Shown in pieces: positions 1 through 64,000 of a DNA stretch of 64,000 nucleotides; positions within the stretch are counted from its first letter, which is position 1; each line of letters opens with the position of its first letter. Location: positions 3,519,488-3,583,487 of the forward strand of contig NZ_CP054306.1 of NCBI RefSeq assembly GCF_018282115.1, written 5' to 3'. This DNA comes from Synechocystis sp. PCC 7338 (GTDB taxonomy: Bacteria > Cyanobacteriota > Cyanobacteriia > Cyanobacteriales > Microcystaceae). The translations under genes were made by a program, and so were the position numbers. The notes under the pieces were generated by a model. The model saw only the letters and a list, made by a program, of their open reading frames with translations, ran no database searches and was not told the DNA's origin.

Positions 1-1
1 C

Positions 2-1291
2 CAAATTAGCTTACGGGGTAACCAGGTGGAAACTCTCAGTGAGGGCATTGCCATTGGTGGCCAGGTGCGGGTTTGTCATCAAGGGGGCTGGGGCTTTGCC
101 AGTTTTAATCGTTGGGAGCAGTTACGCCAAAGATTAGAAGAGGCGATCGCCGCGGCCCGGTTAATTGGGGACGATGAAACCCTGTTGGCTCCCATTGATC
201 CAGTCCAGCAAACCTTTATTAATCCTTTGACGGGTAAAGACCCCCGTGAGATTAGTTTGGCTGATAAAAAAGCCCTCTGTGACCACTACAATGATCTGCT
301 CCGGGGCACCAGCGATAAAATTACCACCACCCATGTGCGCTATAGCGACAGTCAACAAACGGTGTTGCTCGCCACTTCGGAAGGGACTTTGTTGGAGCAA
401 TGTTGGTGGGACTTGGAAATGCGTTTTGCCGCCACTGCAAAGGATGGCAATGGGGTGCAAGTAGGTAGGGAAACCACAGGCTCCCGCCGGGGCTATGGGG
501 ACTTGGAAAATTTAGATACCGTGGTACAGGAGGCGGCGAAACGGGCAGTGAAAGCGCTAACTTTGCCTACAGTACAGGGAAAAATTTATCCGGTGGTGAT
601 TGACCCAATTTTGACTGGGTTATTTGTCCACGAGGCCTTTGGCCATTTATCCGAAGCAGATATGCTCTACGAAAATCCCGACTTTTTGGAAGTGATGAGC
701 TTGGGGCGACGCTTTGGCCCACCGGAGTTGCAAATTTTTGATGGGGCGGCCCCCCCAGGGCACCGTGGCAGTTACGGTTTTGACGACGAAGGGGTACCGG
801 CCACCACCACCCAACTAATTAAAGACGGCGAGTTGGTGGGCAGACTCCACTCCCGGGAAACGGCAGGGAAGTTGGGGGAACAACCCACTGGTAATGCCCG
901 CTGTTTGAATTACCACTATCCCCCCATTGTGCGCATGACCAATACGTGGATTGGCCGGGGAGCAACCCCTGTGGCCCATTTGTTAGACGGCATTGAGGAG
1001 GGGGTTTATGCCCAAAACTGGCTCGGGGGTATGACCAATGGGGAAATGTTCACCTTCAGCGCCGGGGAGGCTTGGATGATCCGTAATGGCCAGCTAGCAG
1101 AACCGGTTAAGGATGTGACCCTCTCTGGCAATGTCTTTAAAACCCTGGCTAACATCGAGGCGATCGCCGACGACTTTTATTGGGATGAGTCCGGGGGTTG
1201 TGGCAAAGGGGGCCAAAATGGCTTAGCCGTGGGTTGTGGTGGCCCAAGTTTACGCATCCGGAACGTGGTGGTGGGGGGCGATGTCGCCTAG
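2..1291 (+). CDS. tldD: TldD/PmbA-family metalloprotease, 5' end outside window
   Basis: This is the C-terminal ~430 residues of a TldD/PmbA-family protein. The reading frame is open to the left edge: the eight codons before the first GTG (position 26) read ISLRGN..., a stretch typical of this family, so the gene starts upstream of the window and the GTG is not its start. The HEAFGH motif (about residues 202-207 counted from position 26) supplies the HExxxH zinc ligands, and the C-terminal GGCGKGGQ / VGCGGP segment holds the cysteine used as third ligand in TldD. Family members process small peptides together with a PmbA (TldE) partner; no partner is visible here. It converges with mnmA and the two stop regions overlap by 4 bp. 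The TldD rather than TldE assignment rests on the intact HExxxH motif. Confidence 0.85.
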
Positions 1292-2364
1292 ACCCCTGCT
1301 TTTTCCGACTTTTGGGGGCAGATGATGCCTCCCCCTAGCACCCGATCGCCATCGTAGAACACAGCGGCCTGGCCGGGGGTGATGCCAAATTGGGGTTCGT
1401 CAAACACCAGTTTGATTTGTTGGTCGTCCCAGGGAATGGCGTTGACCGTCACCGGAGCAGAACGGTAACGCACCTGTACCTCGCAGCGGATGGGGGCCGT
1501 TGGTTCGGGAATGGACACCCAATTTAACCTTTGCACGTAGCATTCTCCACTGCCCGCACTCTGGCGATCGCCAACAATAACCCGATTCATCACCGGATCG
1601 AGCTTAACCACGTATAACGGTTCCGCGGCCGCAATGCCCAGTCCCTTCCGTTGGCCAATGGTGTAGTGATGAATGCCTTCATGGTGTCCCAACACCGCTC
1701 CGGACAGGTCAACAATTTCCCCCGCTTTGGGGGCAATGTACTTGTCCAAGAAGTCCCGCATGGAACCATGGGCTTCAATCAGACATAAATCCTGACTATC
1801 CTTCTTCTCTGCTGTGCTCAGGTCAAACTCCGCCGCCAACTGTCGGGTCACAGTTTTGGTTTGTTCCCCCAGGGGAAACAGGGTCGCCGCCAAAATTTCC
1901 TGGGACAGGTCATACAGAAAATAGGATTGATCCTTCTGGCGATCGACCGCCCGCAATAACTCATAGCGCTGACTGTCTTCGTTGAAGCGAATGCGAGCAT
2001 AATGGCCCGTGGCAATTTTATCGATACCAAGGGACTGTTGGGCGTATTGCAACATGGGACCAAACTTCACGGCTTTATTACATTGGGAACAGGGCAGTGG
2101 GGTCACGCCCTCGCCGTAACCCTGCACCAGGTAATCAATGATGTGATTTTGGAATAAATCCCTAGTATCAACAATTTCGTGGGGTACCCCCAACTGCTCA
2201 CAGATAGAAGCAGCATCCACCAGCCCTTCCGAACAGCACTGACCCTTACCCTTCATTAACCAGAGAGTCACCCCCACCACGGCATGACCTTGACGGTGCA
2301 ACAGGGCCGCCGCCACCGAACTATCTACCCCACCGGATAGTCCCACCACTACTTTCTGCGTCAT
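1288..2364 (-). CDS. mnmA: tRNA-specific 2-thiouridylase MnmA
   Basis: MnmA uses ATP and a persulfide sulfur relay to make the 2-thio group of wobble uridine 34 in tRNA-Lys, -Glu and -Gln. The 358-aa product has the full family length. The N-terminal PP-loop SGGVDSS (residues 10-16) binds ATP, and the two catalytic cysteines are in SQCNKAVKF (Cys95) and DSQDLCLI (Cys194). The C-terminal half contains the beta-barrel part with GQRKGLGI. The ATG at 2364 begins directly before the PP-loop, so the start is secure. The 3' end overlaps the converging tldD gene by 4 bp, leaving no room for a separate terminator. The modification partner MnmG is also in this window, about 46 kb away. Confidence 0.96.
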
Positions 2365-2480
2365 TGCTCGTTTACTCTGCGCTCCAAATTGACAAGTGTT
2401 GCTCTAACAAATAAGCCCTAACTCAGCTTAACCTAGAAAAACTATCCCCAAAAACTACGGGAAAAAACAAAATCCCCAAC

Positions 2481-3569
2481 TTAATAATTTTCAAAACGAG
2501 TATGGGGCGCAAAGTCGCCCAAACCGTCACAGGCCATAATTCCCTGGACTGTTAAGCCTTTGACTGGGTGAGGATGGTAAAAGTTTAAAAATTTGTCTAA
2601 AGTCGTTGTCAAATCCTGGTGGGCCACAATTTGCTTCCGGAGGGCTTGGTCTAAAAAAGGAACCAACAATGCTAAAAAATCCTGACTAACTATGGTGGCT
2701 AATTGGGCCTGATCCGTTAGACATGTAAAACTTTTCTCGATTCTGCCATTACCTTCAATTTGGCAATGACTCTGTCCTCGATGCCAAATATGATCATCTT
2801 TCAACACAGATCCCCCACCAAAGTTGCGATCGCCGGGAAATATCGTATGAACACAGCCAACTGAATACATCGATGTTTGGCTACGGCCAAAATAGGGATA
2901 ACGAAAACTACAAACGTCTGTTAACAAAAACGTATTGGGATGACGTTTAGTGTGGGCTGGAGCAAAAGAATCCTGGACTGTATGGAGGGCCGCCCCAATA
3001 AATTTGAGGCCTAATTGTTTGCGCTGGTAACGGTCTAAATTTTGGCTGATTATTTGTTGTCCCGCCATTACTTCAGTGCCGTAAATCACTGTATTTTTAA
3101 TAAAATTCTGAGATAGCAGACAAGACGCTTTGGCACTAACGGCTTGTTGTTGACTTTGACCAAGATAATTACGGGTAAAATGCATCACCTGGGAGCGGAG
3201 TTCATTGTGATTTATGGTTGCGACTATAAATCTTTCCTGTTCCTGGATAGTAAATTCATCCCATTCTGGCCCCAATAAAATCCTGATTAAAATTTTTGTC
3301 AAACTTGGATCAAGTTGGGGAAAATCATTAACCACATTGCCATAGGCCAAAGGATGGGATAAATAATTTACGCCGCCGACATAATCACCGTAAAAAACCC
3401 TAGTTAATTTATCCTCGCTAAATTGGAGTCTTGTGAGCGCAAATTTGGTTAGATATTCATGCCCTGGCATAATGTAACAGGAAAAGGCTTGAGCAGGCGA
3501 AGCTCCCCAGGATAGTAACCAAGTAAACCCCAGAAAAGATAGACATTTTTGGAAAAATGCTAGCTTCAT
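2481..3569 (-). CDS. secreted protein, zinc phospholipase C / S1-P1 nuclease-like
   Basis: A predicted exported protein of about 362 aa. The ATG at 3569 follows the GH13 stop codon by 8 bp and gives a classic signal peptide (Lys, hydrophobic core, SPAQA cleavage near residue 28); a TTG two codons upstream is possible but less likely. Mature residues begin near FSCYIMPGHEYLT. A downstream ALHTVQDSFAPAH segment has the spacing HxxxDxxxxxH that matches the zinc ligands of bacterial phospholipase C and S1/P1 nuclease, and a YLSHP segment may give another histidine. The family call is inferred from this spacing; substrate (phospholipid or nucleic acid) cannot be read. It is probably cotranscribed with the upstream GH13 gene. 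Confidence 0.55.
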   Translation of the reverse strand: MKLAFFQKCLSFLGFTWLLSWGASPAQAFSCYIMPGHEYLTKFALTRLQFSEDKLTRVFYGDYVGGVNYLSHPLAYGNVVNDFPQLDPSLTKILIRILLGPEWDEFTIQEQERFIVATINHNELRSQVMHFTRNYLGQSQQQAVSAKASCLLSQNFIKNTVIYGTEVMAGQQIISQNLDRYQRKQLGLKFIGAALHTVQDSFAPAHTKRHPNTFLLTDVCSFRYPYFGRSQTSMYSVGCVHTIFPGDRNFGGGSVLKDDHIWHRGQSHCQIEGNGRIEKSFTCLTDQAQLATIVSQDFLALLVPFLDQALRKQIVAHQDLTTTLDKFLNFYHPHPVKGLTVQGIMACDGLGDFAPHTRFENY

Positions 3570-3577
3570 GGCCAAAA

Positions 3578-5044
3578 TTAGATGATGGCAAAAGCTGCTC
3601 CTGATTGGGGGGCCATGGTCAAAAGCAACCCTGCGTTGTTCCGGTCAATTGCGGTCTCGCCATTGGCGGCAAATATAGATTCAGATACGTCTATTTTATC
3701 CAAATTTATTGTTTCTGAAGATAATAAAATTTCCATTATGTTGTCACCACTATTAACAGCAACAATTATGGCTTCATCACCGTATTGCCGCTGAAAAACA
3801 TAGCCCATACCTGCCGTGGCGAGAATTTTGTAATTCCCTAATTGTAAGCATTGATAACGATGGCGCAGGGCAATCAGTTGGCGATAAAATTCCCAACAAT
3901 CTAAGTCCCAATCGATTTTTGCGGGAAAAACCCGGCGACAATCAGGGTCGTGGCCACCAGGTAAACCTACTTCGTCGCCGTAGTAAACACAGGGGGCACC
4001 GGGGAAAGTAAACATTAGTAGGAGGGCTAGGTTAACACTCTGGCGATCGCCATTGGCCAGGGTTAATAGTCGGGCCGTGTCATGGCTATTGAGCAAATTC
4101 AATTGGGTTAACTGAATTTCCCAGGGATGCCGTTGCAGTAGTTGACTAATTTTTTTCCCATAGACCTCTGCGGTTAGGGCGGGGTAAGGACGATATTCTT
4201 CCCCCCGTAGATGTTCTTTTTGCAGGCGATCGCCAATGGTGAAGGCCACTGTTGGTTTGGTGAATCGGTAATTCATCACGCCATCAAACTGATCTCCGCC
4301 TAACCAAGGACTAGCATCACACCAAATTTCCCCCACAATGTAGGCTTCCGGGTTAATAGCTTTGACCCGACGGCGAAATTCCGCCCAAAACCCCTCCGCT
4401 TTGACACAATCGGGCACATCTAAACGCCAACCATCAATGCCTTGGGCAATCCAATATTCCCCTACCCGCATTAAATATTCCCGCACGTCGGGATTATCGT
4501 GGTTAAACTGCGGCAAGGCTCGCAAATCTACCCAACCCCGATAATTAGCCGGCAAAGAACCGTCATAGGCTGATAAAGGCCAGTCTTCGATGTAAAACCA
4601 ATCTAACCAGGGGGAATGGGGCCCGTTTTCCAAAATGTCGTTGAAAAAGTAGAAACCCCGACTGGCATGGTTAAACACTCCATCCAAAACCACTTTCATC
4701 CCCCGGCCATGGGCGGCGGCCAGTAGGGCTTGGAGCGCTTGGTTGCCCCCCAGGAGAGGGTCCACTTGATAATAGTCATGGGTGTGGTAACGGTGGTTAC
4801 AGGCGGACTGGAAAATGGGAGTGAGGTACAAAGCAGTAATGCCCAAATCCTGCAGATAATCTAAATGTTCGATCACGCCCCACAGGTTTCCCCCTTTATA
4901 GCCCTCCACCGTTGGTGGTGTATCCCATGGTTCTAGCTTTGGTTGTTGAGCAACGGCGATCACCTGCTGTTGGCCGACGGCGAAACGATCCGGAAAAATT
5001 TGATAGAAAACAGCTTTTTTCACCCAATCTGGGGTTGCAACCAT
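3578..5044 (-). CDS. GH13 alpha-glucan hydrolase, neopullulanase/cyclomaltodextrinase type
   Basis: A 488-aa glycoside hydrolase family 13 enzyme acting on alpha-1,4-glucans or maltooligosaccharides. All four conserved regions are present: DGVFNH (Asp121), GWRLDV with the nucleophile Asp209, the acid/base Glu239 in GEIW, and NSHDT with Asp322. There is no signal peptide, so it is likely cytosolic and linked to glycogen or maltodextrin turnover. It lacks the long N-terminal domain of classical neopullulanases, so the protein is mostly the catalytic barrel plus a short C-terminal beta domain. It is transcribed divergently from the ABC-F gene across a 110-bp gap and is followed at once by the secreted zinc-protein gene. 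PCC 6803 annotation calls a comparable gene neopullulanase (from memory). Confidence 0.88.
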   Translation of the reverse strand: MVATPDWVKKAVFYQIFPDRFAVGQQQVIAVAQQPKLEPWDTPPTVEGYKGGNLWGVIEHLDYLQDLGITALYLTPIFQSACNHRYHTHDYYQVDPLLGGNQALQALLAAAHGRGMKVVLDGVFNHASRGFYFFNDILENGPHSPWLDWFYIEDWPLSAYDGSLPANYRGWVDLRALPQFNHDNPDVREYLMRVGEYWIAQGIDGWRLDVPDCVKAEGFWAEFRRRVKAINPEAYIVGEIWCDASPWLGGDQFDGVMNYRFTKPTVAFTIGDRLQKEHLRGEEYRPYPALTAEVYGKKISQLLQRHPWEIQLTQLNLLNSHDTARLLTLANGDRQSVNLALLLMFTFPGAPCVYYGDEVGLPGGHDPDCRRVFPAKIDWDLDCWEFYRQLIALRHRYQCLQLGNYKILATAGMGYVFQRQYGDEAIIVAVNSGDNIMEILLSSETINLDKIDVSESIFAANGETAIDRNNAGLLLTMAPQSGAAFAII

Positions 5045-5154
5045 GATGATAATAATCCTCGCAGATATTTTCAGGGACTCAAGATTGGGGGACAGGGTTT
5101 AAATGCCAATTTTTCGATAGACTGGAAGCTCAGTTTCCCCCCAGCCCTATTCCT

Positions 5155-6879
5155 ATGCTCCGACTTGAACACATCCGCAAAATTTATCCCACCGGCGAAG
5201 TTCTTAAAGATGTGAACTGGGAAGTTAAACCAGAAGAACGGGTAGGCCTGGTGGGGGTCAACGGGGCCGGAAAATCCACCCAACTCAAGATCATTATGGG
5301 GGAAGTGGAGGCCACTGCGGGGGAAATTATTCGGCCAACGGCTCTGAAAATCGCCCATTTAACCCAGGAATTTGACGTTACCCCCACCCGTACTTTACGG
5401 GAGGAAATGTGGACCGTATTCACCGAGGCGAACCAGGTTCAGGACTCCATGCACCATGTCCATCAGGCTATGGAAGTGGCCGATCCGGACACCCTGGAAG
5501 ATTTAATTCATAAATTAGATAAATTACAACGACAGTTTGAAGCCCTGGACGGTTATCGGTTGGAGTCGCAAATTGAGCGGATTTTGCCGGAAATTGGTTT
5601 TGAACCGGAGGACGGCGATCGCCTGGTCAGTTCCTTTAGTGGCGGTTGGCAGATGCGGATCAGTTTGGGCAAAATTCTACTGCAGGAGCCGGATTTATTA
5701 CTGCTGGACGAACCAACAAACCATTTAGATTTGGAAACCATTGAATGGTTAGAAATTTATCTCAAGGGCTTAAAAACCCCCATGGTGATTATTTCCCATG
5801 ACCGGGAATTTTTAGATCGTCTTTGCACCAAAATTGTCGAAACGGAACGGGGAGTTTCCACCACCTATCTGGGTAATTATTCCAGTTATCTCGTGCAAAA
5901 GGAGGAAGGGACCTTGGCCTTGGCTAGTGCCTATGAACATCAACAAAAAGCTTTGGCCAAACAACAAGCCTTTGTGGACAAATTCCGGGCAAGTGCCACC
6001 CGCAGTACCCAGGCTAAAAGTCGGGAAAAACAACTAGAAAAAATTGAGCGAGTAGAGGCCCCCGTCGGTGGTGTCAGAACCCTTAAATTCCATTTCCCCC
6101 CCGCTCCCCGCAGTGGTCGTCAAGTGGCCCTGATTGAAGATGTTTCTCATGCCTTTAACGATAAGTTACTCTTTCTGGGGGCAAATTTAGAAATTGAACG
6201 GGGCGATCGTATTGCATTTCTCGGCCCCAACGGTTGCGGAAAATCCACCCTCTTGCGGATGATTATGGGCATGGAATTGCCGGAGGAAGGCCAAATAAAA
6301 CTAGGGGAACACAACATTTTACCTGGCTATTTTGAGCAGAACCAAGCGGAAGCCTTAGACCTGGAAAAAACTGTGATGGAAACCATCCATGATGAAGTAC
6401 CCGACTGGAAAAATGAAGAAGTACGGACCCTGTTGGGGCGATTTCTCTTTTCTGGGGAAACCGTGTTTAAAAAAGTAGCCTCCCTCAGTGGCGGAGAAAA
6501 AGCCCGCTTAGCCCTGGCGAAAATGTTGCTCACTCCGGCCAACTTTCTCATCCTTGATGAGCCCACCAATCACCTGGATATTCCCGCCAAAGAAATGTTA
6601 GAGGAAGCATTACAGGAATATGAAGGCACCGTGGTGCTAGTTTCCCACGACCGTTATTTTATTTCTCGGGTCGCTAATAAGATAGTGGAAATTCGGGATG
6701 GGGAACTGGTGGTGTACAGCGGTGATTACCATTACTATTTGGAAAAATTAGAGGCGGAAAAAGCCGAGAAAAAACGTCGTCTAGCCGCTGAACAGGCGGC
6801 AAAAAAGCAAGCAGAAAAACGGGCTAAGCAAGCGGCGAAAAAAGCAGAGCAAAAAAGCAAAAATGTCATTGCTCCCTAG
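5155..6879 (+). CDS. ABC-F family ATPase
   Basis: A 574-aa protein with two ABC ATPase domains and no membrane segments, the pattern of ABC-F factors that act on the ribosome. Domain 1 has Walker A GVNGAGKST (residues 34-42) and signature SFSGGW (about 160) followed by LLLLDEPTNHLD. Domain 2 has GPNGCGKST (about 358), LSGGEKARL (about 443) and LILDEPTNHLD. The linker between them is charged and helical (about 235-300), and the C-terminus is a lysine/alanine-rich coiled extension. The exact subfamily (EttA, Uup or YdiF type) is not certain, though the length and linker suggest a Uup/YdiF-like protein. Some ABC-F proteins give antibiotic resistance, but nothing here indicates that. Confidence 0.9.
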   Translation: MLRLEHIRKIYPTGEVLKDVNWEVKPEERVGLVGVNGAGKSTQLKIIMGEVEATAGEIIRPTALKIAHLTQEFDVTPTRTLREEMWTVFTEANQVQDSMHHVHQAMEVADPDTLEDLIHKLDKLQRQFEALDGYRLESQIERILPEIGFEPEDGDRLVSSFSGGWQMRISLGKILLQEPDLLLLDEPTNHLDLETIEWLEIYLKGLKTPMVIISHDREFLDRLCTKIVETERGVSTTYLGNYSSYLVQKEEGTLALASAYEHQQKALAKQQAFVDKFRASATRSTQAKSREKQLEKIERVEAPVGGVRTLKFHFPPAPRSGRQVALIEDVSHAFNDKLLFLGANLEIERGDRIAFLGPNGCGKSTLLRMIMGMELPEEGQIKLGEHNILPGYFEQNQAEALDLEKTVMETIHDEVPDWKNEEVRTLLGRFLFSGETVFKKVASLSGGEKARLALAKMLLTPANFLILDEPTNHLDIPAKEMLEEALQEYEGTVVLVSHDRYFISRVANKIVEIRDGELVVYSGDYHYYLEKLEAEKAEKKRRLAAEQAAKKQAEKRAKQAAKKAEQKSKNVIAP

Positions 6880-7337
6880 TATTGTGCAGAAAATGAAAAC
6901 GATGGTGTTGTTTCTCCCTCTACCCTTCTGATAAGGGGGAGAAATACAAGTCTTCAGAACGTGTTTGAAAAGTCCCCCTGACCCCCCAAATTTGAGGGGA
7001 AGCAAACGCAAAGTCCCCCGGTATTGCCGGAGCTTTGGTGAGGGGATTTAGGAGGCAAAATAAGACTTTACAAACAGGCTCCCAGTATTACCTAAGCTTT
7101 AGTGGGTCGATGTAGAGGCTAACCAAAACTGCATCAGCAGGCTCTTAAACGCCATTACCAAGGTCTGAGGTGATGTTGCAAGTATCATTACTAGGCTTTC
7201 TCCGGCCAAGGGGTAAGATTGGAGCAATCCCTGGGCGAGTTTTCAAGCTTCGCCGCTGTTTAACTACGGTCTGGGGGTCGATCTGGAGGGACAGTTCAGG
7301 TTATGGTGCGAGGATGTGTTAGTTTTTGCACCTCACC
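6880..7337. other. intergenic, 458 bp, repeat-like GC-rich patches
   Basis: No credible gene is visible. Around 6965-7060 there are C-runs and G-runs in the pattern AAGTCCCCC ... GGGGATTTAGG that recur as degenerate repeats in cyanobacterial intergenic DNA. The remaining sequence is the presumed leader of the EgtD-like gene. Confidence 0.4.
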
Positions 7338-8351
7338 ATGGTCTCCGTTCAAAATTCCCCCCGTCTACAGCTCGAAAACCGTCTCCTCAGCCATCCCCAG
7401 AGCTATGTCAACCATGGCCAAGATGTCATTGTCGGTTTGCAGCAATACCCCAAAACTTTACCCCCCCACTATTTTTACGATGACCGGGGTTCTCTGCTGT
7501 TTGAGCAAATTTGTCTACTGCCGGAATATTATCCCACCCGCACGGAGGCCAGTATTCTTCAGGCGATCGCCAAGGAACTGGTGCAGATTACGGGGGCCTG
7601 TGACTTCATTGAATTGGGCAGTGGTAGTTCCACTAAAACCCGTATTTTACTGGATGCCTTTGCGGAAGAAAATATTGCCCTACGCTATATTCCCGTTGAT
7701 GTCAGTGAAGCAATTTTGAAAGAAAATGCCGAGGCTATTTTAGCCACTTATCCCCAATTAACGGTTCGGGGTTTGGTGAGTACCTATCAGTTGGCCCTGG
7801 CATCATTGCCCCACCATAATTATCCCCATCGTTTGATGGCCTTTTTAGGCAGTTCCCTCGGTAATTTTTCCGCCGACGATTGTCAAGATTTTTTTGAGCA
7901 AGTAGGGCAAGCTTTAGACCCAGGGGATTACTTTTTATTGGGGGTGGATTTATGTAAACCCGTGGATATTTTAGAGGCGGCCTATAACGATGTCCAGGGG
8001 GTGACAGCGGAATTTAATTTGAATATGTTGCGCCATTTAAATTGGCGTTTTCAGGGCAATTTTGCGTTGGATAATTTTTTCCATCGAGCCATATTTAACC
8101 AGCAAAAGTCCCAAATTGAAATGTATTTACGCAGTGGCACCAAGCAAGCGGTGCGGCTGGAAAACCTTGGTTTAACGATTAACTTCCAAGCCGGGGAAAC
8201 CATACTCACGGAAATATCCTGCAAATTTTCTCTCCAAGCTAATAATCCTAATGCCATTACCCGTCAGTTGGCGGACCATGGCCTAGAACCCTTGCAAGTA
8301 TGGACCGATGACCAGCAATGGTTTGCAGTCATTTTAAGCCAGGTTAACTAG
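7338..8351 (+). CDS. egtD: EgtD-like histidine N-alpha-methyltransferase family protein
   Basis: A SAM-dependent methyltransferase of the EgtD (DUF2260) family, about 337 aa. The ATG at 7338 is preferred to the upstream in-frame TTG at 7326. The N-terminal half carries YDDRGSLLFEQI and a YYPTRTE segment typical of this family, followed by a SAM-binding loop LGSGSSTKTR and VDVSEAIL. EgtD trimethylates histidine to hercynine, the first step of ergothioneine synthesis in cyanobacteria that make it. No egtB partner is visible nearby, so histidine as substrate is inferred from the family only. The 3' end overlaps the converging downstream gene by 8 bp. Confidence 0.75.
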   Translation: MVSVQNSPRLQLENRLLSHPQSYVNHGQDVIVGLQQYPKTLPPHYFYDDRGSLLFEQICLLPEYYPTRTEASILQAIAKELVQITGACDFIELGSGSSTKTRILLDAFAEENIALRYIPVDVSEAILKENAEAILATYPQLTVRGLVSTYQLALASLPHHNYPHRLMAFLGSSLGNFSADDCQDFFEQVGQALDPGDYFLLGVDLCKPVDILEAAYNDVQGVTAEFNLNMLRHLNWRFQGNFALDNFFHRAIFNQQKSQIEMYLRSGTKQAVRLENLGLTINFQAGETILTEISCKFSLQANNPNAITRQLADHGLEPLQVWTDDQQWFAVILSQVN

Positions 8352-8943
8352 CCGCAAACACCCCTGCCTGACAATCCCTCAACCATAAACGAATGCCTTG
8401 GGCGATCGCCCCGGTGCTGGCGTCCCGGCGGGGAGAAGTGGGCTGTTCTGGGGAGCTTCCACCTAATTGTTGGTACAGTAACGCCAACTGCCAACCCTGC
8501 TCCGTTTGCACAAAAAATGCCCAGTAAAAGTTCTGACTGGCGATCGCCCGTTGGTCGGTGTAACTTCTTTCTAGGGTGGTGAAAAAGACTTGTTCAGTGG
8601 TATCTGGTAACGCCGGTTGCCATTGCTGTTGGGCTAGGGGGAGGGGATCAAAATCGGCATTGCCGGCAATCAAAATGTAGGTCCTCAAAGGAACGCCACC
8701 AATTTGACTCCGCTGCATGACCCGATTGGTGTAACTGGGCAAAGCTTCCAGCAGGGGGGGCATCAATTCCGTTAAAGGTTGCTGGTGCTGGCAGTGGCCT
8801 TGGTGGGAGGATGGCTGATTTCTGGCTTGCACGGAGCTTAAACCCAGATTGGTGAGCAGTATCAAAGTACAGCCAGTGGCAGATAGGCCAACTTTGGCAA
8901 CCGGGGAGCATCGAAATAAGTTCAGACAGCAAAGTCTTGGCAT
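8344..8943 (-). CDS. hypothetical exported protein in pyrF operon
   Basis: I do not recognise this protein. With the ATG at 8943 it is 199 aa, and the SD-like GGGAAAG lies just upstream; the TTG four codons earlier is less likely. The start sits 22 bp inside the end of pyrF, which suggests translational coupling. The N-terminus has basic residues, then a hydrophobic stretch ending in LGLSSVQA near residue 35, consistent with a signal peptide or anchor. The rest is glutamine-rich ([12 protein letters not shown]) with a conserved-looking [15 protein letters not shown] segment. There are no catalytic motifs I can name. Location next to pyrF is probably inherited gene order, not shared function. 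Confidence 0.7.
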
Positions 8944-9617
8944 AATCTTTCCCAAGCGGCTTCGGGGTTGGGGTCAGCAGTGATGGGCCGGCCAATGACA
9001 ACATAATCGGCGCCAGCGGCGATCGCCTGAGAGGGTGTCATGATCCGTTGTTGATCCCCTTGGACAGACCAGAGGGGGCGCACGCCGGGGGTAACCAACA
9101 AAAAGTCCGGGCCATAGGTTTGCCTCAGCATAGCCACTTCCTGGGGAGAGCACACCGCTCCATCAAGGCCAGCATTTTGGGCTAACTGGGCCATGGCGTT
9201 GACATAATCCTCCACCGCTAACGGTTGTTGCAACTCTTCCCGTAACTGGCGATCGCCAATGCTGGTGAGTAGGGTAATGGCCAACAGTTTGGGAGGATGG
9301 GTCAACGGGGCCATGGCTTGGGCGGCCAAAGTTAAAGCTTGGCTCCCCGCAGTGGCATGGAGGGTTAACAAATCCACTTCGTACCGACTGGCAGACAGGC
9401 AAGCCCCCAAAACCGTGTTCGGGATGTCGTGGAACTTCAGGTCTAAAAAGATGCGCTTACCCCGCTCCTTTAACTCCGTCAAAATTCCTGGCCCCGCCCC
9501 CACAAACAATTCCAGCCCCACTTTCCAAAAATTCACCCCCGGTAAAAGATCCACTAGGGCGATCGCCTTGGGCAAATCCGGTACATCTAGGGCAACAATT
9601 ACTTGGTCTGGGGTCAT
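8922..9617 (-). CDS. pyrF: orotidine 5'-phosphate decarboxylase
   Basis: PyrF makes UMP from orotidine monophosphate in the last step of de novo pyrimidine synthesis. The 231-aa length is normal. The active-site tetrad is visible: Asp11 in LDVPD, Lys32 in WKVG, and the [13 protein letters not shown] segment with Asp59, Lys61 and Asp64. The C-terminal GRPI phosphate-binding segment is also present. The ATG at 9617 follows the TPR gene by 45 bp on the same strand and the downstream gene starts within its last codons, so a three-gene transcript (TPR, pyrF, hypothetical) is likely. Confidence 0.96.
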
Positions 9618-9662
9618 GACAGATTGAGGAATTATGGCAAAGGAACGGGAAAATTTGACCTA

Positions 9663-10547
9663 CTACAGATCATCACTGGGGGGCGGTAAAGTGCGCAACA
9701 TTTCCACCATGGTGGGGGTAGAAAATAGGGCCTTAGTGTCTGCAATTAACTGCTCTCCCCAAAGATTCTTAATCAGGAAATCAATTTCCCCATAGCGACT
9801 ATCCAAGTTGAGGGCATCCTGAGCCTTCCGCAATCCCTCTTCCGTTTTGCCCTGTTTATACAACGCCACGGCGATCGCCAATTGGGGTTCCGGCTGTTCC
9901 GCATCGATTTTGATCACCTCTTGCCAACGTTTGAGGGCAGTGTCAATTTTTCCCTGTTCGTATTCGATTAAACCAATATTGTTCAGGGCTGGCCAAAACT
10001 GTTCCTCCGCTTTCAGAGCCTTTTGGTAGGCAGTGACAGCATCGGGATATTTAACCAATTTTAGATAGGCATTGCCCAAATCAAAGAGGGCGGCGGGGGT
10101 GTCGGGGCGCTGGGCTAAACCGGCCAGCAATACTTCCACTGCTTGGTTATATGCCCCCTGTTGAAAATAGGCATTACCTAGGGTGAATTTAATACCTGCC
10201 TCCTCCGGTGCCATGGCTTCAGCTTTTTTCAGCACTTCAATGCCCGGCTCCACCTCTTCCTGTTGCAAGTACAGGGTGCCGAGAATAAACCAAGTTTGAA
10301 ACTGCTCCGGCGCCAGTTGAGTTGCCAGTTTGGCCCGAGGAAAGGCCAGGTCATACTGCTGAAATCGCACCAATTGCACCACATCTTCCGTGAGTGCCAG
10401 GCCCTGATCTTCTAACTGTTGTTGGTCTAAATTGGGGGTGTAGGGCAGGATCGCCTGGGAAAACACCGGGGCTGCCATACCGGCCAGGCCCAGTTGTAAT
10501 CCCCATAAAAGCAACCAATGACGTTTTGACACAGTAATTTTTTCCAT
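9663..10547 (-). CDS. exported TPR-repeat protein
   Basis: A 294-aa protein with an N-terminal signal sequence (KRHWLLLWGLQLGLAGMAAPVFSQA, cleaved near residue 31; the stated string spans positions 8-31) followed by at least four tetratricopeptide repeats between about 75 and 250, for example the repeat ALFDLGNAYLKLVKYPDAV. TPR proteins act as scaffolds for protein complexes; in cyanobacteria exported ones often work in thylakoid or envelope assembly, but the partner cannot be told from sequence. It is the first gene of the likely operon with pyrF. The ATG at 10547 directly precedes the signal peptide. Confidence 0.8.
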   Translation of the reverse strand: MEKITVSKRHWLLLWGLQLGLAGMAAPVFSQAILPYTPNLDQQQLEDQGLALTEDVVQLVRFQQYDLAFPRAKLATQLAPEQFQTWFILGTLYLQQEEVEPGIEVLKKAEAMAPEEAGIKFTLGNAYFQQGAYNQAVEVLLAGLAQRPDTPAALFDLGNAYLKLVKYPDAVTAYQKALKAEEQFWPALNNIGLIEYEQGKIDTALKRWQEVIKIDAEQPEPQLAIAVALYKQGKTEEGLRKAQDALNLDSRYGEIDFLIKNLWGEQLIADTKALFSTPTMVEMLRTLPPPSDDL

Positions 10548-10704
10548 CGATCAATCAACATTCTGAGCCATGGTGGGGGAAATTGCGGTCTCCCAGCCTA
10601 CCTTTGGAGGCAAGGCTCAAAACTTTTGAGGTATGGGGTTTATTGTATCTAGCCCGACGTTGTTTTGGCGATTAATCTTGGCTAAAGGGCTCCGGGAGTG
10701 TTTT

Positions 10705-10940
10705 TATTGACAGCTCCCTCGCTTAAAGGCGTGGGATTCCTGCTTCACTGGGTTTGTCTAGTCTTGTGCTGTCTCTGTCCTAGACTATGACGCCCCTGTG
10801 TTCAGGTATTTCCTTTTGGTCATGCATTCTAGTCGGCGAGAACCACCAATCTTGCCTCTCGTGGCACACTTGGGTGCGTGGGCATCCAGAGATTAACGCA
10901 AAGCCCTCCTACAGGACGGGGTTTTAAACCCATTTTTTCC
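10705..10940 (-). mobile_element. IS200/IS605-type end remnant, possible relic omega-RNA region
   Basis: On the minus strand this segment ends with GAAGCAGGAATCCCACGCC, TTTAAGCG and AGGGAGCTGTCAAT, a layout that matches the right ends of many cyanobacterial IS200/IS605 elements, where a subterminal hairpin follows the tnpB reading frame. No tnpA or tnpB gene remains: the minus-strand frames are short and broken. The other side has GGGTTTTAAACCC and TCCTACAGGA-type inverted repeats. The identification rests on recalled element-end sequences, so it is tentative. Confidence 0.45.
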
Positions 10941-11032
10941 ATAAGATTTTATGCTAGTCCGCCTAAATCAAAAATTTGGCTGTGACTTTGACCCCAGCAC
11001 CTCTTGTTGTGAATATTTATACTATTTTGCTT

Positions 11033-11509
11033 ATGCAAAGCCGATGGACCCGATTGATTTTAGCCTGCAGTTTTTGGCTACCGTTCGCTTCTGTTAATAG
11101 CGTCAACGCTCAAACCTCCCCTGTGGACCCGGACTTTACGAATTTAAAGCAACAATTAGAGGCAAAAAAATTTAGGGTGTTACTATCCCCTCCTCCCCAA
11201 CGGGGGGCTTACGGACTGCTCAATGCCCAAAGTCGTACCATCTGGATTCATCCCCTCACCTTTGAGTTGGGGATCGCTGTGCCGGTTATTGTTCATGAAG
11301 CGGTACACGCCGCCCAGGTATGTAAAGGCCAAGGGCAACTGGCTCCTTTAGGGGTAACGGCCGAACCATTGGTCTATGCCCGACCATTTTGGCTACGCTA
11401 TGGTGAAAATCACCGCCGGGACTTGGAGCGAGAAGCTTTCACTATTCAAACCCAACCTAATCGCATAGCTCTAGTTTCTGATTATCTCAACCAATTTTGC
11501 CCATTTTGA
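11033..11509 (+). CDS. small exported protein with HExxH zinc-protease-like motif
   Basis: A 158-aa product when read from the ATG at 11033; the longer TTG frame from 10976 would place extra residues before a good signal peptide, so the ATG is preferred. The signal sequence ends at NSVNAQ near residue 26. The mature protein contains VIVHEAVHAAQ (HEAVH, a gluzincin-like HExxH) and a possible downstream acidic ligand in RRDLEREAFTIQ. It resembles minimal metallopeptidase-like proteins that are common as hypotheticals in cyanobacteria. Proteolytic activity is not established. It stands alone between an IS-derived remnant and a small reverse-strand reading frame. Confidence 0.7.
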   Translation: MQSRWTRLILACSFWLPFASVNSVNAQTSPVDPDFTNLKQQLEAKKFRVLLSPPPQRGAYGLLNAQSRTIWIHPLTFELGIAVPVIVHEAVHAAQVCKGQGQLAPLGVTAEPLVYARPFWLRYGENHRRDLEREAFTIQTQPNRIALVSDYLNQFCPF

Positions 11510-11522
11510 TAATTTATTTCCG

Positions 11523-11630
11523 CTAGGGCCAACGGGTACCCATTTCCGTTTTAGCTGACCAAATTAGGTAAAGCACCAACAGGCCAACGCCTGCCAGAAA
11601 GGGCAATAAGTCTTCTTGCATCGGATTCAT
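11523..11630 (-). CDS. 35-aa single-membrane-span small protein
   Basis: A short reading frame starting at ATG 11630 and ending at TAG 11523. The peptide begins MNPMQEDLLPFL, continues with a hydrophobic span rich in G, L and V (about residues 8-24, ending LYLIWSA), and closes with a polar tail KTEMGTRWP. One transmembrane helix with an acidic N-side and a basic C-side is the form of many small cyanobacterial photosynthesis or NDH accessory subunits. I cannot match it to a named subunit. There is no strong Shine-Dalgarno, and a second start at Met4 is possible. Confidence 0.5.
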   Translation of the reverse strand: MNPMQEDLLPFLAGVGLLVLYLIWSAKTEMGTRWP

Positions 11631-11711
11631 GCCATCAAAAAAAATTTTATTTGTTAATCATTAAATCAATCTGTCAGGTAGATATAAAAAAAGAAAATTG
11701 GCTGAGATTTA

Positions 11712-12120
11712 TTATTTCCGGTTTATCAAAAAATGATATGCTTCGTTAATTTCTTGAGTTTTTAGATGCGCTAGTTCTTGAAATTCGCCGGGCATATTAC
11801 GTACAGTATCAGAGTAATAAGAAACAATTTTACTTCTGTATGTTTTTTTTGATCTCTTCTTGGCTGGCATTTTCATTAACACCTAAAATTTCAAAAAAGT
11901 TTCTTGTTTCAACATTAATATCCAGTAACGTAATTAAATTAGGCAACTCTTCTTTTGGAAACCCAAGAAAAATAGCAATCAACAAAATTTTATTTTGTTG
12001 ACTTTGATTGATTTTTTGATTAGCTTTTGCAACTTCTGATAACAGGCTCAAAAACGCATTAATCTGAATAAAATGGAAACGGTAAAAAAGAATATTTATC
12101 TGCCTTACGGCGGATTTCGC
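11712..12120 (-). pseudogene. TerB/DjlA-like J-domain protein, truncated and frameshifted
   Basis: Reading from about 12100 leftward, the frame encodes INAFLSLLSEVAKANQKI, a TerB-like helical region, then FFEILGVNENASQEEIKK, the opening of a J domain. A run of eight A (plus strand 11843-11850, T-run) shifts the frame so that it stops at 11830. Removing one A restores KKTYRSKIVSYYSDTVRNMP ... FQELAHLKTQEINEAYHFL to a stop at 11712, which is the rest of a J domain. The canonical HPD is replaced by YSD. The 5' end is lost where IS630 sequence begins near 12120. TerB plus J-domain order is the layout of DjlA-type co-chaperones. Confidence 0.7.
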
Positions 12121-12122
12121 GT

Positions 12123-12516
12123 CTAAGTGTAATAGTAGCAACAATGAGTAAAATAGTTCCGTCTAATTGTGGCAGAATTTAAAATAATGCCGATTGCTGT
12201 TAAGTTTTCAACAGATTCTTTGTCTTGAGGTCTAAATCTCCGAATAAAAGCCTTGAGTTTCCACCAAAAATGTTCAATGGGATTAGAATCTGGGGAGTAG
12301 CGTGGTAAATAAATCACCTTGGCTCCTGACGCTTCGATCATTTCTTTGACTCCTTGAACTTTATGATCATTGAGATTGTCCATAACAACGACAGTACCTT
12401 CCCAGAGTTGTGGGATGAATTCTTCTTTGACAAAATCTATGAACAGTTCTCCATTCATAGATTTAGGTAATAATTTTAAGCATAAAATCCCCGACAAACT
12501 CATTGCTCCTGCATAG
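12123..12516 (-). mobile_element. IS630-family transposase fragment (C-terminal half)
   Basis: The minus-strand frame encodes the C-terminal part of an IS630 DDE transposase: GAMSLSGILCLKL, then VVVMDNLNDHKV with the second catalytic Asp, and YLPRYSPDSNPIEHFW with the catalytic Glu. The N-terminal helix-turn-helix and first Asp are missing because an IS701-like element begins at 12517. No matching N-terminal half occurs on the far side of that element, so the rest has been deleted. Its other end truncates the J-domain gene. Confidence 0.85.
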
Positions 12517-13905
12517 CCCTCTTCCGTCAGACTGAGGGAATTAAAATGGAGATAAAAGGCTGAAAAGCGCGGAGGGAGAATGACAAAGACAAGAGAGGCG
12601 AAAAAGACAGTACAGTGTGTAGACACATATAGTGAACTGTATAAAGATATATTTCCAGAAGTGAGGTCTTATGAGTCATTTAAATATATCATTGTGGGAA
12701 TATTAAGTGATATAAAAAGAAAGAGTTTACCTGCAATAGCATCATCACTAGGATTGAAAAATGAACAGGGATTACTGCATTTCATGACAGATTCTCCTTG
12801 GGAATTAAAAGAATTAGAAAAAAGAAGATTAAATATTATCTTAGAAGTTTTAGAAGGAAGAGAAATAATAGTAATAATAGATGAAACAGGAGACCCCAAA
12901 AAAGGGAAAACAACAGATTATGTAAAAAGACAATATATTGGAAATTTAGGAAAAATAGAAAGCGGTATAGTGTCAGTAAATGCCTATGGTTACTGCAATG
13001 GAGTAACGTTTCCTCTAGAATCAAAAGTATTTAAACCAAAAGAAAGATTAAAAGAGGGAGATAAGTATAAAACAAAGCCGGAATTAGCAGTAGAGATAAT
13101 AAAAGAACTAGAAGAAAGTGGTTTTAAAATAAAAAGAGTAGTGTCAGATAGCTTATATGGAGAAAGCCATAGCAATTTTATCAGTGCCGTAGAGGAATTA
13201 AAAATAGAATATGCAGTGGGAATCCGGAGCAATCATGGGGTCTGGCTTCCAAAGGAAGCTAAAGTAAGGGCAAATAAGTGGAGGAGGTTTGAACATATAA
13301 GATGGGATGGAAAACAGGAAGATAGGTATATCAGAGAAATAGTTTATGGCAAAAAAAACGCAATAAGATATTGGGAAATTAAAACAGAAACAGAAAAAGA
13401 GGAGGAAAAAGCAGGATGGTTTGTAATGACTCGAATACCAGATATTAAATATAAAGAAGTTGTCAGAATATATGGGGTAAGGTCATGGATAGAATATGGA
13501 TTTAAGCAATGCAAAAGTGAATTAGGATGGGCAGATTTTAGGGTAACTCATTATGAGCAAATTCAAAAATGGTGGGAATTAGTGATGTGTGCATATTGTA
13601 TGATTTGTTTTTATGATGAGAATTTTAATCCGACTCTAAATTCAACGTCAAAGTATCATCAAAAGCATGAAAAATGGGATAAAGAAGAAGGGTGGAAAAA
13701 ATGGCTAAACAACCTACGATTAGTGATCTCTGTATTTAATGCAATAAATCTTATCAAAAAGTGGTTAAAAGTATTTCCATTTGCCCATGTTTTGGATGAG
13801 TTAACTAAACTTTACAACAAGGTTGATAAGCTAGATCGATTAAAGTATTTGCTAAATTCATGGAATACATTCTATTCTTCTTCTGCCTAGATTGATGAAA
13901 GAGGG
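12517..13905 (+). mobile_element. IS701-like insertion sequence
   Basis: A 1389-bp element inferred from imperfect terminal inverted repeats: the left end reads CCCTCTTCCGTCAGACTG and the reverse complement of the right end reads CCCTCTTTCATCAATCTA, matching at most positions. It carries one transposase gene and is much more A-rich on the coding strand than the surrounding genes. It interrupts the IS630 fragment and its right end is only a few bases from the ISY100-like element. A clear target duplication was not found. Confidence 0.7.
12580..13890 (+). CDS. IS701-family transposase
   Basis: A 436-aa IS4-superfamily (IS701 group) DDE transposase, apparently intact. The first Asp is in VIIDETGDPKKGK (about residue 102), the second in VVSDSLYGES (about 191), and the Glu is in the YGVRSWIEYGFKQCKSELGW region (about 308). 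The ATG at 12580 follows a strong GGAGG ribosome-binding site. Codon use is biased to AAA, AGA and ATA, unlike the neighbouring housekeeping genes, which fits a recently acquired or separately evolving element. The gene occupies nearly the whole element. Confidence 0.9.
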   Translation: MTKTREAKKTVQCVDTYSELYKDIFPEVRSYESFKYIIVGILSDIKRKSLPAIASSLGLKNEQGLLHFMTDSPWELKELEKRRLNIILEVLEGREIIVIIDETGDPKKGKTTDYVKRQYIGNLGKIESGIVSVNAYGYCNGVTFPLESKVFKPKERLKEGDKYKTKPELAVEIIKELEESGFKIKRVVSDSLYGESHSNFISAVEELKIEYAVGIRSNHGVWLPKEAKVRANKWRRFEHIRWDGKQEDRYIREIVYGKKNAIRYWEIKTETEKEEEKAGWFVMTRIPDIKYKEVVRIYGVRSWIEYGFKQCKSELGWADFRVTHYEQIQKWWELVMCAYCMICFYDENFNPTLNSTSKYHQKHEKWDKEEGWKKWLNNLRLVISVFNAINLIKKWLKVFPFAHVLDELTKLYNKVDKLDRLKYLLNSWNTFYSSSA

Positions 13906-13908
13906 ATA

Positions 13909-14853
13909 TAGCAAAGATTGCTAAGATTAGGACATAATGTATGGAAAGAGTTAGGAAAAAAGCGATGCCAGCCCCCTACAGTGTAGATCTAAGAGAGAAA
14001 GCGGTAAGTGCAGTAGAAAAAGGAGAGAAGAAAAGCCATGTCTGCCGAACACTGAACATTAGTCGCAACACCTTAGACCTATGGATAAAAAAGAAGAAAG
14101 AAACAGGAAGTGTGGCCGCGAAGAGAGATTATGAGCGTGGTCCACGACCGAAAATAGATGATTTGGATAAATTCAGAGAATTTGCGGAGGAGAACGGTCA
14201 TTTAACGCAAAAACAAATGGCAGAAAAATGGCCAGAGCCCGTAAGTAGAATAAGAATAAGTAAGGCTCTAAAGAAAATAGGGTTTACTAGAAAAAAAAAC
14301 TTATATTTACAGGGAAATAGAAGAGGAAGCGAGAAAGGCATTTGAAGATGAAATCAAGCAATATGCGGCAGAAAAACTGATTTATATGGATCAAGCCGGT
14401 CTAGATGACACTCTAGACTACCCCTATGGGTACTGTCATAAATCAGAGAGATTAAAGGCGAGCAAATTAGGACATAGAACCAAGAGAGTCAGCATAATAA
14501 GTTGTTGGTGGAATGGAACAACAATAGCTCCAATGATATTTGAAGGATACTGTAACGCTCAAGTAGTATGCACGTGGATAGAAGAAATGTTATTACCAGA
14601 GTTAATACCAGGTCAGATACTAATCATGGATAATGCAAGCTTTCATCCGAAAGAAAGAATAAAGGCATTGGTAGCAAAAGCTGGGTGTGAGGTTATATTT
14701 TTACCACCATATTCACCAGACTTGAACAAAATTGAGAAGTTCTGGGCGAGACTAAAACGTTATGTTTCCCAACTTGTTAGTAATGGAGAATCGCTGATTT
14801 CTGCATTGGATATAGCGTTGAGAGAACTGTCCTAACTATCTCGTCCTTTGCTA
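13909..14853 (+). mobile_element. ISY100-like IS630/Tc1-mariner element
   Basis: A 945-bp element bounded by inverted repeats: left TAGCAAAG...TTAGGACA and right TGTCCTAA...CTTTGCTA, each flanked by a TA dinucleotide (13907-13908 and 14854-14855), the expected target duplication of ISY100-type elements. It contains a transposase gene split by a frameshift. It inserted just outside the right end of the IS701-like element. Confidence 0.88.
13968..14835 (+). pseudogene. ISY100-like transposase, split by +1 shift in an A9 run
   Basis: Two adjacent frames encode one IS630/Tc1-mariner transposase. The first part (ATG near 13968 or upstream at 13941) has a helix-turn-helix, ending KKIGFTRKKN. The second has the catalytic residues: Asp in YMDQAGLDD, Asp in IMDNASFHP and Glu in LNKIEKFW. 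They are out of frame at a run of nine A (14291-14299). Dropping one A joins them as TRKKTYIYREIEEEARKAF, so the full product would be about 285 aa. Either the copy is inactive or polymerase slippage on the A-run makes some full-length enzyme. Confidence 0.85.
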
Positions 14854-15107
14854 TATTTTTTGTTCTCAAGACAAGGCGCTAGATTGGCGGCAAAATCGGC
14901 CTTTTGCTTAACCTAGTGTCGCTATTATCACACTGGTTTTTGATCTTGCTACCAGATTTGTCAAAACCCAATTTCTAAGAATAATTAAGCCCTTGCCTGG
15001 AATTTGTTAACTTTCGGCAAAACTTACTCTGTAAGGATATTTGGGAAAAGGCAAACTTTCTAACGGTCATGGGTTCACTGTCCACAAAGACCATTGAGTA
15101 GCAAAAG

Positions 15108-18071
15108 TTACTTAGCTTCCATCCAATTACTACCCCGATGCATTTCCACCACTAAAGGCACCGATAGGGTTAATGCCTGCTCCATGGTGTTTTGGATTAG
15201 GGGAAATAGCTCTTGCCATTCCTCCGGCGGCATTTCAAAAATTAGTTCATCATGGACCTGGAGTAACATGCGGGTTTGGTAGTTTTCTAACAGATCCGCT
15301 AGTTTAACCATGGCAATTTTGATAATATCGGCGCTGGAACCTTGGATGGGAGCATTGGCTGCTGAGCGCAAAAGTTGGGCGTCGTTATAGTTCATTTTAA
15401 TGCCAGCTAAATCTAGCTCCGTCACAGTTTTTCCCCTCAGCCGTCGTAGGGCATCGGTGACAAAATTAAAGTAACGTCTTCTGCCCACAATGGTGGTCAC
15501 ATAACCCTTGGCGATCGCCTCTAGCTTCATGGTTTCCAGGTAATCAAAAACTTGGGCATAGGTGCGGTGGTAACGGTCAATAAATTCCCGACCTTCCACT
15601 GCGGAAATTCCCGTTTCCCGAGCAAAGCGCTGGGCCCCCATGCCATAGATCACGCCAAAATTAATTGTTTTACCCAAATTCCTTTCCGCCGGGGTAATGT
15701 CCTCTTTACCAAAGAGCAATTTAGCAGTCACAGCATGGACATCCTGGCGATAGCCATAGGCCTGTAATAACACCGGTTCTTGGGAAAGGTGGGCCAGGAT
15801 ACGTAACTCAATTTGGGAATAATCCGCCGACACTAAAAGCCAATCCTGTTGGGGTAAAAAAGCTCGCCGAATTTGTCTGGAAAAATCAGAACGGATGGGA
15901 ATATTTTGCAAATTAGGATTGGAAGAAGACAGCCGCCCAGTGGAAGTGACGGCCTGGTTAAAATCGGTGTGAATACGTTGGGTTTGGGCATTAACTAATT
16001 CCGGCAAAGCATCCACATAGGTGGATTTTAATTTTGCCAAAGTACGATGTTCCAGAATTGCATCAATGATGGGGTGGTCTCCCTGGAGTTTTTCGAGGGT
16101 GGCATGGTCGGTAGAATAACCAGTTTTTGTTTTGCGGGATTTTTTGCGGTCTAGGCCCAACTTCTCAAACAAAATACTACCCAATTGTTTGGGAGAACTG
16201 AGATTAAAATTTTCCCCTGCTGCTGCATAGGCTGTGGTTTCAATGGTGAGCAATTTTTTCGCCAATTGCTCCGATAGGGTTTGTAAATAATCGCAATCAA
16301 TGCGAATCCCCCTATCTTCCATAGCCGCTAAAATTTTTTCCAGAGGTTGTTCAATGTCCCTAACAATAGCCGCAAGTTCGGGATAATTATTCAGTTCTTG
16401 TTGTAATTTTTCTGCCAATAAATAGGTGGCATAGCAATCTAAACCGCAATATTGTCCCGCTGTCTCTAGGGGTAAATCGGCAATGGTCTGGTCTTTTTTT
16501 AAGCCCAAATCCTTATAACTCAGGGCCACCAAACCAAGGTTATAGCGACGGCAAAGATCGGTTAAATTATGGGTTTCCTCCGGTTGGAGCACGTAACTAG
16601 CTAGCATAGTATCCAACACGACCCCCCCCAACTCCATGCCGTGGTGGGCCAAAACCCGTCGATCAAATTTGGTATTTTGTAAGACTTTGGGGTAGTTAGA
16701 ATTTTTCAAAATTTCGCCCAAAAGATTTTTAACTATGTCGATGGATAACTGTTCCCCTTCATTGTGCTCCAGGGGAATATAGGCCACTTGATGGAGCTGT
16801 TGACCCCAGGCACAACCAATGCCAACTAAGTCGGCAATTAGGGGATCTAAACTGTTGGTTTCTGTGTCCCAGGCAACGGGAAACTTTGCATCTGTATAAT
16901 TTTTTAATTCCTCAACCAGAGCTTGCAGTTGGGGAATAGTGGTAATAATTTGTGGCTGAATTTGTTCTGGCAATTGAATAGTGATTAAACCATCTTCTTT
17001 GGTTACGGTGGGGACGCCGTCAAACAAGGATAGTTGTTGGGAATCATCCTGGCTAACTTTTGCTTTTGCCTTGGCAGTTTGATTAGTTTTAACTGCGTTA
17101 TCCTTTAGCTTACTCTCCATTCCACCGTCCACTGGTACTGATCCATACTTATCCCCAAAAGCACGGTGGAAAGTTGCAATTTTGTCGATAAAAGTTCGTA
17201 GCTCTAATTTTTCCAACAGCGGCACCAGGCGATCGGTGGAAAATCCAGTTAATTGTAAATCTTCCCAGGTTATCTCCAGAGTTACATCCACTACAATGCG
17301 AGCCAACATTTGGGAGTGCATGGCATCATTTTTGCCATTGGCTAACTTCGTTTTTAACGCTCCTTTAATCTGTTCTAAGTTGTCATATATTTTCTCTAGG
17401 GTTTCGTACTCAGCTAAAAGCTTAATGGCGGTTTTTTCACCAATGCCATTAATGCCCGGAATGCAGTCGGATTTATCTCCACAGAGAGCTTTAAAATCCA
17501 CAATTTGGGCGGGGGTCACTCCCATTTTGTCCACCACTCCCTGCCAGTCCAATTCGTCATAGCCAGTGTTACTGGAAAAGGGATTACGGGTTAGGTATAA
17601 AACGGAAATATTTTGCTCTGGGGTGACCAGTTGGAACAAATCCCGATCGCCACTGAGAATTTTAACTCGATAGCCAGCGTCACTACCCTGGTGGGCTAAG
17701 GTGCCTAAAATGTCGTCAGCTTCATAGCCTGCATAGGTGATGGTTCGTAAATTAAGGGCCTGTAGCAATTGCTGGAGATAGCTTAAGTCTTCAGCAAAAT
17801 CCTCGGGGGTTTCCTGACGGTTAGATTTATAAGCTACGTCGGCCTCATGGCGAAAGGTGGGTTCCCGGCGGTCAAAGGCAATGGCGATCGCCGCTGGTTT
17901 TTGGGATTCCATCACCTGTATCAAGGAATTTAAAAAACCAAAACATACACTGGTGGGAATGCCCGCTGTTGTCCGCAGAGGACCCTTTTTTGACAAACCA
18001 AAAGCATAGTAAGCCCGGAATGCTAAGGAATGGCCATCAACTAACAATAACAAAGGGGATTCAGCAGACAT
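15108..18071 (-). CDS. polA: DNA polymerase I
   Basis: PolA (987 aa from the ATG at 18071; a GTG two codons earlier is possible) removes RNA primers and fills repair gaps. The N-terminal 5' nuclease domain (1-290) has LLLVDGHSLAFRAYYAF and GDKSDCIPGI. The 3'-5' exonuclease region (about 390-570) keeps its acidic residues in AWDTETNSLD, NTKFDRRVL and CGLDCYATY, so proofreading is probably active. The polymerase domain shows motif A SADYSQIELRILAHLS, motif B RNLGKTINFGVIYGMG and motif C LLQVHDELIFE. The full three-domain form is normal for cyanobacteria. It lies downstream of the phosphoketolase-like gene on the same strand with a 380-bp gap. Confidence 0.97.
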   Translation of the reverse strand: MSAESPLLLLVDGHSLAFRAYYAFGLSKKGPLRTTAGIPTSVCFGFLNSLIQVMESQKPAAIAIAFDRREPTFRHEADVAYKSNRQETPEDFAEDLSYLQQLLQALNLRTITYAGYEADDILGTLAHQGSDAGYRVKILSGDRDLFQLVTPEQNISVLYLTRNPFSSNTGYDELDWQGVVDKMGVTPAQIVDFKALCGDKSDCIPGINGIGEKTAIKLLAEYETLEKIYDNLEQIKGALKTKLANGKNDAMHSQMLARIVVDVTLEITWEDLQLTGFSTDRLVPLLEKLELRTFIDKIATFHRAFGDKYGSVPVDGGMESKLKDNAVKTNQTAKAKAKVSQDDSQQLSLFDGVPTVTKEDGLITIQLPEQIQPQIITTIPQLQALVEELKNYTDAKFPVAWDTETNSLDPLIADLVGIGCAWGQQLHQVAYIPLEHNEGEQLSIDIVKNLLGEILKNSNYPKVLQNTKFDRRVLAHHGMELGGVVLDTMLASYVLQPEETHNLTDLCRRYNLGLVALSYKDLGLKKDQTIADLPLETAGQYCGLDCYATYLLAEKLQQELNNYPELAAIVRDIEQPLEKILAAMEDRGIRIDCDYLQTLSEQLAKKLLTIETTAYAAAGENFNLSSPKQLGSILFEKLGLDRKKSRKTKTGYSTDHATLEKLQGDHPIIDAILEHRTLAKLKSTYVDALPELVNAQTQRIHTDFNQAVTSTGRLSSSNPNLQNIPIRSDFSRQIRRAFLPQQDWLLVSADYSQIELRILAHLSQEPVLLQAYGYRQDVHAVTAKLLFGKEDITPAERNLGKTINFGVIYGMGAQRFARETGISAVEGREFIDRYHRTYAQVFDYLETMKLEAIAKGYVTTIVGRRRYFNFVTDALRRLRGKTVTELDLAGIKMNYNDAQLLRSAANAPIQGSSADIIKIAMVKLADLLENYQTRMLLQVHDELIFEMPPEEWQELFPLIQNTMEQALTLSVPLVVEMHRGSNWMEAK

Positions 18072-18455
18072 AAACACGCACTAGGGAGGAAGCTAGATTA
18101 TACCGCTGTTGCCGATGGTGGCAGGTGTGCAATATTTTTACTTATGGAAAAAGAGCATTATCATCTTGACCAAGACCGCCAAAGCTGGGCAAATCTGTCC
18201 CCGGCCAGTGCGGAACTAGCTCCATTACGGCGGCGACCACCGATGAAAATTACTTAGTTAACTCGGTCGTCCGCTGCATTGACCACCTGGTTCTGACCTC
18301 ATTCAACTCGGGAACCGGGGATTCCGCCTATTGCCAAACTGTCAGACAAGGTAGTAGCGTTCGCAAGACTTCTACTCCTTTGCAAGTTTCTGGATAGGAA
18401 GCCTATGCTGTAGTCTTAGATTCAGCGTGGGTAGTTCACCGAGTGATGGTTAAGC
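18072..18455. other. intergenic, 384 bp, no gene called
   Basis: A plus-strand frame without a start codon (about 18166-18396) stays open but has no recognisable domain. The segment near 18400-18450 (GAAGCCTATGCTGTAG ... GTGGGTAGTTCAC) resembles sequences found after cyanobacterial IS200/IS605 tnpB genes, so an element relic is possible. The polA promoter must also lie here. Confidence 0.3.
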
Positions 18456-20648
18456 CTAGGCCAGCAAAGCCTTAGCCCGATCGCCTAAAGCTTGGGAAGT
18501 TAAACCGTTATAGGCCATTAATTGCCCAGCACTAGCGGTGGTTTCCCCCCGTTTCCAGGCAAAAATATCCCTGGGGCAAGCACTGCGGAGCATCACCGGT
18601 TCCAACATGGCTCCACTGCCGCCGGTTACCCCAATCAACGCATCCCCACCGAACAGTTCGGCAAATTCAGCATCACTCAAAAAGCCACCATCTGACTCGG
18701 AACAATCTTCCCATTGCACATCATGGGGACGGTATAAGCGCCGGGGATTGATCACAGAAACCACTTTCACCCCATAACCTTTACTTTCCAATTGGCTAAC
18801 TGCTTCCAAGACGGGAATTAAAGTCATATCGCCAATCACAGCAAAGACCACAGTTTTGGAGCCAGTACTGCTGTGGATTAGGACGCCGCCTTTAGCCAAA
18901 CCTTGGCGATTTTCCTCCAGGGTAGTGCGGATGGGCAGGGGAGACTTACTGGCAGTGATGGGAATGCCCTTATTGCTGGTGGTTAAAGCCCAGTCATAAC
19001 AAACCTGAATGCCGTTGGCGTCACAGGGGAAGAGGGGAAAAATATTGCCATTGCGCATCATGGCGGCAAAATAATTCTCAATTTCTGGCCGTTGGTGGGT
19101 CCAACCATTGCGTCCTTGTTCCAAAGCCCCCGCCGTAAAAAGGGTAATGGTGGAAGGGGTAGGACGACGGAGTTCCGCCATGGCCTGGGTCACAGTCTGC
19201 CAGATGGGCAAACCATTGATGGCAAAGGATTCGTAGGAACACCAGAGGGTACGGCCCCCAAATAAGGCTTGGGCGGCGGCCAAACCAGCACAGGCATCTT
19301 CACTCAGGGGTTCATAAACTTGGCCATTGGGGCCCTGGAAATAATCTTGATCCACCGTGGGGTGGACAATTTTGAGCCCGACGTTGATGTTGTTAATGCC
19401 AGAAGCCGCATTACCGTCCGCATTGGTAACGACAAAATTAGCATCCTGTTTGCCCACATGAACTACCAAATCCCCCATGGCCGTGGTGGCCACCTGTTTA
19501 TCTTCCAGGGCAAATTCCCTAAGGGGCAGAGTGCCCAAATCCGCTAGGGGCAGAACCGATTCCGTTACCACTGTCTGGGCCGCCGGGCCACCATGGGAGC
19601 GCTCAAAATTAGTCCGCACCAATTGCCATGCGTCTGGAGATAAAGCCCGTTCTTGCAAAGCGCTAACAATGTAGTCTTTCTCAAGACTATCGCCGGGATA
19701 AAGGTTATGGGATTTTGCTCCCGATTTGTGGACCCCAGCCCCTTTTAATTGCTTCACAATCAGGACAGTCAACGTACCATTGAGGGCGGCCTGGGCGGCT
19801 TGGTCAGTGACTTCCAATACGGCTTGGGTGAAGGCTAAGCGTTGCTTAAAAGAAAACTTGGTGCTGTCAACAAAATCCCCTGGTTGATTGCTGTCGTCGA
19901 AATCTTTGGCGTTAACTAAAATGACATTTTTGAAACCGTTGCCCCGCCAATAATTGACCATGGCTTCGTTGCTCTGGGTGGAAACCATGCTGTGGTGTTC
20001 TTGGCTAAAACCGTTCCAAACTAAAATGGGGAGGAAATTCGTAACTTGGGGATAGGCCGTGTGGAAATGGCCAAAACTGCTCATGATGTAGGGTTCCCCC
20101 AGGCCGCCATCGCCGATGGTGACAGGAAAGAGGGTGCCAGGATGGAGTTTAGCCCCGGCCATGGCGAAATGTTGACCCTGGCCCAGAGGTCCCGCTGGCG
20201 CTAATAAACCAGGAATTTGGCCTGAGAGGTGACCCAAGAGCCCGTGCATTTCCCGGAACCGATCGCCAAGTTCTTGTACTGTATTAATCCCCATGGCTTC
20301 CAGGGAACGATCCAGAAACATGGTGCTGTAAAAACCGGGGGCATGGTGACCTACTTCCGTCACCGTATTTTTGTAGCCCAACATCACTAAGGAGGCGATC
20401 GCCTCGGCAATGCTGGCAAAGCCACCGGGGTGTCCTGATTCCTTGCTAGCCGTAGTTTGTAGGGTCAAATAGCGCAGGGCATCCGCCGCCAATAACGTTT
20501 GATAAACTGCCTGGGGATCACTGGATGAGTTGATGGCTTGTTTCCCACTGGCGATCGCCGTTTCCTGGCCATAACGATCAAAATCCGGCAGGTTTTCACC
20601 GAAAAAGCGAATTCCTTGGCAAAAAGCAGGGGCGGCGGCAACGGTCAT
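18456..20648 (-). CDS. phosphoketolase-like thiamine-diphosphate enzyme
   Basis: A 730-aa ThDP-dependent enzyme. The cofactor region reads VTIGDGGLGEP and, about 30 residues on, LPILVWNGFS, closely following the phosphoketolase pattern GDGE...LPILHLNG, and EPLSEDACAGL...SYESFAI matches the phosphoketolase middle domain. It is shorter than standard phosphoketolases (~790-800 aa), the GDGE glutamate is replaced by Gly, and the N-terminus has a transketolase-like SGHPGG. PCC 6803 has a second, divergent phosphoketolase candidate of this kind (recalled as Sll0529 beside the canonical Slr0453). Phosphoketolases split xylulose-5-P or fructose-6-P to acetyl-P, feeding acetyl-CoA from sugar phosphates. 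The substrate of this divergent branch is inferred, not shown. Confidence 0.72.
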   Translation of the reverse strand: MTVAAAPAFCQGIRFFGENLPDFDRYGQETAIASGKQAINSSSDPQAVYQTLLAADALRYLTLQTTASKESGHPGGFASIAEAIASLVMLGYKNTVTEVGHHAPGFYSTMFLDRSLEAMGINTVQELGDRFREMHGLLGHLSGQIPGLLAPAGPLGQGQHFAMAGAKLHPGTLFPVTIGDGGLGEPYIMSSFGHFHTAYPQVTNFLPILVWNGFSQEHHSMVSTQSNEAMVNYWRGNGFKNVILVNAKDFDDSNQPGDFVDSTKFSFKQRLAFTQAVLEVTDQAAQAALNGTLTVLIVKQLKGAGVHKSGAKSHNLYPGDSLEKDYIVSALQERALSPDAWQLVRTNFERSHGGPAAQTVVTESVLPLADLGTLPLREFALEDKQVATTAMGDLVVHVGKQDANFVVTNADGNAASGINNINVGLKIVHPTVDQDYFQGPNGQVYEPLSEDACAGLAAAQALFGGRTLWCSYESFAINGLPIWQTVTQAMAELRRPTPSTITLFTAGALEQGRNGWTHQRPEIENYFAAMMRNGNIFPLFPCDANGIQVCYDWALTTSNKGIPITASKSPLPIRTTLEENRQGLAKGGVLIHSSTGSKTVVFAVIGDMTLIPVLEAVSQLESKGYGVKVVSVINPRRLYRPHDVQWEDCSESDGGFLSDAEFAELFGGDALIGVTGGSGAMLEPVMLRSACPRDIFAWKRGETTASAGQLMAYNGLTSQALGDRAKALLA

Positions 20649-20900
20649 GGGGAAAGATCCTATTCCAGAGAAGAGTAACGGTTGGGCCTAATTTTACCCC
20701 CTTGGGTAACACCAGATAATCCCCTATTCACTCATTAAAAAAGATTGAGAAAAAGCTATAGATGCTTAATCCCAATCCTTGTTGAGAGTTTTTATTGTCC
20801 CCCTCCATTGACCTACTGAATTACTGGCAACTTTGGGGGGACATTGAATCTTGTTTCCCCCCAATTCGGGGATTCAGAGAGCCTTTAAAATCAAGTCTAG

Positions 20901-22010
20901 CTAGGCGGTGGAAGTTTGCAGGCATTTGATAATGGAAGCCTTTTCCAATAACCCCACCACTTCCCCGGAGGATTGCACCACCAACAGTTCCGACAGCTTT
21001 TGTTGGTCTAATAACTGAGCCACTTCAAATAAAGACTGGTTAGCGTTAACAGTGACCATTTGTTGAGGATATTGCATTAGGGTATCAACGGTGGTGTGGG
21101 GCCAGTCGGAGGTCGGCACTTCCTTAATGTCCTCCGTGGCTATCAGTCCCAGCAGTTGATTATCCGCACCGATGATCAAGAAACGTCGCCAGGGGGTTTT
21201 ACCAATCACATACTCGTTGGCAAATTCCCGAATGTTTAACCCGGCAGGAATGATGGGGCTATTGGGAATGACTGCATCTTCTGCAGTGAAAGCTTCCATT
21301 TGATCTTTAACCTGAGCATTGCGGGCAGAGGAACCAGCATTTTGCAACAGGAACCAACCGATCAGAATCGTCCAGAAGCTACCAATAGGCAGAATATTTA
21401 AAATGCCTAAGCTACCGATGGCGATCGCCAACCAACCAAAACCCTGTCCGACTCGGCTAGCGACGAGGATACCTTTATTCTGATTGCCAGTAATTTGCCA
21501 AACGATGGATTTGAGCACGTTACCACCATCCAAGGGTAAACCGGGGATGAGGTTAAACAATGCTAGGGCAAGGTTAATGGCGGCAAGTAAACCGATAATG
21601 GCCTGAGCCGGGAGGGGAAGGGAAATTTGACTGCCAAATATAGTCAGAGCCAAAAAGAGCACTAAGCTTACCGCAGGCCCGGCGATCGCCACAGCAAAAG
21701 CTTGCCAGGGAGTATTGGATTCCTTTTCTAAACTCGCTAGACCACCAAAAAGAAACAAGGTGATGGATTTGACTTCAATGCCCTGGGCAATGGCGACTAG
21801 ACTATGGCCTAATTCGTGGGCCACTACCGAAGCGAAAAGTAATAGGGCAGTGACTAATCCCAAAATCCAGGGTGTGCCACCGGACAGTTGGGGAAAGCGG
21901 GCTAAGTCTTGGCCATAGCTGAGGGTCACCAATCCCAGAATTAAAAACCAGGATGGATTTACGTAAAAAGGAATGCCAAAGAGACTGCCGACGCGGATAT
22001 TGTTGTTCAT
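20901..22010 (-). CDS. site-2 protease (M50 metalloprotease) with CBS domains
   Basis: A 369-aa intramembrane zinc protease. The active site HELGHS (residues 65-70) lies in a transmembrane helix and the third ligand is the Asp of NLIPGLPLDGG (about 160). Several further hydrophobic helices are visible before residue 230. The C-terminal third holds a pair of CBS domains (about 250-365), which bind adenosine nucleotides in related proteins. Family members cut membrane-bound transcription regulators or sigma-factor anchors. The start ATG at 22010 has a G-rich SD-like stretch upstream. The closest PCC 6803 gene, recalled as sll0528, is stress-induced. The xfp-like gene follows on the same strand 250 bp later. 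Confidence 0.88.
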   Translation of the reverse strand: MNNNIRVGSLFGIPFYVNPSWFLILGLVTLSYGQDLARFPQLSGGTPWILGLVTALLLFASVVAHELGHSLVAIAQGIEVKSITLFLFGGLASLEKESNTPWQAFAVAIAGPAVSLVLFLALTIFGSQISLPLPAQAIIGLLAAINLALALFNLIPGLPLDGGNVLKSIVWQITGNQNKGILVASRVGQGFGWLAIAIGSLGILNILPIGSFWTILIGWFLLQNAGSSARNAQVKDQMEAFTAEDAVIPNSPIIPAGLNIREFANEYVIGKTPWRRFLIIGADNQLLGLIATEDIKEVPTSDWPHTTVDTLMQYPQQMVTVNANQSLFEVAQLLDQQKLSELLVVQSSGEVVGLLEKASIIKCLQTSTA

Positions 22011-22172
22011 TCAATTGCCCCCCTAAACTGAGGCTTAACATGAATTAATTGTAACGAGATGTTAAGAAGTGCCTGAGTGGGAAAACCGTAGCAGTGGGTT
22101 CGGTTAAGCACCGTTTCCCCATTCGCCTTAGGATCAAAGGCAGTCCAGCCCTTTTCCCCCGTCAGTTCGGCC

Positions 22173-22829
22173 ATGTTTTCTCCCAGCGTTTACTCAGAAA
22201 TTATTACCATCCTCCCCCTCAGTGTAAGGTTAGTGGCGGTGACCAAAACCAAGGCGATCAACGACATCGAAGCGGCCTACGAGACGGGTATCCGGGATTT
22301 TGCCGAAAGTCGCATCCAGGAAGCGTTACCAAAAATTGAGGCTTTAGCAAGTTACAAAGACATTAACTGGCATTTTATCGGACGCTTACAGAGAAACAAG
22401 GCCCGCAAAGTGGTGGAAAATTTTGCCTATATCCATTCCATTGATAATTTGGCGATCGCCGCTAGGTTGGATCGCATAGCCGAAGAGTTGGGTAAGCATC
22501 CCCAGGGATTATTGCAAGTCAAGCTACGGCCAGACGAAAATAAATCGGGTTGGACCAAGGAAGCATTAAGTATTGATTTAACTCAATTAGAGCTATTACA
22601 AAACCTAAAAATTTGTGGATTAATGACCATTTTGCCCCTCGGTCTGTCCCCTGGCGATCGCCAACAAACCTTTGGAGAATTAAAAAATTTAGCCGCAGAG
22701 ATTAATCAAACATCTCACCTATCATTAACGGAACTATCCATGGGGATGTCCGAGGATTATCCCCAAGCCATTGCTGCTGGGGCTACCATGATCCGTTTGG
22801 GCACTATTCTCTTTGGCGATCGGGGTTAA
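22173..22829 (+). CDS. YggS/PLPBP-family PLP homeostasis protein
   Basis: A 218-aa PLP-binding protein with an alanine-racemase-like barrel and no second domain. The PLP lysine is in LVAVTKTK near the N-terminus, HFIGRLQRNK is the usual family signature, and the C-terminal end shows LSMGMSEDY and IRLGTILFG, which bind the cofactor phosphate. The family buffers free pyridoxal phosphate and affects amino- and keto-acid levels; it has no clear catalytic activity. The ATG at 22173 is preferred; upstream sequence in another frame is a shadow. It converges with the radical SAM gene; a short palindrome lies between. Confidence 0.93.
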   Translation: MFSPSVYSEIITILPLSVRLVAVTKTKAINDIEAAYETGIRDFAESRIQEALPKIEALASYKDINWHFIGRLQRNKARKVVENFAYIHSIDNLAIAARLDRIAEELGKHPQGLLQVKLRPDENKSGWTKEALSIDLTQLELLQNLKICGLMTILPLGLSPGDRQQTFGELKNLAAEINQTSHLSLTELSMGMSEDYPQAIAAGATMIRLGTILFGDRG

Positions 22830-22887
22830 ATAGTCCATTGCATGGAGGATGGCAAAAATGACAATTGCTAGTTGCTAATGAAAACGA

Positions 22888-22906
22888 AGAAGTTTTCAAA
22901 ACTTCT
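22888..22906. terminator. short perfect palindrome between convergent genes
   Basis: AGAAGTTTTCAAAACTTCT forms a 9-bp stem with a single-base centre between the convergent yggS-like and radical SAM genes. It has no clear U-run on either side, so it is only a possible bidirectional transcription stop. Confidence 0.3.
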
Positions 22907-22995
22907 GGTCTACGGGGTATTTTAACTATAGTGACTTCCTTTGGAATCTAACTTACAACATTTTTTTGCTATCTCTAGACAAATATCATTTCTTA

Positions 22996-25581
22996 TTAGT
23001 TGTTATCAAGTATCAACCTTAAGCGATGAATTTGACCCAATTGCATATTAACTCCACTCACCTGCTCAAACAAATAGGCTAAATTGCGAGGTTGTAACTG
23101 GGTGCCATCATTACGGCAAGTCCCCATGTAATCCACCGTGACCTCTTCTGGCATCACTGTAAGGATTGTTAAATCAAGCAACTGCTCCCGCAAATTAAGA
23201 GTTACCTTTTTGCCCCTTTTGGTGGTTTTTTTCCACAATATTTCCTCTCGAGCGATAATTTCTTCCGTCCAGGCTTGCCATTGGGTTAATGTCACTGGTT
23301 CGTCAGTTATTAGTTGCACTTGGTAACGAGCTTGGTCTAATAATTGCGTCACTGCTGGGGATTTGGGATCCACTTCCACTACTTGATAAAGAGGTAAATC
23401 TTCTGGTAAAACAACGGCTAATCGTTGGCGAAATTCTTCTGGATCAAGCATTTCTGTGAAGTCAAAATCAACTATTTCTCCGCTACTGCTGGAACCTAAC
23501 GGTAAGGCATTGGCAATGGAAATGCGGGGCCCTGGATGAAATCCCCCGGTGAAAGCAATGGGTAAACCAGTACGACGCATGGCGCGGTCAAACAGTCGCA
23601 CTAGGTCGAGATGACTGACCAAAGCCATGGAATTTTGCTTGCCAAACCAGACCCGTAGGCGCTGCACTCGGTCAGTGTTGGGTTTAAAGTCCCCATCAAA
23701 AACTGGAATGGGGGGCACTGGAGCAATAATGTTATGGCCAAAATCCACTCCACAAACACCGCAATGGGAACAACCGTCAAAGGAACAGTCTGGGACAGTG
23801 GCGGCTTCCAACGCCTTGAAAAGATCATTTTTGAGCCAGGTTTTATCAATGCCCGTATCAAGGTGATCCCAGGGTAGGGGGGCATCATAAACGTTTTCAT
23901 CGGGGGTATCGCCATGAAAAATATTCCACTCCCCATCCTCCACCAGACGATATTTCCAGGTTAAATCCGCTTCGTCGATCGCCTGGGCCCAGGCTCCATA
24001 GGCTTTGTCCAAACTTTCCCACCAGGCATCCATGCCCGCTCCCAATTCCCAAGCCCGACGCACCACTTGCCCCAAACGGCGATCGCCCCGGCCAACGAAA
24101 TCTTCCATGGCAGAAATGCGGACATCAGTATAGTTAACTTTCACCCCCCGCATCCCTTTAAAGGCCTGTCGTAATAAATCCTGTTTGCGGCGAAACTCAC
24201 TGGTGGAAACAGAATGCCATTGAAAAGGAGTGTGGGGTTTGGGGGTGAAATTGGAAATAGTCAGATTAAAATTTAAGGCTCGGCGTTGGGGTAAACGACA
24301 TTCCTGACGTAACCATTGCACCGTTTCCACAATGCCTAACACGTCCACATCGGTTTCCCCCGGCAGGCCAATCATGAAATAAAGTTTGACCTTATCCCAA
24401 CCCTGTTCCACCGCCGTTTTAATACCCCGCAGTAATTCTTCGTTGGTCAACCCCTTGTTGATTACATCCCGTAATCTTTGGGTGCCTGCTTCCGGAGCAA
24501 AAGTTAAACTCCCCTGTCTGGTACCGCCAAGAATATTGGCGATGTTTTCATCAAAGCGATCCACCCGTTGGCTGGGTAAAGTGAGGGCAATGTTTTCATT
24601 TTTGAGGCGATTTCTGATTTCCAATCCCACTGCCGGTAAAGCTAAATAATCGGAACAACTCAGGGAAAGCAAAGAAAATTCGTTATAACCCGTTTGGCGA
24701 ATGCCGGTTTCAATGGCATCAATCACCGTTTCCGGTTCCACATCTCTGGCCGGACGGGTCAACATCCCCGGTTGGCAAAAGCGACAGCCCCTAGTACAAC
24801 CCCGACGAATTTCCACCGTCAGGCGATCGTGAACGGTTTCAATCAGCGGCACTAAACCAATGGAATAGGCTGGTATGGGAGTGGCCACCCGGCGCATAAT
24901 TCGTTTCGGTACATCGGGACGATTGGCATGGACAGAACCATCATCGGCCATGTCATAAAAACGGGGCACATAAACCCCTGGCACTTGGGCTAAATCGAGC
25001 AATAAATCTTCCTTGTTTAGTCCCTGCCGTTTGCCTTCTTCCAGCACCAAACCAATTTCTGGCAACAATTCTTCCCCATCCCCCAGGGCAATGAAATCGA
25101 AAAAATCGGCGTAGGGTTCCGGATTGGAAGTGGCGGTTTGCCCTCCCGCAAAAATCAAGGGGTACTCCCCATCTTTTCTTTCCTGCCAGGTGAGGGGAAT
25201 TTGGGCCAATTGCAACATTTCCAAAATATTAGTGGCCCCTAATTCGTAACTCAAACTAAATCCCAAAATGTCAAATTCTGGCAGGTAACGGCGGGATTCT
25301 AGAGCGAATAAAGGGGTATTAGTCTCCCTCAGTTTTGTTGCCAGGTCGGCGGCGGGCAGATAGGTGCGATCACACAATTGCCTGGGTTGAGCATTGATGA
25401 TGTTGTAGAGCAAAATATGCCCCAGGTTGGAAGCCCCCAGTTCATAAACTTCGGGATAGGTCAACACCCAGCGCACCGTGGCACTGTCCCAATCTTTGTG
25501 CGCTGTCCCCAATTCGTTGCCTAGATACCGGGCAGGCTTATGGATCTCGGCATTAATCAAGGTTTGTACAGGCACTGGCAT
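22996..25581 (-). CDS. B12-binding-type radical SAM protein fused to DUF2344
   Basis: A protein of about 861 aa fusing two families: an N-terminal radical SAM enzyme with an upstream region of the B12-binding type (TIGR03960-like) and a C-terminal DUF2344 domain (TIGR03936-like). The 4Fe-4S cluster motif CTRGCRFC is near residue 262. Other signs are SFTFAPEAGTQRLRDVINKGL-type residues split as FAPEAGTQRLRD and KLYFMIGLPGE. A second cysteine set CSFDGCSHCGVC near residue 590 may bind another cluster. The DUF2344 part begins about residue 640 with RLRVWFGK. The substrate is unknown. The first codon could be GTG at 25590 or ATG at 25581. In other bacteria the two halves are separate genes. Confidence 0.85.
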   Translation of the reverse strand: MPVPVQTLINAEIHKPARYLGNELGTAHKDWDSATVRWVLTYPEVYELGASNLGHILLYNIINAQPRQLCDRTYLPAADLATKLRETNTPLFALESRRYLPEFDILGFSLSYELGATNILEMLQLAQIPLTWQERKDGEYPLIFAGGQTATSNPEPYADFFDFIALGDGEELLPEIGLVLEEGKRQGLNKEDLLLDLAQVPGVYVPRFYDMADDGSVHANRPDVPKRIMRRVATPIPAYSIGLVPLIETVHDRLTVEIRRGCTRGCRFCQPGMLTRPARDVEPETVIDAIETGIRQTGYNEFSLLSLSCSDYLALPAVGLEIRNRLKNENIALTLPSQRVDRFDENIANILGGTRQGSLTFAPEAGTQRLRDVINKGLTNEELLRGIKTAVEQGWDKVKLYFMIGLPGETDVDVLGIVETVQWLRQECRLPQRRALNFNLTISNFTPKPHTPFQWHSVSTSEFRRKQDLLRQAFKGMRGVKVNYTDVRISAMEDFVGRGDRRLGQVVRRAWELGAGMDAWWESLDKAYGAWAQAIDEADLTWKYRLVEDGEWNIFHGDTPDENVYDAPLPWDHLDTGIDKTWLKNDLFKALEAATVPDCSFDGCSHCGVCGVDFGHNIIAPVPPIPVFDGDFKPNTDRVQRLRVWFGKQNSMALVSHLDLVRLFDRAMRRTGLPIAFTGGFHPGPRISIANALPLGSSSSGEIVDFDFTEMLDPEEFRQRLAVVLPEDLPLYQVVEVDPKSPAVTQLLDQARYQVQLITDEPVTLTQWQAWTEEIIAREEILWKKTTKRGKKVTLNLREQLLDLTILTVMPEEVTVDYMGTCRNDGTQLQPRNLAYLFEQVSGVNMQLGQIHRLRLILDNN

Positions 25582-25711
25582 GGTTTTCACTTTGGCGTTG
25601 GGCAGTTATCCATTATCGCACGGAGCTTTGGGGGAATAGTCTGCTACCAGTTTTGAGAACCGAATATTATTCCGGGGCGATCGCCGTTGGAAAAACTAAA
25701 ACCGGAGCTAT

Positions 25712-25846
25712 GTGGCTGAATTTATTGTCGTTGTTGCCGTCCACAACTCTGAAGATGCTTTTGATCAATATTGCGTTTTTGAGGTTTATAACGAAGTAAA
25801 TATTGATGACATTTGGACTGTAATTCAAGATCAGCCTTCAACATAG
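25712..25846 (+). CDS. 44-aa open reading frame, doubtful
   Basis: A GTG start at 25712 follows a GGAG motif by 5 bases. The 44-residue frame (VAEFIVVVAVHNSED...) has no match I can name, and it overlaps the 3' end of the antisense MNT pseudogene. It may be a gene relic in this decayed region. Confidence 0.22.
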   Translation: MAEFIVVVAVHNSEDAFDQYCVFEVYNEVNIDDIWTVIQDQPST

Positions 25847-26133
25847 ATTACCATTGCCTCCTGCATTACTTGATCCCGAAAATATCAACTTAATTTAGCC
25901 GGGGTTCTGAGATCAACAGGTCGCCTCCATAACTGAGACAACTCATCCTGCATAGTAACGATTGTGAAGCCAGGGGTTTTTCTAGGCTGAAATTAAACCA
26001 AAATATCTATATCGCTGGATTCGGTGAAATCATCTCGTAAAACCGATCCGAGCAAGGATAGTTTACGAATGTGGTTCTGTTCGCAAAATTGAGTAATCGC
26101 CGCTTCGTGTAAATTCATTGCCAGAGTCTTCAT
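25831..26133 (-). pseudogene. MNT-type nucleotidyltransferase (MntA-like antitoxin), two nonsense codons
   Basis: Starting at ATG 26133, the frame encodes HIRKLSLLGSVLRDDF and SSDIDILV, the GSxxR...SDxDxLV core of minimal nucleotidyltransferases that act as antitoxins of HEPN toxins. It then meets TAA where the family has a Glu codon (LV-E-F), continues in the same frame as PRKTPGFTIVTMQDELSQLW and VDLRTPAKLS, and meets TGA where an Arg is usual, then YFRDQVMQEA to a final TGA at 25831. The uninterrupted length would be about 100 aa, normal for MntA. No HEPN partner gene follows. Both lesions are single-base substitutions. Confidence 0.8.
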
Positions 26134-26145
26134 AGATTAGTACCA

Positions 26146-26301
26146 TTAAAAGTCACAGAGGTAATAACTAGTTTCATCAAATCTTGTTACTTTTACTTGT
26201 TTTACCACCCAATTATGAACAAGAAGTTTAAGTGCTATCGGCTGGTCTAAACCATTCAAAGGCGAACAAATGAGTATTGTTTTTTCATCATACCGCATCA
26301 T
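26146..26301 (-). CDS. 51-aa hypothetical small protein
   Basis: A short frame from ATG 26301 (or the adjacent ATG 26298) to TAA 26146, ending 12 bp before the MNT pseudogene start. The peptide (MMRYDEKTILICSPL ... VHNWVVKQVKVTRFDETSYYL) is mixed polar and hydrophobic with no signal peptide. A GGAG lies upstream. I do not recognise it; it could be an intact small protein or another relic. Confidence 0.35.
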   Translation of the reverse strand: MMRYDEKTILICSPLNGLDQPIALKLLVHNWVVKQVKVTRFDETSYYLCDF

Positions 26302-26307
26302 AATTAA

Positions 26308-26494
26308 TTATTCTCCACACCCTCCATTATTAAGTAGATCCTGAAGAACATTCTTTATACTGTCTCCTACCTTAACATTTGGTAAAGGATTGGCATAACA
26401 AGCAAAGACCTTTTTGGTACTTGTAAATACTCCTAAAATGGTAAAAAGGAAACTCAAAGTAATTAAATCAAGTAATAGGAACTATTCTTTTCAT
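26308..26494 (-). pseudogene. frameshifted small secreted peptide, tentative
   Basis: ATG 26494 starts MKRIVPIT and stops at once, but a +1 frame continues as LDLITLSFLFTILGVFTS and VFACYANPLPNVKVGDSI to a stop at 26308. Together these look like a signal peptide followed by a short mature peptide with cysteines. A single-base indel near 26472 would join them. An alternative is a TTG start inside the second frame. Confidence 0.35.
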
Positions 26495-26674
26495 TTCTGA
26501 AATCAGAATACTTTTTGGGTCTAAATTACTACAGCTCTCAAACCAACTACTGGGACGGCAAGATTGTTAAAGAACTCTGAAGAATTTAGCTAGAGCTTGA
26601 CCCCGGTCTGGAGAATTGCTTTACCCTGTAGGGAATTGTGTTTTTTGTTGTTTTCCGAGAGATAGAGGTTTGCT

Positions 26675-27673
26675 GTGAAAATTCCCGGTAGTGTCATAAC
26701 CCTTCTCATCGGCGTTGTGATCACAGTTGTTAGTTTGTGGTACGGACAGAATAATGGTCTGATGCCCGTTGCCGCCTCCGCTGACGCGGAAGAAGTGGAT
26801 GGCATTTTTAATTACATGATGACCATTGCCACGGGATTATTCCTTTTGGTGGAAGGGGTCTTGGTTTACTGCCTGATCCGCTTTCGCCGTCGCAAGGGCG
26901 ACCAAACCGATGGCCCTCCAATTGAAGGTAATGTGCCCCTGGAAATTCTCTGGACTGCCATTCCTACGGTAATTGTTTTTACCTTGGCAGTGTATAGCTT
27001 TGAGGTGTACAACAACCTGGGCGGTTTGGATCCAACCATTTCTAGGGATAATGCCGGTCAGCAGATGGCCCATAACCACATGGGACATATGGGGAGTATG
27101 GGTAATATGGTGGCTATGTCTGGGGACGGAGATGTTGCCCTGGGTATTGGTTTGGATAGCGAAGAACAAGGAGTCAAACCACTGATGGTGGACGTTAAGG
27201 GCATTCAGTATGCGTGGATTTTCACCTATCCCGAGACTGGAATTATTTCCGGGGAACTGCACGCCCCCATCGATCGCCCGGTGCAATTGAATATGGAAGC
27301 GGGGGATGTGATCCATGCCTTTTGGGTTCCCCAATTGCGATTAAAACAGGATGTGATTCCCGGGCGGGGCAGTACTTTGGTGTTCAATGCCAGTACCCCT
27401 GGGCAGTATCCGGTGATCTGTGCCGAGTTGTGTGGTGCTTACCATGGAGGCATGAAATCGGTTTTCTACGCCCATACCCCCGAAGAGTATGACGACTGGG
27501 TAGCGGCCAATGCTCCGGCTCCGACGGAATCGATGGCCATGACATTGCCCAAAGCGACCACCGCCATGACTCCCGAAGAATATTTGGCCCCCTATGTGAA
27601 GGAAATGGGAGTAGAAACCAAAGCATTGGCCCAGTTGAAGGATCAAGTCTCTCCGGTCAAGGATCTGCTTTGA
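26675..27673 (+). CDS. ctaC: cytochrome c oxidase subunit II
   Basis: Subunit II (332 aa) of an aa3-type cytochrome c oxidase; it takes electrons from cytochrome c or plastocyanin at the CuA site. An N-terminal signal/membrane segment and a second helix (about residues 48-70) precede the cupredoxin domain. The CuA ligands are visible: His in DVIHAFWVP (about 213) and CAELCGAYHGGM (about 248-259). The loop NHMGHMGSMGNMVAM is rich in His and Met and could hold extra copper. The GTG at 26675 follows an AGAGG stretch. It heads ctaC-ctaD-ctaE. Confidence 0.96.
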   Translation: MKIPGSVITLLIGVVITVVSLWYGQNNGLMPVAASADAEEVDGIFNYMMTIATGLFLLVEGVLVYCLIRFRRRKGDQTDGPPIEGNVPLEILWTAIPTVIVFTLAVYSFEVYNNLGGLDPTISRDNAGQQMAHNHMGHMGSMGNMVAMSGDGDVALGIGLDSEEQGVKPLMVDVKGIQYAWIFTYPETGIISGELHAPIDRPVQLNMEAGDVIHAFWVPQLRLKQDVIPGRGSTLVFNASTPGQYPVICAELCGAYHGGMKSVFYAHTPEEYDDWVAANAPAPTESMAMTLPKATTAMTPEEYLAPYVKEMGVETKALAQLKDQVSPVKDLL

Positions 27674-27760
27674 TTTGGCTGGAATACTAACCTTTGGTAT
27701 GACTGGTCAGTTTTGCCCTAATACTCTGTAAATTTTGACAAATCTAGTAGAAAACTTTTT

Positions 27761-29416
27761 ATGACTACTGCCGCTGAGAATCTAACGGCTAATCATCCCC
27801 GCCGCAAATGGACGGATTACTTTACTTTTTGCGTTGACCATAAGGTGATTGGCATTCAATACCTGGTTACATCCTTTCTTTTCTTTTTCATCGGTGGTTC
27901 CTTTGCGGAAGCCATGCGGACGGAATTAGCCACTCCCTCCCCGGACTTTGTCCAGCCGGAAATGTATAACCAACTGATGACCCTCCACGGCACGATTATG
28001 ATCTTTCTCTGGATTGTGCCGGCCGGGGCTGCCTTTGCCAACTATCTCATTCCCCTAATGGTGGGCACAGAGGATATGGCGTTTCCTCGCTTAAATGCCG
28101 TGGCTTTTTGGCTCACTCCGCCGGGGGGCATTCTGCTCATCTCCAGCTTTTTTGTCGGGGCACCCCAGGCCGGTTGGACTTCCTATCCCCCTTTAAGTTT
28201 GCTCAGTGGCAAATGGGGAGAGGAACTCTGGATTTTGAGTCTGCTTTTGGTAGGGACCTCCTCCATTTTGGGGGCAATTAATTTTGTCACCACCATCTTG
28301 AAAATGCGCATCAAGGACATGGATTTGCACAGTATGCCCCTGTTTTGCTGGGCAATGCTGGCCACTTCTTCCTTAATTTTGCTTTCCACTCCGGTGTTGG
28401 CATCGGCGTTGATTCTGCTTTCCTTTGACCTCATTGCCGGCACCAGTTTCTTTAACCCAGTGGGGGGGGGAGACCCGGTGGTTTACCAGCACTTATTCTG
28501 GTTTTACTCCCATCCGGCGGTGTACATCATGATTTTGCCCTTTTTTGGCGTCATTTCTGAGGTCATCCCTGTCCATGCCCGCAAACCCATCTTTGGCTAC
28601 CGGGCGATCGCCTATTCGAGTTTGGCCATCAGCTTTTTGGGCTTGATTGTCTGGGCCCACCACATGTTTACCAGTGGCACCCCCGGTTGGTTGCGGATGT
28701 TTTTCATGGCCACCACTATGTTGATTGCTGTTCCCACGGGGATCAAAATTTTCAGTTGGTGCGGCACCCTTTGGGGAGGAAAAATCCAACTCAATTCCGC
28801 CATGCTGTTTGCCTTTGGCTTCCTGTCCAGCTTCATGATTGGCGGCCTAACCGGAGTAATGGTGGCATCCGTTCCCTTCGATATCCACGTCCACGACACC
28901 TATTTTGTGGTGGGACATTTCCATTACGTCCTCTTTGGCGGCAGTGCCTTTGCCTTATTTTCCGGGGTTTATCACTGGTTTCCGAAAATGACTGGCCGCA
29001 TGGTCAATGAACCCCTGGGGCGTCTCCACTTTGTCCTCACTTTTATCGGCATGAATTTAACCTTTATGCCCATGCATGAGCTGGGTCTAATGGGAATGAA
29101 TCGCCGCATTGCCCTCTACGATGTTGAATTTCAGCCGCTAAACGTGTTGAGCACCATAGGGGCCTACGTTTTAGCCGCTTCCACCATTCCCTTTGTTATC
29201 AACGTCTTTTGGAGTCTGTTTAAAGGAGAAAAAGCGGCCCGTAATCCTTGGCGAGCCCTAACTCTAGAATGGCAAACTGCCTCCCCCCCCATTATCGAAA
29301 ACTTTGAAGAAGAACCGGTGCTCTGGTGTGGTCCCTACGATTTTGGTATTGACACGGAGTTAGTGGACGAGGAAGAAACAGTCCAAACCCTAATTGCCGA
29401 TGCGGCAGGCAGTTAG
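27761..29416 (+). CDS. ctaD: cytochrome c oxidase subunit I
   Basis: Subunit I (551 aa), the haem a / haem a3-CuB catalytic subunit, with about 12 transmembrane helices. Visible motifs include the low-spin haem histidine in NQLMTLHGTIMIF, FWFYSHPAVYIMILP with the CuB-ligand His and the cross-linked Tyr, HHMFTSG with the CuB His pair, and HDTYFVVGHFHYV with the haem a3 and haem a histidines. The C-terminus has an acidic tail typical of cyanobacterial CtaD. It sits 87 bp after ctaC. Confidence 0.97.
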   Translation: MTTAAENLTANHPRRKWTDYFTFCVDHKVIGIQYLVTSFLFFFIGGSFAEAMRTELATPSPDFVQPEMYNQLMTLHGTIMIFLWIVPAGAAFANYLIPLMVGTEDMAFPRLNAVAFWLTPPGGILLISSFFVGAPQAGWTSYPPLSLLSGKWGEELWILSLLLVGTSSILGAINFVTTILKMRIKDMDLHSMPLFCWAMLATSSLILLSTPVLASALILLSFDLIAGTSFFNPVGGGDPVVYQHLFWFYSHPAVYIMILPFFGVISEVIPVHARKPIFGYRAIAYSSLAISFLGLIVWAHHMFTSGTPGWLRMFFMATTMLIAVPTGIKIFSWCGTLWGGKIQLNSAMLFAFGFLSSFMIGGLTGVMVASVPFDIHVHDTYFVVGHFHYVLFGGSAFALFSGVYHWFPKMTGRMVNEPLGRLHFVLTFIGMNLTFMPMHELGLMGMNRRIALYDVEFQPLNVLSTIGAYVLAASTIPFVINVFWSLFKGEKAARNPWRALTLEWQTASPPIIENFEEEPVLWCGPYDFGIDTELVDEEETVQTLIADAAGS

Positions 29417-29534
29417 CTTCCTTCACCTCCTTTGCCTAGGGGGATATTTAGTTCAATAATTTCCCCCCATGGGCTCGTCAGCCAGAAGTTTTCTGCAAAA
29501 TCCTAGAAATTCAGCAACGATAATTGTCAGTCCT

Positions 29535-30149
29535 ATGCAAACCACCGCCCTTAGCTCCGATTTAAACAGCGCCTATACCTCAGGGGAAGCCCATACCCAC
29601 CATGGCCATCCCGATCTGCGGATGTTTGGAATGGTTCTTTTCCTCGTGGCAGAAAGTGCCATTTTTTTGGGCTTGTTCACCGCCTATTTGATTTACCGCA
29701 GTGTGATGCCTGCCTGGCCCCCGGAGGGTACGCCGGAGTTGGAATTACTTTTGTCTGGGATCAATAGTATTATTCTGATTTCCAGTAGTTTTGTTATGCA
29801 CAAAGGTCAAGCGGCCATTCGCAATAATGACAATGCAGGTTTACAAAAGTGGTTTGGCCTCACCGCCATTATGGGCATTATCTTTTTAGCCGGCCAGATG
29901 TATGAATATTTCCATCTGGAAATGGGACTAACTACCAATCTATTTGCCAGTTGCTTTTATGTACTCACCGGCTTCCACGGCCTCCACGTTACCTTTGGAT
30001 TGTTACTAATTCTTTCTGTGCTTTGGCGATCACGCCAATCGGGGCATTATTCCAGTAAGTCCCATTTTGGGGTGGAAGCGGCGGAATTGTACTGGCATTT
30101 CGTCGATGTAGTTTGGATTGTTTTGTTTATCTTGGTTTACTTGCTCTGA
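29535..30149 (+). CDS. ctaE: cytochrome c oxidase subunit III
   Basis: Subunit III (204 aa from ATG 29535; a longer start at ATG 29469 adds 22 residues with no family support) has five predicted hydrophobic helices, fewer than the seven of mitochondrial forms, as is usual in cyanobacteria. FHGLHVTFGLLLI and ELYWHFVDVVWIVLF are typical of COX3. It completes the ctaCDE cluster. Start choice is uncertain because neither ATG has a clear ribosome-binding site. Confidence 0.95.
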   Translation: MQTTALSSDLNSAYTSGEAHTHHGHPDLRMFGMVLFLVAESAIFLGLFTAYLIYRSVMPAWPPEGTPELELLLSGINSIILISSSFVMHKGQAAIRNNDNAGLQKWFGLTAIMGIIFLAGQMYEYFHLEMGLTTNLFASCFYVLTGFHGLHVTFGLLLILSVLWRSRQSGHYSSKSHFGVEAAELYWHFVDVVWIVLFILVYLL

Positions 30150-30286
30150 TGTAAAGACCGTAGGAGCTAAAGCAAAACGACTCTGGTGATAGGTTAATTT
30201 CGTGGCATGATGGAGAATCAGGCTGGCACTCCCCAGGTTCGCCATCACCTGAAGTCAAATAACCAAGGAAATTCTTGACCACTACC

Positions 30287-30616
30287 ATGAGTTTACTGGA
30301 AATCACCGACGCTGAATTTGAGCAGGAAACCCAAGGGCAAACTAAGCCAGTGTTGGTTTATTTTTGGGCTTCCTGGTGTGGGCCCTGTCGGTTGATGGCC
30401 CCCGCTATCCAGGCGATCGCCAAGGATTATGGCGATAAGCTCAAAGTGCTCAAGTTGGAAGTGGATCCCAACCCCACTGCCGTGGCCCAGTGCAAAGTAG
30501 AAGGGGTCCCTGCCCTGCGTTTGTTTAAAAAGAATGAACTAGTGATGGCCCATGAAGGGGCGATCACCAAACCCAAATTGCTCGAATTGTTGAAACAGGA
30601 ATTGGATTTTGTTTAG
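30287..30616 (+). CDS. trxB: thioredoxin
   Basis: A 109-aa thioredoxin with the active site WASWCGPCR (Cys pair about residues 28-31) and the cis-proline segment VEGVPALRLF. The ATG at 30287 is preferred over the upstream TTG at 30275. In PCC 6803 the thioredoxin beside the cta genes is recalled as the x-type TrxB (Slr1139). It reduces disulfides in the cytosol. It lies 137 bp after ctaE on the same strand; a shared transcript is not shown. Confidence 0.9.
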   Translation: MSLLEITDAEFEQETQGQTKPVLVYFWASWCGPCRLMAPAIQAIAKDYGDKLKVLKLEVDPNPTAVAQCKVEGVPALRLFKKNELVMAHEGAITKPKLLELLKQELDFV

Positions 30617-30686
30617 GACGGTGCTGATTGCCCAAAGCACCCCTAACTGACCAGAGCTATTTGTCAATAATTTTCCCTCTCCAACC

Positions 30687-31823
30687 ATGGCCGCTCCGAT
30701 TAAGCCTTTCTACTTCGACATCAGCGACGACGAAATTGAATTTTTTTTGGACGGGGCCAGGCAAATCCTCAAATCCGGCAGCCTAATTCTGGGCAACCAT
30801 ACCCGGGAATTTGAAACTGCCTTTGCAGAGTTTGTCGGTACAAAACACGCCATTTCAGTTAATAGCGGCACTTCGGGATTGGAAATTCTTCTGCGATTGA
30901 AACAGGCGAAAAATACCACTGTACTTGTGCCCACTAACACAAATTTTGCCACCGTTGCTTCTGTGTTGCGGGTGAACAGTGACGTGCAGTATTTGGACAT
31001 GGATCCCAAAACCTTTGCTCCCTCCCTGGCCATGGTCAAAGAAGCGGTGGAAGGCAACAGTTACCCCAAACCCTTGTCCGGTGTCTTTTGGGTGCATATC
31101 GGCGGCGTAATTTCCCCCGAATTCCCCGCAGTGATGGACTACTGCCATAGTCAGGGACTCCATGTTTGGGAAGATACGGCCCACGCCCACGGTAGTCAAC
31201 TCCAGGGCAAACAGGCGGGCAACTTAGCTGATGGGGCCTCTTTTTCTTTTTTTCCTACTAAAGTAATGACCACCTTTGAAGGCGGCATGGTCACCCTCAA
31301 CGACGACGAGGAAGATACCATTGCCCGTTCATTGCGGAATCAGGGAAAACGGGGCATGAATTTTGGCGGTCTGCATACGGATTTTGGCAATAGCACCCGC
31401 ATGACGGAAATCCATGCTCTGCTGGGACAAATTCATCTGGCTAAACTGGAGAGAATGTTGGCCACTAGGCAAAGGGCCTACGAACTAATCACAGCCCCCC
31501 TCAGGGAAGCGGGCGTTGAATTTGTTTCCACCGACCACATGGAGCGGGCTAGTCAGTACAAATTAATAGTATTGTTACCAGAAGGTAAAACCCCAGCCCA
31601 AATGAAAGACGCTCTGGCGGCAGAAGAGATTTATTTAGGGGGTACGGTGTACGAAATTCCCTGTCATTTGCAGCCGGTATTCAAAGATGTGTGTCCCGGC
31701 AAATCTTTTCCCAATGCGGAAACTTGGTGTCCCCGTCACATTTGTCCTCCTTTAACCTCCGGTACTACTGCAGAGGAAGCGGCCAGGGTGGGGGAAGCAT
31801 TGGTGCGCCATTTAAAGTCCTAA
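30687..31823 (+). CDS. DegT/DnrJ/EryC1/StrS-family aminotransferase
   Basis: A 378-aa PLP-dependent enzyme of the family that aminates nucleotide sugars or makes related amino groups. Visible signs are SVNSGTSGLEILL near residue 55, VWEDTAHAHGSQL with the Asp that holds the pyridine nitrogen, and SFFPTKVMTTFEGGM with the PLP lysine (about 193). The C-terminal GGTVYEIPCHLQP segment is family-typical. No sugar-synthesis genes are nearby, so the substrate cannot be told. It is 70 bp downstream of the thioredoxin gene. Confidence 0.85.
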   Translation: MAAPIKPFYFDISDDEIEFFLDGARQILKSGSLILGNHTREFETAFAEFVGTKHAISVNSGTSGLEILLRLKQAKNTTVLVPTNTNFATVASVLRVNSDVQYLDMDPKTFAPSLAMVKEAVEGNSYPKPLSGVFWVHIGGVISPEFPAVMDYCHSQGLHVWEDTAHAHGSQLQGKQAGNLADGASFSFFPTKVMTTFEGGMVTLNDDEEDTIARSLRNQGKRGMNFGGLHTDFGNSTRMTEIHALLGQIHLAKLERMLATRQRAYELITAPLREAGVEFVSTDHMERASQYKLIVLLPEGKTPAQMKDALAAEEIYLGGTVYEIPCHLQPVFKDVCPGKSFPNAETWCPRHICPPLTSGTTAEEAARVGEALVRHLKS

Positions 31824-31854
31824 ATTTCTTGCTCAGGAACATTGTGGCCTAATT

Positions 31855-32655
31855 TTAGCTGGCGATCGCCTCTGCCTCTTCCGTGTGATTGCCCCTTAAT
31901 AAACTGGAAATTTCATCGCTATATTTAAAAAACTCTGGTTCCCGCTTGATTTTATAAGTGCGATTTTTGGGAGTTTCTTCATCCCCCGGCAGGTTGATGG
32001 TCAGTTCCCGTTGAATGGTGCCCGGACGGGAGCTCAACACATAGACCCGTTGGGCCAGAAATACAGCCTCTTCAACGTCGTGGGTAATCATCAGAATGCT
32101 ACATTGCAGTCTTTGCCAAATGTCGATTAGATATTCATGCATCCTTTCCTTGGTTTGAATATCCAACGCCCCAAAGGGTTCGTCCATTAACAAGACCTTC
32201 GGATGGCAGGCTAAAGACCGGGCGATCGCCACCCGTTGCTTCATGCCCCCTGACAATTCCCTGGGATAGGCCTGGGCAAAATTAACCAAACCCACCACAT
32301 CTAAATAATAGCTAGCAGTGTCAAACCTTTCCTTTTGGGAACAGCCTTGGAGTTTCAGTCCAAACTCAACATTTTCCTGCACTGTCATCCAAGGAAAAAG
32401 ACTGTAGTGTTGAAAAACCATGCCCCGGTCAGCCCCTGGCCCCGTTACTTTTTGTCCATCCACATTGATGGTGCCGGAAGTGGGAGTATCTAAACCAGCA
32501 ATTAACCTCAAAAGAGTCGACTTGCCGGAACCAGAAGCCCCCACTGCACAAACAAATTCCCCGGTTTCAATGTGCATATTGATATTTTTTAGGGCCACCA
32601 CTGAACCCCGTTTGCCGACAAAAATCCGATTCAAGTCAGTTATTTCTAGATGCAT
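31855..32655 (-). CDS. guanidine ABC importer ATP-binding protein
   Basis: A 266-aa nitrate/sulfonate/taurine-type importer ATPase. Walker A is GASGSGKST (about residues 39-47), the signature is LSGGMKQRVAIARSLA and Walker B is VLLMDEPFGALD. It is the last gene of a six-gene minus-strand operon led by a guanidine hydrolase and a guanidine riboswitch. Transport of guanidine is inferred from this context and from reports that such an importer is part of the cyanobacterial guanidine system; the protein itself is generic. Confidence 0.88.
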   Translation of the reverse strand: MHLEITDLNRIFVGKRGSVVALKNINMHIETGEFVCAVGASGSGKSTLLRLIAGLDTPTSGTINVDGQKVTGPGADRGMVFQHYSLFPWMTVQENVEFGLKLQGCSQKERFDTASYYLDVVGLVNFAQAYPRELSGGMKQRVAIARSLACHPKVLLMDEPFGALDIQTKERMHEYLIDIWQRLQCSILMITHDVEEAVFLAQRVYVLSSRPGTIQRELTINLPGDEETPKNRTYKIKREPEFFKYSDEISSLLRGNHTEEAEAIAS

Positions 32656-32712
32656 AATTTTTACCAGTTACAATTAATTTGATGATTGGGCAATGATCAT
32701 AAAAATGCTAAA

Positions 32713-33555
32713 TCACTGTTCCAAAGACCATTTACAGGTGAGTCTGAGGATGAGGCGAAATGATAAATCCAAAGCAAAGCCAATTAAGCCCAGAACTATT
32801 AAGCAGGCAAAAATTTCATCAGTTTTCAAAAATTTCTGAGCTAGCAAAATACGTTTCCCTAAACCGTTATCCGCCGCCACCAATTCCGCCACCACCACCA
32901 AGTTCCAAGCCGCCGCCATATTGATCCGGAATGCGTCAAGAATATTAGGGATAATGTAGGGGGTAATAACCTTAAATAAAACTTGTTTCCGTAATCCCCC
33001 CAGGGTATAGGTAACTTCAATTAACTCCTTGGGGATAAACTTGACCGCATCCATAATCATCAGGGTATTAAAAAATATTGTCCCAATGAAAATCAAGGCA
33101 ATTTTTGAAGCTTCATCAATGCCGAGATAAATAATTAACAGCGGAATAAAAGCTGGGGCTGGCATATAACGCACCACGCCAATAATTGGCTCCGTTAAAC
33201 TGCGTATGCTAGGAAATGTGCCCATTAAAATTCCTAAGGGAATAGCCACCAATCCCCCTAAAAAAAATCCCCCTACCACTCGACCAAAGCTAGTCAGGGA
33301 ATCTTGGATTAAAAATCCATCATTAAACAATTCTATTAAGGCTTGAACTACTGACTGGGGGGAAGGGAGAAAAACATCACTCACAGTAGGTAAAGATGAA
33401 AGCAAGGCCCACAATACCAAGGGAATGATGATCGATAAGGACATTAAGGACCATTTGAGCGATTCCGGTATTTCTCCACCAATGCGCCAAAAAACGGTGG
33501 GTTGTAGAGATTTTTTAGGGGAATAATTTGGTAACTTATCTTGGGCAATAGTCAT
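32713..33555 (-). CDS. guanidine ABC importer permease
   Basis: A 280-aa SsuC/TauC-type permease with about six hydrophobic helices and the cytoplasmic loop GGLRKQVLFKVITPYIIPNI that contacts the ATPase. It lies between the binding-protein gene and the ATPase gene in the same operon. As with the ATPase, the substrate is inferred from the riboswitch and the guanidine hydrolase upstream. Confidence 0.87.
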   Translation of the reverse strand: MTIAQDKLPNYSPKKSLQPTVFWRIGGEIPESLKWSLMSLSIIIPLVLWALLSSLPTVSDVFLPSPQSVVQALIELFNDGFLIQDSLTSFGRVVGGFFLGGLVAIPLGILMGTFPSIRSLTEPIIGVVRYMPAPAFIPLLIIYLGIDEASKIALIFIGTIFFNTLMIMDAVKFIPKELIEVTYTLGGLRKQVLFKVITPYIIPNILDAFRINMAAAWNLVVVAELVAADNGLGKRILLAQKFLKTDEIFACLIVLGLIGFALDLSFRLILRLTCKWSLEQ

Positions 33556-33650
33556 AATATTAGGGAAGTTGATTGGTTAACAGAGTGAACAAATTGTCAC
33601 AAAAAAAATCAAAATCCCTCCGATTACTCATTAAAGAAGGCAACTTAAGC

Positions 33651-34679
33651 CTAAGCTTGGCCAGCTAATGTTTTAAAAAACTGGGAGTCAAGGATTTTAT
33701 TTAAGTCAGGAGACTGTTTAATAAAGCCGACTTTAATCATGAAATCTGCCATTTTTTGGGCGGCAAAAGGCATGTGGACCATGCTATCTCCGGGACTAAA
33801 AGCTTCTAAGTTTTCCTCCAGAGTCAAAAAGCGGGTGCCATCTTTAAATAGTTGCAGTTCCTCTTGGCTTACCCCTGCCCGTTTGGCCATAATTTCATCG
33901 GATTTTTCAGGATTTTCTTCCATGAACTTACGAATATCAAACCAAGTGTTGACTAAAGCTTGAACCTGCTCTGGCTTTTCTTGAATTAATTTTTCCGTCA
34001 CTACTAAAAGGTCGGGAATGGCTCCGGGAAATTCAGCGGAAGTAACTAATTCTTTGGAACCTTCTCGTTTGAGAGCCGTTAACCAAAAGGGAGGAAATGC
34101 CCCCACTGCGTCCACCTGTCCCGCCGCAAAGGCCGCCGCCGCCGCCCCAGTTTCTAGGGGTTTGATCACGACGTCGTCCCTGGTCATGCCTTCCCGTTCC
34201 AGGGCTAAACTAAGCAAAAAATCATCCACTACCCCTTCTTCGATCGCCACGGTTTTGCCTTTGAGATCCTGAACAGTATTAATATCGGCGGTGACAATAA
34301 TCTTGTCGTTGCCAGCGGAGTTGTCGTTAACCAGTACGGCTACTTCTCCGTTGACCGCTTCCCCGGCAAAGGAAATGGTGTCGTTCAAGGTTTGACTATT
34401 GCCGTCCAATTGTCCCGCCGCCAGGGCCTGCATGGATTCCAGATAACCATCAAACCATTTCATTTCTACGTTGACCCCATTTTTGGCAAATAGGCCTTCT
34501 TCTTCGGCGATCGCCCAGGGCCACCAACCAGCCCAGTTGCTGTAACCAATAACGATGGGAGGCCCTTCGGGGGTGGGGGTAGGGGATTGGGATTGCTCTG
34601 GAGTTTGGGCACAACTAACGGTCAAAAGTATCGTACTACAAAAAATTAAGATTAAAGAAATTAAACTACGTCTCGGCAT
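33651..34679 (-). CDS. guanidine ABC importer substrate-binding lipoprotein
   Basis: A 342-aa NMT1/SsuA-like periplasmic binding protein. The ATG at 34679 is chosen because GGAGGAA lies about 8 bases upstream; the GTG five codons earlier overlaps that site. The N-terminus MPRRSLISLILIFC leads to a lipobox-like LTVSC, so it is probably a lipoprotein. The mature part begins with a proline-rich linker, then IGYSNWAGWWPWAIAEEEG, a family-like ligand pocket rich in tryptophan that would suit a cationic planar ligand. The ligand is inferred to be guanidine from the operon. Confidence 0.85.
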   Translation of the reverse strand: MPRRSLISLILIFCSTILLTVSCAQTPEQSQSPTPTPEGPPIVIGYSNWAGWWPWAIAEEEGLFAKNGVNVEMKWFDGYLESMQALAAGQLDGNSQTLNDTISFAGEAVNGEVAVLVNDNSAGNDKIIVTADINTVQDLKGKTVAIEEGVVDDFLLSLALEREGMTRDDVVIKPLETGAAAAAFAAGQVDAVGAFPPFWLTALKREGSKELVTSAEFPGAIPDLLVVTEKLIQEKPEQVQALVNTWFDIRKFMEENPEKSDEIMAKRAGVSQEELQLFKDGTRFLTLEENLEAFSPGDSMVHMPFAAQKMADFMIKVGFIKQSPDLNKILDSQFFKTLAGQA

Positions 34680-34765
34680 CAGAAGTTCCTCCACTAATAA
34701 CTGTTACTATATAAAGCTAAAAAGCAAAATTTTACTGTGTTGATTTTGACCTTTTAAATTAGGAT

Positions 34766-35455
34766 TTAAACATTAGCGATGGCAGGGACTTTGATTTGCT
34801 GTTTAACCCAACTAAACCAAGTAGCTAAACCTTCTCCGGTTTTAGCGGACACAGGAATGATGGTTACATGGGGATTCATAGAACGGACATTGGCGGCTAA
34901 TTTTTCTAAATCAATGTCTAAATGGGGCATTAGATCAATTTTGGTAATTAACAAACAATCTGCTTCCTGAAACATGATGGGATATTTCAGGGGTTTATCC
35001 TCTCCCTCCGTGATGCTCAACAGAGCAACTTTGGCATGTTCCCCCACTTCAAATTCCGCTGGGCATACCAAATTTCCGACATTTTCGACCAGCACTAAAT
35101 CAAATTCTTGGGGATTATAATCCTCTTTAAAACGATGGATCCCCCCCGCCACCATTTTGGAGTCTAAATGACAGGAACGGCCGGTGTTAATGGCAATTAC
35201 AGGACTACCATATTGCCGCAGACGATCGGCATCTAATTCGGTGGTCATATCCCCTTCAATTACGGCCATTTTTAACTCACCTTGGAGGGCCGCCAGGGTT
35301 TTTTCTAACAGGACGGTTTTGCCTGCTCCTGGGCTACTCATTAGGTTTAGACAAGTAATTCCCCAGTCATCGAAGTGTGCTCTATTATGGTCTGCCCCAG
35401 CCTGGTTGGCATGGAGCAAATTCAGACCGATCGCCGTGTCAATGGATTGGTGCAT
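34766..35455 (-). CDS. HypB-like nickel-insertion GTPase (GhaB)
   Basis: A 229-aa P-loop GTPase of the HypB family. The P-loop MSSPGAGKT is near residue 40, [12 protein letters not shown] carries the metal-site cysteine shared by HypB proteins, and KIDLMPHLD is the guanine-specificity motif. It lacks a long N-terminal His-rich or CxxCGC metal tail. No hydrogenase genes are in the window; the neighbour is the guanidine hydrolase, for which HypA/HypB-like helpers (GhaA/GhaB) that supply Ni2+ are known in Synechocystis. Role: GTP-dependent nickel delivery to the hydrolase. Confidence 0.88.
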
Positions 35456-35516
35456 AGTTTTTTGGCGGTAAAAGTGGACAAGTTAATAAAAAAATTTGGT
35501 CTCGGTGGGTTAGGAT

Positions 35517-35879
35517 TTAAACCGGAGTGCATTGATGATGTTCAATGCGGTCAATTTTTAGCTCTCGCCCAGAGCGAATATCCTCCATAGGCGATCGACA
35601 GGTTGGGCAAGAATATTGCGAACCAATTTCGGGGCGATATTCCGCTTGACAGGGGTGGCAATAGGCAACTAAAGGCACATCTTTGATCACTAATTCCACT
35701 CCCTCCAAAAAGGTTTGCTTGGTCTGCACTTCAAAAGCAAATTGCAAACTCATTGGTTCCACGCAGGTGAACTGACCCACAAGAAGGTGGATCTTGGTAA
35801 TTTTGGGTTTTACAGTTTGTTGATCAAACCAATCCTGAACGGTCATAATCAGGGCTTTGGTCATGTCTGTTTCATGCAT
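35517..35879 (-). CDS. HypA-like nickel chaperone (GhaA)
   Basis: A 120-aa HypA-family protein. The ATG at 35879 gives MHETDMTKAL, where His2 and Glu3 are the nickel-binding residues of HypA; the frame open to 35933 upstream is not used. A zinc ribbon is visible as CHPC, 13 residues, then CPTC. It lies 75 bp after the hydrolase gene and 61 bp before the HypB-like gene. Together with HypB it probably loads nickel into the guanidine hydrolase and not into a hydrogenase. Confidence 0.9.
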   Translation of the reverse strand: MHETDMTKALIMTVQDWFDQQTVKPKITKIHLLVGQFTCVEPMSLQFAFEVQTKQTFLEGVELVIKDVPLVAYCHPCQAEYRPEIGSQYSCPTCRSPMEDIRSGRELKIDRIEHHQCTPV

Positions 35880-35954
35880 TTTTGCCTCTCCCAAAGGCGA
35901 TCGCCGATTATTTTGGAGCCATAAATTTGGCAATGACTAGTCAAGTTAAACTTA

Positions 35955-37127
35955 TTATTGCCAAGGCTGATCAACTTCCATGTTGGCTTCCGCATGGATA
36001 TAGGCAGGTTTTTCTTTACGGGGTAATTGTTCCGAAACCACCAGATGGGCCATGGTGTCACAAATTACCCTGGTGGCCATCAAGGAAGTCATATCGCTAA
36101 TGTCGTAGGGAGGAGAAACTTCCACCACTTCCATGCCACAAACATTAGTTTCCCGAATAATTCGCTTTAGCAAATAGAGGGCTTCCCGGGGCAATAAACC
36201 GCCGGGTTCTGGCCAGCCGGTACCGGGGACAAAGCCCGCATCAATGCAGTCAATATCAAAACTAATCCAGACACAATCAGTGCCATCGGTGGCCCGGGCA
36301 ATGGCGAAGTCCGCCGCCGCATCTAAGCCCATTTCGGTAATATCGGTGACGGTCAAGATATTGGTGGCCCTTTCCCGACAAACTTTCACTCCCTGCCGGG
36401 GTACTTGCCAGCCGCCAATGCCCAATTGGACTAAATTCTTGGCTGGGGCGTTGGCCATGTTGGTGGCATGGAACCAGGGACAGGTATGCATCCGTTCGTC
36501 TAAATCCGTTTCCTGGGTATCCACATGGCGATCGAAATGGATGATGCCAACTTTTTTATCCCCCAGGTGGCGGCAGATGCCCCGCACGGTGGGAAAACCA
36601 ATGGAATGGTCACCGCCCAGAATAATCGGAAAGGCCCCAGAGCTGAAAATGTGGGCAATACCTTTGGAAATTTGGTCAAAGGATTTTTCGTTGTTGGCGG
36701 GAATGGTGAAAATGTCCCCCACGTCACAGAGGCTAATTTGCTCCCGTAAATCCACCCCCATTTCAAAGTTGTAAGGGGTATAAAGGGCCGAAATACGACG
36801 AATGCCCTGGGGACCAAAGCGGGTACCCGGTCGATAGGTGGTCCCGGAATCATGGGGCACTCCGACGATCGCCACGTCGTAATTGCCGACGTTACGGACA
36901 TCCTCCACATAGGGAGCTTTCATGAAGGTGTTAATGCCCGCATAGTGGGGCAGTTCCCCCCGGGAAAAGGTGGGAATGGAGCGGTCTTTAATGCTGGCGG
37001 CGGCTTCTAAACCATAGGTCAGCCCTTGATCAACTTCCTGTTGCCAACCGGTTAGGGGTAACCGAGTTTCCTTCAATAGGGCTTCTTCGGCCTCAGAAGG
37101 GGGACGGAATGGGGTGGCATCGCTCAT
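35955..37127 (-). CDS. gdmH: nickel-dependent guanidine hydrolase (ureohydrolase family)
   Basis: A 390-aa arginase/agmatinase-fold enzyme. Metal-site motifs are GGDHSIGFP (about residue 172), IHFDRHVDTQ (about 198; the usual DAHxD becomes DRHVD) and SFDIDCIDAGFVPG (about 290). It is longer at the N-terminus than agmatinases (residues 1-75). PCC 6803 Sll1077, the same gene as recalled, was formerly called agmatinase but hydrolyses guanidine to urea and ammonium with Ni2+. The riboswitch upstream and the HypA/HypB-like genes and importer downstream all agree with this. Agmatinase activity is therefore the less likely reading. Confidence 0.9.
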   Translation of the reverse strand: MSDATPFRPPSEAEEALLKETRLPLTGWQQEVDQGLTYGLEAAASIKDRSIPTFSRGELPHYAGINTFMKAPYVEDVRNVGNYDVAIVGVPHDSGTTYRPGTRFGPQGIRRISALYTPYNFEMGVDLREQISLCDVGDIFTIPANNEKSFDQISKGIAHIFSSGAFPIILGGDHSIGFPTVRGICRHLGDKKVGIIHFDRHVDTQETDLDERMHTCPWFHATNMANAPAKNLVQLGIGGWQVPRQGVKVCRERATNILTVTDITEMGLDAAADFAIARATDGTDCVWISFDIDCIDAGFVPGTGWPEPGGLLPREALYLLKRIIRETNVCGMEVVEVSPPYDISDMTSLMATRVICDTMAHLVVSEQLPRKEKPAYIHAEANMEVDQPWQ

Positions 37128-37146
37128 AAGTAGTTACTCAGCTATA

Positions 37147-37209
37147 AAACAAAATTTGCCCAGGAGTTATTAATGACACCCAAGCACTGGTCATTAAAGT
37201 CTCCCGGGC
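37147..37209 (-). terminator. riboswitch expression platform: terminator alternative to aptamer
   Basis: On the minus strand the aptamer 3' arm GCCCGGGAG (37209-37201) can pair fully, with one G-U, to CTCCTGGGC (37166-37158), enclosing an inner hairpin TTAATGAC / GTCATTAA (37197-37170). A U-rich tract (AAATTTTGTTTT) follows at once. This has the form of an intrinsic terminator that would form when guanidine is absent. Confidence 0.7.
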
Positions 37210-37308
37210 TTTTGTCCCGCCGTGTAGCTAGTGGCAAAAATCTTTACAAAACCTAGCCTGTTTCTCTCGGACCAGCCATTCCCCACATCCGGGAATCGGA
37301 ACCCTAGA
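37199..37308 (-). promoter_or_regulatory. guanidine-I (ykkC subtype) riboswitch aptamer
   Basis: Reading the minus strand 5' to 3', the conserved segments of the guanidine-I class appear in order: CTAGGGTTCCG (37307-37297), GGTCCGAGAG (37273-37264), and ACACGGCGGGACAAAAGCCC ending in GGGAGA (37225-37200). Spacing is right for the two-stem aptamer. It stands 72 bp before the gdmH start. Binding of guanidinium should turn on the guanidine operon. Confidence 0.92.
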
Positions 37309-37322
37309 AACAATACCCCCTA

Positions 37323-37334
37323 CCCTAGCTAGGG
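37323..37334. promoter_or_regulatory. perfect 12-bp palindrome upstream of riboswitch
   Basis: CCCTAGCTAGGG lies 15 bp upstream of the aptamer on the transcribed side. It may be part of the promoter, an operator, or an extension of the leader structure. No factor can be named. Confidence 0.3.
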
Positions 37335-37549
37335 ATGATCAACTTGACTGTGTTCTTTGCTACTTTTTGTTGGCGATCGCCAAACCGCAGTGTAAAGTTT
37401 TACATCAGCTTTTGCCCCATGGCCAGGGATTGGTCATAACTTTGCGATAACCTGAATAGGGAGAAAAATCAGAAGTCTAACACCGGCGGTGTGGTTGCCA
37501 ATTAACCTAACTACCCAGCAACACGAACTCAATCAAAATTGCCTAGCCA

Positions 37550-38059
37550 ATGCAAGAAGCTGCCATCCCATCCAATGAACAGCAGCGCTTAGCCCATCTA
37601 CAGAATCTCAACATTCTTGATACGCCAAGCGATGAGAAGTTTGAGCGCATTACTCGGCTATTGTGTCGGGTATTGGATATGCCAGTGGCCGCCATTTCTT
37701 TGATCGATGAAAATCGCCAATGGTTTAAATCCATTCGAGGCTCGGACCTAACCGAAACTCCCCGCGTTATTTCCTTTTGTGCCCACACAATTTTGGAGGA
37801 TCGCACCCTAATTATCCCCGATGCCCTATCCGACCCCCGTTTTGCCGATAACCCCCTGGTGATAGATCCGCCCCACATCCGATTTTATGCTGGTCATCCC
37901 CTAAAAATGCTGGATAACATTCATGTGGGCACCCTCTGTGTCTATGACACAAAGCCCAGGGAAATGTCCGACGACGATATTCAGTTTTTAGAAGACCTGT
38001 CAGTTACCGTAGCCAATGAGCTAAAGGCCTACATGCTTAAGAGCTTCTTTACGGTTTAG
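37550..38059 (+). CDS. stand-alone GAF-domain protein
   Basis: A 169-aa protein that is essentially a single GAF domain. It begins with the short helix EQQRLAHLQNLNILDTPSDEKFERI and continues through PVAAISLIDENRQWFKS and SFCAHTIL to HVGTLCVYD, closely parallel to the N-terminal half of the next gene. No chromophore-binding cysteine of the cyanobacteriochrome type and no output domain is present. It probably arose by duplication of the adjacent GAF-GGDEF gene and loss of the GGDEF part. It could act as a partner or competitor of that protein. Confidence 0.88.
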   Translation: MQEAAIPSNEQQRLAHLQNLNILDTPSDEKFERITRLLCRVLDMPVAAISLIDENRQWFKSIRGSDLTETPRVISFCAHTILEDRTLIIPDALSDPRFADNPLVIDPPHIRFYAGHPLKMLDNIHVGTLCVYDTKPREMSDDDIQFLEDLSVTVANELKAYMLKSFFTV

Positions 38060-38104
38060 TAGGGTACAAATTCAGTCATAGCAAAAAAGTTAGGAACTGT
38101 AGGG

Positions 38105-39136
38105 ATGGAAGCTAAATTACCGCAAAATGAGGAGCAACGCCTGACCGTTTTAAGGCAACTCAACATTCTGGATACTCCAATCGAAGAGAGATTTGAGCGC
38201 ATTACCCGTATGGTCTGCCGGTCTCTCAAAGTACCCATCGCCGCTGTATCGATGGTTGATGAATCACGCCAGTGGTTTAAATCCATTCAAGGACTAACTG
38301 CTTCCGAAACTCCCCGGGAAATTGCCTTTTGCGCCCACGCCATTCTGAAGGATGAATTGCTCTTGGTCAAAGATGCCACCCAGGATGAACGTTTTGCCGA
38401 TAATCCTTTGGTAACCAATGAGCCTTTCATCCGATTTTATGCTGGTTATCCCCTTAACTTGGGTCAAGACTTCCATGTGGGAACCCTCTGTGCCATTGAT
38501 CGGGTGCCCCGAGATCTGTCGGTGGAAGAGCAAGAAATCCTCTACGACCTTTCCAAAATGGTGGAGTCCGAACTAGCGGCGATCGCCCTGTCCGAGGCTC
38601 AAATGCAGTTAATTCAAGAATTGGACGAACTTGAAAGGGTAGCCATGCTCGATAGCCTGACCAGGCTATGGAATCGCTTGGGTATCGAAACCCTACTACA
38701 AAGGGAGTGGGACTACGCCACCCGCAAAAATTCCCCCATTGCCATTGTCATGATTGATTTTGACAACTTCAAGCAGATCAATGATCAATACGGTCATCTA
38801 GTGGGCGATGAGGTTCTACAGGGTAGTTCACGTTTAATCATTTCCGCACTGCGTTCCTATGATGCTTTGGGAAGATGGGGAGGAGATGAATTTATGCTTA
38901 TCCTGCCTGGTTCCAGCCGAGAACAAACCGCCCTACTCCTAGAAAGAATTCAAGCCACCATTGCCCAAAATCCAGTGCCCACGTCCGCAGGGCCAATGAC
39001 AATCAGTTTGAGTATGGGGGGAGTCAGTGTGTTTGCTAAGCAGAGTGACGAACTCAAGCATTGGGTGGAACAGGCAGATAATCAGTTGATGAAGATTAAG
39101 CGCCTTGGTAAGGGCAATTTTCGGTTGGCAGAATAA
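38105..39136 (+). CDS. GAF-GGDEF diguanylate cyclase
   Basis: A 343-aa protein with an N-terminal GAF domain (about 15-165) and a C-terminal GGDEF domain (about 185-340). The active site is GRWGGDEFMLIL, intact for c-di-GMP synthesis, and an RSYD inhibitory-site motif lies five residues before it. Its GAF domain is very similar to the upstream stand-alone GAF protein, and the two genes are 45 bp apart on the same strand. There is no EAL domain or membrane segment. The ligand of the GAF domain is unknown. PCC 6803 has the equivalent gene near this place, recalled as slr1143. Confidence 0.9.
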   Translation: MEAKLPQNEEQRLTVLRQLNILDTPIEERFERITRMVCRSLKVPIAAVSMVDESRQWFKSIQGLTASETPREIAFCAHAILKDELLLVKDATQDERFADNPLVTNEPFIRFYAGYPLNLGQDFHVGTLCAIDRVPRDLSVEEQEILYDLSKMVESELAAIALSEAQMQLIQELDELERVAMLDSLTRLWNRLGIETLLQREWDYATRKNSPIAIVMIDFDNFKQINDQYGHLVGDEVLQGSSRLIISALRSYDALGRWGGDEFMLILPGSSREQTALLLERIQATIAQNPVPTSAGPMTISLSMGGVSVFAKQSDELKHWVEQADNQLMKIKRLGKGNFRLAE

Positions 39137-39139
39137 TAA

Positions 39140-39767
39140 ATTATAACTAATTTGATTATATTCCCAGAGTCTTTCAATGGAATTTAATTCAGGAAAATAA
39201 GAGGGATGAAAAATAGTAATAATATTTTCAGACCATTCAATATTCCGATCAATATGATAAGTCAGTTAGTATTTGTATTACAGGTTTTAGGTTTGTTAAA
39301 AGTCTCTATTTCTTCTGAATTTTGCTTATAATGGCGAGAACAACGGCCTTTTAATTTTGCCTGTAACTCATATCTGACAATACGATATACAGTCTTGTAA
39401 GTAACTTGAACACCTTGTTTTTTTAGCTATTCTGTTATGGCTTAGTAACTCTGAAATCCTTGTCCTTGTGACAATTTCTTTTTTAAGATAATCATTATAT
39501 CAGGAGGGATTGACCTTGGTTTTTCGGGTTCTTTTTTCCTTTCCAACAATGTTTTCAGTCCCCCCTCCCTGTATTGCTTGAGCCAGCGACTTATTGTTGT
39601 TTCACTTTTATTTAATTGTTAACAAAGTTCTTAGCGATTCTTAGCTTTTTTTTGAGTAATAATAGCATCCGCAATTCAGCTTAATTTAAAACATCTTTTT
39701 CATGTCGTATACGCTGTAGCAATTATTCCTTATTTTCTGTTATATTAATTTGCAAAGGACTAGCCAT
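39140..39767 (-). pseudogene. decayed IS630-family transposase
   Basis: On the minus strand from ATG 39767 (MASPLQINITENKE) many stops and shifts break a recognisable IS630 transposase. Legible pieces include ETTISRWLKQYREGGLKTLL, VQVTYKTVYRIVRYELQAKL and, near 39200, FHPSYFPELNSIERLWEYNQ. The central catalytic part between about 39230 and 39290 seems deleted. It is AT-rich and clearly inactive. It is of a different type from the ISY100-like copy. Confidence 0.8.
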
Positions 39768-39943
39768 TTGTTTTTCCTCAATTCTCTCGCATCCTTTACC
39801 AAAATCATTGTATTATTAAGCTCATCTTTACAAAGACTTGGTATAAGTCTAACTAGAGCTTGAAATTCTCCATCATTTCCCACTAATCATAGGTTTGACT
39901 AAGCACAAAAGTCTTATTATTCCCATCCCACCTTTCCCAGACC

Positions 39944-40936
39944 ATGGCCTACTCTCCCCGCCCACTGCCCCCCCGTTCACTCCCCGTACCAGCCACCGTT
40001 AGCCCCGCATTGAAAGAGGCGATCGCCCAGCCGTTGCAGGGGGCCATGGAAGCGATCAAACAGGTACCGGCCCTGGAAGATAAGCAAGCTTGGCAAGACT
40101 TGATTAATAGCTATGACCAAACCAGCGAGGTTTTATTTCAACAACTAAGACAACAATTTCCGGTGACCTTAACCCAGGAAAGCATTGCCGGGGTGAATGT
40201 TTATCGAGTGACTCCCCCGGTAATTAGTCCAACCAATGGCCAGAGAATTTTGGTGCATCTCCATGGCGGGGGCTATGCTTTGGCCGGAGGAGAATTGGCC
40301 ACTGGGGAAGCAATTTTAGCGGCCCATTACGGCCAGATTGAAGTGATTAGCATCGATTACCGTCGACCTCCAGACTATCCTTTTCCCGCGGCCCTAGACG
40401 ATGCTTTGGCTGTGTGGCGGGAGTTAGTAACAATCTATGAAGTTAGCCGCATGGGTCTGTTTGGTACTTCTGCCGGAGGCGGCCTATTGTTGGCTCTGGT
40501 TTGTCAACTGCGGCAACTTAATTTACCCCTACCAGCGGCGATCGCCCCCCTGTCCCCCTGGGTGGATTTGACCAAAACTGGAGATACCTACTTCACCAAT
40601 GAATATGTTGACCGCACTGCCATCAGCTACGGCGGTTTACTGGCAGGTTTAGCCCAACTCTATGCTGGGGAATTGCCCCTTAACCATCCTTTTATTTCTC
40701 CCCTTTATAATGATTTAGAAGGCTTACCCCCCACCCTGCTCATTAGTGGCACCAGGGATTTAGTCTTGAGCGATACTGCTAGACTGCAAAGAAAGCTGCG
40801 GCAAAACAATAGGGTAGTAGATTTTCAATTATTTGAAGGGCTTTCCCATGCTGAATATCTCTACCAATTTGACGCACCGGAATCAGCAGAAGTTTTTGGG
40901 GAACTGAGCCAATTTTTTAACCGGCATTTACAATAG
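39944..40936 (+). CDS. alpha/beta hydrolase, hormone-sensitive-lipase type
   Basis: A 330-aa esterase/lipase-like hydrolase of family IV. The oxyanion motif HLHGGGYAL is near residue 105, the nucleophile is in GTSAGGG (about 180), the acid Asp in SGTRDLVLSD (about 270) and the His in EGLSHAEYL (about 302). There is no signal peptide. The N-terminal 90 residues form a variable cap region. Natural substrate is unknown. The coding sequence begins at the ATG at 39944 right after the IS630 fossil and leader. Confidence 0.88.
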   Translation: MAYSPRPLPPRSLPVPATVSPALKEAIAQPLQGAMEAIKQVPALEDKQAWQDLINSYDQTSEVLFQQLRQQFPVTLTQESIAGVNVYRVTPPVISPTNGQRILVHLHGGGYALAGGELATGEAILAAHYGQIEVISIDYRRPPDYPFPAALDDALAVWRELVTIYEVSRMGLFGTSAGGGLLLALVCQLRQLNLPLPAAIAPLSPWVDLTKTGDTYFTNEYVDRTAISYGGLLAGLAQLYAGELPLNHPFISPLYNDLEGLPPTLLISGTRDLVLSDTARLQRKLRQNNRVVDFQLFEGLSHAEYLYQFDAPESAEVFGELSQFFNRHLQ

Positions 40937-41014
40937 TAAAAGGGAGATAGTTTGTTATCTTGGGGGGGAAACAATTCCGTTTTTGCCCTTTGCTCTGCCC
41001 AGGAAGCGTTAATT

Positions 41015-41782
41015 ATGTCTAACCGCCCAGGAAAGTTGTTTTTTGCCGGTTTGATGGGTTTGGCCCTGGCTTTTCCCTTTGGCATCTCCCCCTCCTATAG
41101 CTCCACGGTCAAATCTTCTTCCCAGTTAATCGCCCTCAAATTTCCCCAAGCTAATACTGACCGGGGACAAACGGTCACCAGTGGCGGCGGGGGAGTCAGA
41201 CAAACTAGTGGTGGTAGTTGTTTAAATGAGGCCAAATTACCCTTTCAGCTTTTAATTCCTGGCGACTATAACCAAGGCAGCGGTTTCCACAATACTGCTA
41301 GCAAAGAGACTTTTATTTACGCTTATGTGCCTCCCCAGCCAGGACTGACAGCCCAGGTACAGTTGGCAGATCCCATTACTAAGGAGCAAAACCAAACAAC
41401 TTTCACCGTGTCCAAGGAAGGGGGGATTGTTCGTTTCCCCGTTAGCTTGCCGGATAATGTCATTGAGGACAATTTTTATAATGTTACTTTGACCCTTATT
41501 TGTGATGCTAATAACACCGAGGACAATCTCACAGTGGAGTTGACGGTGAATTACACTCCCCTAGACCTGTCTCCCACCAACCCCGATTCTTCCCTAGCAA
41601 AGGCCGCTTTTTATGCCGAACAGGGCCTATGGTTGGACGCCCTCAATGCCCTAGCGGCGATCGCCAAGGAGGAACCCCAGGAATGGCAGGAATTTCTGGA
41701 GTCGGGGGGATTTGCGGCCTGGGCGGAGGCTCCGGTGGTGGAGTGTTGCCAAATGGTCAATACGTCTGCCTCGGCTAACTGA
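41015..41782 (+). CDS. DUF928-family exported protein
   Basis: A 255-aa protein from the ATG at 41015; the longer upstream frame lacks a signal-like start. Signal peptide about residues 1-31 (KLFFAGLMGLALAFPFG). The mature part has a GGGGVRQTSGGS linker, a beta-rich domain with FTVSKEGGIVRFPVSLP, and an alpha-helical C-terminal piece (AKAAFYAEQGLWLDALNALA, TPR-like). DUF928 proteins in cyanobacteria often stand before CHASE2-domain signalling genes, as here (39 bp to the cyclase). Function unknown; a periplasmic partner of the CHASE2 sensor is an inference. Confidence 0.8.
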   Translation: MSNRPGKLFFAGLMGLALAFPFGISPSYSSTVKSSSQLIALKFPQANTDRGQTVTSGGGGVRQTSGGSCLNEAKLPFQLLIPGDYNQGSGFHNTASKETFIYAYVPPQPGLTAQVQLADPITKEQNQTTFTVSKEGGIVRFPVSLPDNVIEDNFYNVTLTLICDANNTEDNLTVELTVNYTPLDLSPTNPDSSLAKAAFYAEQGLWLDALNALAAIAKEEPQEWQEFLESGGFAAWAEAPVVECCQMVNTSASAN

Positions 41783-41820
41783 CCCGAGGGGAAAATCAAA
41801 GGAAATACCAGAGAAGATTA

Positions 41821-44085
41821 ATGGGTTGGAGTATACCGTCAGCTTGGAAAAAGTTTCTTTGGCAGTCTCGGGGGATCTGGATTGCGACCCCCACGGTGAC
41901 GGCTATGGTAGTTTTGCTCCGCTTCACCGGCATTTTACAGGTGTTGGAATGGCAGAGCTACGATGCGGGGGTAAGGCTTTTACCAAGGCACGAAGATGAT
42001 CGCATTGTCATTGTGGGCATTGATGAACAGGACGTTACCTACCTCAACACTCCGATCATTGACGACCAACTGCTGGCAAAAATCCTCACTAAGCTAAAGG
42101 AACAGCAACCAGCGGCGATCGGGCTGGACCTCTATAGGGACTTACCCCTGCCACCGGGCACAGAGGAGTTAGCGGGAGTATTCACCAGCACCCCCAACTT
42201 GGTGGGCATTGAAAAAGTCGCAGGCAAACCAGGCATTGAAACGGTCAGTCCCCCGCCCTTATTGAAAGAAAATAATCAGGTGGGCGCTAATGATTTAATT
42301 ATTGACGCTGATAACATTGTCCGCCGGGGTTTTATTTATTTGGTGCGGGATGGGGAACCCCACTACAGCTTTGGGCTACACCTAGCTTTGCGCTTCCTTG
42401 ATAATGTCGGAATTGGGCCGGAGGCCATCAGCGAAGGCAGTGACGACTTCCGTTTAAATGAAGTGGTGTTTTCCCCCCTCCAGGCCGATAGCGGTGGTTA
42501 TATCCGGGCTGATGACGGTGGTTTCCAGTTACTAATTGATTATCAATCAACCTTTCCCCAGGTTTCCCTCACCGATGTGTTGACGGACAAATTGCCGTCG
42601 GACTGGGGTAAAGACAAAATCATCCTGCTGGGGAAGGTGGGGGAAAGCTTCAAAGACCTATACTTCACCCCCAACAGCAATACATTGGGACTGTCTCGCG
42701 CGATGCCTGGGGTAGAGATCCATGGCAACATCATTAGCCAAATCATTAGTGCGGGGGTTGACGGTCAACCGTTGCTCAAAAGTTGGTCTGAGCCGTTGGA
42801 ATGGCTTTGGGTCGGGCTCTGGTCTTTCCTGGGGGCAGTAATTACCTGGCAGTTGCGCTATGCTACCCGACGTTCCGGGGGGCAGTGGCTACCGATCGCC
42901 GCCATTGTGGGCAGTTTAGGATCTTTACTGGCCATTACCTATGGGGCCTTGGTGATGGGATGGTGGCTACCGTTTATTCCCCCGATGTTGGGTTTATTAG
43001 GGTCAGGAGTATTTATTGTCACCTGGATGGCCCGGGCGGGGGTGCAGGTGCGCAACACCTTTGGTCGTTACTTGACCGATCAGGTGGTGGCCACCCTACT
43101 AGAAAATCCCGAAGGTCTCAAAATGGGTGGCGATCGCCGTCCAATCACCATCCTCACTTCAGATTTAAGGGGATTTACTAGCACCTCTGAAGGCCTCAAC
43201 CCCGAGGAAGTGGTTAAGGTGCTGAACATCTACTTTGGCAAAATGGCCGATGTCATCACCAACCATGGCGGCACTATTGACGAATTTATGGGAGATGGTA
43301 TTTTGGTTCTGTTCGGAGCCCCCACTTCCCAGGGCGATGATGCTCTGCGGGCGGTGGCCTGTGGGGTGGAAATGCAACTGGCCCTAAGGGAAGTCAATCA
43401 ACAGGTGACGGGGCTGGGCTTACAACCCCTAGAAATGGGCATTGGCATCAATACCGGCGAAGTGGTGGTGGGCAACATCGGCTCTGAAAAGCGCACTAAA
43501 TATGGCGTGGTGGGAGCCCAGGTCAATCTTACCTATCGCATTGAGTCCTACACCACCGGGGGACAAATTTTTATTTCCTCCACTACCCTAGAGGCCGCTG
43601 GCGATCGGGTTCAAGTCAACGGCCATAGAACGTTGCAACCTAAAGGAGTTAAAGATCCTGTGGTCATCTGGGACGTGGCTGGCGTAGGAGAACCCTATAA
43701 TCTTTCCCTCGCCGTGGAAGAGCAAAAGTATTTATCTATTCCAGAGCCCCTATCGTTAGAATACGTCTGTCTGGAAGGAAAACACATCACCGACGCGGTA
43801 ATAACCGGTACATTGCGGAAAATCTCCGCTAAGGGGGGGTTTATACAGATTTCCCCAAATCAGCACTGTCCAGAAAGTCTAACCAATATTAAAATTAACC
43901 TTAGGGAGACGGGGGCGCCAGCGACGGCACTCTACGCTAAGGTATTAGATTCAATCCCCGGAGAGAGCCACGGTTTTTACGTCCACTTTTCTGCAATGCC
44001 CACCGACATCGCTCAGCGTTTTCATCAACTCTATCAAGGAGCACTGGCCCAGCCCACGGCCATTGCCTCTGCTAAGGGGGGCTAG
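41821..44085 (+). CDS. CHASE2-class III adenylate cyclase with PilZ-like tail
   Basis: A 754-aa membrane sensor. An N-terminal helix is followed by an extracytoplasmic CHASE2 domain (about 45-310, with VIVGIDEQDVTYL), three transmembrane helices (about 325-405), and a class III cyclase domain (about 430-615). Metal Asp residues are in TSDLRGFTS and FMGDGILVLFG; SEKRTKYGVVG supplies the adenine-selective Lys and NLTYRIES the transition-state Asn/Arg, so cAMP is the likely product. The C-terminus (about 650-745, TLRKISAKGGFIQI, GFYVHFSAM) resembles a PilZ barrel but lacks a clear RxxxR. It is flanked by DUF928 and MBL genes in a tight cluster. Confidence 0.88.
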   Translation: MGWSIPSAWKKFLWQSRGIWIATPTVTAMVVLLRFTGILQVLEWQSYDAGVRLLPRHEDDRIVIVGIDEQDVTYLNTPIIDDQLLAKILTKLKEQQPAAIGLDLYRDLPLPPGTEELAGVFTSTPNLVGIEKVAGKPGIETVSPPPLLKENNQVGANDLIIDADNIVRRGFIYLVRDGEPHYSFGLHLALRFLDNVGIGPEAISEGSDDFRLNEVVFSPLQADSGGYIRADDGGFQLLIDYQSTFPQVSLTDVLTDKLPSDWGKDKIILLGKVGESFKDLYFTPNSNTLGLSRAMPGVEIHGNIISQIISAGVDGQPLLKSWSEPLEWLWVGLWSFLGAVITWQLRYATRRSGGQWLPIAAIVGSLGSLLAITYGALVMGWWLPFIPPMLGLLGSGVFIVTWMARAGVQVRNTFGRYLTDQVVATLLENPEGLKMGGDRRPITILTSDLRGFTSTSEGLNPEEVVKVLNIYFGKMADVITNHGGTIDEFMGDGILVLFGAPTSQGDDALRAVACGVEMQLALREVNQQVTGLGLQPLEMGIGINTGEVVVGNIGSEKRTKYGVVGAQVNLTYRIESYTTGGQIFISSTTLEAAGDRVQVNGHRTLQPKGVKDPVVIWDVAGVGEPYNLSLAVEEQKYLSIPEPLSLEYVCLEGKHITDAVITGTLRKISAKGGFIQISPNQHCPESLTNIKINLRETGAPATALYAKVLDSIPGESHGFYVHFSAMPTDIAQRFHQLYQGALAQPTAIASAKGG

Positions 44086-44088
44086 ATT

Positions 44089-44859
44089 GTGGCCGCTAAC
44101 CTAACCTTTCTTGGCTCCGGTTCTGCATTCACGGTGGGGGCGGATAATTTTCAATCTAATGCCATTCTCACCCTCGATAACGGCAAAAAATTTCTGATCG
44201 ATTGTGGTACCGACATTCGTTTTTCCCTCCATGCCCTCGGCCTTAGCCACCAAGACATTACAGACATCTACGTCAGCCATCTCCACTCAGATCATGTGGG
44301 GGGGTTGGAATATGTCGGCTTTACCACCATGTTTGATCCTACCTGTGGTAAACCAAATTTATATTTGAGCCAGGACATTGCGGCGGATTTATGGGAGCGT
44401 TCCCTCGCCGGAGGGATGGAAGCCATTGAAGGGGGAATGACCAATGTTGATAATTATTTTCAAATCCATGCTTTGGGGCCAGGGGAAACTTTTACCTGGG
44501 AAAAGATCACTTTTCAATTAATTAAACTCAACCATGTGGATACAGGGTCGATGTTAATGCCTGCCTATGGTCTTTTTTTCACAGTCAATCACTCCCAAGT
44601 TTTCTTCAGCAACGACACCAAATTTAGCTACGATCGCCTGCAGGACTATTTCCATCGGGCCGATATCATTTTCCATGATTGCGAAATTTCCCCCTATCCT
44701 AGCCCTGTCCATGCCCACTACAACGAATTGCGGAAACTTCCCGCCGCTATCAAAGCTAAAATGTGGCTCTATGGCTACCAGCCGGGGCCCTTACCTCCCG
44801 CGTTGAAAGATGGCTTTCTTGGCTTTGTGAAGCGGGGTCAACGGTTTGAGCTAGTTTGA
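44089..44859 (+). CDS. metallo-beta-lactamase-fold hydrolase
   Basis: A 256-aa MBL-fold protein. The GTG start at 44089 is 3 bp after the cyclase stop, which suggests coupled translation. The metal motif SHLHSDHVGGLEY (about residues 63-75) is HxHxDH, with later ligands in KLNHVDTGS, FSNDTKFS (Asp) and VHAHYNEL (His). This pattern resembles RNase Z/phosphodiesterase-like MBL enzymes. With an adenylate cyclase upstream, a cyclic-nucleotide phosphodiesterase role is an attractive inference but not proven. No signal peptide. Confidence 0.8.
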   Translation: MAANLTFLGSGSAFTVGADNFQSNAILTLDNGKKFLIDCGTDIRFSLHALGLSHQDITDIYVSHLHSDHVGGLEYVGFTTMFDPTCGKPNLYLSQDIAADLWERSLAGGMEAIEGGMTNVDNYFQIHALGPGETFTWEKITFQLIKLNHVDTGSMLMPAYGLFFTVNHSQVFFSNDTKFSYDRLQDYFHRADIIFHDCEISPYPSPVHAHYNELRKLPAAIKAKMWLYGYQPGPLPPALKDGFLGFVKRGQRFELV

Positions 44860-44886
44860 CTTTCATCACCGGAGGCGAGTTCTAGA

Positions 44887-44929
44887 TGGGGTTTTGTGGA
44901 GTTTTAGCTTTAGTGAACGGAAAACCCCA
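44887..44929. terminator. possible bidirectional terminator, long-loop hairpin
   Basis: TGGGGTTTT pairs with AAAACCCCA around a 25-base loop between the MBL gene and the convergent pilin-like gene. The stem is strong, and each strand ends in a short T-run within the stem. The loop is longer than in a typical terminator. Confidence 0.35.
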
Positions 44930-44968
44930 CTCTGTAATCACTCTGTAATCTTTGATTCAAGTCAAAAA

Positions 44969-46522
44969 CTAATATTCATCCGTCGGCCGGCTAGTCCAAC
45001 CAGTGAACGCTCCCAAGGTAGGGGCTGTGGCCTGGGGTTGAATACCCGCCACCATGTCATCCCAAGTGCCGGTTTGGGTAATCACCGTGTTGGAAGTGTT
45101 GGATCCACATCCCCCGGAATTACTCACCTGCCGGACCATGACCGTACCTCGCACACCGCCATTGCCGCCACTGCCAGACACCCCATACTCATAATTAGGA
45201 CCGAGAATAAAGGCATCCATAAATGACCCACCAGCTAGGCAAATTTTCGGCAAATTACTCAAATTACTGGGCAGAGGAGCGCGACCATAAATATTAAAAT
45301 CCGTCACTACATAATTACTGCAAGGAGTTTTGGCGCCGGTCGCTTCGTAGGGTATGGGGCACTCATGGACAATTTTGCCATTTCCCCCCAGGTCAAGATT
45401 GCCGGTCAAATGGAAAATAACCATGAAACGTTCACCACGGTTGGGATTGGTCACCCCAGCAACAGTGGGACGGGTATCTAGAGTCTCCACTCGCATTTCC
45501 TTGCCGCCTCCAAGGCTAATGGAACTGACGCAGTAAATATAGGCGGGCAAAGTATTACCGTTGTTTAAGGTGATATTGGTTCTAGCGTCAGTGTAGATGT
45601 TGTTGCCATCCCGCTGGGGCAAGGTCACATTGGCGTTAATGTTGCCCAGATTGTTACAACTGCCTGGTGCTGGGGGCAAAGCCGGCATATCGGCATTGGT
45701 GTACTTGGCAGTGTAAGTGCTTCCAGAGGGAAAGCTTACCCCTCCTAAATTGCCGCTACAGTCGTTTACAAGCACGTCCCCTGCAATGGTATTGTTGCCT
45801 GCCACGCTACCAGTGCTGGTGTTGGTAACCCATAAACCAGGAATGTTAAAGTTGTCCGGGGGCCCTGGTTTGATGGGGATTTTTACTTCAACCCGGGAGA
45901 CGGCCGCACTCGGTTGCCCTGGATTGACAGAGCCTTCCACCGTTAACACTCCCACTCCGCCATTGGGGACGGGAACTTTACCGGGGGGCAAGACCGCACC
46001 ACTGGCATCTGTATATTTGTAGCCAACTAAACGGAAACGCCCTTGGGGTAAAGTCTGCCAATCAGCGGAATTGGAAATGGCACGGACATCGGTTAGGAAA
46101 GCATCGTCGATTAATTTACAGGCCACATTATTGCCTGACCAGTTGCGAATTTGGGTTTCAGTTAAATTTTGCCAATTGGGGACAACAGTTCCAGTGCCGG
46201 TGCTGGTGTCTGTACAACTCTGTCCTGATGTTCGCAGGGGTAAATCTCGGCAAGCAGGGAGGGTGGCCAAAAAACGTCTTTGGGGTTCGTTGAGCAGATT
46301 GGTAACCCTTGCTACACCGGCTTCGGCCGCATTTTGGGCTTGGGAAGTGGCGGCTTTGTTGATGGAGTCATTTTGTTGAAACATTGACCTCTGCATGATG
46401 ACAATGCCAATGACCGTCAGTACCAGACCGACCATGATCACCATGGGCATGACAAAACCACGGCTATTAGCAGGACGGCGGTGGGCAAAAATTATTAAGC
46501 GGAAAAATTTTTCAGGATTCAT
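44969..46522 (-). CDS. pilin-like (PilX-type N-terminus) surface protein
   Basis: A 517-aa protein. The N-terminus has a basic leader then RGFVMPMVIMVGLVLTVIGIVIM, a prepilin-like GF cleavage site and hydrophobic helix (here about residues 21-43), followed by an AAEAGVARVTN segment as in PilX-type minor pilins. The remainder is a low-charge, Gly/Asn/Thr-rich beta structure (DFNIYGRAPLPSNL, SGSGGNGGVRGTV) with several cysteine pairs that may form disulfides. Family members assemble into or prime type IV pili. It is monocistronic here and divergent from petE. Confidence 0.7.
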   Translation of the reverse strand: MNPEKFFRLIIFAHRRPANSRGFVMPMVIMVGLVLTVIGIVIMQRSMFQQNDSINKAATSQAQNAAEAGVARVTNLLNEPQRRFLATLPACRDLPLRTSGQSCTDTSTGTGTVVPNWQNLTETQIRNWSGNNVACKLIDDAFLTDVRAISNSADWQTLPQGRFRLVGYKYTDASGAVLPPGKVPVPNGGVGVLTVEGSVNPGQPSAAVSRVEVKIPIKPGPPDNFNIPGLWVTNTSTGSVAGNNTIAGDVLVNDCSGNLGGVSFPSGSTYTAKYTNADMPALPPAPGSCNNLGNINANVTLPQRDGNNIYTDARTNITLNNGNTLPAYIYCVSSISLGGGKEMRVETLDTRPTVAGVTNPNRGERFMVIFHLTGNLDLGGNGKIVHECPIPYEATGAKTPCSNYVVTDFNIYGRAPLPSNLSNLPKICLAGGSFMDAFILGPNYEYGVSGSGGNGGVRGTVMVRQVSNSGGCGSNTSNTVITQTGTWDDMVAGIQPQATAPTLGAFTGWTSRPTDEY

Positions 46523-46948
46523 AAGGGGTACCCAACCTAACTCAGGGAGCTTCTTCAGCCCATTAAAATTCTGATCGGGTTTACTGGGCTACCTTCCATT
46601 ATCATTGGGATTGAAGCAATGGCAAGCTAATTTTTATGACGGCGATCGCCAAAAGTAAAGATAATTCAGCAATTACCGAAGGCCACTACAAACCCTAATT
46701 TAAAGTTCAGTAAATATAGCTAGAAAAGCCAAGCATTTTTGACAAAGTACTATTTAAATAGCACAAAGAGCGGGGTTATGCGTTCCGCTCAGGATTGAGA
46801 TTGAATGATCTACGACGGGCTGTCAAACATTGTGATACCATGGGCAAAAGAAAGGAAAAACGTCCCCGATCGCCTTTTGTAGCATGGAGTAGGGCGTTGC
46901 CCCGACCCGTTCAACCACGAGTCCCTATAGATGAAATTGCCAAGAAGT
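46523..46948. promoter_or_regulatory. petE upstream region with 12-bp palindrome
   Basis: This 426-bp divergent region holds the promoters for the pilin-like gene and petE. A perfect palindrome CTATTTAAATAG sits at 46750-46761, preceded by TTTGACAAAGT that could be a -35 element. In Synechocystis petE is controlled by copper through the PetRP system; whether this palindrome is the site is unknown. Confidence 0.4.
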
Positions 46949-47332
46949 ATGCCTAAAAAGTTCTTAACAGTCCTCGCTGGCCTTTTGCTAGTGGTCTCCA
47001 GTTTCTTTTTGTCCGTTAGCCCCGCCGCCGCCGCCAGTGCAACGGTAAAAATGGGTTCTGACAGTGGAGCCCTCGCCTTTGAACCCAGCACCGTCACCAT
47101 TAAAGCCGGGGACGAAGTCAAATGGGTTAACAACAAGCTCTCTCCCCACAATGTTGTCTTTGCCGCTGGCGATGGTGTAGACGATGCCGCCGCTGCTAAA
47201 CTCTCCCACAAAGGTTTGGCCTTTGCCGCTGGCGAAAGTTTCACCTCCACCTTCACTGAGCCTGGCACCTACACCTACTACTGTGAACCTCACCGCGGGG
47301 CTGGCATGGTAGGCAAAGTTGTCGTTGAGTAA
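46949..47332 (+). CDS. petE: plastocyanin
   Basis: A 127-aa pre-plastocyanin, the copper carrier between cytochrome b6f and photosystem I (or the terminal oxidase) in the thylakoid lumen. The ATG at 46949 gives [14 protein letters not shown] and a signal sequence cut after PAAAA; the ORF from 46931 adds six unnecessary residues. The copper ligands are His in KLSPHNVVF, and Cys, His, Met in [13 protein letters not shown]. The region around [14 protein letters not shown] appears one residue longer than the PCC 6803 protein as recalled. Confidence 0.97.
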
Positions 47333-47572
47333 TAGTTAATAGTCATCCGTTGTTGATTTAAGCCCAATGCCATGGGGCCTATCTCTAACTCCCTCAGCTT
47401 CCCCAAATAGTAGGGAAAATAAAATCTCCCTTGCTGATCGGGGATTGGGGGCAACGGATCGAAAGTCTACAAAACAGATTCTTTACTAAAGCCATCTACT
47501 TAGAAAAACTTCTGCGTTTTGGCGATCGCGTCTTCTAACCAAGGTGCGATTTTTTGTCTATTAGTTTGTACG

Positions 47573-48340
47573 TTAATGCTCTTTTGTTGCTTGATTTCGC
47601 CCAAGCTTTTCCTGATATTTGGGATCTTCCGTGCCCAAAATTTTATCCCAGAAAGTGAAATATAATCCATAGTTGGCGTTGTGTTTGAGGTGATGCAGGG
47701 AATGATGGGCCGTGCCAATAAAGTATTTTCCTAACCAATGGTGAGGAAAGGTTAAAGGCAGGCGATCGATACCTAAATGATTAATTACTGACCAAATTGT
47801 CATGGTTATTAATATTGCTAATAAAGTGAAAAAATGGAGGGGAATTAAGGAAACAACAACAATTAGAAAAAATGACTGCACGATCGCCTCTGGTAAATCG
47901 AAGGCAAAGGAAGTAAGGGGCGTTGGGTAACGAGAACAGTGATGCCCTTGATGGAACAAAGGAAATAATAGGTGGTGGTGGAAAAGGCGATGGGTAAAGT
48001 AAAAATAGGTATCTTGTAATAGCAAAACTAAAATATAACTTACGCCTAAATACCACAATCCATGCTGATAGGGATCAAGGTATAAACGATTCATTTTCCA
48101 GCCATAACTCGAAAAAATAAAGGCGGCCGCCAGAGCAAAAACCATTGCTGAAATTACAGAAAGTTTTATATCTTTACGAATTGATGACCAGGGAGGAATA
48201 TTAATTGGGAATTGGCTACTGATTAATGATTGACCCCATGGAGAATAAAAAAACGCATAGGTTCCCCCGGCAATGAGGAAATACCTGAGCAAAATAATGA
48301 CAAAAAATATAAGTCCGTAAATTCCAAATGAGTGATCCAT
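47573..48340 (-). CDS. sterol desaturase/fatty acid hydroxylase family protein
   Basis: A 255-aa membrane di-iron enzyme. Histidine boxes are visible as HRLFHH (about residue 118), HQGHH (about 131) and GTAHHSLHHLKHN (about 217), in the usual spacing for this superfamily. About four hydrophobic helices surround them. Members hydroxylate or desaturate lipids or carotenoids (including CrtZ-like and ketolase enzymes of the same fold). Substrate cannot be told from sequence. It is a single gene on the minus strand with mnmG divergent. Confidence 0.85.
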   Translation of the reverse strand: MDHSFGIYGLIFFVIILLRYFLIAGGTYAFFYSPWGQSLISSQFPINIPPWSSIRKDIKLSVISAMVFALAAAFIFSSYGWKMNRLYLDPYQHGLWYLGVSYILVLLLQDTYFYFTHRLFHHHLLFPLFHQGHHCSRYPTPLTSFAFDLPEAIVQSFFLIVVVSLIPLHFFTLLAILITMTIWSVINHLGIDRLPLTFPHHWLGKYFIGTAHHSLHHLKHNANYGLYFTFWDKILGTEDPKYQEKLGRNQATKEH

Positions 48341-48561
48341 AAATTAGGCTGATAATGCCATAACAAGTTAATTAATATTTGTCTAAAAGTGCATTTGTGA
48401 ATTTCTCCAGCATAGGGTGATTTAGAGGGGGGAATCAAAGTTCATCAATCGGTTCCAAAATTTCCCAGCGTAGGTTATGGGTATGTAAAGCAAAATCCAA
48501 AAAAGTTAGACTAAAGACTAGAATAAAGTTTTTAGCCCTGCTACCATTTTAGTGCTCCGCC

Positions 48562-50469
48562 ATGACCCTTCGATCGCCAGTGGAATTCCAAGATCAATTT
48601 GATGTCATCGTGGTGGGGGCGGGCCATGCGGGTTGTGAAGCAGCCTTGGCTACGGCTCGGTTGGGCTGTCGCACCCTACTATTAACCCTCAACCTAGACC
48701 GCATTGCTTGGCAACCCTGTAACCCGGCGGTGGGAGGGCCAGCCAAATCCCAGTTGACCCATGAAGTAGATGCGCTGGGGGGAGAAATTGGCAAAATGGC
48801 TGACCGCACCTATCTGCAAAAACGGGTATTAAATATTTCTCGGGGGCCGGCGGTATGGGCCCTGCGGGCTCAAACGGATAAGCGAGAATATGCCGCAGTG
48901 ATGAAAAATATTGTGGAAAATCAACCCAATCTATCCATTCGGGAAGGGATGGTGACGGATTTGGTGCTGGGGCAAAATGATGAGATTCAAGGTGTGCAAA
49001 CCTACTTTGGCGCCTGCTTTGGGGCCCAGTCTGTGGTGATTACGACGGGGACTTTCCTGGGGGGGAAAATTTGGATTGGCAATAAATCCATGCCAGCGGG
49101 GCGGGCCGGCGAGTTTGCCGCAGTGGGATTGACGGAAACCTTGAACACGTTGGGCTTTGAAACGGGACGGTTAAAAACCGGGACTCCGGCCAGGGTAGAC
49201 CGGCGATCAGTAGACTATAGCAAATTAGAGCCCCAACCCCCCGACGACCAAGTAAGTTGGTTTAGCTTTGACCCGGCGGTATGGGTGGAACGGGAGCAAA
49301 TGAATTGTTACCTAACCAGAACAACAGCTAAAACCCATCAATTAATTAAAGATAATCTCCACCTGTCCCCCATTTATGGTGGCTTTATTGACTCCAAAGG
49401 GCCCCGTTATTGTCCTTCCATCGAAGACAAAATTGTTCGTTTTGCCGATAAAGAAAGCCATCAAATTTTCATCGAGCCGGAAGGTCGAGACATTCCTGAA
49501 CTGTATATCCAAGGATTTTCCACAGGGCTACCGGAAAATGTGCAATTAGCCATGTTACGAACTTTGCCTGGGCTAGAAAGTTGCGTCATGTTGCGGCCTG
49601 CCTACGCAGTAGAATATGACTTTTTACCGGCGACCCAATGCTACCCCAGTTTAATGACCAAAAAAGTAGCGGGGCTATTCTGTGCTGGGCAAATTAATGG
49701 CACCACTGGCTATGAAGAAGCGGCGGCCCAGGGTCTGGTAGCGGGCATCAATGCGGCACGCCATTGTCAGGGAAAATCGTTGATCATCTTCTCCCGAGAA
49801 GAAAGCTATCTCGGCACTTTAATTGACGATTTATGTACCAAAGATTTGCGGGAACCTTACCGGATGCTCACCAGCCGTTCTGAGTATCGCTTAATTTTGC
49901 GTTCTGACAATGCCGATCAAAGGTTAACTCCTTTGGGACGGGACATTGGCTTAATTGACGATCGCCGTTGGAGTCTATTCCAAAACAAACAGAATAACAT
50001 TACGGCGGAAAAGGAAAGGCTTTACAGTACCCGCATTAAGGAACAGGACGAAGTAGGTAAAGAGATTACCGACTATACCCAACAAAAAATTAAAGGTTCC
50101 ATCGTTTTGGCAGATTTACTGCGGCGGCCGGGCTTCCACTACCCAGATTTAGAAAAATTTCAGTTAGGGAATGGGGAATTAAAATCAGAAGAAAAAACCA
50201 GCGTAGAAATCGAAATTAAATATTCTGGCTACATTAAACGGCAACAAACCCAAATTGAACAGGTGAGTCGCCATAGCCAAAAACGTTTACCGGCTAGTCT
50301 TGATTATATGACCATTGAAACCCTGTCTATGGAAGCGAGGGAAAAGTTAAACCAATTTAAACCCCTCACAATTGGCCAGGCCGGCCGCATTGGGGGCGTT
50401 AATCCCGCCGACATCAATGCTCTTTTGGTGTACCTGGAAACTCAACTCAGGCGATCGGTTTCCCCCTGA
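48562..50469 (+). CDS. mnmG: tRNA uridine-5-carboxymethylaminomethyl modification enzyme MnmG
   Basis: MnmG (GidA, 635 aa) works with MnmE to add the cmnm5 group to wobble uridine, using FAD, folate and NADH. The FAD motif [19 protein letters not shown] is near residue 17. [23 protein letters not shown], split as [12 protein letters not shown] and [10 protein letters not shown], and [10 protein letters not shown] are diagnostic, and [21 protein letters not shown] follows. The C-terminal helical part includes [10 protein letters not shown]. The 3' end overlaps the converging kinase gene by 28 bp. Confidence 0.97.
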
Positions 50470-53400
50470 GGCATTTGAATTACGGGCGCAGGGTTTAGAG
50501 GCAACTTGATCACCATTGTTGTCCCCTTTTCGGGCACTGATATCACCTGTATGGTTCCTCCCTGGAACTCTACATAGCGTTTAACAATGCTCAGTCCCAA
50601 ACCAGTGCCGGGCACATTCCCCACATTACTAGCACGGTGGAAAGCTTCAAACAGTTTTTCCCGATCCTGGGGAGGAATGCCAATGCCTTCATCCTGCACT
50701 TGGAAAAGTAAGTGATCTTCATCTCTACTAATGTCTAAGGTAACAGTACTGTCCGGAGCTGAATATTTAATTGCATTACTTAAAATATTTTCCAAAGTAT
50801 GGCGGAGCAGTCTCACATCCACTAGGGAGCGTTCATCAGGCTTGAGATGGTAGTTAAACTCCAGATTGTGTTCACTACCCAAGCCACAGCTAAAATCCTC
50901 GATTAAATCGTTCCCTAAGTTCCTTAGGTTAGTATTGTCTAGCTCAATTTCTAGTTTATTGGCGTCGTAGCGGCTGATGGAAAGTACATCATCAATTAAC
51001 TGTTTTAGCCGTTGGCTAGCATTTTGAATATTATTAATGTAGTGTTGTTTTTTTTCTAAAGAGAGGCGGTCAAAATATTTGGACAATAACTCTCCAAAAC
51101 CGATAATAGAAGTTAAAGGGGTGCGAAATTCATGGGAAACAATATCGACAAATTGAGTTTTGGCTTCATTTAACTCCCGTTCTTTGACCAATGATCTCAG
51201 GGTTTCAATTTCCGCTCGCTTAATGTCGGTAATGTCTTGACCAAATACTACTACCCGAGCAGTGTCCGATAGATCATCCACCAAAAATTCCACCGTTTGC
51301 GCCCAAATTTGTGTGCCGTCTTTTTTTTCCATAGAAAAAATAGTCCACTCTCCTAGGTTAAAACGTTCCTGCTCTAGGTTTTCTGCATGTTCTTCTCGGT
51401 AAATTTTCTGCCATAGTAGGGGATCTTCATACATTTCCCGAGGAGTGTAACCAGTTAAAGTTTCAAAAGAAGGATTAATGTAATACCATTGACTAAAATT
51501 CACCGTTCTCATACCAAAGAAAATTGGCAAATTCTCCACAATACAACGTAGGGTAGCTTCGTTATCTTGAATAATTTGTAACTGCTGTTTTTGCTCAGTT
51601 ATATCTTGAATTAAGGCAAGTATATTAATTTCATTTTCTGAGGTAATCAGGGCAGTGGAAATTTCAATGGTACGTAAAACTCCATCCCGACGGATAATTT
51701 GCCACTCTTCCTTGACCATGTCCATCCCCAAAGTCACCGCCTTCATTCTGGATCTGGCGGCCTTTTGGGGCTGCCCATAGGAATAAAGAGTTTCATACCA
51801 GCCATATTGGTTAATTTCTGCTTTACTATAGCCAGTGATGCTTTCCATCATCGGATTCCAAACAGTGAATTGCAAGAAGGGAAACTGCTCAATTTCATGG
51901 CAAACAAATAGTCCTTCCACCATTTTTTCCAATAGTTGCTGACGAAAGTAATTTTCCCTTTGCAATTGGGCTTGAATTGTTTTTTGCAGGGTTATATCGT
52001 GGACTATGCACTGAACAATCGAATGATTTTCATAGGTAATTACACTGGCAGAAATATCAACGGAAATTAATTCTCCAGATTTTTTTGCAAGTTTGACGTC
52101 GGTTAATTCGGCGATTTGTTCTCTTCTAAGAGTGCGCCAAAAGTGTCTTTGCTGGGCATGAAATTCCGGCGGTAATAGTTCAAAGTTTAGTAAAGACTGC
52201 CCAATTAATTCTTCTTGGCTATAACCACTTAACTCCACGGCTCGATAATTTACTTCTAGGACAATAAAATCAATCGTGATTAAAATAATTGCGTCGCTGG
52301 CATCCCGCACCAGGGCTCGATATTTTGCTTCCTGGGTCGTAAGGGTAATACTCACCTGCTCTTTTTCAATGATTTCCTGTAACAGTTGACTATTGCTAGT
52401 TTCCAACTCATTAGTTCTTTCTTCAATCAGCACTTCTAGATTTTCATTAATTGTTTTTAGTTGAAGTTCTGCTTGCTTACGTTCAGTAATGTCAGAAAAA
52501 GTAACCACTACCTCCTGAATAGTATTTTCGTTATAAGATTGAGGATAGGCATTAATATATGCCCAAAGTACCCGATCAATATCGGAACGGTAAATCCCCA
52601 TTTCAAAATTTTTACAAGGCAATTGATTGGCTAAAACCTGGGCCACGGGAAACTCTTCTTTTTTGAGTTTGTTTCCTGTCGCATCAAAAAACATCCACTG
52701 TTCATCTTCTATATTTCTGCCTTCTAAATCTGTTAAACCGAGGAAAGCTTCTGCCCTAGGATTGGCATAAACAATTTCGGTATTGGCATTATGCACTATT
52801 ACTCCATTATCAAGATTTTCCAACAGACGGTAATATTTATCTTTATTTTCCCGCAGTTCATCCTCCATGCGTTTGCGGTCGCTAATATCCCGTAGGGAAA
52901 CTAATTTTGCCGATTGTCCATACCAAGTAATCTCAGTTACACTAACATCAACGGTATAAATAGTACCATCGTCCACTGATAAGCTAAATTCCGTATTTTC
53001 CACTGGGCTGCAAATGGTTCCCACTAGCTCTTCCAAGGTACAGTTGAGCAATTTCACTGCTTGGGCATTGGCATAACAAATATAATTATCTTGGTCTAAT
53101 ACCAATAGCCCGTCGCTAATGCTAGCAAAAATATCTCGGAAATTAGCCTCGCTATTCCTGATAGCCTGTTCTGTTTGAGCCCATTCTGAAATATCCCGAC
53201 AATCGTAAAGATAAACACCGCCGTTAATGGCAACTTTTTTAAGATTGATGAGTAGAGAGTGAATTTTGCCTTGCTTATCCTGAATGGTGTGCTGTAAATT
53301 TTGCAATTCTCCTTTCTCTTTTAGTTCATACTCGTTAATATTAAAATCACCCAGAAGTATTTTAATATTTTCCATGGCATTTACTTCTGCCACAGAATAA

Positions 53401-53978
53401 CCAAAAATTGTGTCAATATTGGGACAAATAAAAGTAAACTTTCCGACCAAATCAGTAACAAAAACAGTATCAGAAATGTTAGCTAAAATCATTCGACTAA
53501 TTTGTTCTATCTTACTATTATTTTCGTCAACACAAACAGATTTAGCTAAATTTTCTAAGTGACCATCGTAGTATTCTAGGGTTTGTTTCTGCTGAAAAAG
53601 TTGTAAATAAATTTTAGCTTTGGTTCGGAGAAAATATTCATTAGGTGGTTGCTCAAGAAAATCAATCACGCCCAAAGTATCGACTTCGGCCATTGCCCTA
53701 GTAATGAATCCTTGGCGAGCCAGAAAAATAATTGGCGTTTGTTCCGCCAAGGGAAAAGAACGAATGATTTTAGCGGTATTTAACCCGTCTAACTCATGCA
53801 TTTCCCCAGCAAAAATCATTAAAGCAAACTCTGTGGTAGCGGCGGTGGCGATCGCCTCTTGGCCAGAGTGAGCTGTGATAATTTCCACCGGTACGGAACC
53901 CAGGGCCTGGGACAAGGCAGCAAGATTTTCCTGGTGCTCATCCACTAACAAGACTTTAGGGCTAGGAATGATAGACAT
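50442..53978 (-). CDS. six-PAS histidine kinase with degenerate receiver
   Basis: An 1178-aa sensor kinase with no clear membrane helix. Domains in order: receiver-like (about 5-120), six PAS domains between about 155 and 935 (e.g. [50 protein letters not shown]), with a coiled coil near 515-550, then HisKA with [23 protein letters not shown] (phospho-His about residue 960), and HATPase with [13 protein letters not shown] and GTGLGLSIV. The receiver lacks the phosphoacceptor Asp: the usual LxDxxMP reads FAGEMH, with Ala in its place, and the conserved Lys is Gln. The ATG at 53978 is preferred to the TTG at 53993. Confidence 0.88.
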
Positions 53979-54115
53979 GGGTTCCAAGGTCAAACATTAA
54001 TTAAGACAAGGAAAATTCCATTCTTCAGGAGATGGGAGCCTTGCCCGCGGGCGGTGGACTATCCCCTGCATTAAAATGTTAGTCTCTAACGATTTTTGAA
54101 TTTTCAAAGTTCCCT

Positions 54116-55486
54116 ATGACCACTTTAACGCCCATCCATGTCATCGGTGGAGGCTTAGCAGGTACGGAGGCCGCCTGGCAAGTTGCCCAAGCAGGAGTTC
54201 CAGTTATTCTGACGGAAATGCGCCCTGAACGCCTGAGCCCAGCCCACCATAGTCAGGATTTGGCGGAGTTGGTCTGCAGTAATTCCTTTGGCGCTAAAGC
54301 TGGCGATCGGGCGGCGGGACTTTTACAGACAGAATTACGACAGTTAAATTCTCTGATTATTGCCACTGCAGATCGCCATGCGGTGCCAGCAGGGGGCGCT
54401 TTAGCGGTGGACCGGGGGGGTTTTAGCCAGTCTTTGACAGAACAAGTGGCCAGCCATCCCTTGGTGGAATTACGGCGGGGGGAAGTAACAGAAATTCCCA
54501 GGGAAGGTATTACGGTTCTAACTACAGGGCCCCTCACCAGTCCGGCGCTAACGGAGGATTTACAGCGGTTTACTGGCATGGCATACCTCAGCTTTTTTGA
54601 TGCGGCCAGTCCCATTGTGGTGGGGGACTCCATCGATAAAGAAGTGGCTTTTTTTGCTTCCCGCTATGACAAGGGAGAGGCGGCCTACCTCAACTGTCCC
54701 TTTAACCGAGACCAGTATCTCGATTTTTGGCAGGCATTGTGCAACGCGGAGCAGGCTCCTCTGAAGGATTTCGACCGGGAAACGGCCAAGTTTTTTGAGG
54801 GTTGTTTGCCCATAGAAGAGTTGGCCCAACGAGGGGAGGACACCATGCGTTACGGCCCGTTAAAACCCGTTGGTCTATTTGATGCCCGTTTGGGTGACTT
54901 CCGAGATCCAGCTAATAAAGGTAAAAAGCCCTACGCAGTGGTGCAATTACGCCAGGAAGATAAGGCCGGACAATTATGGAATATGGTGGGTTTCCAAACT
55001 AATTTGCGCTGGGGAGAACAGGGAAGGGTATTTCGCCTAATTCCTGGTTTAGAAAAGGCTGAGTTTGTCCGCATGGGGGTAATGCACCGCAATACTTTTA
55101 TTAATTCGCCCCAACTCCTGACTTCCAGTCTCCATTTTGGCGATCGCCAAAGCCTATTTGCGGCGGGGCAGTTAGTGGGAACGGAAGGTTATGCCGCCGC
55201 TACGGCTGGGGGATGGTTAGCAGGCACCAATGCGGCCCGGTTGGCGTTGGGTTTGCCTTTGCTCACATTGCCCGTCACCACCATGATGGGAGCTTTATTT
55301 AACTTCATCAGTTCCGCTTCCCCCAAACATTTCCAACCCATGCCGCCCAATTTTGGCATTTTACCGGAATTGCCCCAGCGTATCCGCAATAAGCAAGAAC
55401 GTTACGGCCAATATCGAGACCGGGCTTTGGCTGATTTACAAACCTGGCAAGCTAGCATCCAAGGTCTAGCAACATGTCGAGTTTAG
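54116..55486 (+). CDS. trmFO: methylenetetrahydrofolate-tRNA U54 methyltransferase TrmFO
   Basis: TrmFO (456 aa) makes ribothymidine 54 in the tRNA T-loop with methylenetetrahydrofolate and FADH2. The FAD-binding motif [18 protein letters not shown] is near residue 10, followed by [14 protein letters not shown], and [10 protein letters not shown] with the catalytic cysteine (about 53). The protein resembles MnmG's FAD domain but is shorter, as expected of this family. The upstream neighbour is the divergent kinase gene. Confidence 0.95.
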
Positions 55487-55899
55487 GCGTTAGTTTTCTC
55501 GGGCTTCCCTACGGTACAACGATGCCGGATTGGCTCCATATATCCGGCAAATTTCAAGCAAAGTAATAGTTGATAATGGCGATGGCGATCGCCTTTTGCA
55601 CAGCCAGCAACGGCGGCCAGAGAGAACATCGGTTCACCTATCGAACTTACGTCAAACTAGTAAATTCCCAATTCGGCAGACTCGGCGGTAATCCGCCCAG
55701 GGCTAGGGGGTTGTCGTAATTATGAGAATTACGTTACATTTAGTTAAGATTTTGTTACAAAAGTCTATTGTCAACAAGATTAATCAATTCCACGGCGTCG
55801 GGGGGCTAATCCTCCATGGCGGGGTTCAGTCTCCGTTCCACGATTAACCGATTACACTAAGTCCTAACGACCGTCTTAACTTTTAAAGTGAGCTAACAT
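55487..55899. promoter_or_regulatory. ftsH2 upstream region with inverted repeat
   Basis: A 413-bp region without a gene. At 55715-55733 CGTAATT-ATGAG-AATTACG forms a 7-bp inverted repeat 167 bp before the ftsH start, in an AT-rich promoter-like stretch; it is vaguely like a Fur/PerR-type operator. This could be the control site of ftsH, but no factor is known from the sequence. Confidence 0.35.
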
Positions 55900-57783
55900 A
55901 TGAAATTTTCCTGGAGAACTGCCCTACTTTGGTCCCTACCCCTGTTGGTAGTCGGCTTTTTCTTCTGGCAGGGGAGCTTTGGAGGGGCGGATGCCAACCT
56001 CGGTTCCAACACTGCCAACACCCGCATGACCTATGGTCGCTTCCTCGAATATGTGGATGCTGGCCGCATCACCAGTGTGGATTTATATGAAAATGGCCGC
56101 ACGGCGATCGTGCAAGTTAGTGATCCAGAAATAGACCGGACCCTCCGTTCCCGGGTTGACCTCCCCACCAATGCCCCGGAATTGATTGCTCGTTTGCGGG
56201 ATGCCGACATTCGCCTTGATTCCCACCCTGTCCGCAACAATGGCATGGTTTGGGGCTTTGTAGGCAACTTAATTTTCCCTGTCCTTTTAATTGCTTCCCT
56301 CTTTTTTCTCTTCCGCCGTTCCAGCAATATGCCCGGTGGCCCCGGCCAAGCCATGAACTTTGGCAAATCCAAAGCCCGCTTTCAAATGGATGCCAAAACC
56401 GGTGTCATGTTTGATGATGTGGCCGGCATTGACGAAGCCAAAGAGGAACTGCAAGAGGTGGTAACTTTCCTCAAACAGCCCGAACGATTTACCGCTGTGG
56501 GAGCCAAAATTCCCAAGGGTGTGCTTCTGGTGGGCCCTCCTGGTACAGGGAAAACCCTCCTCGCCAAGGCGATCGCCGGGGAAGCCGGAGTTCCCTTCTT
56601 TAGTATTTCTGGTTCTGAATTTGTAGAAATGTTTGTGGGGGTTGGTGCTTCCCGGGTGCGGGATCTGTTCAAAAAAGCCAAAGAGAATGCCCCCTGTTTG
56701 ATCTTTATCGATGAGATTGATGCAGTGGGTCGGCAACGGGGCGCTGGCATCGGTGGTGGTAACGATGAGCGGGAACAAACCCTCAACCAACTGCTGACGG
56801 AAATGGATGGTTTTGAAGGCAATACGGGGATTATTATCATTGCCGCCACTAACCGCCCCGATGTTCTCGATTCCGCCCTCATGCGTCCCGGTCGTTTTGA
56901 TCGCCAAGTGATGGTGGATGCTCCCGATTACGCCGGTCGTAAGGAAATTCTAGAAGTCCACGCCCGCAACAAAAAACTAGCGCCGGAAGTTTCCATCGAC
57001 TCCATTGCCCGCCGTACCCCTGGTTTCAGTGGAGCTGATTTGGCCAACTTGTTGAATGAAGCCGCCATCCTCACCGCCCGCCGTCGTAAATCCGCCATTA
57101 CCCTATTGGAAATTGACGATGCCGTGGACCGGGTTGTGGCTGGTATGGAAGGCACCCCCTTAGTGGACAGCAAAAGTAAACGGTTAATTGCCTATCACGA
57201 AGTCGGCCATGCCATTGTCGGCACGTTGTTAAAAGATCATGACCCGGTGCAAAAAGTCACCCTCATTCCCCGGGGCCAAGCCCAAGGTTTAACCTGGTTT
57301 ACCCCTAATGAGGAACAGGGCCTGACCACCAAAGCCCAACTGATGGCCCGCATTGCTGGTGCCATGGGCGGTCGAGCCGCCGAAGAAGAGGTCTTTGGCG
57401 ATGACGAAGTAACCACTGGGGCCGGTGGTGATCTACAACAGGTAACGGAAATGGCCCGCCAGATGGTAACTCGTTTTGGCATGAGCAACCTTGGCCCCAT
57501 CTCCCTAGAGAGCTCAGGCGGGGAAGTATTTCTCGGCGGTGGCTTGATGAACCGTTCTGAATACTCCGAAGAAGTAGCCACCCGCATTGACGTCCAGGTG
57601 CGGCAGTTGGCCGAACAGGGTCACCAAATGGCTCGCAAAATCGTCCAAGAACAACGGGAAGCAGTCGATCGCCTGGTGGATCTTTTAATTGAGAAAGAAA
57701 CCATTGACGGGGAAGAATTTCGGCAAATTGTGGCGGAATACGCCGAGGTTCCCGTTAAGGAACAATTAATTCCCCAACTTTAA
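55900..57783 (+). CDS. ftsH: ATP-dependent zinc metalloprotease FtsH (FtsH2 type)
   Basis: A 627-aa thylakoid AAA protease that removes damaged photosystem II D1 protein. Two N-terminal transmembrane helices (about 8-25 and 115-135) flank a lumenal domain. The AAA module has GPPGTGKT (about 211-218), [15 protein letters not shown] and the second-region [20 protein letters not shown]; the zinc site is YHEVGHAI (about 430). Sequence and neighbourhood agree with FtsH2 (Slr0228) of PCC 6803, which pairs with FtsH3. A strong terminator follows. Confidence 0.96.
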
Positions 57784-57819
57784 AATTTCTCTTCTCTAAC
57801 AAATTAGTTTGATCAGTAA

Positions 57820-57851
57820 GGCCCTGTTCCGAAGAATCAGGGCCTTTTTTT
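57820..57851 (+). terminator. rho-independent terminator after ftsH
   Basis: GGCCCTG pairs with CAGGGCC around an 11-base loop, followed by seven T residues. It is 37 bp after the ftsH stop codon. Confidence 0.88.
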
Positions 57852-57877
57852 AGCTTTTTTTAAATGTTCTATTCGTT

Positions 57878-58528
57878 CTATTCTTCTCCCTCTGTACCCA
57901 AAACATCCTTCAACGCAGTGCGGGCGGCGAGGTGGTTGCGGGTGGACATGAGAATTTCCGCTTCCCGTTGCAAGCGCTCGGCGGTGTCCTGCAATTCCAG
58001 TAAGCTCTGTTGCTCACTGGCTACGCCATAAAGATTGCCTGCTACCCAATAGGACAATTCCACAGGCAATACAGGTAAGTCATCGGGCAATTCCAAATTC
58101 TGATCGGTCAACTTGGCCGACAAATTAACCACATCATGCAACAGGCGATCGACCTCTTTGGCCAAGCCATGGAGATCCTGCCCCGTGTATTTATCATCAA
58201 TCCATTCCACTAAACCGACTCGGTATGGCTTTTCTCGCACATATTCCAGCACCCGAAAACGCTGTTGTCCCAGGGTTAAAACCTTCATCCGATCATCGGG
58301 TAATCTTTGGTAGCGCAAAACCTCTGCACAGCAACCCACATCGGAAATTTCCCCGGTGCTGGGATCGATCATCAACACCCCAAAACGGCGATCGTCTTCC
58401 AAAATGGTGTTCATCATCATCCGATAGCGGTACTCGAAAATGTGCAGGGGCAGGGGACGCCCAGGGAAAAGCACAACTTCAGGCAGTGGAAAAATAGGAA
58501 GTTCCCTAATTGCAACGGAGGATGCCAT
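57878..58528 (-). CDS. Lon N-terminal substrate-binding domain protein
   Basis: A 216-aa protein made only of the Lon protease N-terminal (PUA-like LON) domain, with no ATPase or protease part. RELPIFPLPEVVLFPG is the family hallmark at the N-terminus. Cyanobacteria lack full Lon, and this stand-alone form is conserved among them. A substrate-recognition role near FtsH or Clp is an inference. It is 54 bp downstream of tatC on the same strand. Confidence 0.93.
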   Translation of the reverse strand: MASSVAIRELPIFPLPEVVLFPGRPLPLHIFEYRYRMMMNTILEDDRRFGVLMIDPSTGEISDVGCCAEVLRYQRLPDDRMKVLTLGQQRFRVLEYVREKPYRVGLVEWIDDKYTGQDLHGLAKEVDRLLHDVVNLSAKLTDQNLELPDDLPVLPVELSYWVAGNLYGVASEQQSLLELQDTAERLQREAEILMSTRNHLAARTALKDVLGTEGEE

Positions 58529-58581
58529 CTTAATATTTCTTAATGTTAAGCAACGTACTTCAAATGATAAAGGATTGGGGA

Positions 58582-59346
58582 CTATTTACCCAGTAAGCGC
58601 ACGCAACCGATGCCCCCAAAGTAAAGCCCCAGCACAGCCCCAGCTAAAAGAGATTGGGTGAGGGGATCTGTGGAAGGGGTAAGGATTGCCCCCAGCACCA
58701 TCGCCCCCAAAATCACAAAGCGCCAACCCTTCAGCATTTGATCGGAGGAGACAATGCCCAAAAAGCCCAGAACCACTTGAATAATCGGAATTTGAAAAGC
58801 TAGCCCCGTGCTAAACATCAACAGAAGCACAAACTCAAAATATTTATCAATAGACCATAGTTGCTCCACCACATCTGCCCCGTAGCTGACAAAAAATTTG
58901 AGCGCAGCAGGGATGAGGGCATAGTAGGCAAAGCCCAACCCTGCAAAAAAAAGCACGCTGGACCCCAGCACCACCGGCCCCAGTAATCGACGTTCCCGAC
59001 GGGTTAAACCAGGTAAAACGAATTGAATAATTTGGTAGAGGATAAAGGGGCTCATCACTAGGATGCCGCTGTAGCCCGCTACTTTAACGGAAACGAAAAA
59101 AAATTCCCCAGGGGAAAGCTGCAAAAATTTCACTGTGCCCGCCGGCACCTGGAGCCATTGCACCAAGGGTTTGACAAAGATAAAGCAGGCCACCACCCCG
59201 GCCACGACTGCCCCCAAGGACAGAAAAATACGAGTTCTAAGTTCATCAAGGTGATCGAACAAAGACATTTCCACGTCATTGGGCACTTCGTCCAAGTAAT
59301 CGGGGGAAGTTTCCGAGGAAGTGATGTTATCAAGCTGGGTCGGCAT
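58582..59346 (-). CDS. tatC: Sec-independent protein translocase TatC
   Basis: TatC (254 aa) is the multi-span receptor of the twin-arginine translocase, with six hydrophobic helices visible. The N-terminal [15 protein letters not shown] and the [18 protein letters not shown] segment are family signatures. It exports folded proteins across the thylakoid or plasma membrane. The start ATG at 59346 gives about 30 residues before the first conserved motif. It is likely cotranscribed with the Lon-N gene. Confidence 0.95.
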
Positions 59347-59510
59347 GGTTTCAGGGCGGGGAAAACAAGTTGCCCCTATTCTGACATTCTCCAGGCACTG
59401 ATTGCGAAGATATCGATGTTGGCCGGGCGATCGCCAATGTCGGGGTCATGCTGAGTTTGACTAATACGGCCCTATTCACCAATCAGAAATAATTTCTCAA
59501 AAACAGAAAT

Positions 59511-61043
59511 CTAGGTGCGATAGAAAAAGCTAAACACACTGTCATTAAAGTCATAGTCGCTAACCCCAGCAATACTGGGCAGATCTTCAAAGCCAAAAGT
59601 GTTATTTTCTAAGCGACGCAGATGTTCAGATTTATCGGGATTAGCAGCACCAAAACCAAAATAAGCCACTGTCTTAGTTTTAAAATCTTCCAAATTCGCC
59701 CCTGCATTGTCGGGATTAAGGGCCAAAAAAGCGGCGATCGCCTGATCAAAATTACCTGACTTTGTCAATAAATCTCCCCCATTGGCGATTAAAAAAGGAG
59801 CATAAAGACGTCCTCCAGCCAAAACAACTTCTCCAAACTGGTTTGCGGTGGTATTTTTGCTGGTATCACCATTGGCGCCAGCTTCCAAAAAAAAATTATT
59901 GACATATTGACTAAGCGCAGTCTGGACATAGCCTCTATCCCCTGGATTTAGCAAATCATCTACCTGGCCATTATTGTTGACATCATAGACATCGAGAATT
60001 GCTCCGCTCGTATCTTCCACCCCATAAAATCCCACCAGATTATGAAATAGGGCATCGGTTTGGGACAGAGCACCATCGTCAGTTTCGCCTTTAATTTCTC
60101 CAGAAACAGAGCTAATATCGTAGGTCAAACTTCCTAAATTGTCCGTGTTAGGTTGAAGGTTAAAAGCATCAGTTACATTAGGATCAAGATAAAAGCTATT
60201 CAAGTCCTGATTCAAGACCCAATATTGCTTTGAAGGAATAAAAATTTGAGTATCTTGAGAAAAAATAGACTCTGTTCCTTGTAATTGGGAGTCACTAAAC
60301 TGAAAATTTATATTTAATCCATTGGGCATCCATAGGCGATTATAAATGCTAGTTGCTATGTCCATAGAAATACTGTAGTAATCGGACAAACTTTGAATAG
60401 TTGATTGTGAATTTGCTTCTAAGTTTTGCAACATAGCCTGATAACTGGTCATAAAATCCTTGAGCAAGGCTCGTTTGTCAAGATCCTGCCAAAGATATTT
60501 ATTGGTATTAGCTACAACCCCTTGATAGTCCCCCAGAAAAAGCTGAAAACCTGGGTCTGCTTGGGCTCCTTCAAAATAGGAATAGGGGGGATTTAGGAGG
60601 GTAGCATCAATTTGATTATCAATTAATTTGTCATAGCGTAAATTCGTGGCACCTGCCTTGATGAAATCTAAACTTTGATACTCTTCTGGGCTAAGCTTTT
60701 GGCTTAAATAGGAACGCAAAGCCCGGGCATAACCAGTATTTGTATCAATCCCCACTCTATTTTTATTTGCTTCCAAATCAATCTCGCCGCAAAGGTCTAA
60801 AATGCCCCCATGAATGGGAAAAAGAGCCAGAATGGCAGGGTATTTATCCTCTAACGACAAGGACAAAGTATCGTCATAGGACATTAAAACCATGTCAGCA
60901 TTATTGTCAAACAGATCTTGATGAGCCTCATCAGCATTTTGGACATATTTAATTTCTAAATTAATGTCTAATTGTGGCTGTAAAGTGCTCAACAAAAAAG
61001 CTGAAATATCTTTAAAGGCTGAGATTTTGAGGGTTGGAGTCAT
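59511..61043 (-). CDS. substrate-binding-fold protein fused to DUF4114
   Basis: A 510-aa protein read from ATG 61043. The first ~260 residues form an NMT1/ThiY/SsuA-like binding-protein fold (TLKISAFKDISAF, GYARALRSYL). The remainder has a Ca-binding-like DVNNNGQVDD and ends with SDYDFNDSVFSF, the DUF4114 hallmark. There is no N-terminal signal peptide, unlike ordinary periplasmic binding proteins. DUF4114 proteins are often exported by type I secretion with a C-terminal signal, so surface or extracellular location is an inference. No ABC permease is adjacent. Confidence 0.72.
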   Translation of the reverse strand: MTPTLKISAFKDISAFLLSTLQPQLDINLEIKYVQNADEAHQDLFDNNADMVLMSYDDTLSLSLEDKYPAILALFPIHGGILDLCGEIDLEANKNRVGIDTNTGYARALRSYLSQKLSPEEYQSLDFIKAGATNLRYDKLIDNQIDATLLNPPYSYFEGAQADPGFQLFLGDYQGVVANTNKYLWQDLDKRALLKDFMTSYQAMLQNLEANSQSTIQSLSDYYSISMDIATSIYNRLWMPNGLNINFQFSDSQLQGTESIFSQDTQIFIPSKQYWVLNQDLNSFYLDPNVTDAFNLQPNTDNLGSLTYDISSVSGEIKGETDDGALSQTDALFHNLVGFYGVEDTSGAILDVYDVNNNGQVDDLLNPGDRGYVQTALSQYVNNFFLEAGANGDTSKNTTANQFGEVVLAGGRLYAPFLIANGGDLLTKSGNFDQAIAAFLALNPDNAGANLEDFKTKTVAYFGFGAANPDKSEHLRRLENNTFGFEDLPSIAGVSDYDFNDSVFSFFYRT

Positions 61044-61697
61044 TGCTTTAATCAACAAAGAGAATAATTTTGGGAAAATTTAATGTTCTCAGCCAATAAG
61101 CTGTAATGGCTTTTTGCTTGGCTGAGTTACTTTGCCCTGCAAAGGGTAAAATTTAAGCTATTGGAGTTTTCAGAATAGACCACCCATAAATTCGAGAATA
61201 CGGAATGTCTATACTACAATTGACAAAAGCTAAAAAAATATTTGAGATCTGAAAAGCTTACACAGAGCGAATTAATGGCAAAAAAGAGTGCTCCAAGCTC
61301 AAATGCCATCCAAAAATGAGAGCGCCATGAAAAAGAGCTTCTCTTTTACGATACTCTAAATATCTGGCTAGTTCACCACAAAGAGGAAAAATTTTTCCCT
61401 TAAGTGCGGAGTGAAAATATAAAAGAAGCAAAGCCACTCTATTGCATGGTACTCAATTTAGCTTTCAATAGATAATTGCCAGTTTGAAATCACAGAAATA
61501 ATTATCTGAATTTCTATTTTAGCAATGATTACAATTTGAAATTACAAAAAAATATTGTTGTTTTTGTCCTTTTAAATTAGTTGAAAATTAAGGAATAAAA
61601 TAAAGAGTAAATTCGTTTTTTCTGTTAAGATTTTAAAATAGATTATTTCAGTTCATTGTACTTATTGTTTTCATCATTTCAACTACCTAGGGTTATT
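61044..61697. other. intergenic, 654 bp, AT-rich
   Basis: Only very short frames occur (up to 14 codons). It holds promoters for the divergent DUF4114-type gene and the dehydrogenase. I see no repeat, RNA or riboswitch. Confidence 0.4.
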
Positions 61698-62570
61698 ATG
61701 AACATTTCCAAAATTACTGTCTTTGGTTTAGGAGTTATGGGCAGTCCTATGGCTCAAAACTTAGTCAAAAATGGTTATCAACCAGTGGGGTACAATCGCA
61801 CGTTGAATCGCTCTTCTGCGCTAGAAGCAGCAAAAGCAGGGGTTAAGGTTGTACATAGCATTACGGAAGCGGCGGAAAATGCGGATATTATTCTCACCTG
61901 TGTTGGCGACGAAAAAGATGTTCAACAACTCATTTTAGGTTCGGGGGGCATTGCTGAATCTGCGAAACCTCAAGCTTTAATAATTGATTGTAGTACTATC
62001 GGCAAAACTACGGCTTGTGATCTTGCTACAACTTTAAAAGCAAAGGGTTTACGTTTTTTAGATGCACCGGTAACAGGGGGCGATATTGGTGCAATAAACG
62101 GTACGTTAACCATCATGGTGGGGGGAGAGCTTGCCGATTTTGAAGAAGCTTTGCCTGTGCTCACAGCTATAGGGAAAAAAGTAGTTCATTGTGGTCCTAG
62201 TGGCAGTGGTCAAGCGGTTAAGCTCTGTAATCAAATTCTTTGTGGTATCCATGCGATCGCCACTGCTGAGGCCATACAACTTTCCAAGCAATTAGGAATC
62301 GAACCAGAGTTAGTGATTGATGTTTGCGGAAGTGGAGCGGCGGGTTCCTGGGCTTTAACCAATTTGGGACCGAAAATGTCAGAAGCTGATTTTGAGCCAG
62401 GCTTTATGGTGAAACATCTTCTTAAGGATCTACGCCTTGTCCGAGAAACTGCTGAAAATGGTCAATTACCAGGGGTTAAGTTGGCAGAAAATTTGTTTAA
62501 ATCTGTTCAATTGTTGGGAGGAGAAGACCAGGGTTCCCAAGCGATTATTCGGGCCTATGATGAAACCTAG
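61698..62570 (+). CDS. beta-hydroxyacid dehydrogenase (3-hydroxyisobutyrate dehydrogenase family)
   Basis: A 290-aa NAD(P)-dependent oxidoreductase. The ATG at 61698 starts the Rossmann fold directly (ITVFGLGVMGSPMAQNL); the frame open from 61656 adds a spurious leader. The substrate motif DAPVTGGDIGAINGTL and the catalytic Lys in GSGQAVKLCNQ (about 170) are intact. Members reduce 3-hydroxyisobutyrate, tartronate semialdehyde or glyoxylate; succinic-semialdehyde reductase activity is known for some. The substrate is not decided by sequence. Confidence 0.9.
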   Translation: MNISKITVFGLGVMGSPMAQNLVKNGYQPVGYNRTLNRSSALEAAKAGVKVVHSITEAAENADIILTCVGDEKDVQQLILGSGGIAESAKPQALIIDCSTIGKTTACDLATTLKAKGLRFLDAPVTGGDIGAINGTLTIMVGGELADFEEALPVLTAIGKKVVHCGPSGSGQAVKLCNQILCGIHAIATAEAIQLSKQLGIEPELVIDVCGSGAAGSWALTNLGPKMSEADFEPGFMVKHLLKDLRLVRETAENGQLPGVKLAENLFKSVQLLGGEDQGSQAIIRAYDET

Positions 62571-62733
62571 ATTAATTTTGGCAAAGCATAAGATGAGAAA
62601 GTCAGACGCTTAATTAAATAATTCAATTTTGAGTTAATCGAAACCATATTTGGCGGAATAATGGCTATTTAAAACTAATTTTTACTACCTCGTCATGTCA
62701 AATTAAAAGCGCCGCTCTGTGCAACAACTATTG

Positions 62734-63384
62734 ATGGTAAAAACCCTATACGATCTTGATCTCAATCAAGGAATTGAATATTTACAATCTCAAGATACCA
62801 GACTCGGGACATTAATTGCTGGGCTAGAAGTTTGTTCATTGACCCATCATCCACCTCGAACCACATTCTTGGAGGCGATCGCCTGGGGGATTATTGGTCA
62901 GCAAATCAATACGAATACAGCTCAAATGTTATTCCAAAAATTTTTAGATTATGCCGAACCTAAGGGATGGACAGCAAAAACCTTAGCCAATGTTGAGCCT
63001 GAATCTTTAAGAGCACTGGGCATCTCTCGCTATAAAGCCCGCTACTTAAAAACCTGGGCGATCGCCTTGCAAAATGATTTTCCCCCTTTATCTGAATTGG
63101 AAACCTGGGATGATCTGAGCATTATTGAACGCTTAACTGCCATTAAAGGAATTGGCCCTTGGACAGCGCAGCTTTTTCTCTTGTTTCGTCTACGTCGCCA
63201 GGATATTTTACCGAGTCAAGATTTGGGAATCCGCATTGCAATTCAAAAATTATATCAATTGCCCGATTGCCCTAGTCCTAAACAAGTGTTTGAATACGGC
63301 AAAAATTGGCAGCCCTATCGCAGTCTGGCTAGTTGGTATTTGTGGCGGAGTTTGTCGGCAACAGTTAGCCAGATCCATTTGTAA
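62734..63384 (+). CDS. DNA-3-methyladenine glycosylase II-type HhH-GPD protein
   Basis: A 216-aa base-excision glycosylase with the helix-hairpin-helix segment LTAIKGIGPWTAQLFLLF (about residue 142) and the catalytic Asp in PSQDLGIRIA. The N-terminal GIIGQQINTNTAQMLF matches AlkA-type proteins. It has no iron-sulfur cluster cysteines, unlike endonuclease III. It removes alkylated purines. The GTG at 62719 five codons upstream is an alternative start. It follows the dehydrogenase gene by about 160 bp. Confidence 0.88.
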   Translation: MVKTLYDLDLNQGIEYLQSQDTRLGTLIAGLEVCSLTHHPPRTTFLEAIAWGIIGQQINTNTAQMLFQKFLDYAEPKGWTAKTLANVEPESLRALGISRYKARYLKTWAIALQNDFPPLSELETWDDLSIIERLTAIKGIGPWTAQLFLLFRLRRQDILPSQDLGIRIAIQKLYQLPDCPSPKQVFEYGKNWQPYRSLASWYLWRSLSATVSQIHL

Positions 63385-63587
63385 ATGTTAATGGCACATA
63401 GGTAACTGACTTTTGCTTCAAATCTTGGACGATAACAACTACAGTAGTTCGACGGCAAAACTACCAAATAAAATCCAGTAAAGATTGACGAGAACCACAA
63501 GTTTTTCAAAAATGTTGAGTATCGACATCTTAATATCTATACTGATAGAAAAGTTTTGTTTTCTTTTTAAAAATAAACAGTGGGAAA

Positions 63588-64000
63588 TTAAGGGCAAAGT
63601 TGTCCCGGCTCTGCCCAAAAACGCCCCCGGCAATGGCTTCTTTCCCCTACCCAATCCACCTGCCATCGATCGCCAATGGGGACAAAATCCACCCGGGTTT
63701 GGTGACCACTGACGGAATCATCGCAACTCCCCATTTGAGTGAGCAAAACAGCAACGGATTCTTGGCTAACAGAGGTAATGGTAGCGCTTTTTGATCGAAA
63801 GCAACCAAAATCCCCTTCTTCCAATTGTTGGGGCAACAGGGGCTGACTATAAAATTGTTGAATGAGCTGGTTTGGGCTAGTCAGGGTATTGAGATTCGAC
63901 CACTGCCAAAATGACTGCCGGGACACTTCGGTAAAAGGGACAACGGCAAACACCTGGCGATCGGGCAGACTGATTTGTCCATCCCCTTGATTGCTAGAGT
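63588..64000 (-). CDS. hypothetical protein, 5' end outside window
   Basis: The minus-strand frame is open to the right edge of the window: codons upstream of the first GTG (63953) continue as NQGDGQISLPDRQ without a stop, so only the C-terminal ~137 residues are seen. The segment contains FTEVSRQSFWQW and several cysteines (GDFGCF, GSCDD, SHCRG, QLC), which suggests an exported protein with disulfides. I do not recognise a family. Confidence 0.65.
   Translation of the reverse strand, partial: SSNQGDGQISLPDRQVFAVVPFTEVSRQSFWQWSNLNTLTSPNQLIQQFYSQPLLPQQLEEGDFGCFRSKSATITSVSQESVAVLLTQMGSCDDSVSGHQTRVDFVPIGDRWQVDWVGERSHCRGRFWAEPGQLCP

Follow-up and report, generated by a model that had tools for sequence, protein, structure and literature searches.

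Guanidine assimilation in cyanobacteria and its regulation by a riboswitch are reportedly the subject of a 2025 PNAS paper, and GdmH is said to be that of a Nature paper from 2022. In PCC 6803, according to passages of PMC8390497, Sll1077 is a guanidine-degrading enzyme with a predicted riboswitch upstream; hypA, hypB, and sll1080-1082 share operons with sll1077, and their levels are raised in guanidine-producing strains. An excerpt of PMC10094980 assigns GdmH, GhaA, GhaB, and the Sll1080-1082 importer to a single operon. Two reviews, each represented here by selected passages (PMC12186494 and PMC12930504), treat the same PCC 6803 system; the former assigns guanidine import to the ABC importer and describes guanidine-I riboswitches as usually working as ON switches. 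The guanidine system has also been compared with that of comammox bacteria (PMC11410670, in excerpt), and sections of PMC13226834 and PMC13390492 cite the PNAS paper for the guanidine riboswitch as a cyanobacterial expression tool.

The window that we analyzed, a stretch of 64 kb in all, carries what is almost certainly the counterpart of the sll1077-sll1082 guanidine operon with its guanidine-I riboswitch, in a strain close to PCC 6803 (Table 1). A sequence-only reading of this DNA had described a guanidine riboswitch at the head of a complete operon for guanidine uptake and hydrolysis. That description is correct, and the same system is already in print, in the passages cited above, for the near-identical strain PCC 6803. 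Our analysis establishes the sequence parts of this unit, the families to which its proteins belong, and the pairing potential of its leader.

Table 1. Features of the guanidine locus (positions are those of the window)
Feature	Position	Strand	Evidence
Guanidine-I riboswitch aptamer	37199..37318	-	RF00442, 87.4 bits versus 63, full-length model
Shared segment: aptamer 3' end and 5' arm of predicted terminator stem	37201..37209	-	9/9 pairing; overlaps the final aptamer helix as aligned by Rfam
Predicted intrinsic terminator, 3' arm	37158..37166	-	Paired with 37201-37209 in the leader's minimum-energy fold
U-rich tract after terminator stem	37144..37157	-	AAA first, then U-rich, one G inside
gdmH, Ni-dependent guanidine hydrolase (ureohydrolase family)	35955..37127	-	Pfam Arginase; 381/390 identical to PDB 7esr/7oi1
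hypA-like nickel chaperone gene (counterpart of ghaA in PCC 6803)	35517..35933, likely start ATG 35879	-	TIGR00100, 134.5 bits; Pfam HypA
hypB-like nickel GTPase gene (counterpart of ghaB in PCC 6803)	34766..35455	-	TIGR00073, 315.1 bits; Pfam cobW (CobW/HypB/UreG)
ABC importer substrate-binding protein (SsuA/NMT1 type)	33651..34694, likely start ATG 34679	-	TIGR01728, 337 bits; Pfam NMT1_2
ABC importer permease	32713..33555	-	Pfam BPD_transp_1
ABC importer ATPase, last gene of unit	31855..32655	-	Pfam ABC_tran

An Rfam covariance-model search of the window confirmed the guanidine-I aptamer that had been claimed before gdmH: the minus-strand match at 37318-37199 scored 87.4 bits (E = 2.8e-14) against a gathering threshold of 63 bits for RF00442, and it spans model positions 1 to 107 of 107, that is, it is not truncated. 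The coordinates first proposed, 37195-37310, gave the right place; their exact ends, however, were a few bases off those that Rfam assigns. Nothing else in the window reached gathering level in Rfam, and no further guanidine-I match was found in the 3.83-Mb genome. Across a phylum sample of 386 genomes, 120 had a guanidine-I match at E ≤ 0.001 (118 above the cut-off). By analogy with PCC 6803, the aptamer probably binds guanidine.

The protein encoded directly downstream shares 381 of 390 residues with the guanidine hydrolase of PCC 6803 (PDB 7esr and 7oi1; 892.7 bits), the nine differences being our count by eye from the alignment; these nine differences mark the window's strain as distinct from, but close to, PCC 6803. 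Next came the guanidinase of Nitrospira inopinata (9fek; 575.5 bits), and none of the remaining 20 in the list of 22 matches exceeded 173.6 bits; among these 22, GdmH is thus nearer to characterized guanidine hydrolases than to other ureohydrolases. The NCBIfam agmatinase equivalog was barely over its cut-off on GdmH (175.8 versus 174.3), which agrees with the old annotation of the family; PDB records 7esr and 7oi1 carry the name "probable agmatinase 2." Nickel-dependent conversion of guanidine to urea and ammonium is reported, in the passages of PMC8390497 and PMC12186494 available, for the 97.7% identical PCC 6803 enzyme, and GdmH from the window probably shares this activity. The near-identity of the two enzymes, together with the PCC 6803 literature, in which these six genes make up a guanidine operon, supports the proposal that the unit serves guanidine uptake and breakdown.

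How the aptamer might control these genes is suggested by the leader, in which its 3' end (37209-37201) can pair at nine of nine positions, one of them G-U, with 37166-37158, an arm that ends 30 bases ahead of the gdmH start codon. This stem is present in the leader's minimum-energy fold, whose energy was −63 kcal/mol compared with −52.32 (SD, 4.25) for shuffles, 4 of 200 of which equaled or surpassed it. In the Rfam alignment, bases 37209-37201 also belong to the final aptamer helix, so the terminator and aptamer folds should be mutually exclusive; a predicted terminator of this kind fits the usual guanidine-I ON switch. When guanidine is lacking, pairing of the two arms would create an intrinsic terminator before gdmH; when it is present, the aptamer would hold 37209-37201 in its own last helix, the terminator would not form, and the six genes would be transcribed. 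Judged from the leader sequence, termination is very probably the step on which this switch acts. The AAA that precedes the U tract and the G that interrupts it speak against a clean terminator in the window, and the terminator's inner loop folds only slightly better than its shuffles (z = −0.7). A simple terminator scan returned 14 candidates versus 8.6 (SD, 3.2) in shuffles, which is within about two SD; being limited to loops of 3 to 8 bases, the scan is blind to the terminator of the switch. A comparably simple promoter scan identified no promoter: its 14 promoter-like sites compare with 9.3 (SD, 2.7) in shuffles, an excess also within about two SD. Folding of 31760-31900 gave no clear terminator at the end of the operon.

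For comparison with the window, we searched genome contigs for gdmH relatives and kept the best 80 of 377. An aptamer was located upstream of gdmH in 69 of these 80 loci: 58 were recognized by a motif pattern and 11 by a gathering-level Rfam match among the 22 loci without the pattern (4 of 11 and 7 of 11 in two batches). The fetched stretch held no gathering-level aptamer in 11 of the 80; L018 has <400 bases upstream of gdmH. Pairing was then scored in 70 leaders, those of the 69 aptamer-bearing loci plus the window. A loose test, calling for 7 of 9 pairs and 5 T in 8, was passed by 67 of 70 leaders, but shuffles already gave 26 to 29 of 70; since the 7-of-9 criterion discriminates so poorly, it was abandoned for a strict one of 9 of 9 pairs plus a U-rich tail. 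By the latter, 55 of 70 leaders passed, including that of the window, whereas shuffles averaged 0.48 and never exceeded 3; with one duplicate removed, the figures were little different, at 54 of 69 versus 0.55. Three leaders failed even the loose test: L026 lacks a convincing pairing arm and has a positive inner-loop z, while L070 and L073 have both arms and too few T. Of 68 distinct inner loops between the arms, 60 were more stable than their own shuffles by z < −1 (median z, −2.8), even as the loop sequence varied from leader to leader. Because related sequences are not independent, these leader counts show conservation and not a probability. That the terminator platform is conserved among cyanobacterial leaders adds modestly to the case.

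The same leaders help to weigh a translational switch, in which the aptamer's end, by pairing with RNA farther downstream, would block the gdmH ribosome site instead of terminating transcription. Such masking would suit the imperfect U tract and short leader of the window, with its 3' arm so near the start codon, as well as some relatives whose arm stops just 19 to 23 bases short of that codon. The arm-to-start distance, however, runs from 19 to 401 bases (starts inferred from tblastn), too variable for a shared mask, and an arm with a U-rich tail behind it is present in 67 of 70 leaders when scored loosely and in 55 of 70 when scored strictly. Because the distance varies so widely, we judge a translational mechanism very unlikely and favor the predicted terminator.

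All six genes are on the minus strand with each gap <100 bases, and the gene after that for the ATPase (30687-31823) is convergent with the operon. Family scans agree with the name given to each gene in the sequence-only reading and with the order claimed: gdmH, HypA-like, HypB-like, binding protein, permease, and ATPase. The HypA and HypB equivalog scores exceed their cut-offs (88.1 for TIGR00100 and 121.2 for TIGR00073). The span originally given to the finding, 35955-37310, covers the switch and gdmH; the six-gene unit, however, extends down to 31855. At other places in the genome lie a further ureohydrolase match (27% identity), two more HypB matches (44% and, more distantly, 27%), a second HypA, a distant match to the binding protein (26%), and a urease alpha match. 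Since separate copies of the ureohydrolase, HypB, and HypA exist, those of the operon are probably dedicated to guanidine; the presence of urease, in turn, suggests that the urea product would be usable.

Divergent from the operon are two adjacent plus-strand genes, 37550-38059 and 38105-39136, whose N-terminal sequences look alike by eye; this suggests a tandem duplication. The first encodes a GAF-domain protein (Pfam scan), and the second continues into what we take, by its motif, to be a GGDEF domain. Farther away in the window, 7326-8351 on the plus strand encodes a histidine-specific methyltransferase (Pfam Methyltransf_33, 376 bits), a family that includes the ergothioneine enzyme EgtD.

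Gene order in the relatives bears on the importer. Among the best 80 of 377, 35 loci have best matches to all six genes in the window's order, some with extra genes between; 32 have gdmH-hypA-hypB alone in the fetched stretch, some of them cut by contig ends; and the other 13 differ in gene subset or order, L011 and L069 having rearranged blocks. In L011 (Picosynechococcus sp. PCC 7117; 3027-8167), hypA, hypB, and the importer genes come first and gdmH last, and the fetched 15 kb has no guanidine-I match at gathering level. The 32 loci that show no importer in the fetched stretch could be read to mean that it is a separate unit that merely follows hypB and serves another substrate, such as taurine, sulfonate, nitrate, or bicarbonate. 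The best families of the binding protein, the SsuA and NMT1 types, point the same way, as do its nearest solved relatives, mostly taurine-, nitrate-, and sulfonate-named proteins, all of them weak matches. This reading must be set against the shared strand and short gaps in the window, the recurrence of a same-order importer in the 35 loci, the raised levels of the importer genes in guanidine-producing PCC 6803 strains (PMC8390497, in part), and the assignment of guanidine import in the consulted passages of PMC12186494. We consider a separate importer extremely unlikely; an importer belonging to the guanidine operon is the reading that we adopt, with guanidine as its putative substrate on the strength of operon position and the PCC 6803 literature.

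Some relatives have additional genes within the unit. In 6 of the best 80 of 377 loci (L003, L005, L006, L015, L027, and L032), a type III glutamine synthetase-like frame of 456 to 493 codons lies between hypA and hypB; the window has no such frame. TIGR03105 scored 566 to 583 bits (cut-off, 469.6) on the frames from L003, L005, and L032, the three of the six that were scanned. A riboswitch precedes gdmH, by motif pattern, in L003, L005, L006, L015, and L027, and the fetched stretch of L032 has no aptamer at gathering level. It is conceivable, though rather unlikely, that some cyanobacterial guanidine operons took up a gene for type III glutamine synthetase; this enzyme could then assimilate ammonium right where it is released, or have guanidine as a substrate. 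Other genes, including short unknown frames, are inserted between gdmH and hypA: the insert in L020 is a candidate methyltransferase with a below-cut-off match to BioC, and those in four loci are presumably glutathione-transferase-like.

Taken with the switch described above, the operon would work as follows: the ABC importer would bring guanidine into the cell, the HypA/HypB-like pair would load nickel into GdmH, and GdmH would convert guanidine to urea and ammonium, with the genome's urease then handling the urea. Induction of the six genes by guanidine and nickel loading by the HypA/HypB-like pair are expected from what is described for PCC 6803. A complete published regulatory and metabolic unit was thus recoverable from a reading of raw sequence. 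Its significance is twofold: it offers a route for scavenging nitrogen from guanidine and a switch for inducible expression in engineered cyanobacteria; both are recognized in the passages available from PMC12186494, PMC13226834, and PMC13390492.

Compared with described systems, the locus is nearest to the sll1077-sll1082 operon of PCC 6803, with which it shares the riboswitch class, the six genes, and 381 of 390 GdmH residues (PMC8390497, PMC10094980, and PMC12186494, each in part); nine GdmH residues differ, and this comparison, made at the level of the protein and the literature, revealed no difference in function. The Nitrospira inopinata cluster likewise has a guanidine-I riboswitch before a guanidinase of the same family (PMC11410670; PDB 9fek); it differs, according to excerpts of that paper, in that its permease is of the APC type, where the window has an ABC importer, and in the absence of nickel chaperone genes nearby. 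The closest named gdmH record, in a list from which the window genome's own records may be excluded, is that of Synechocystis salina LEGE 00031 (L002), which matches the window in GdmH (99%), in the six genes and their order, in the aptamer, and in the terminator arms, and differs from it by small changes in the terminator loop and U tract.
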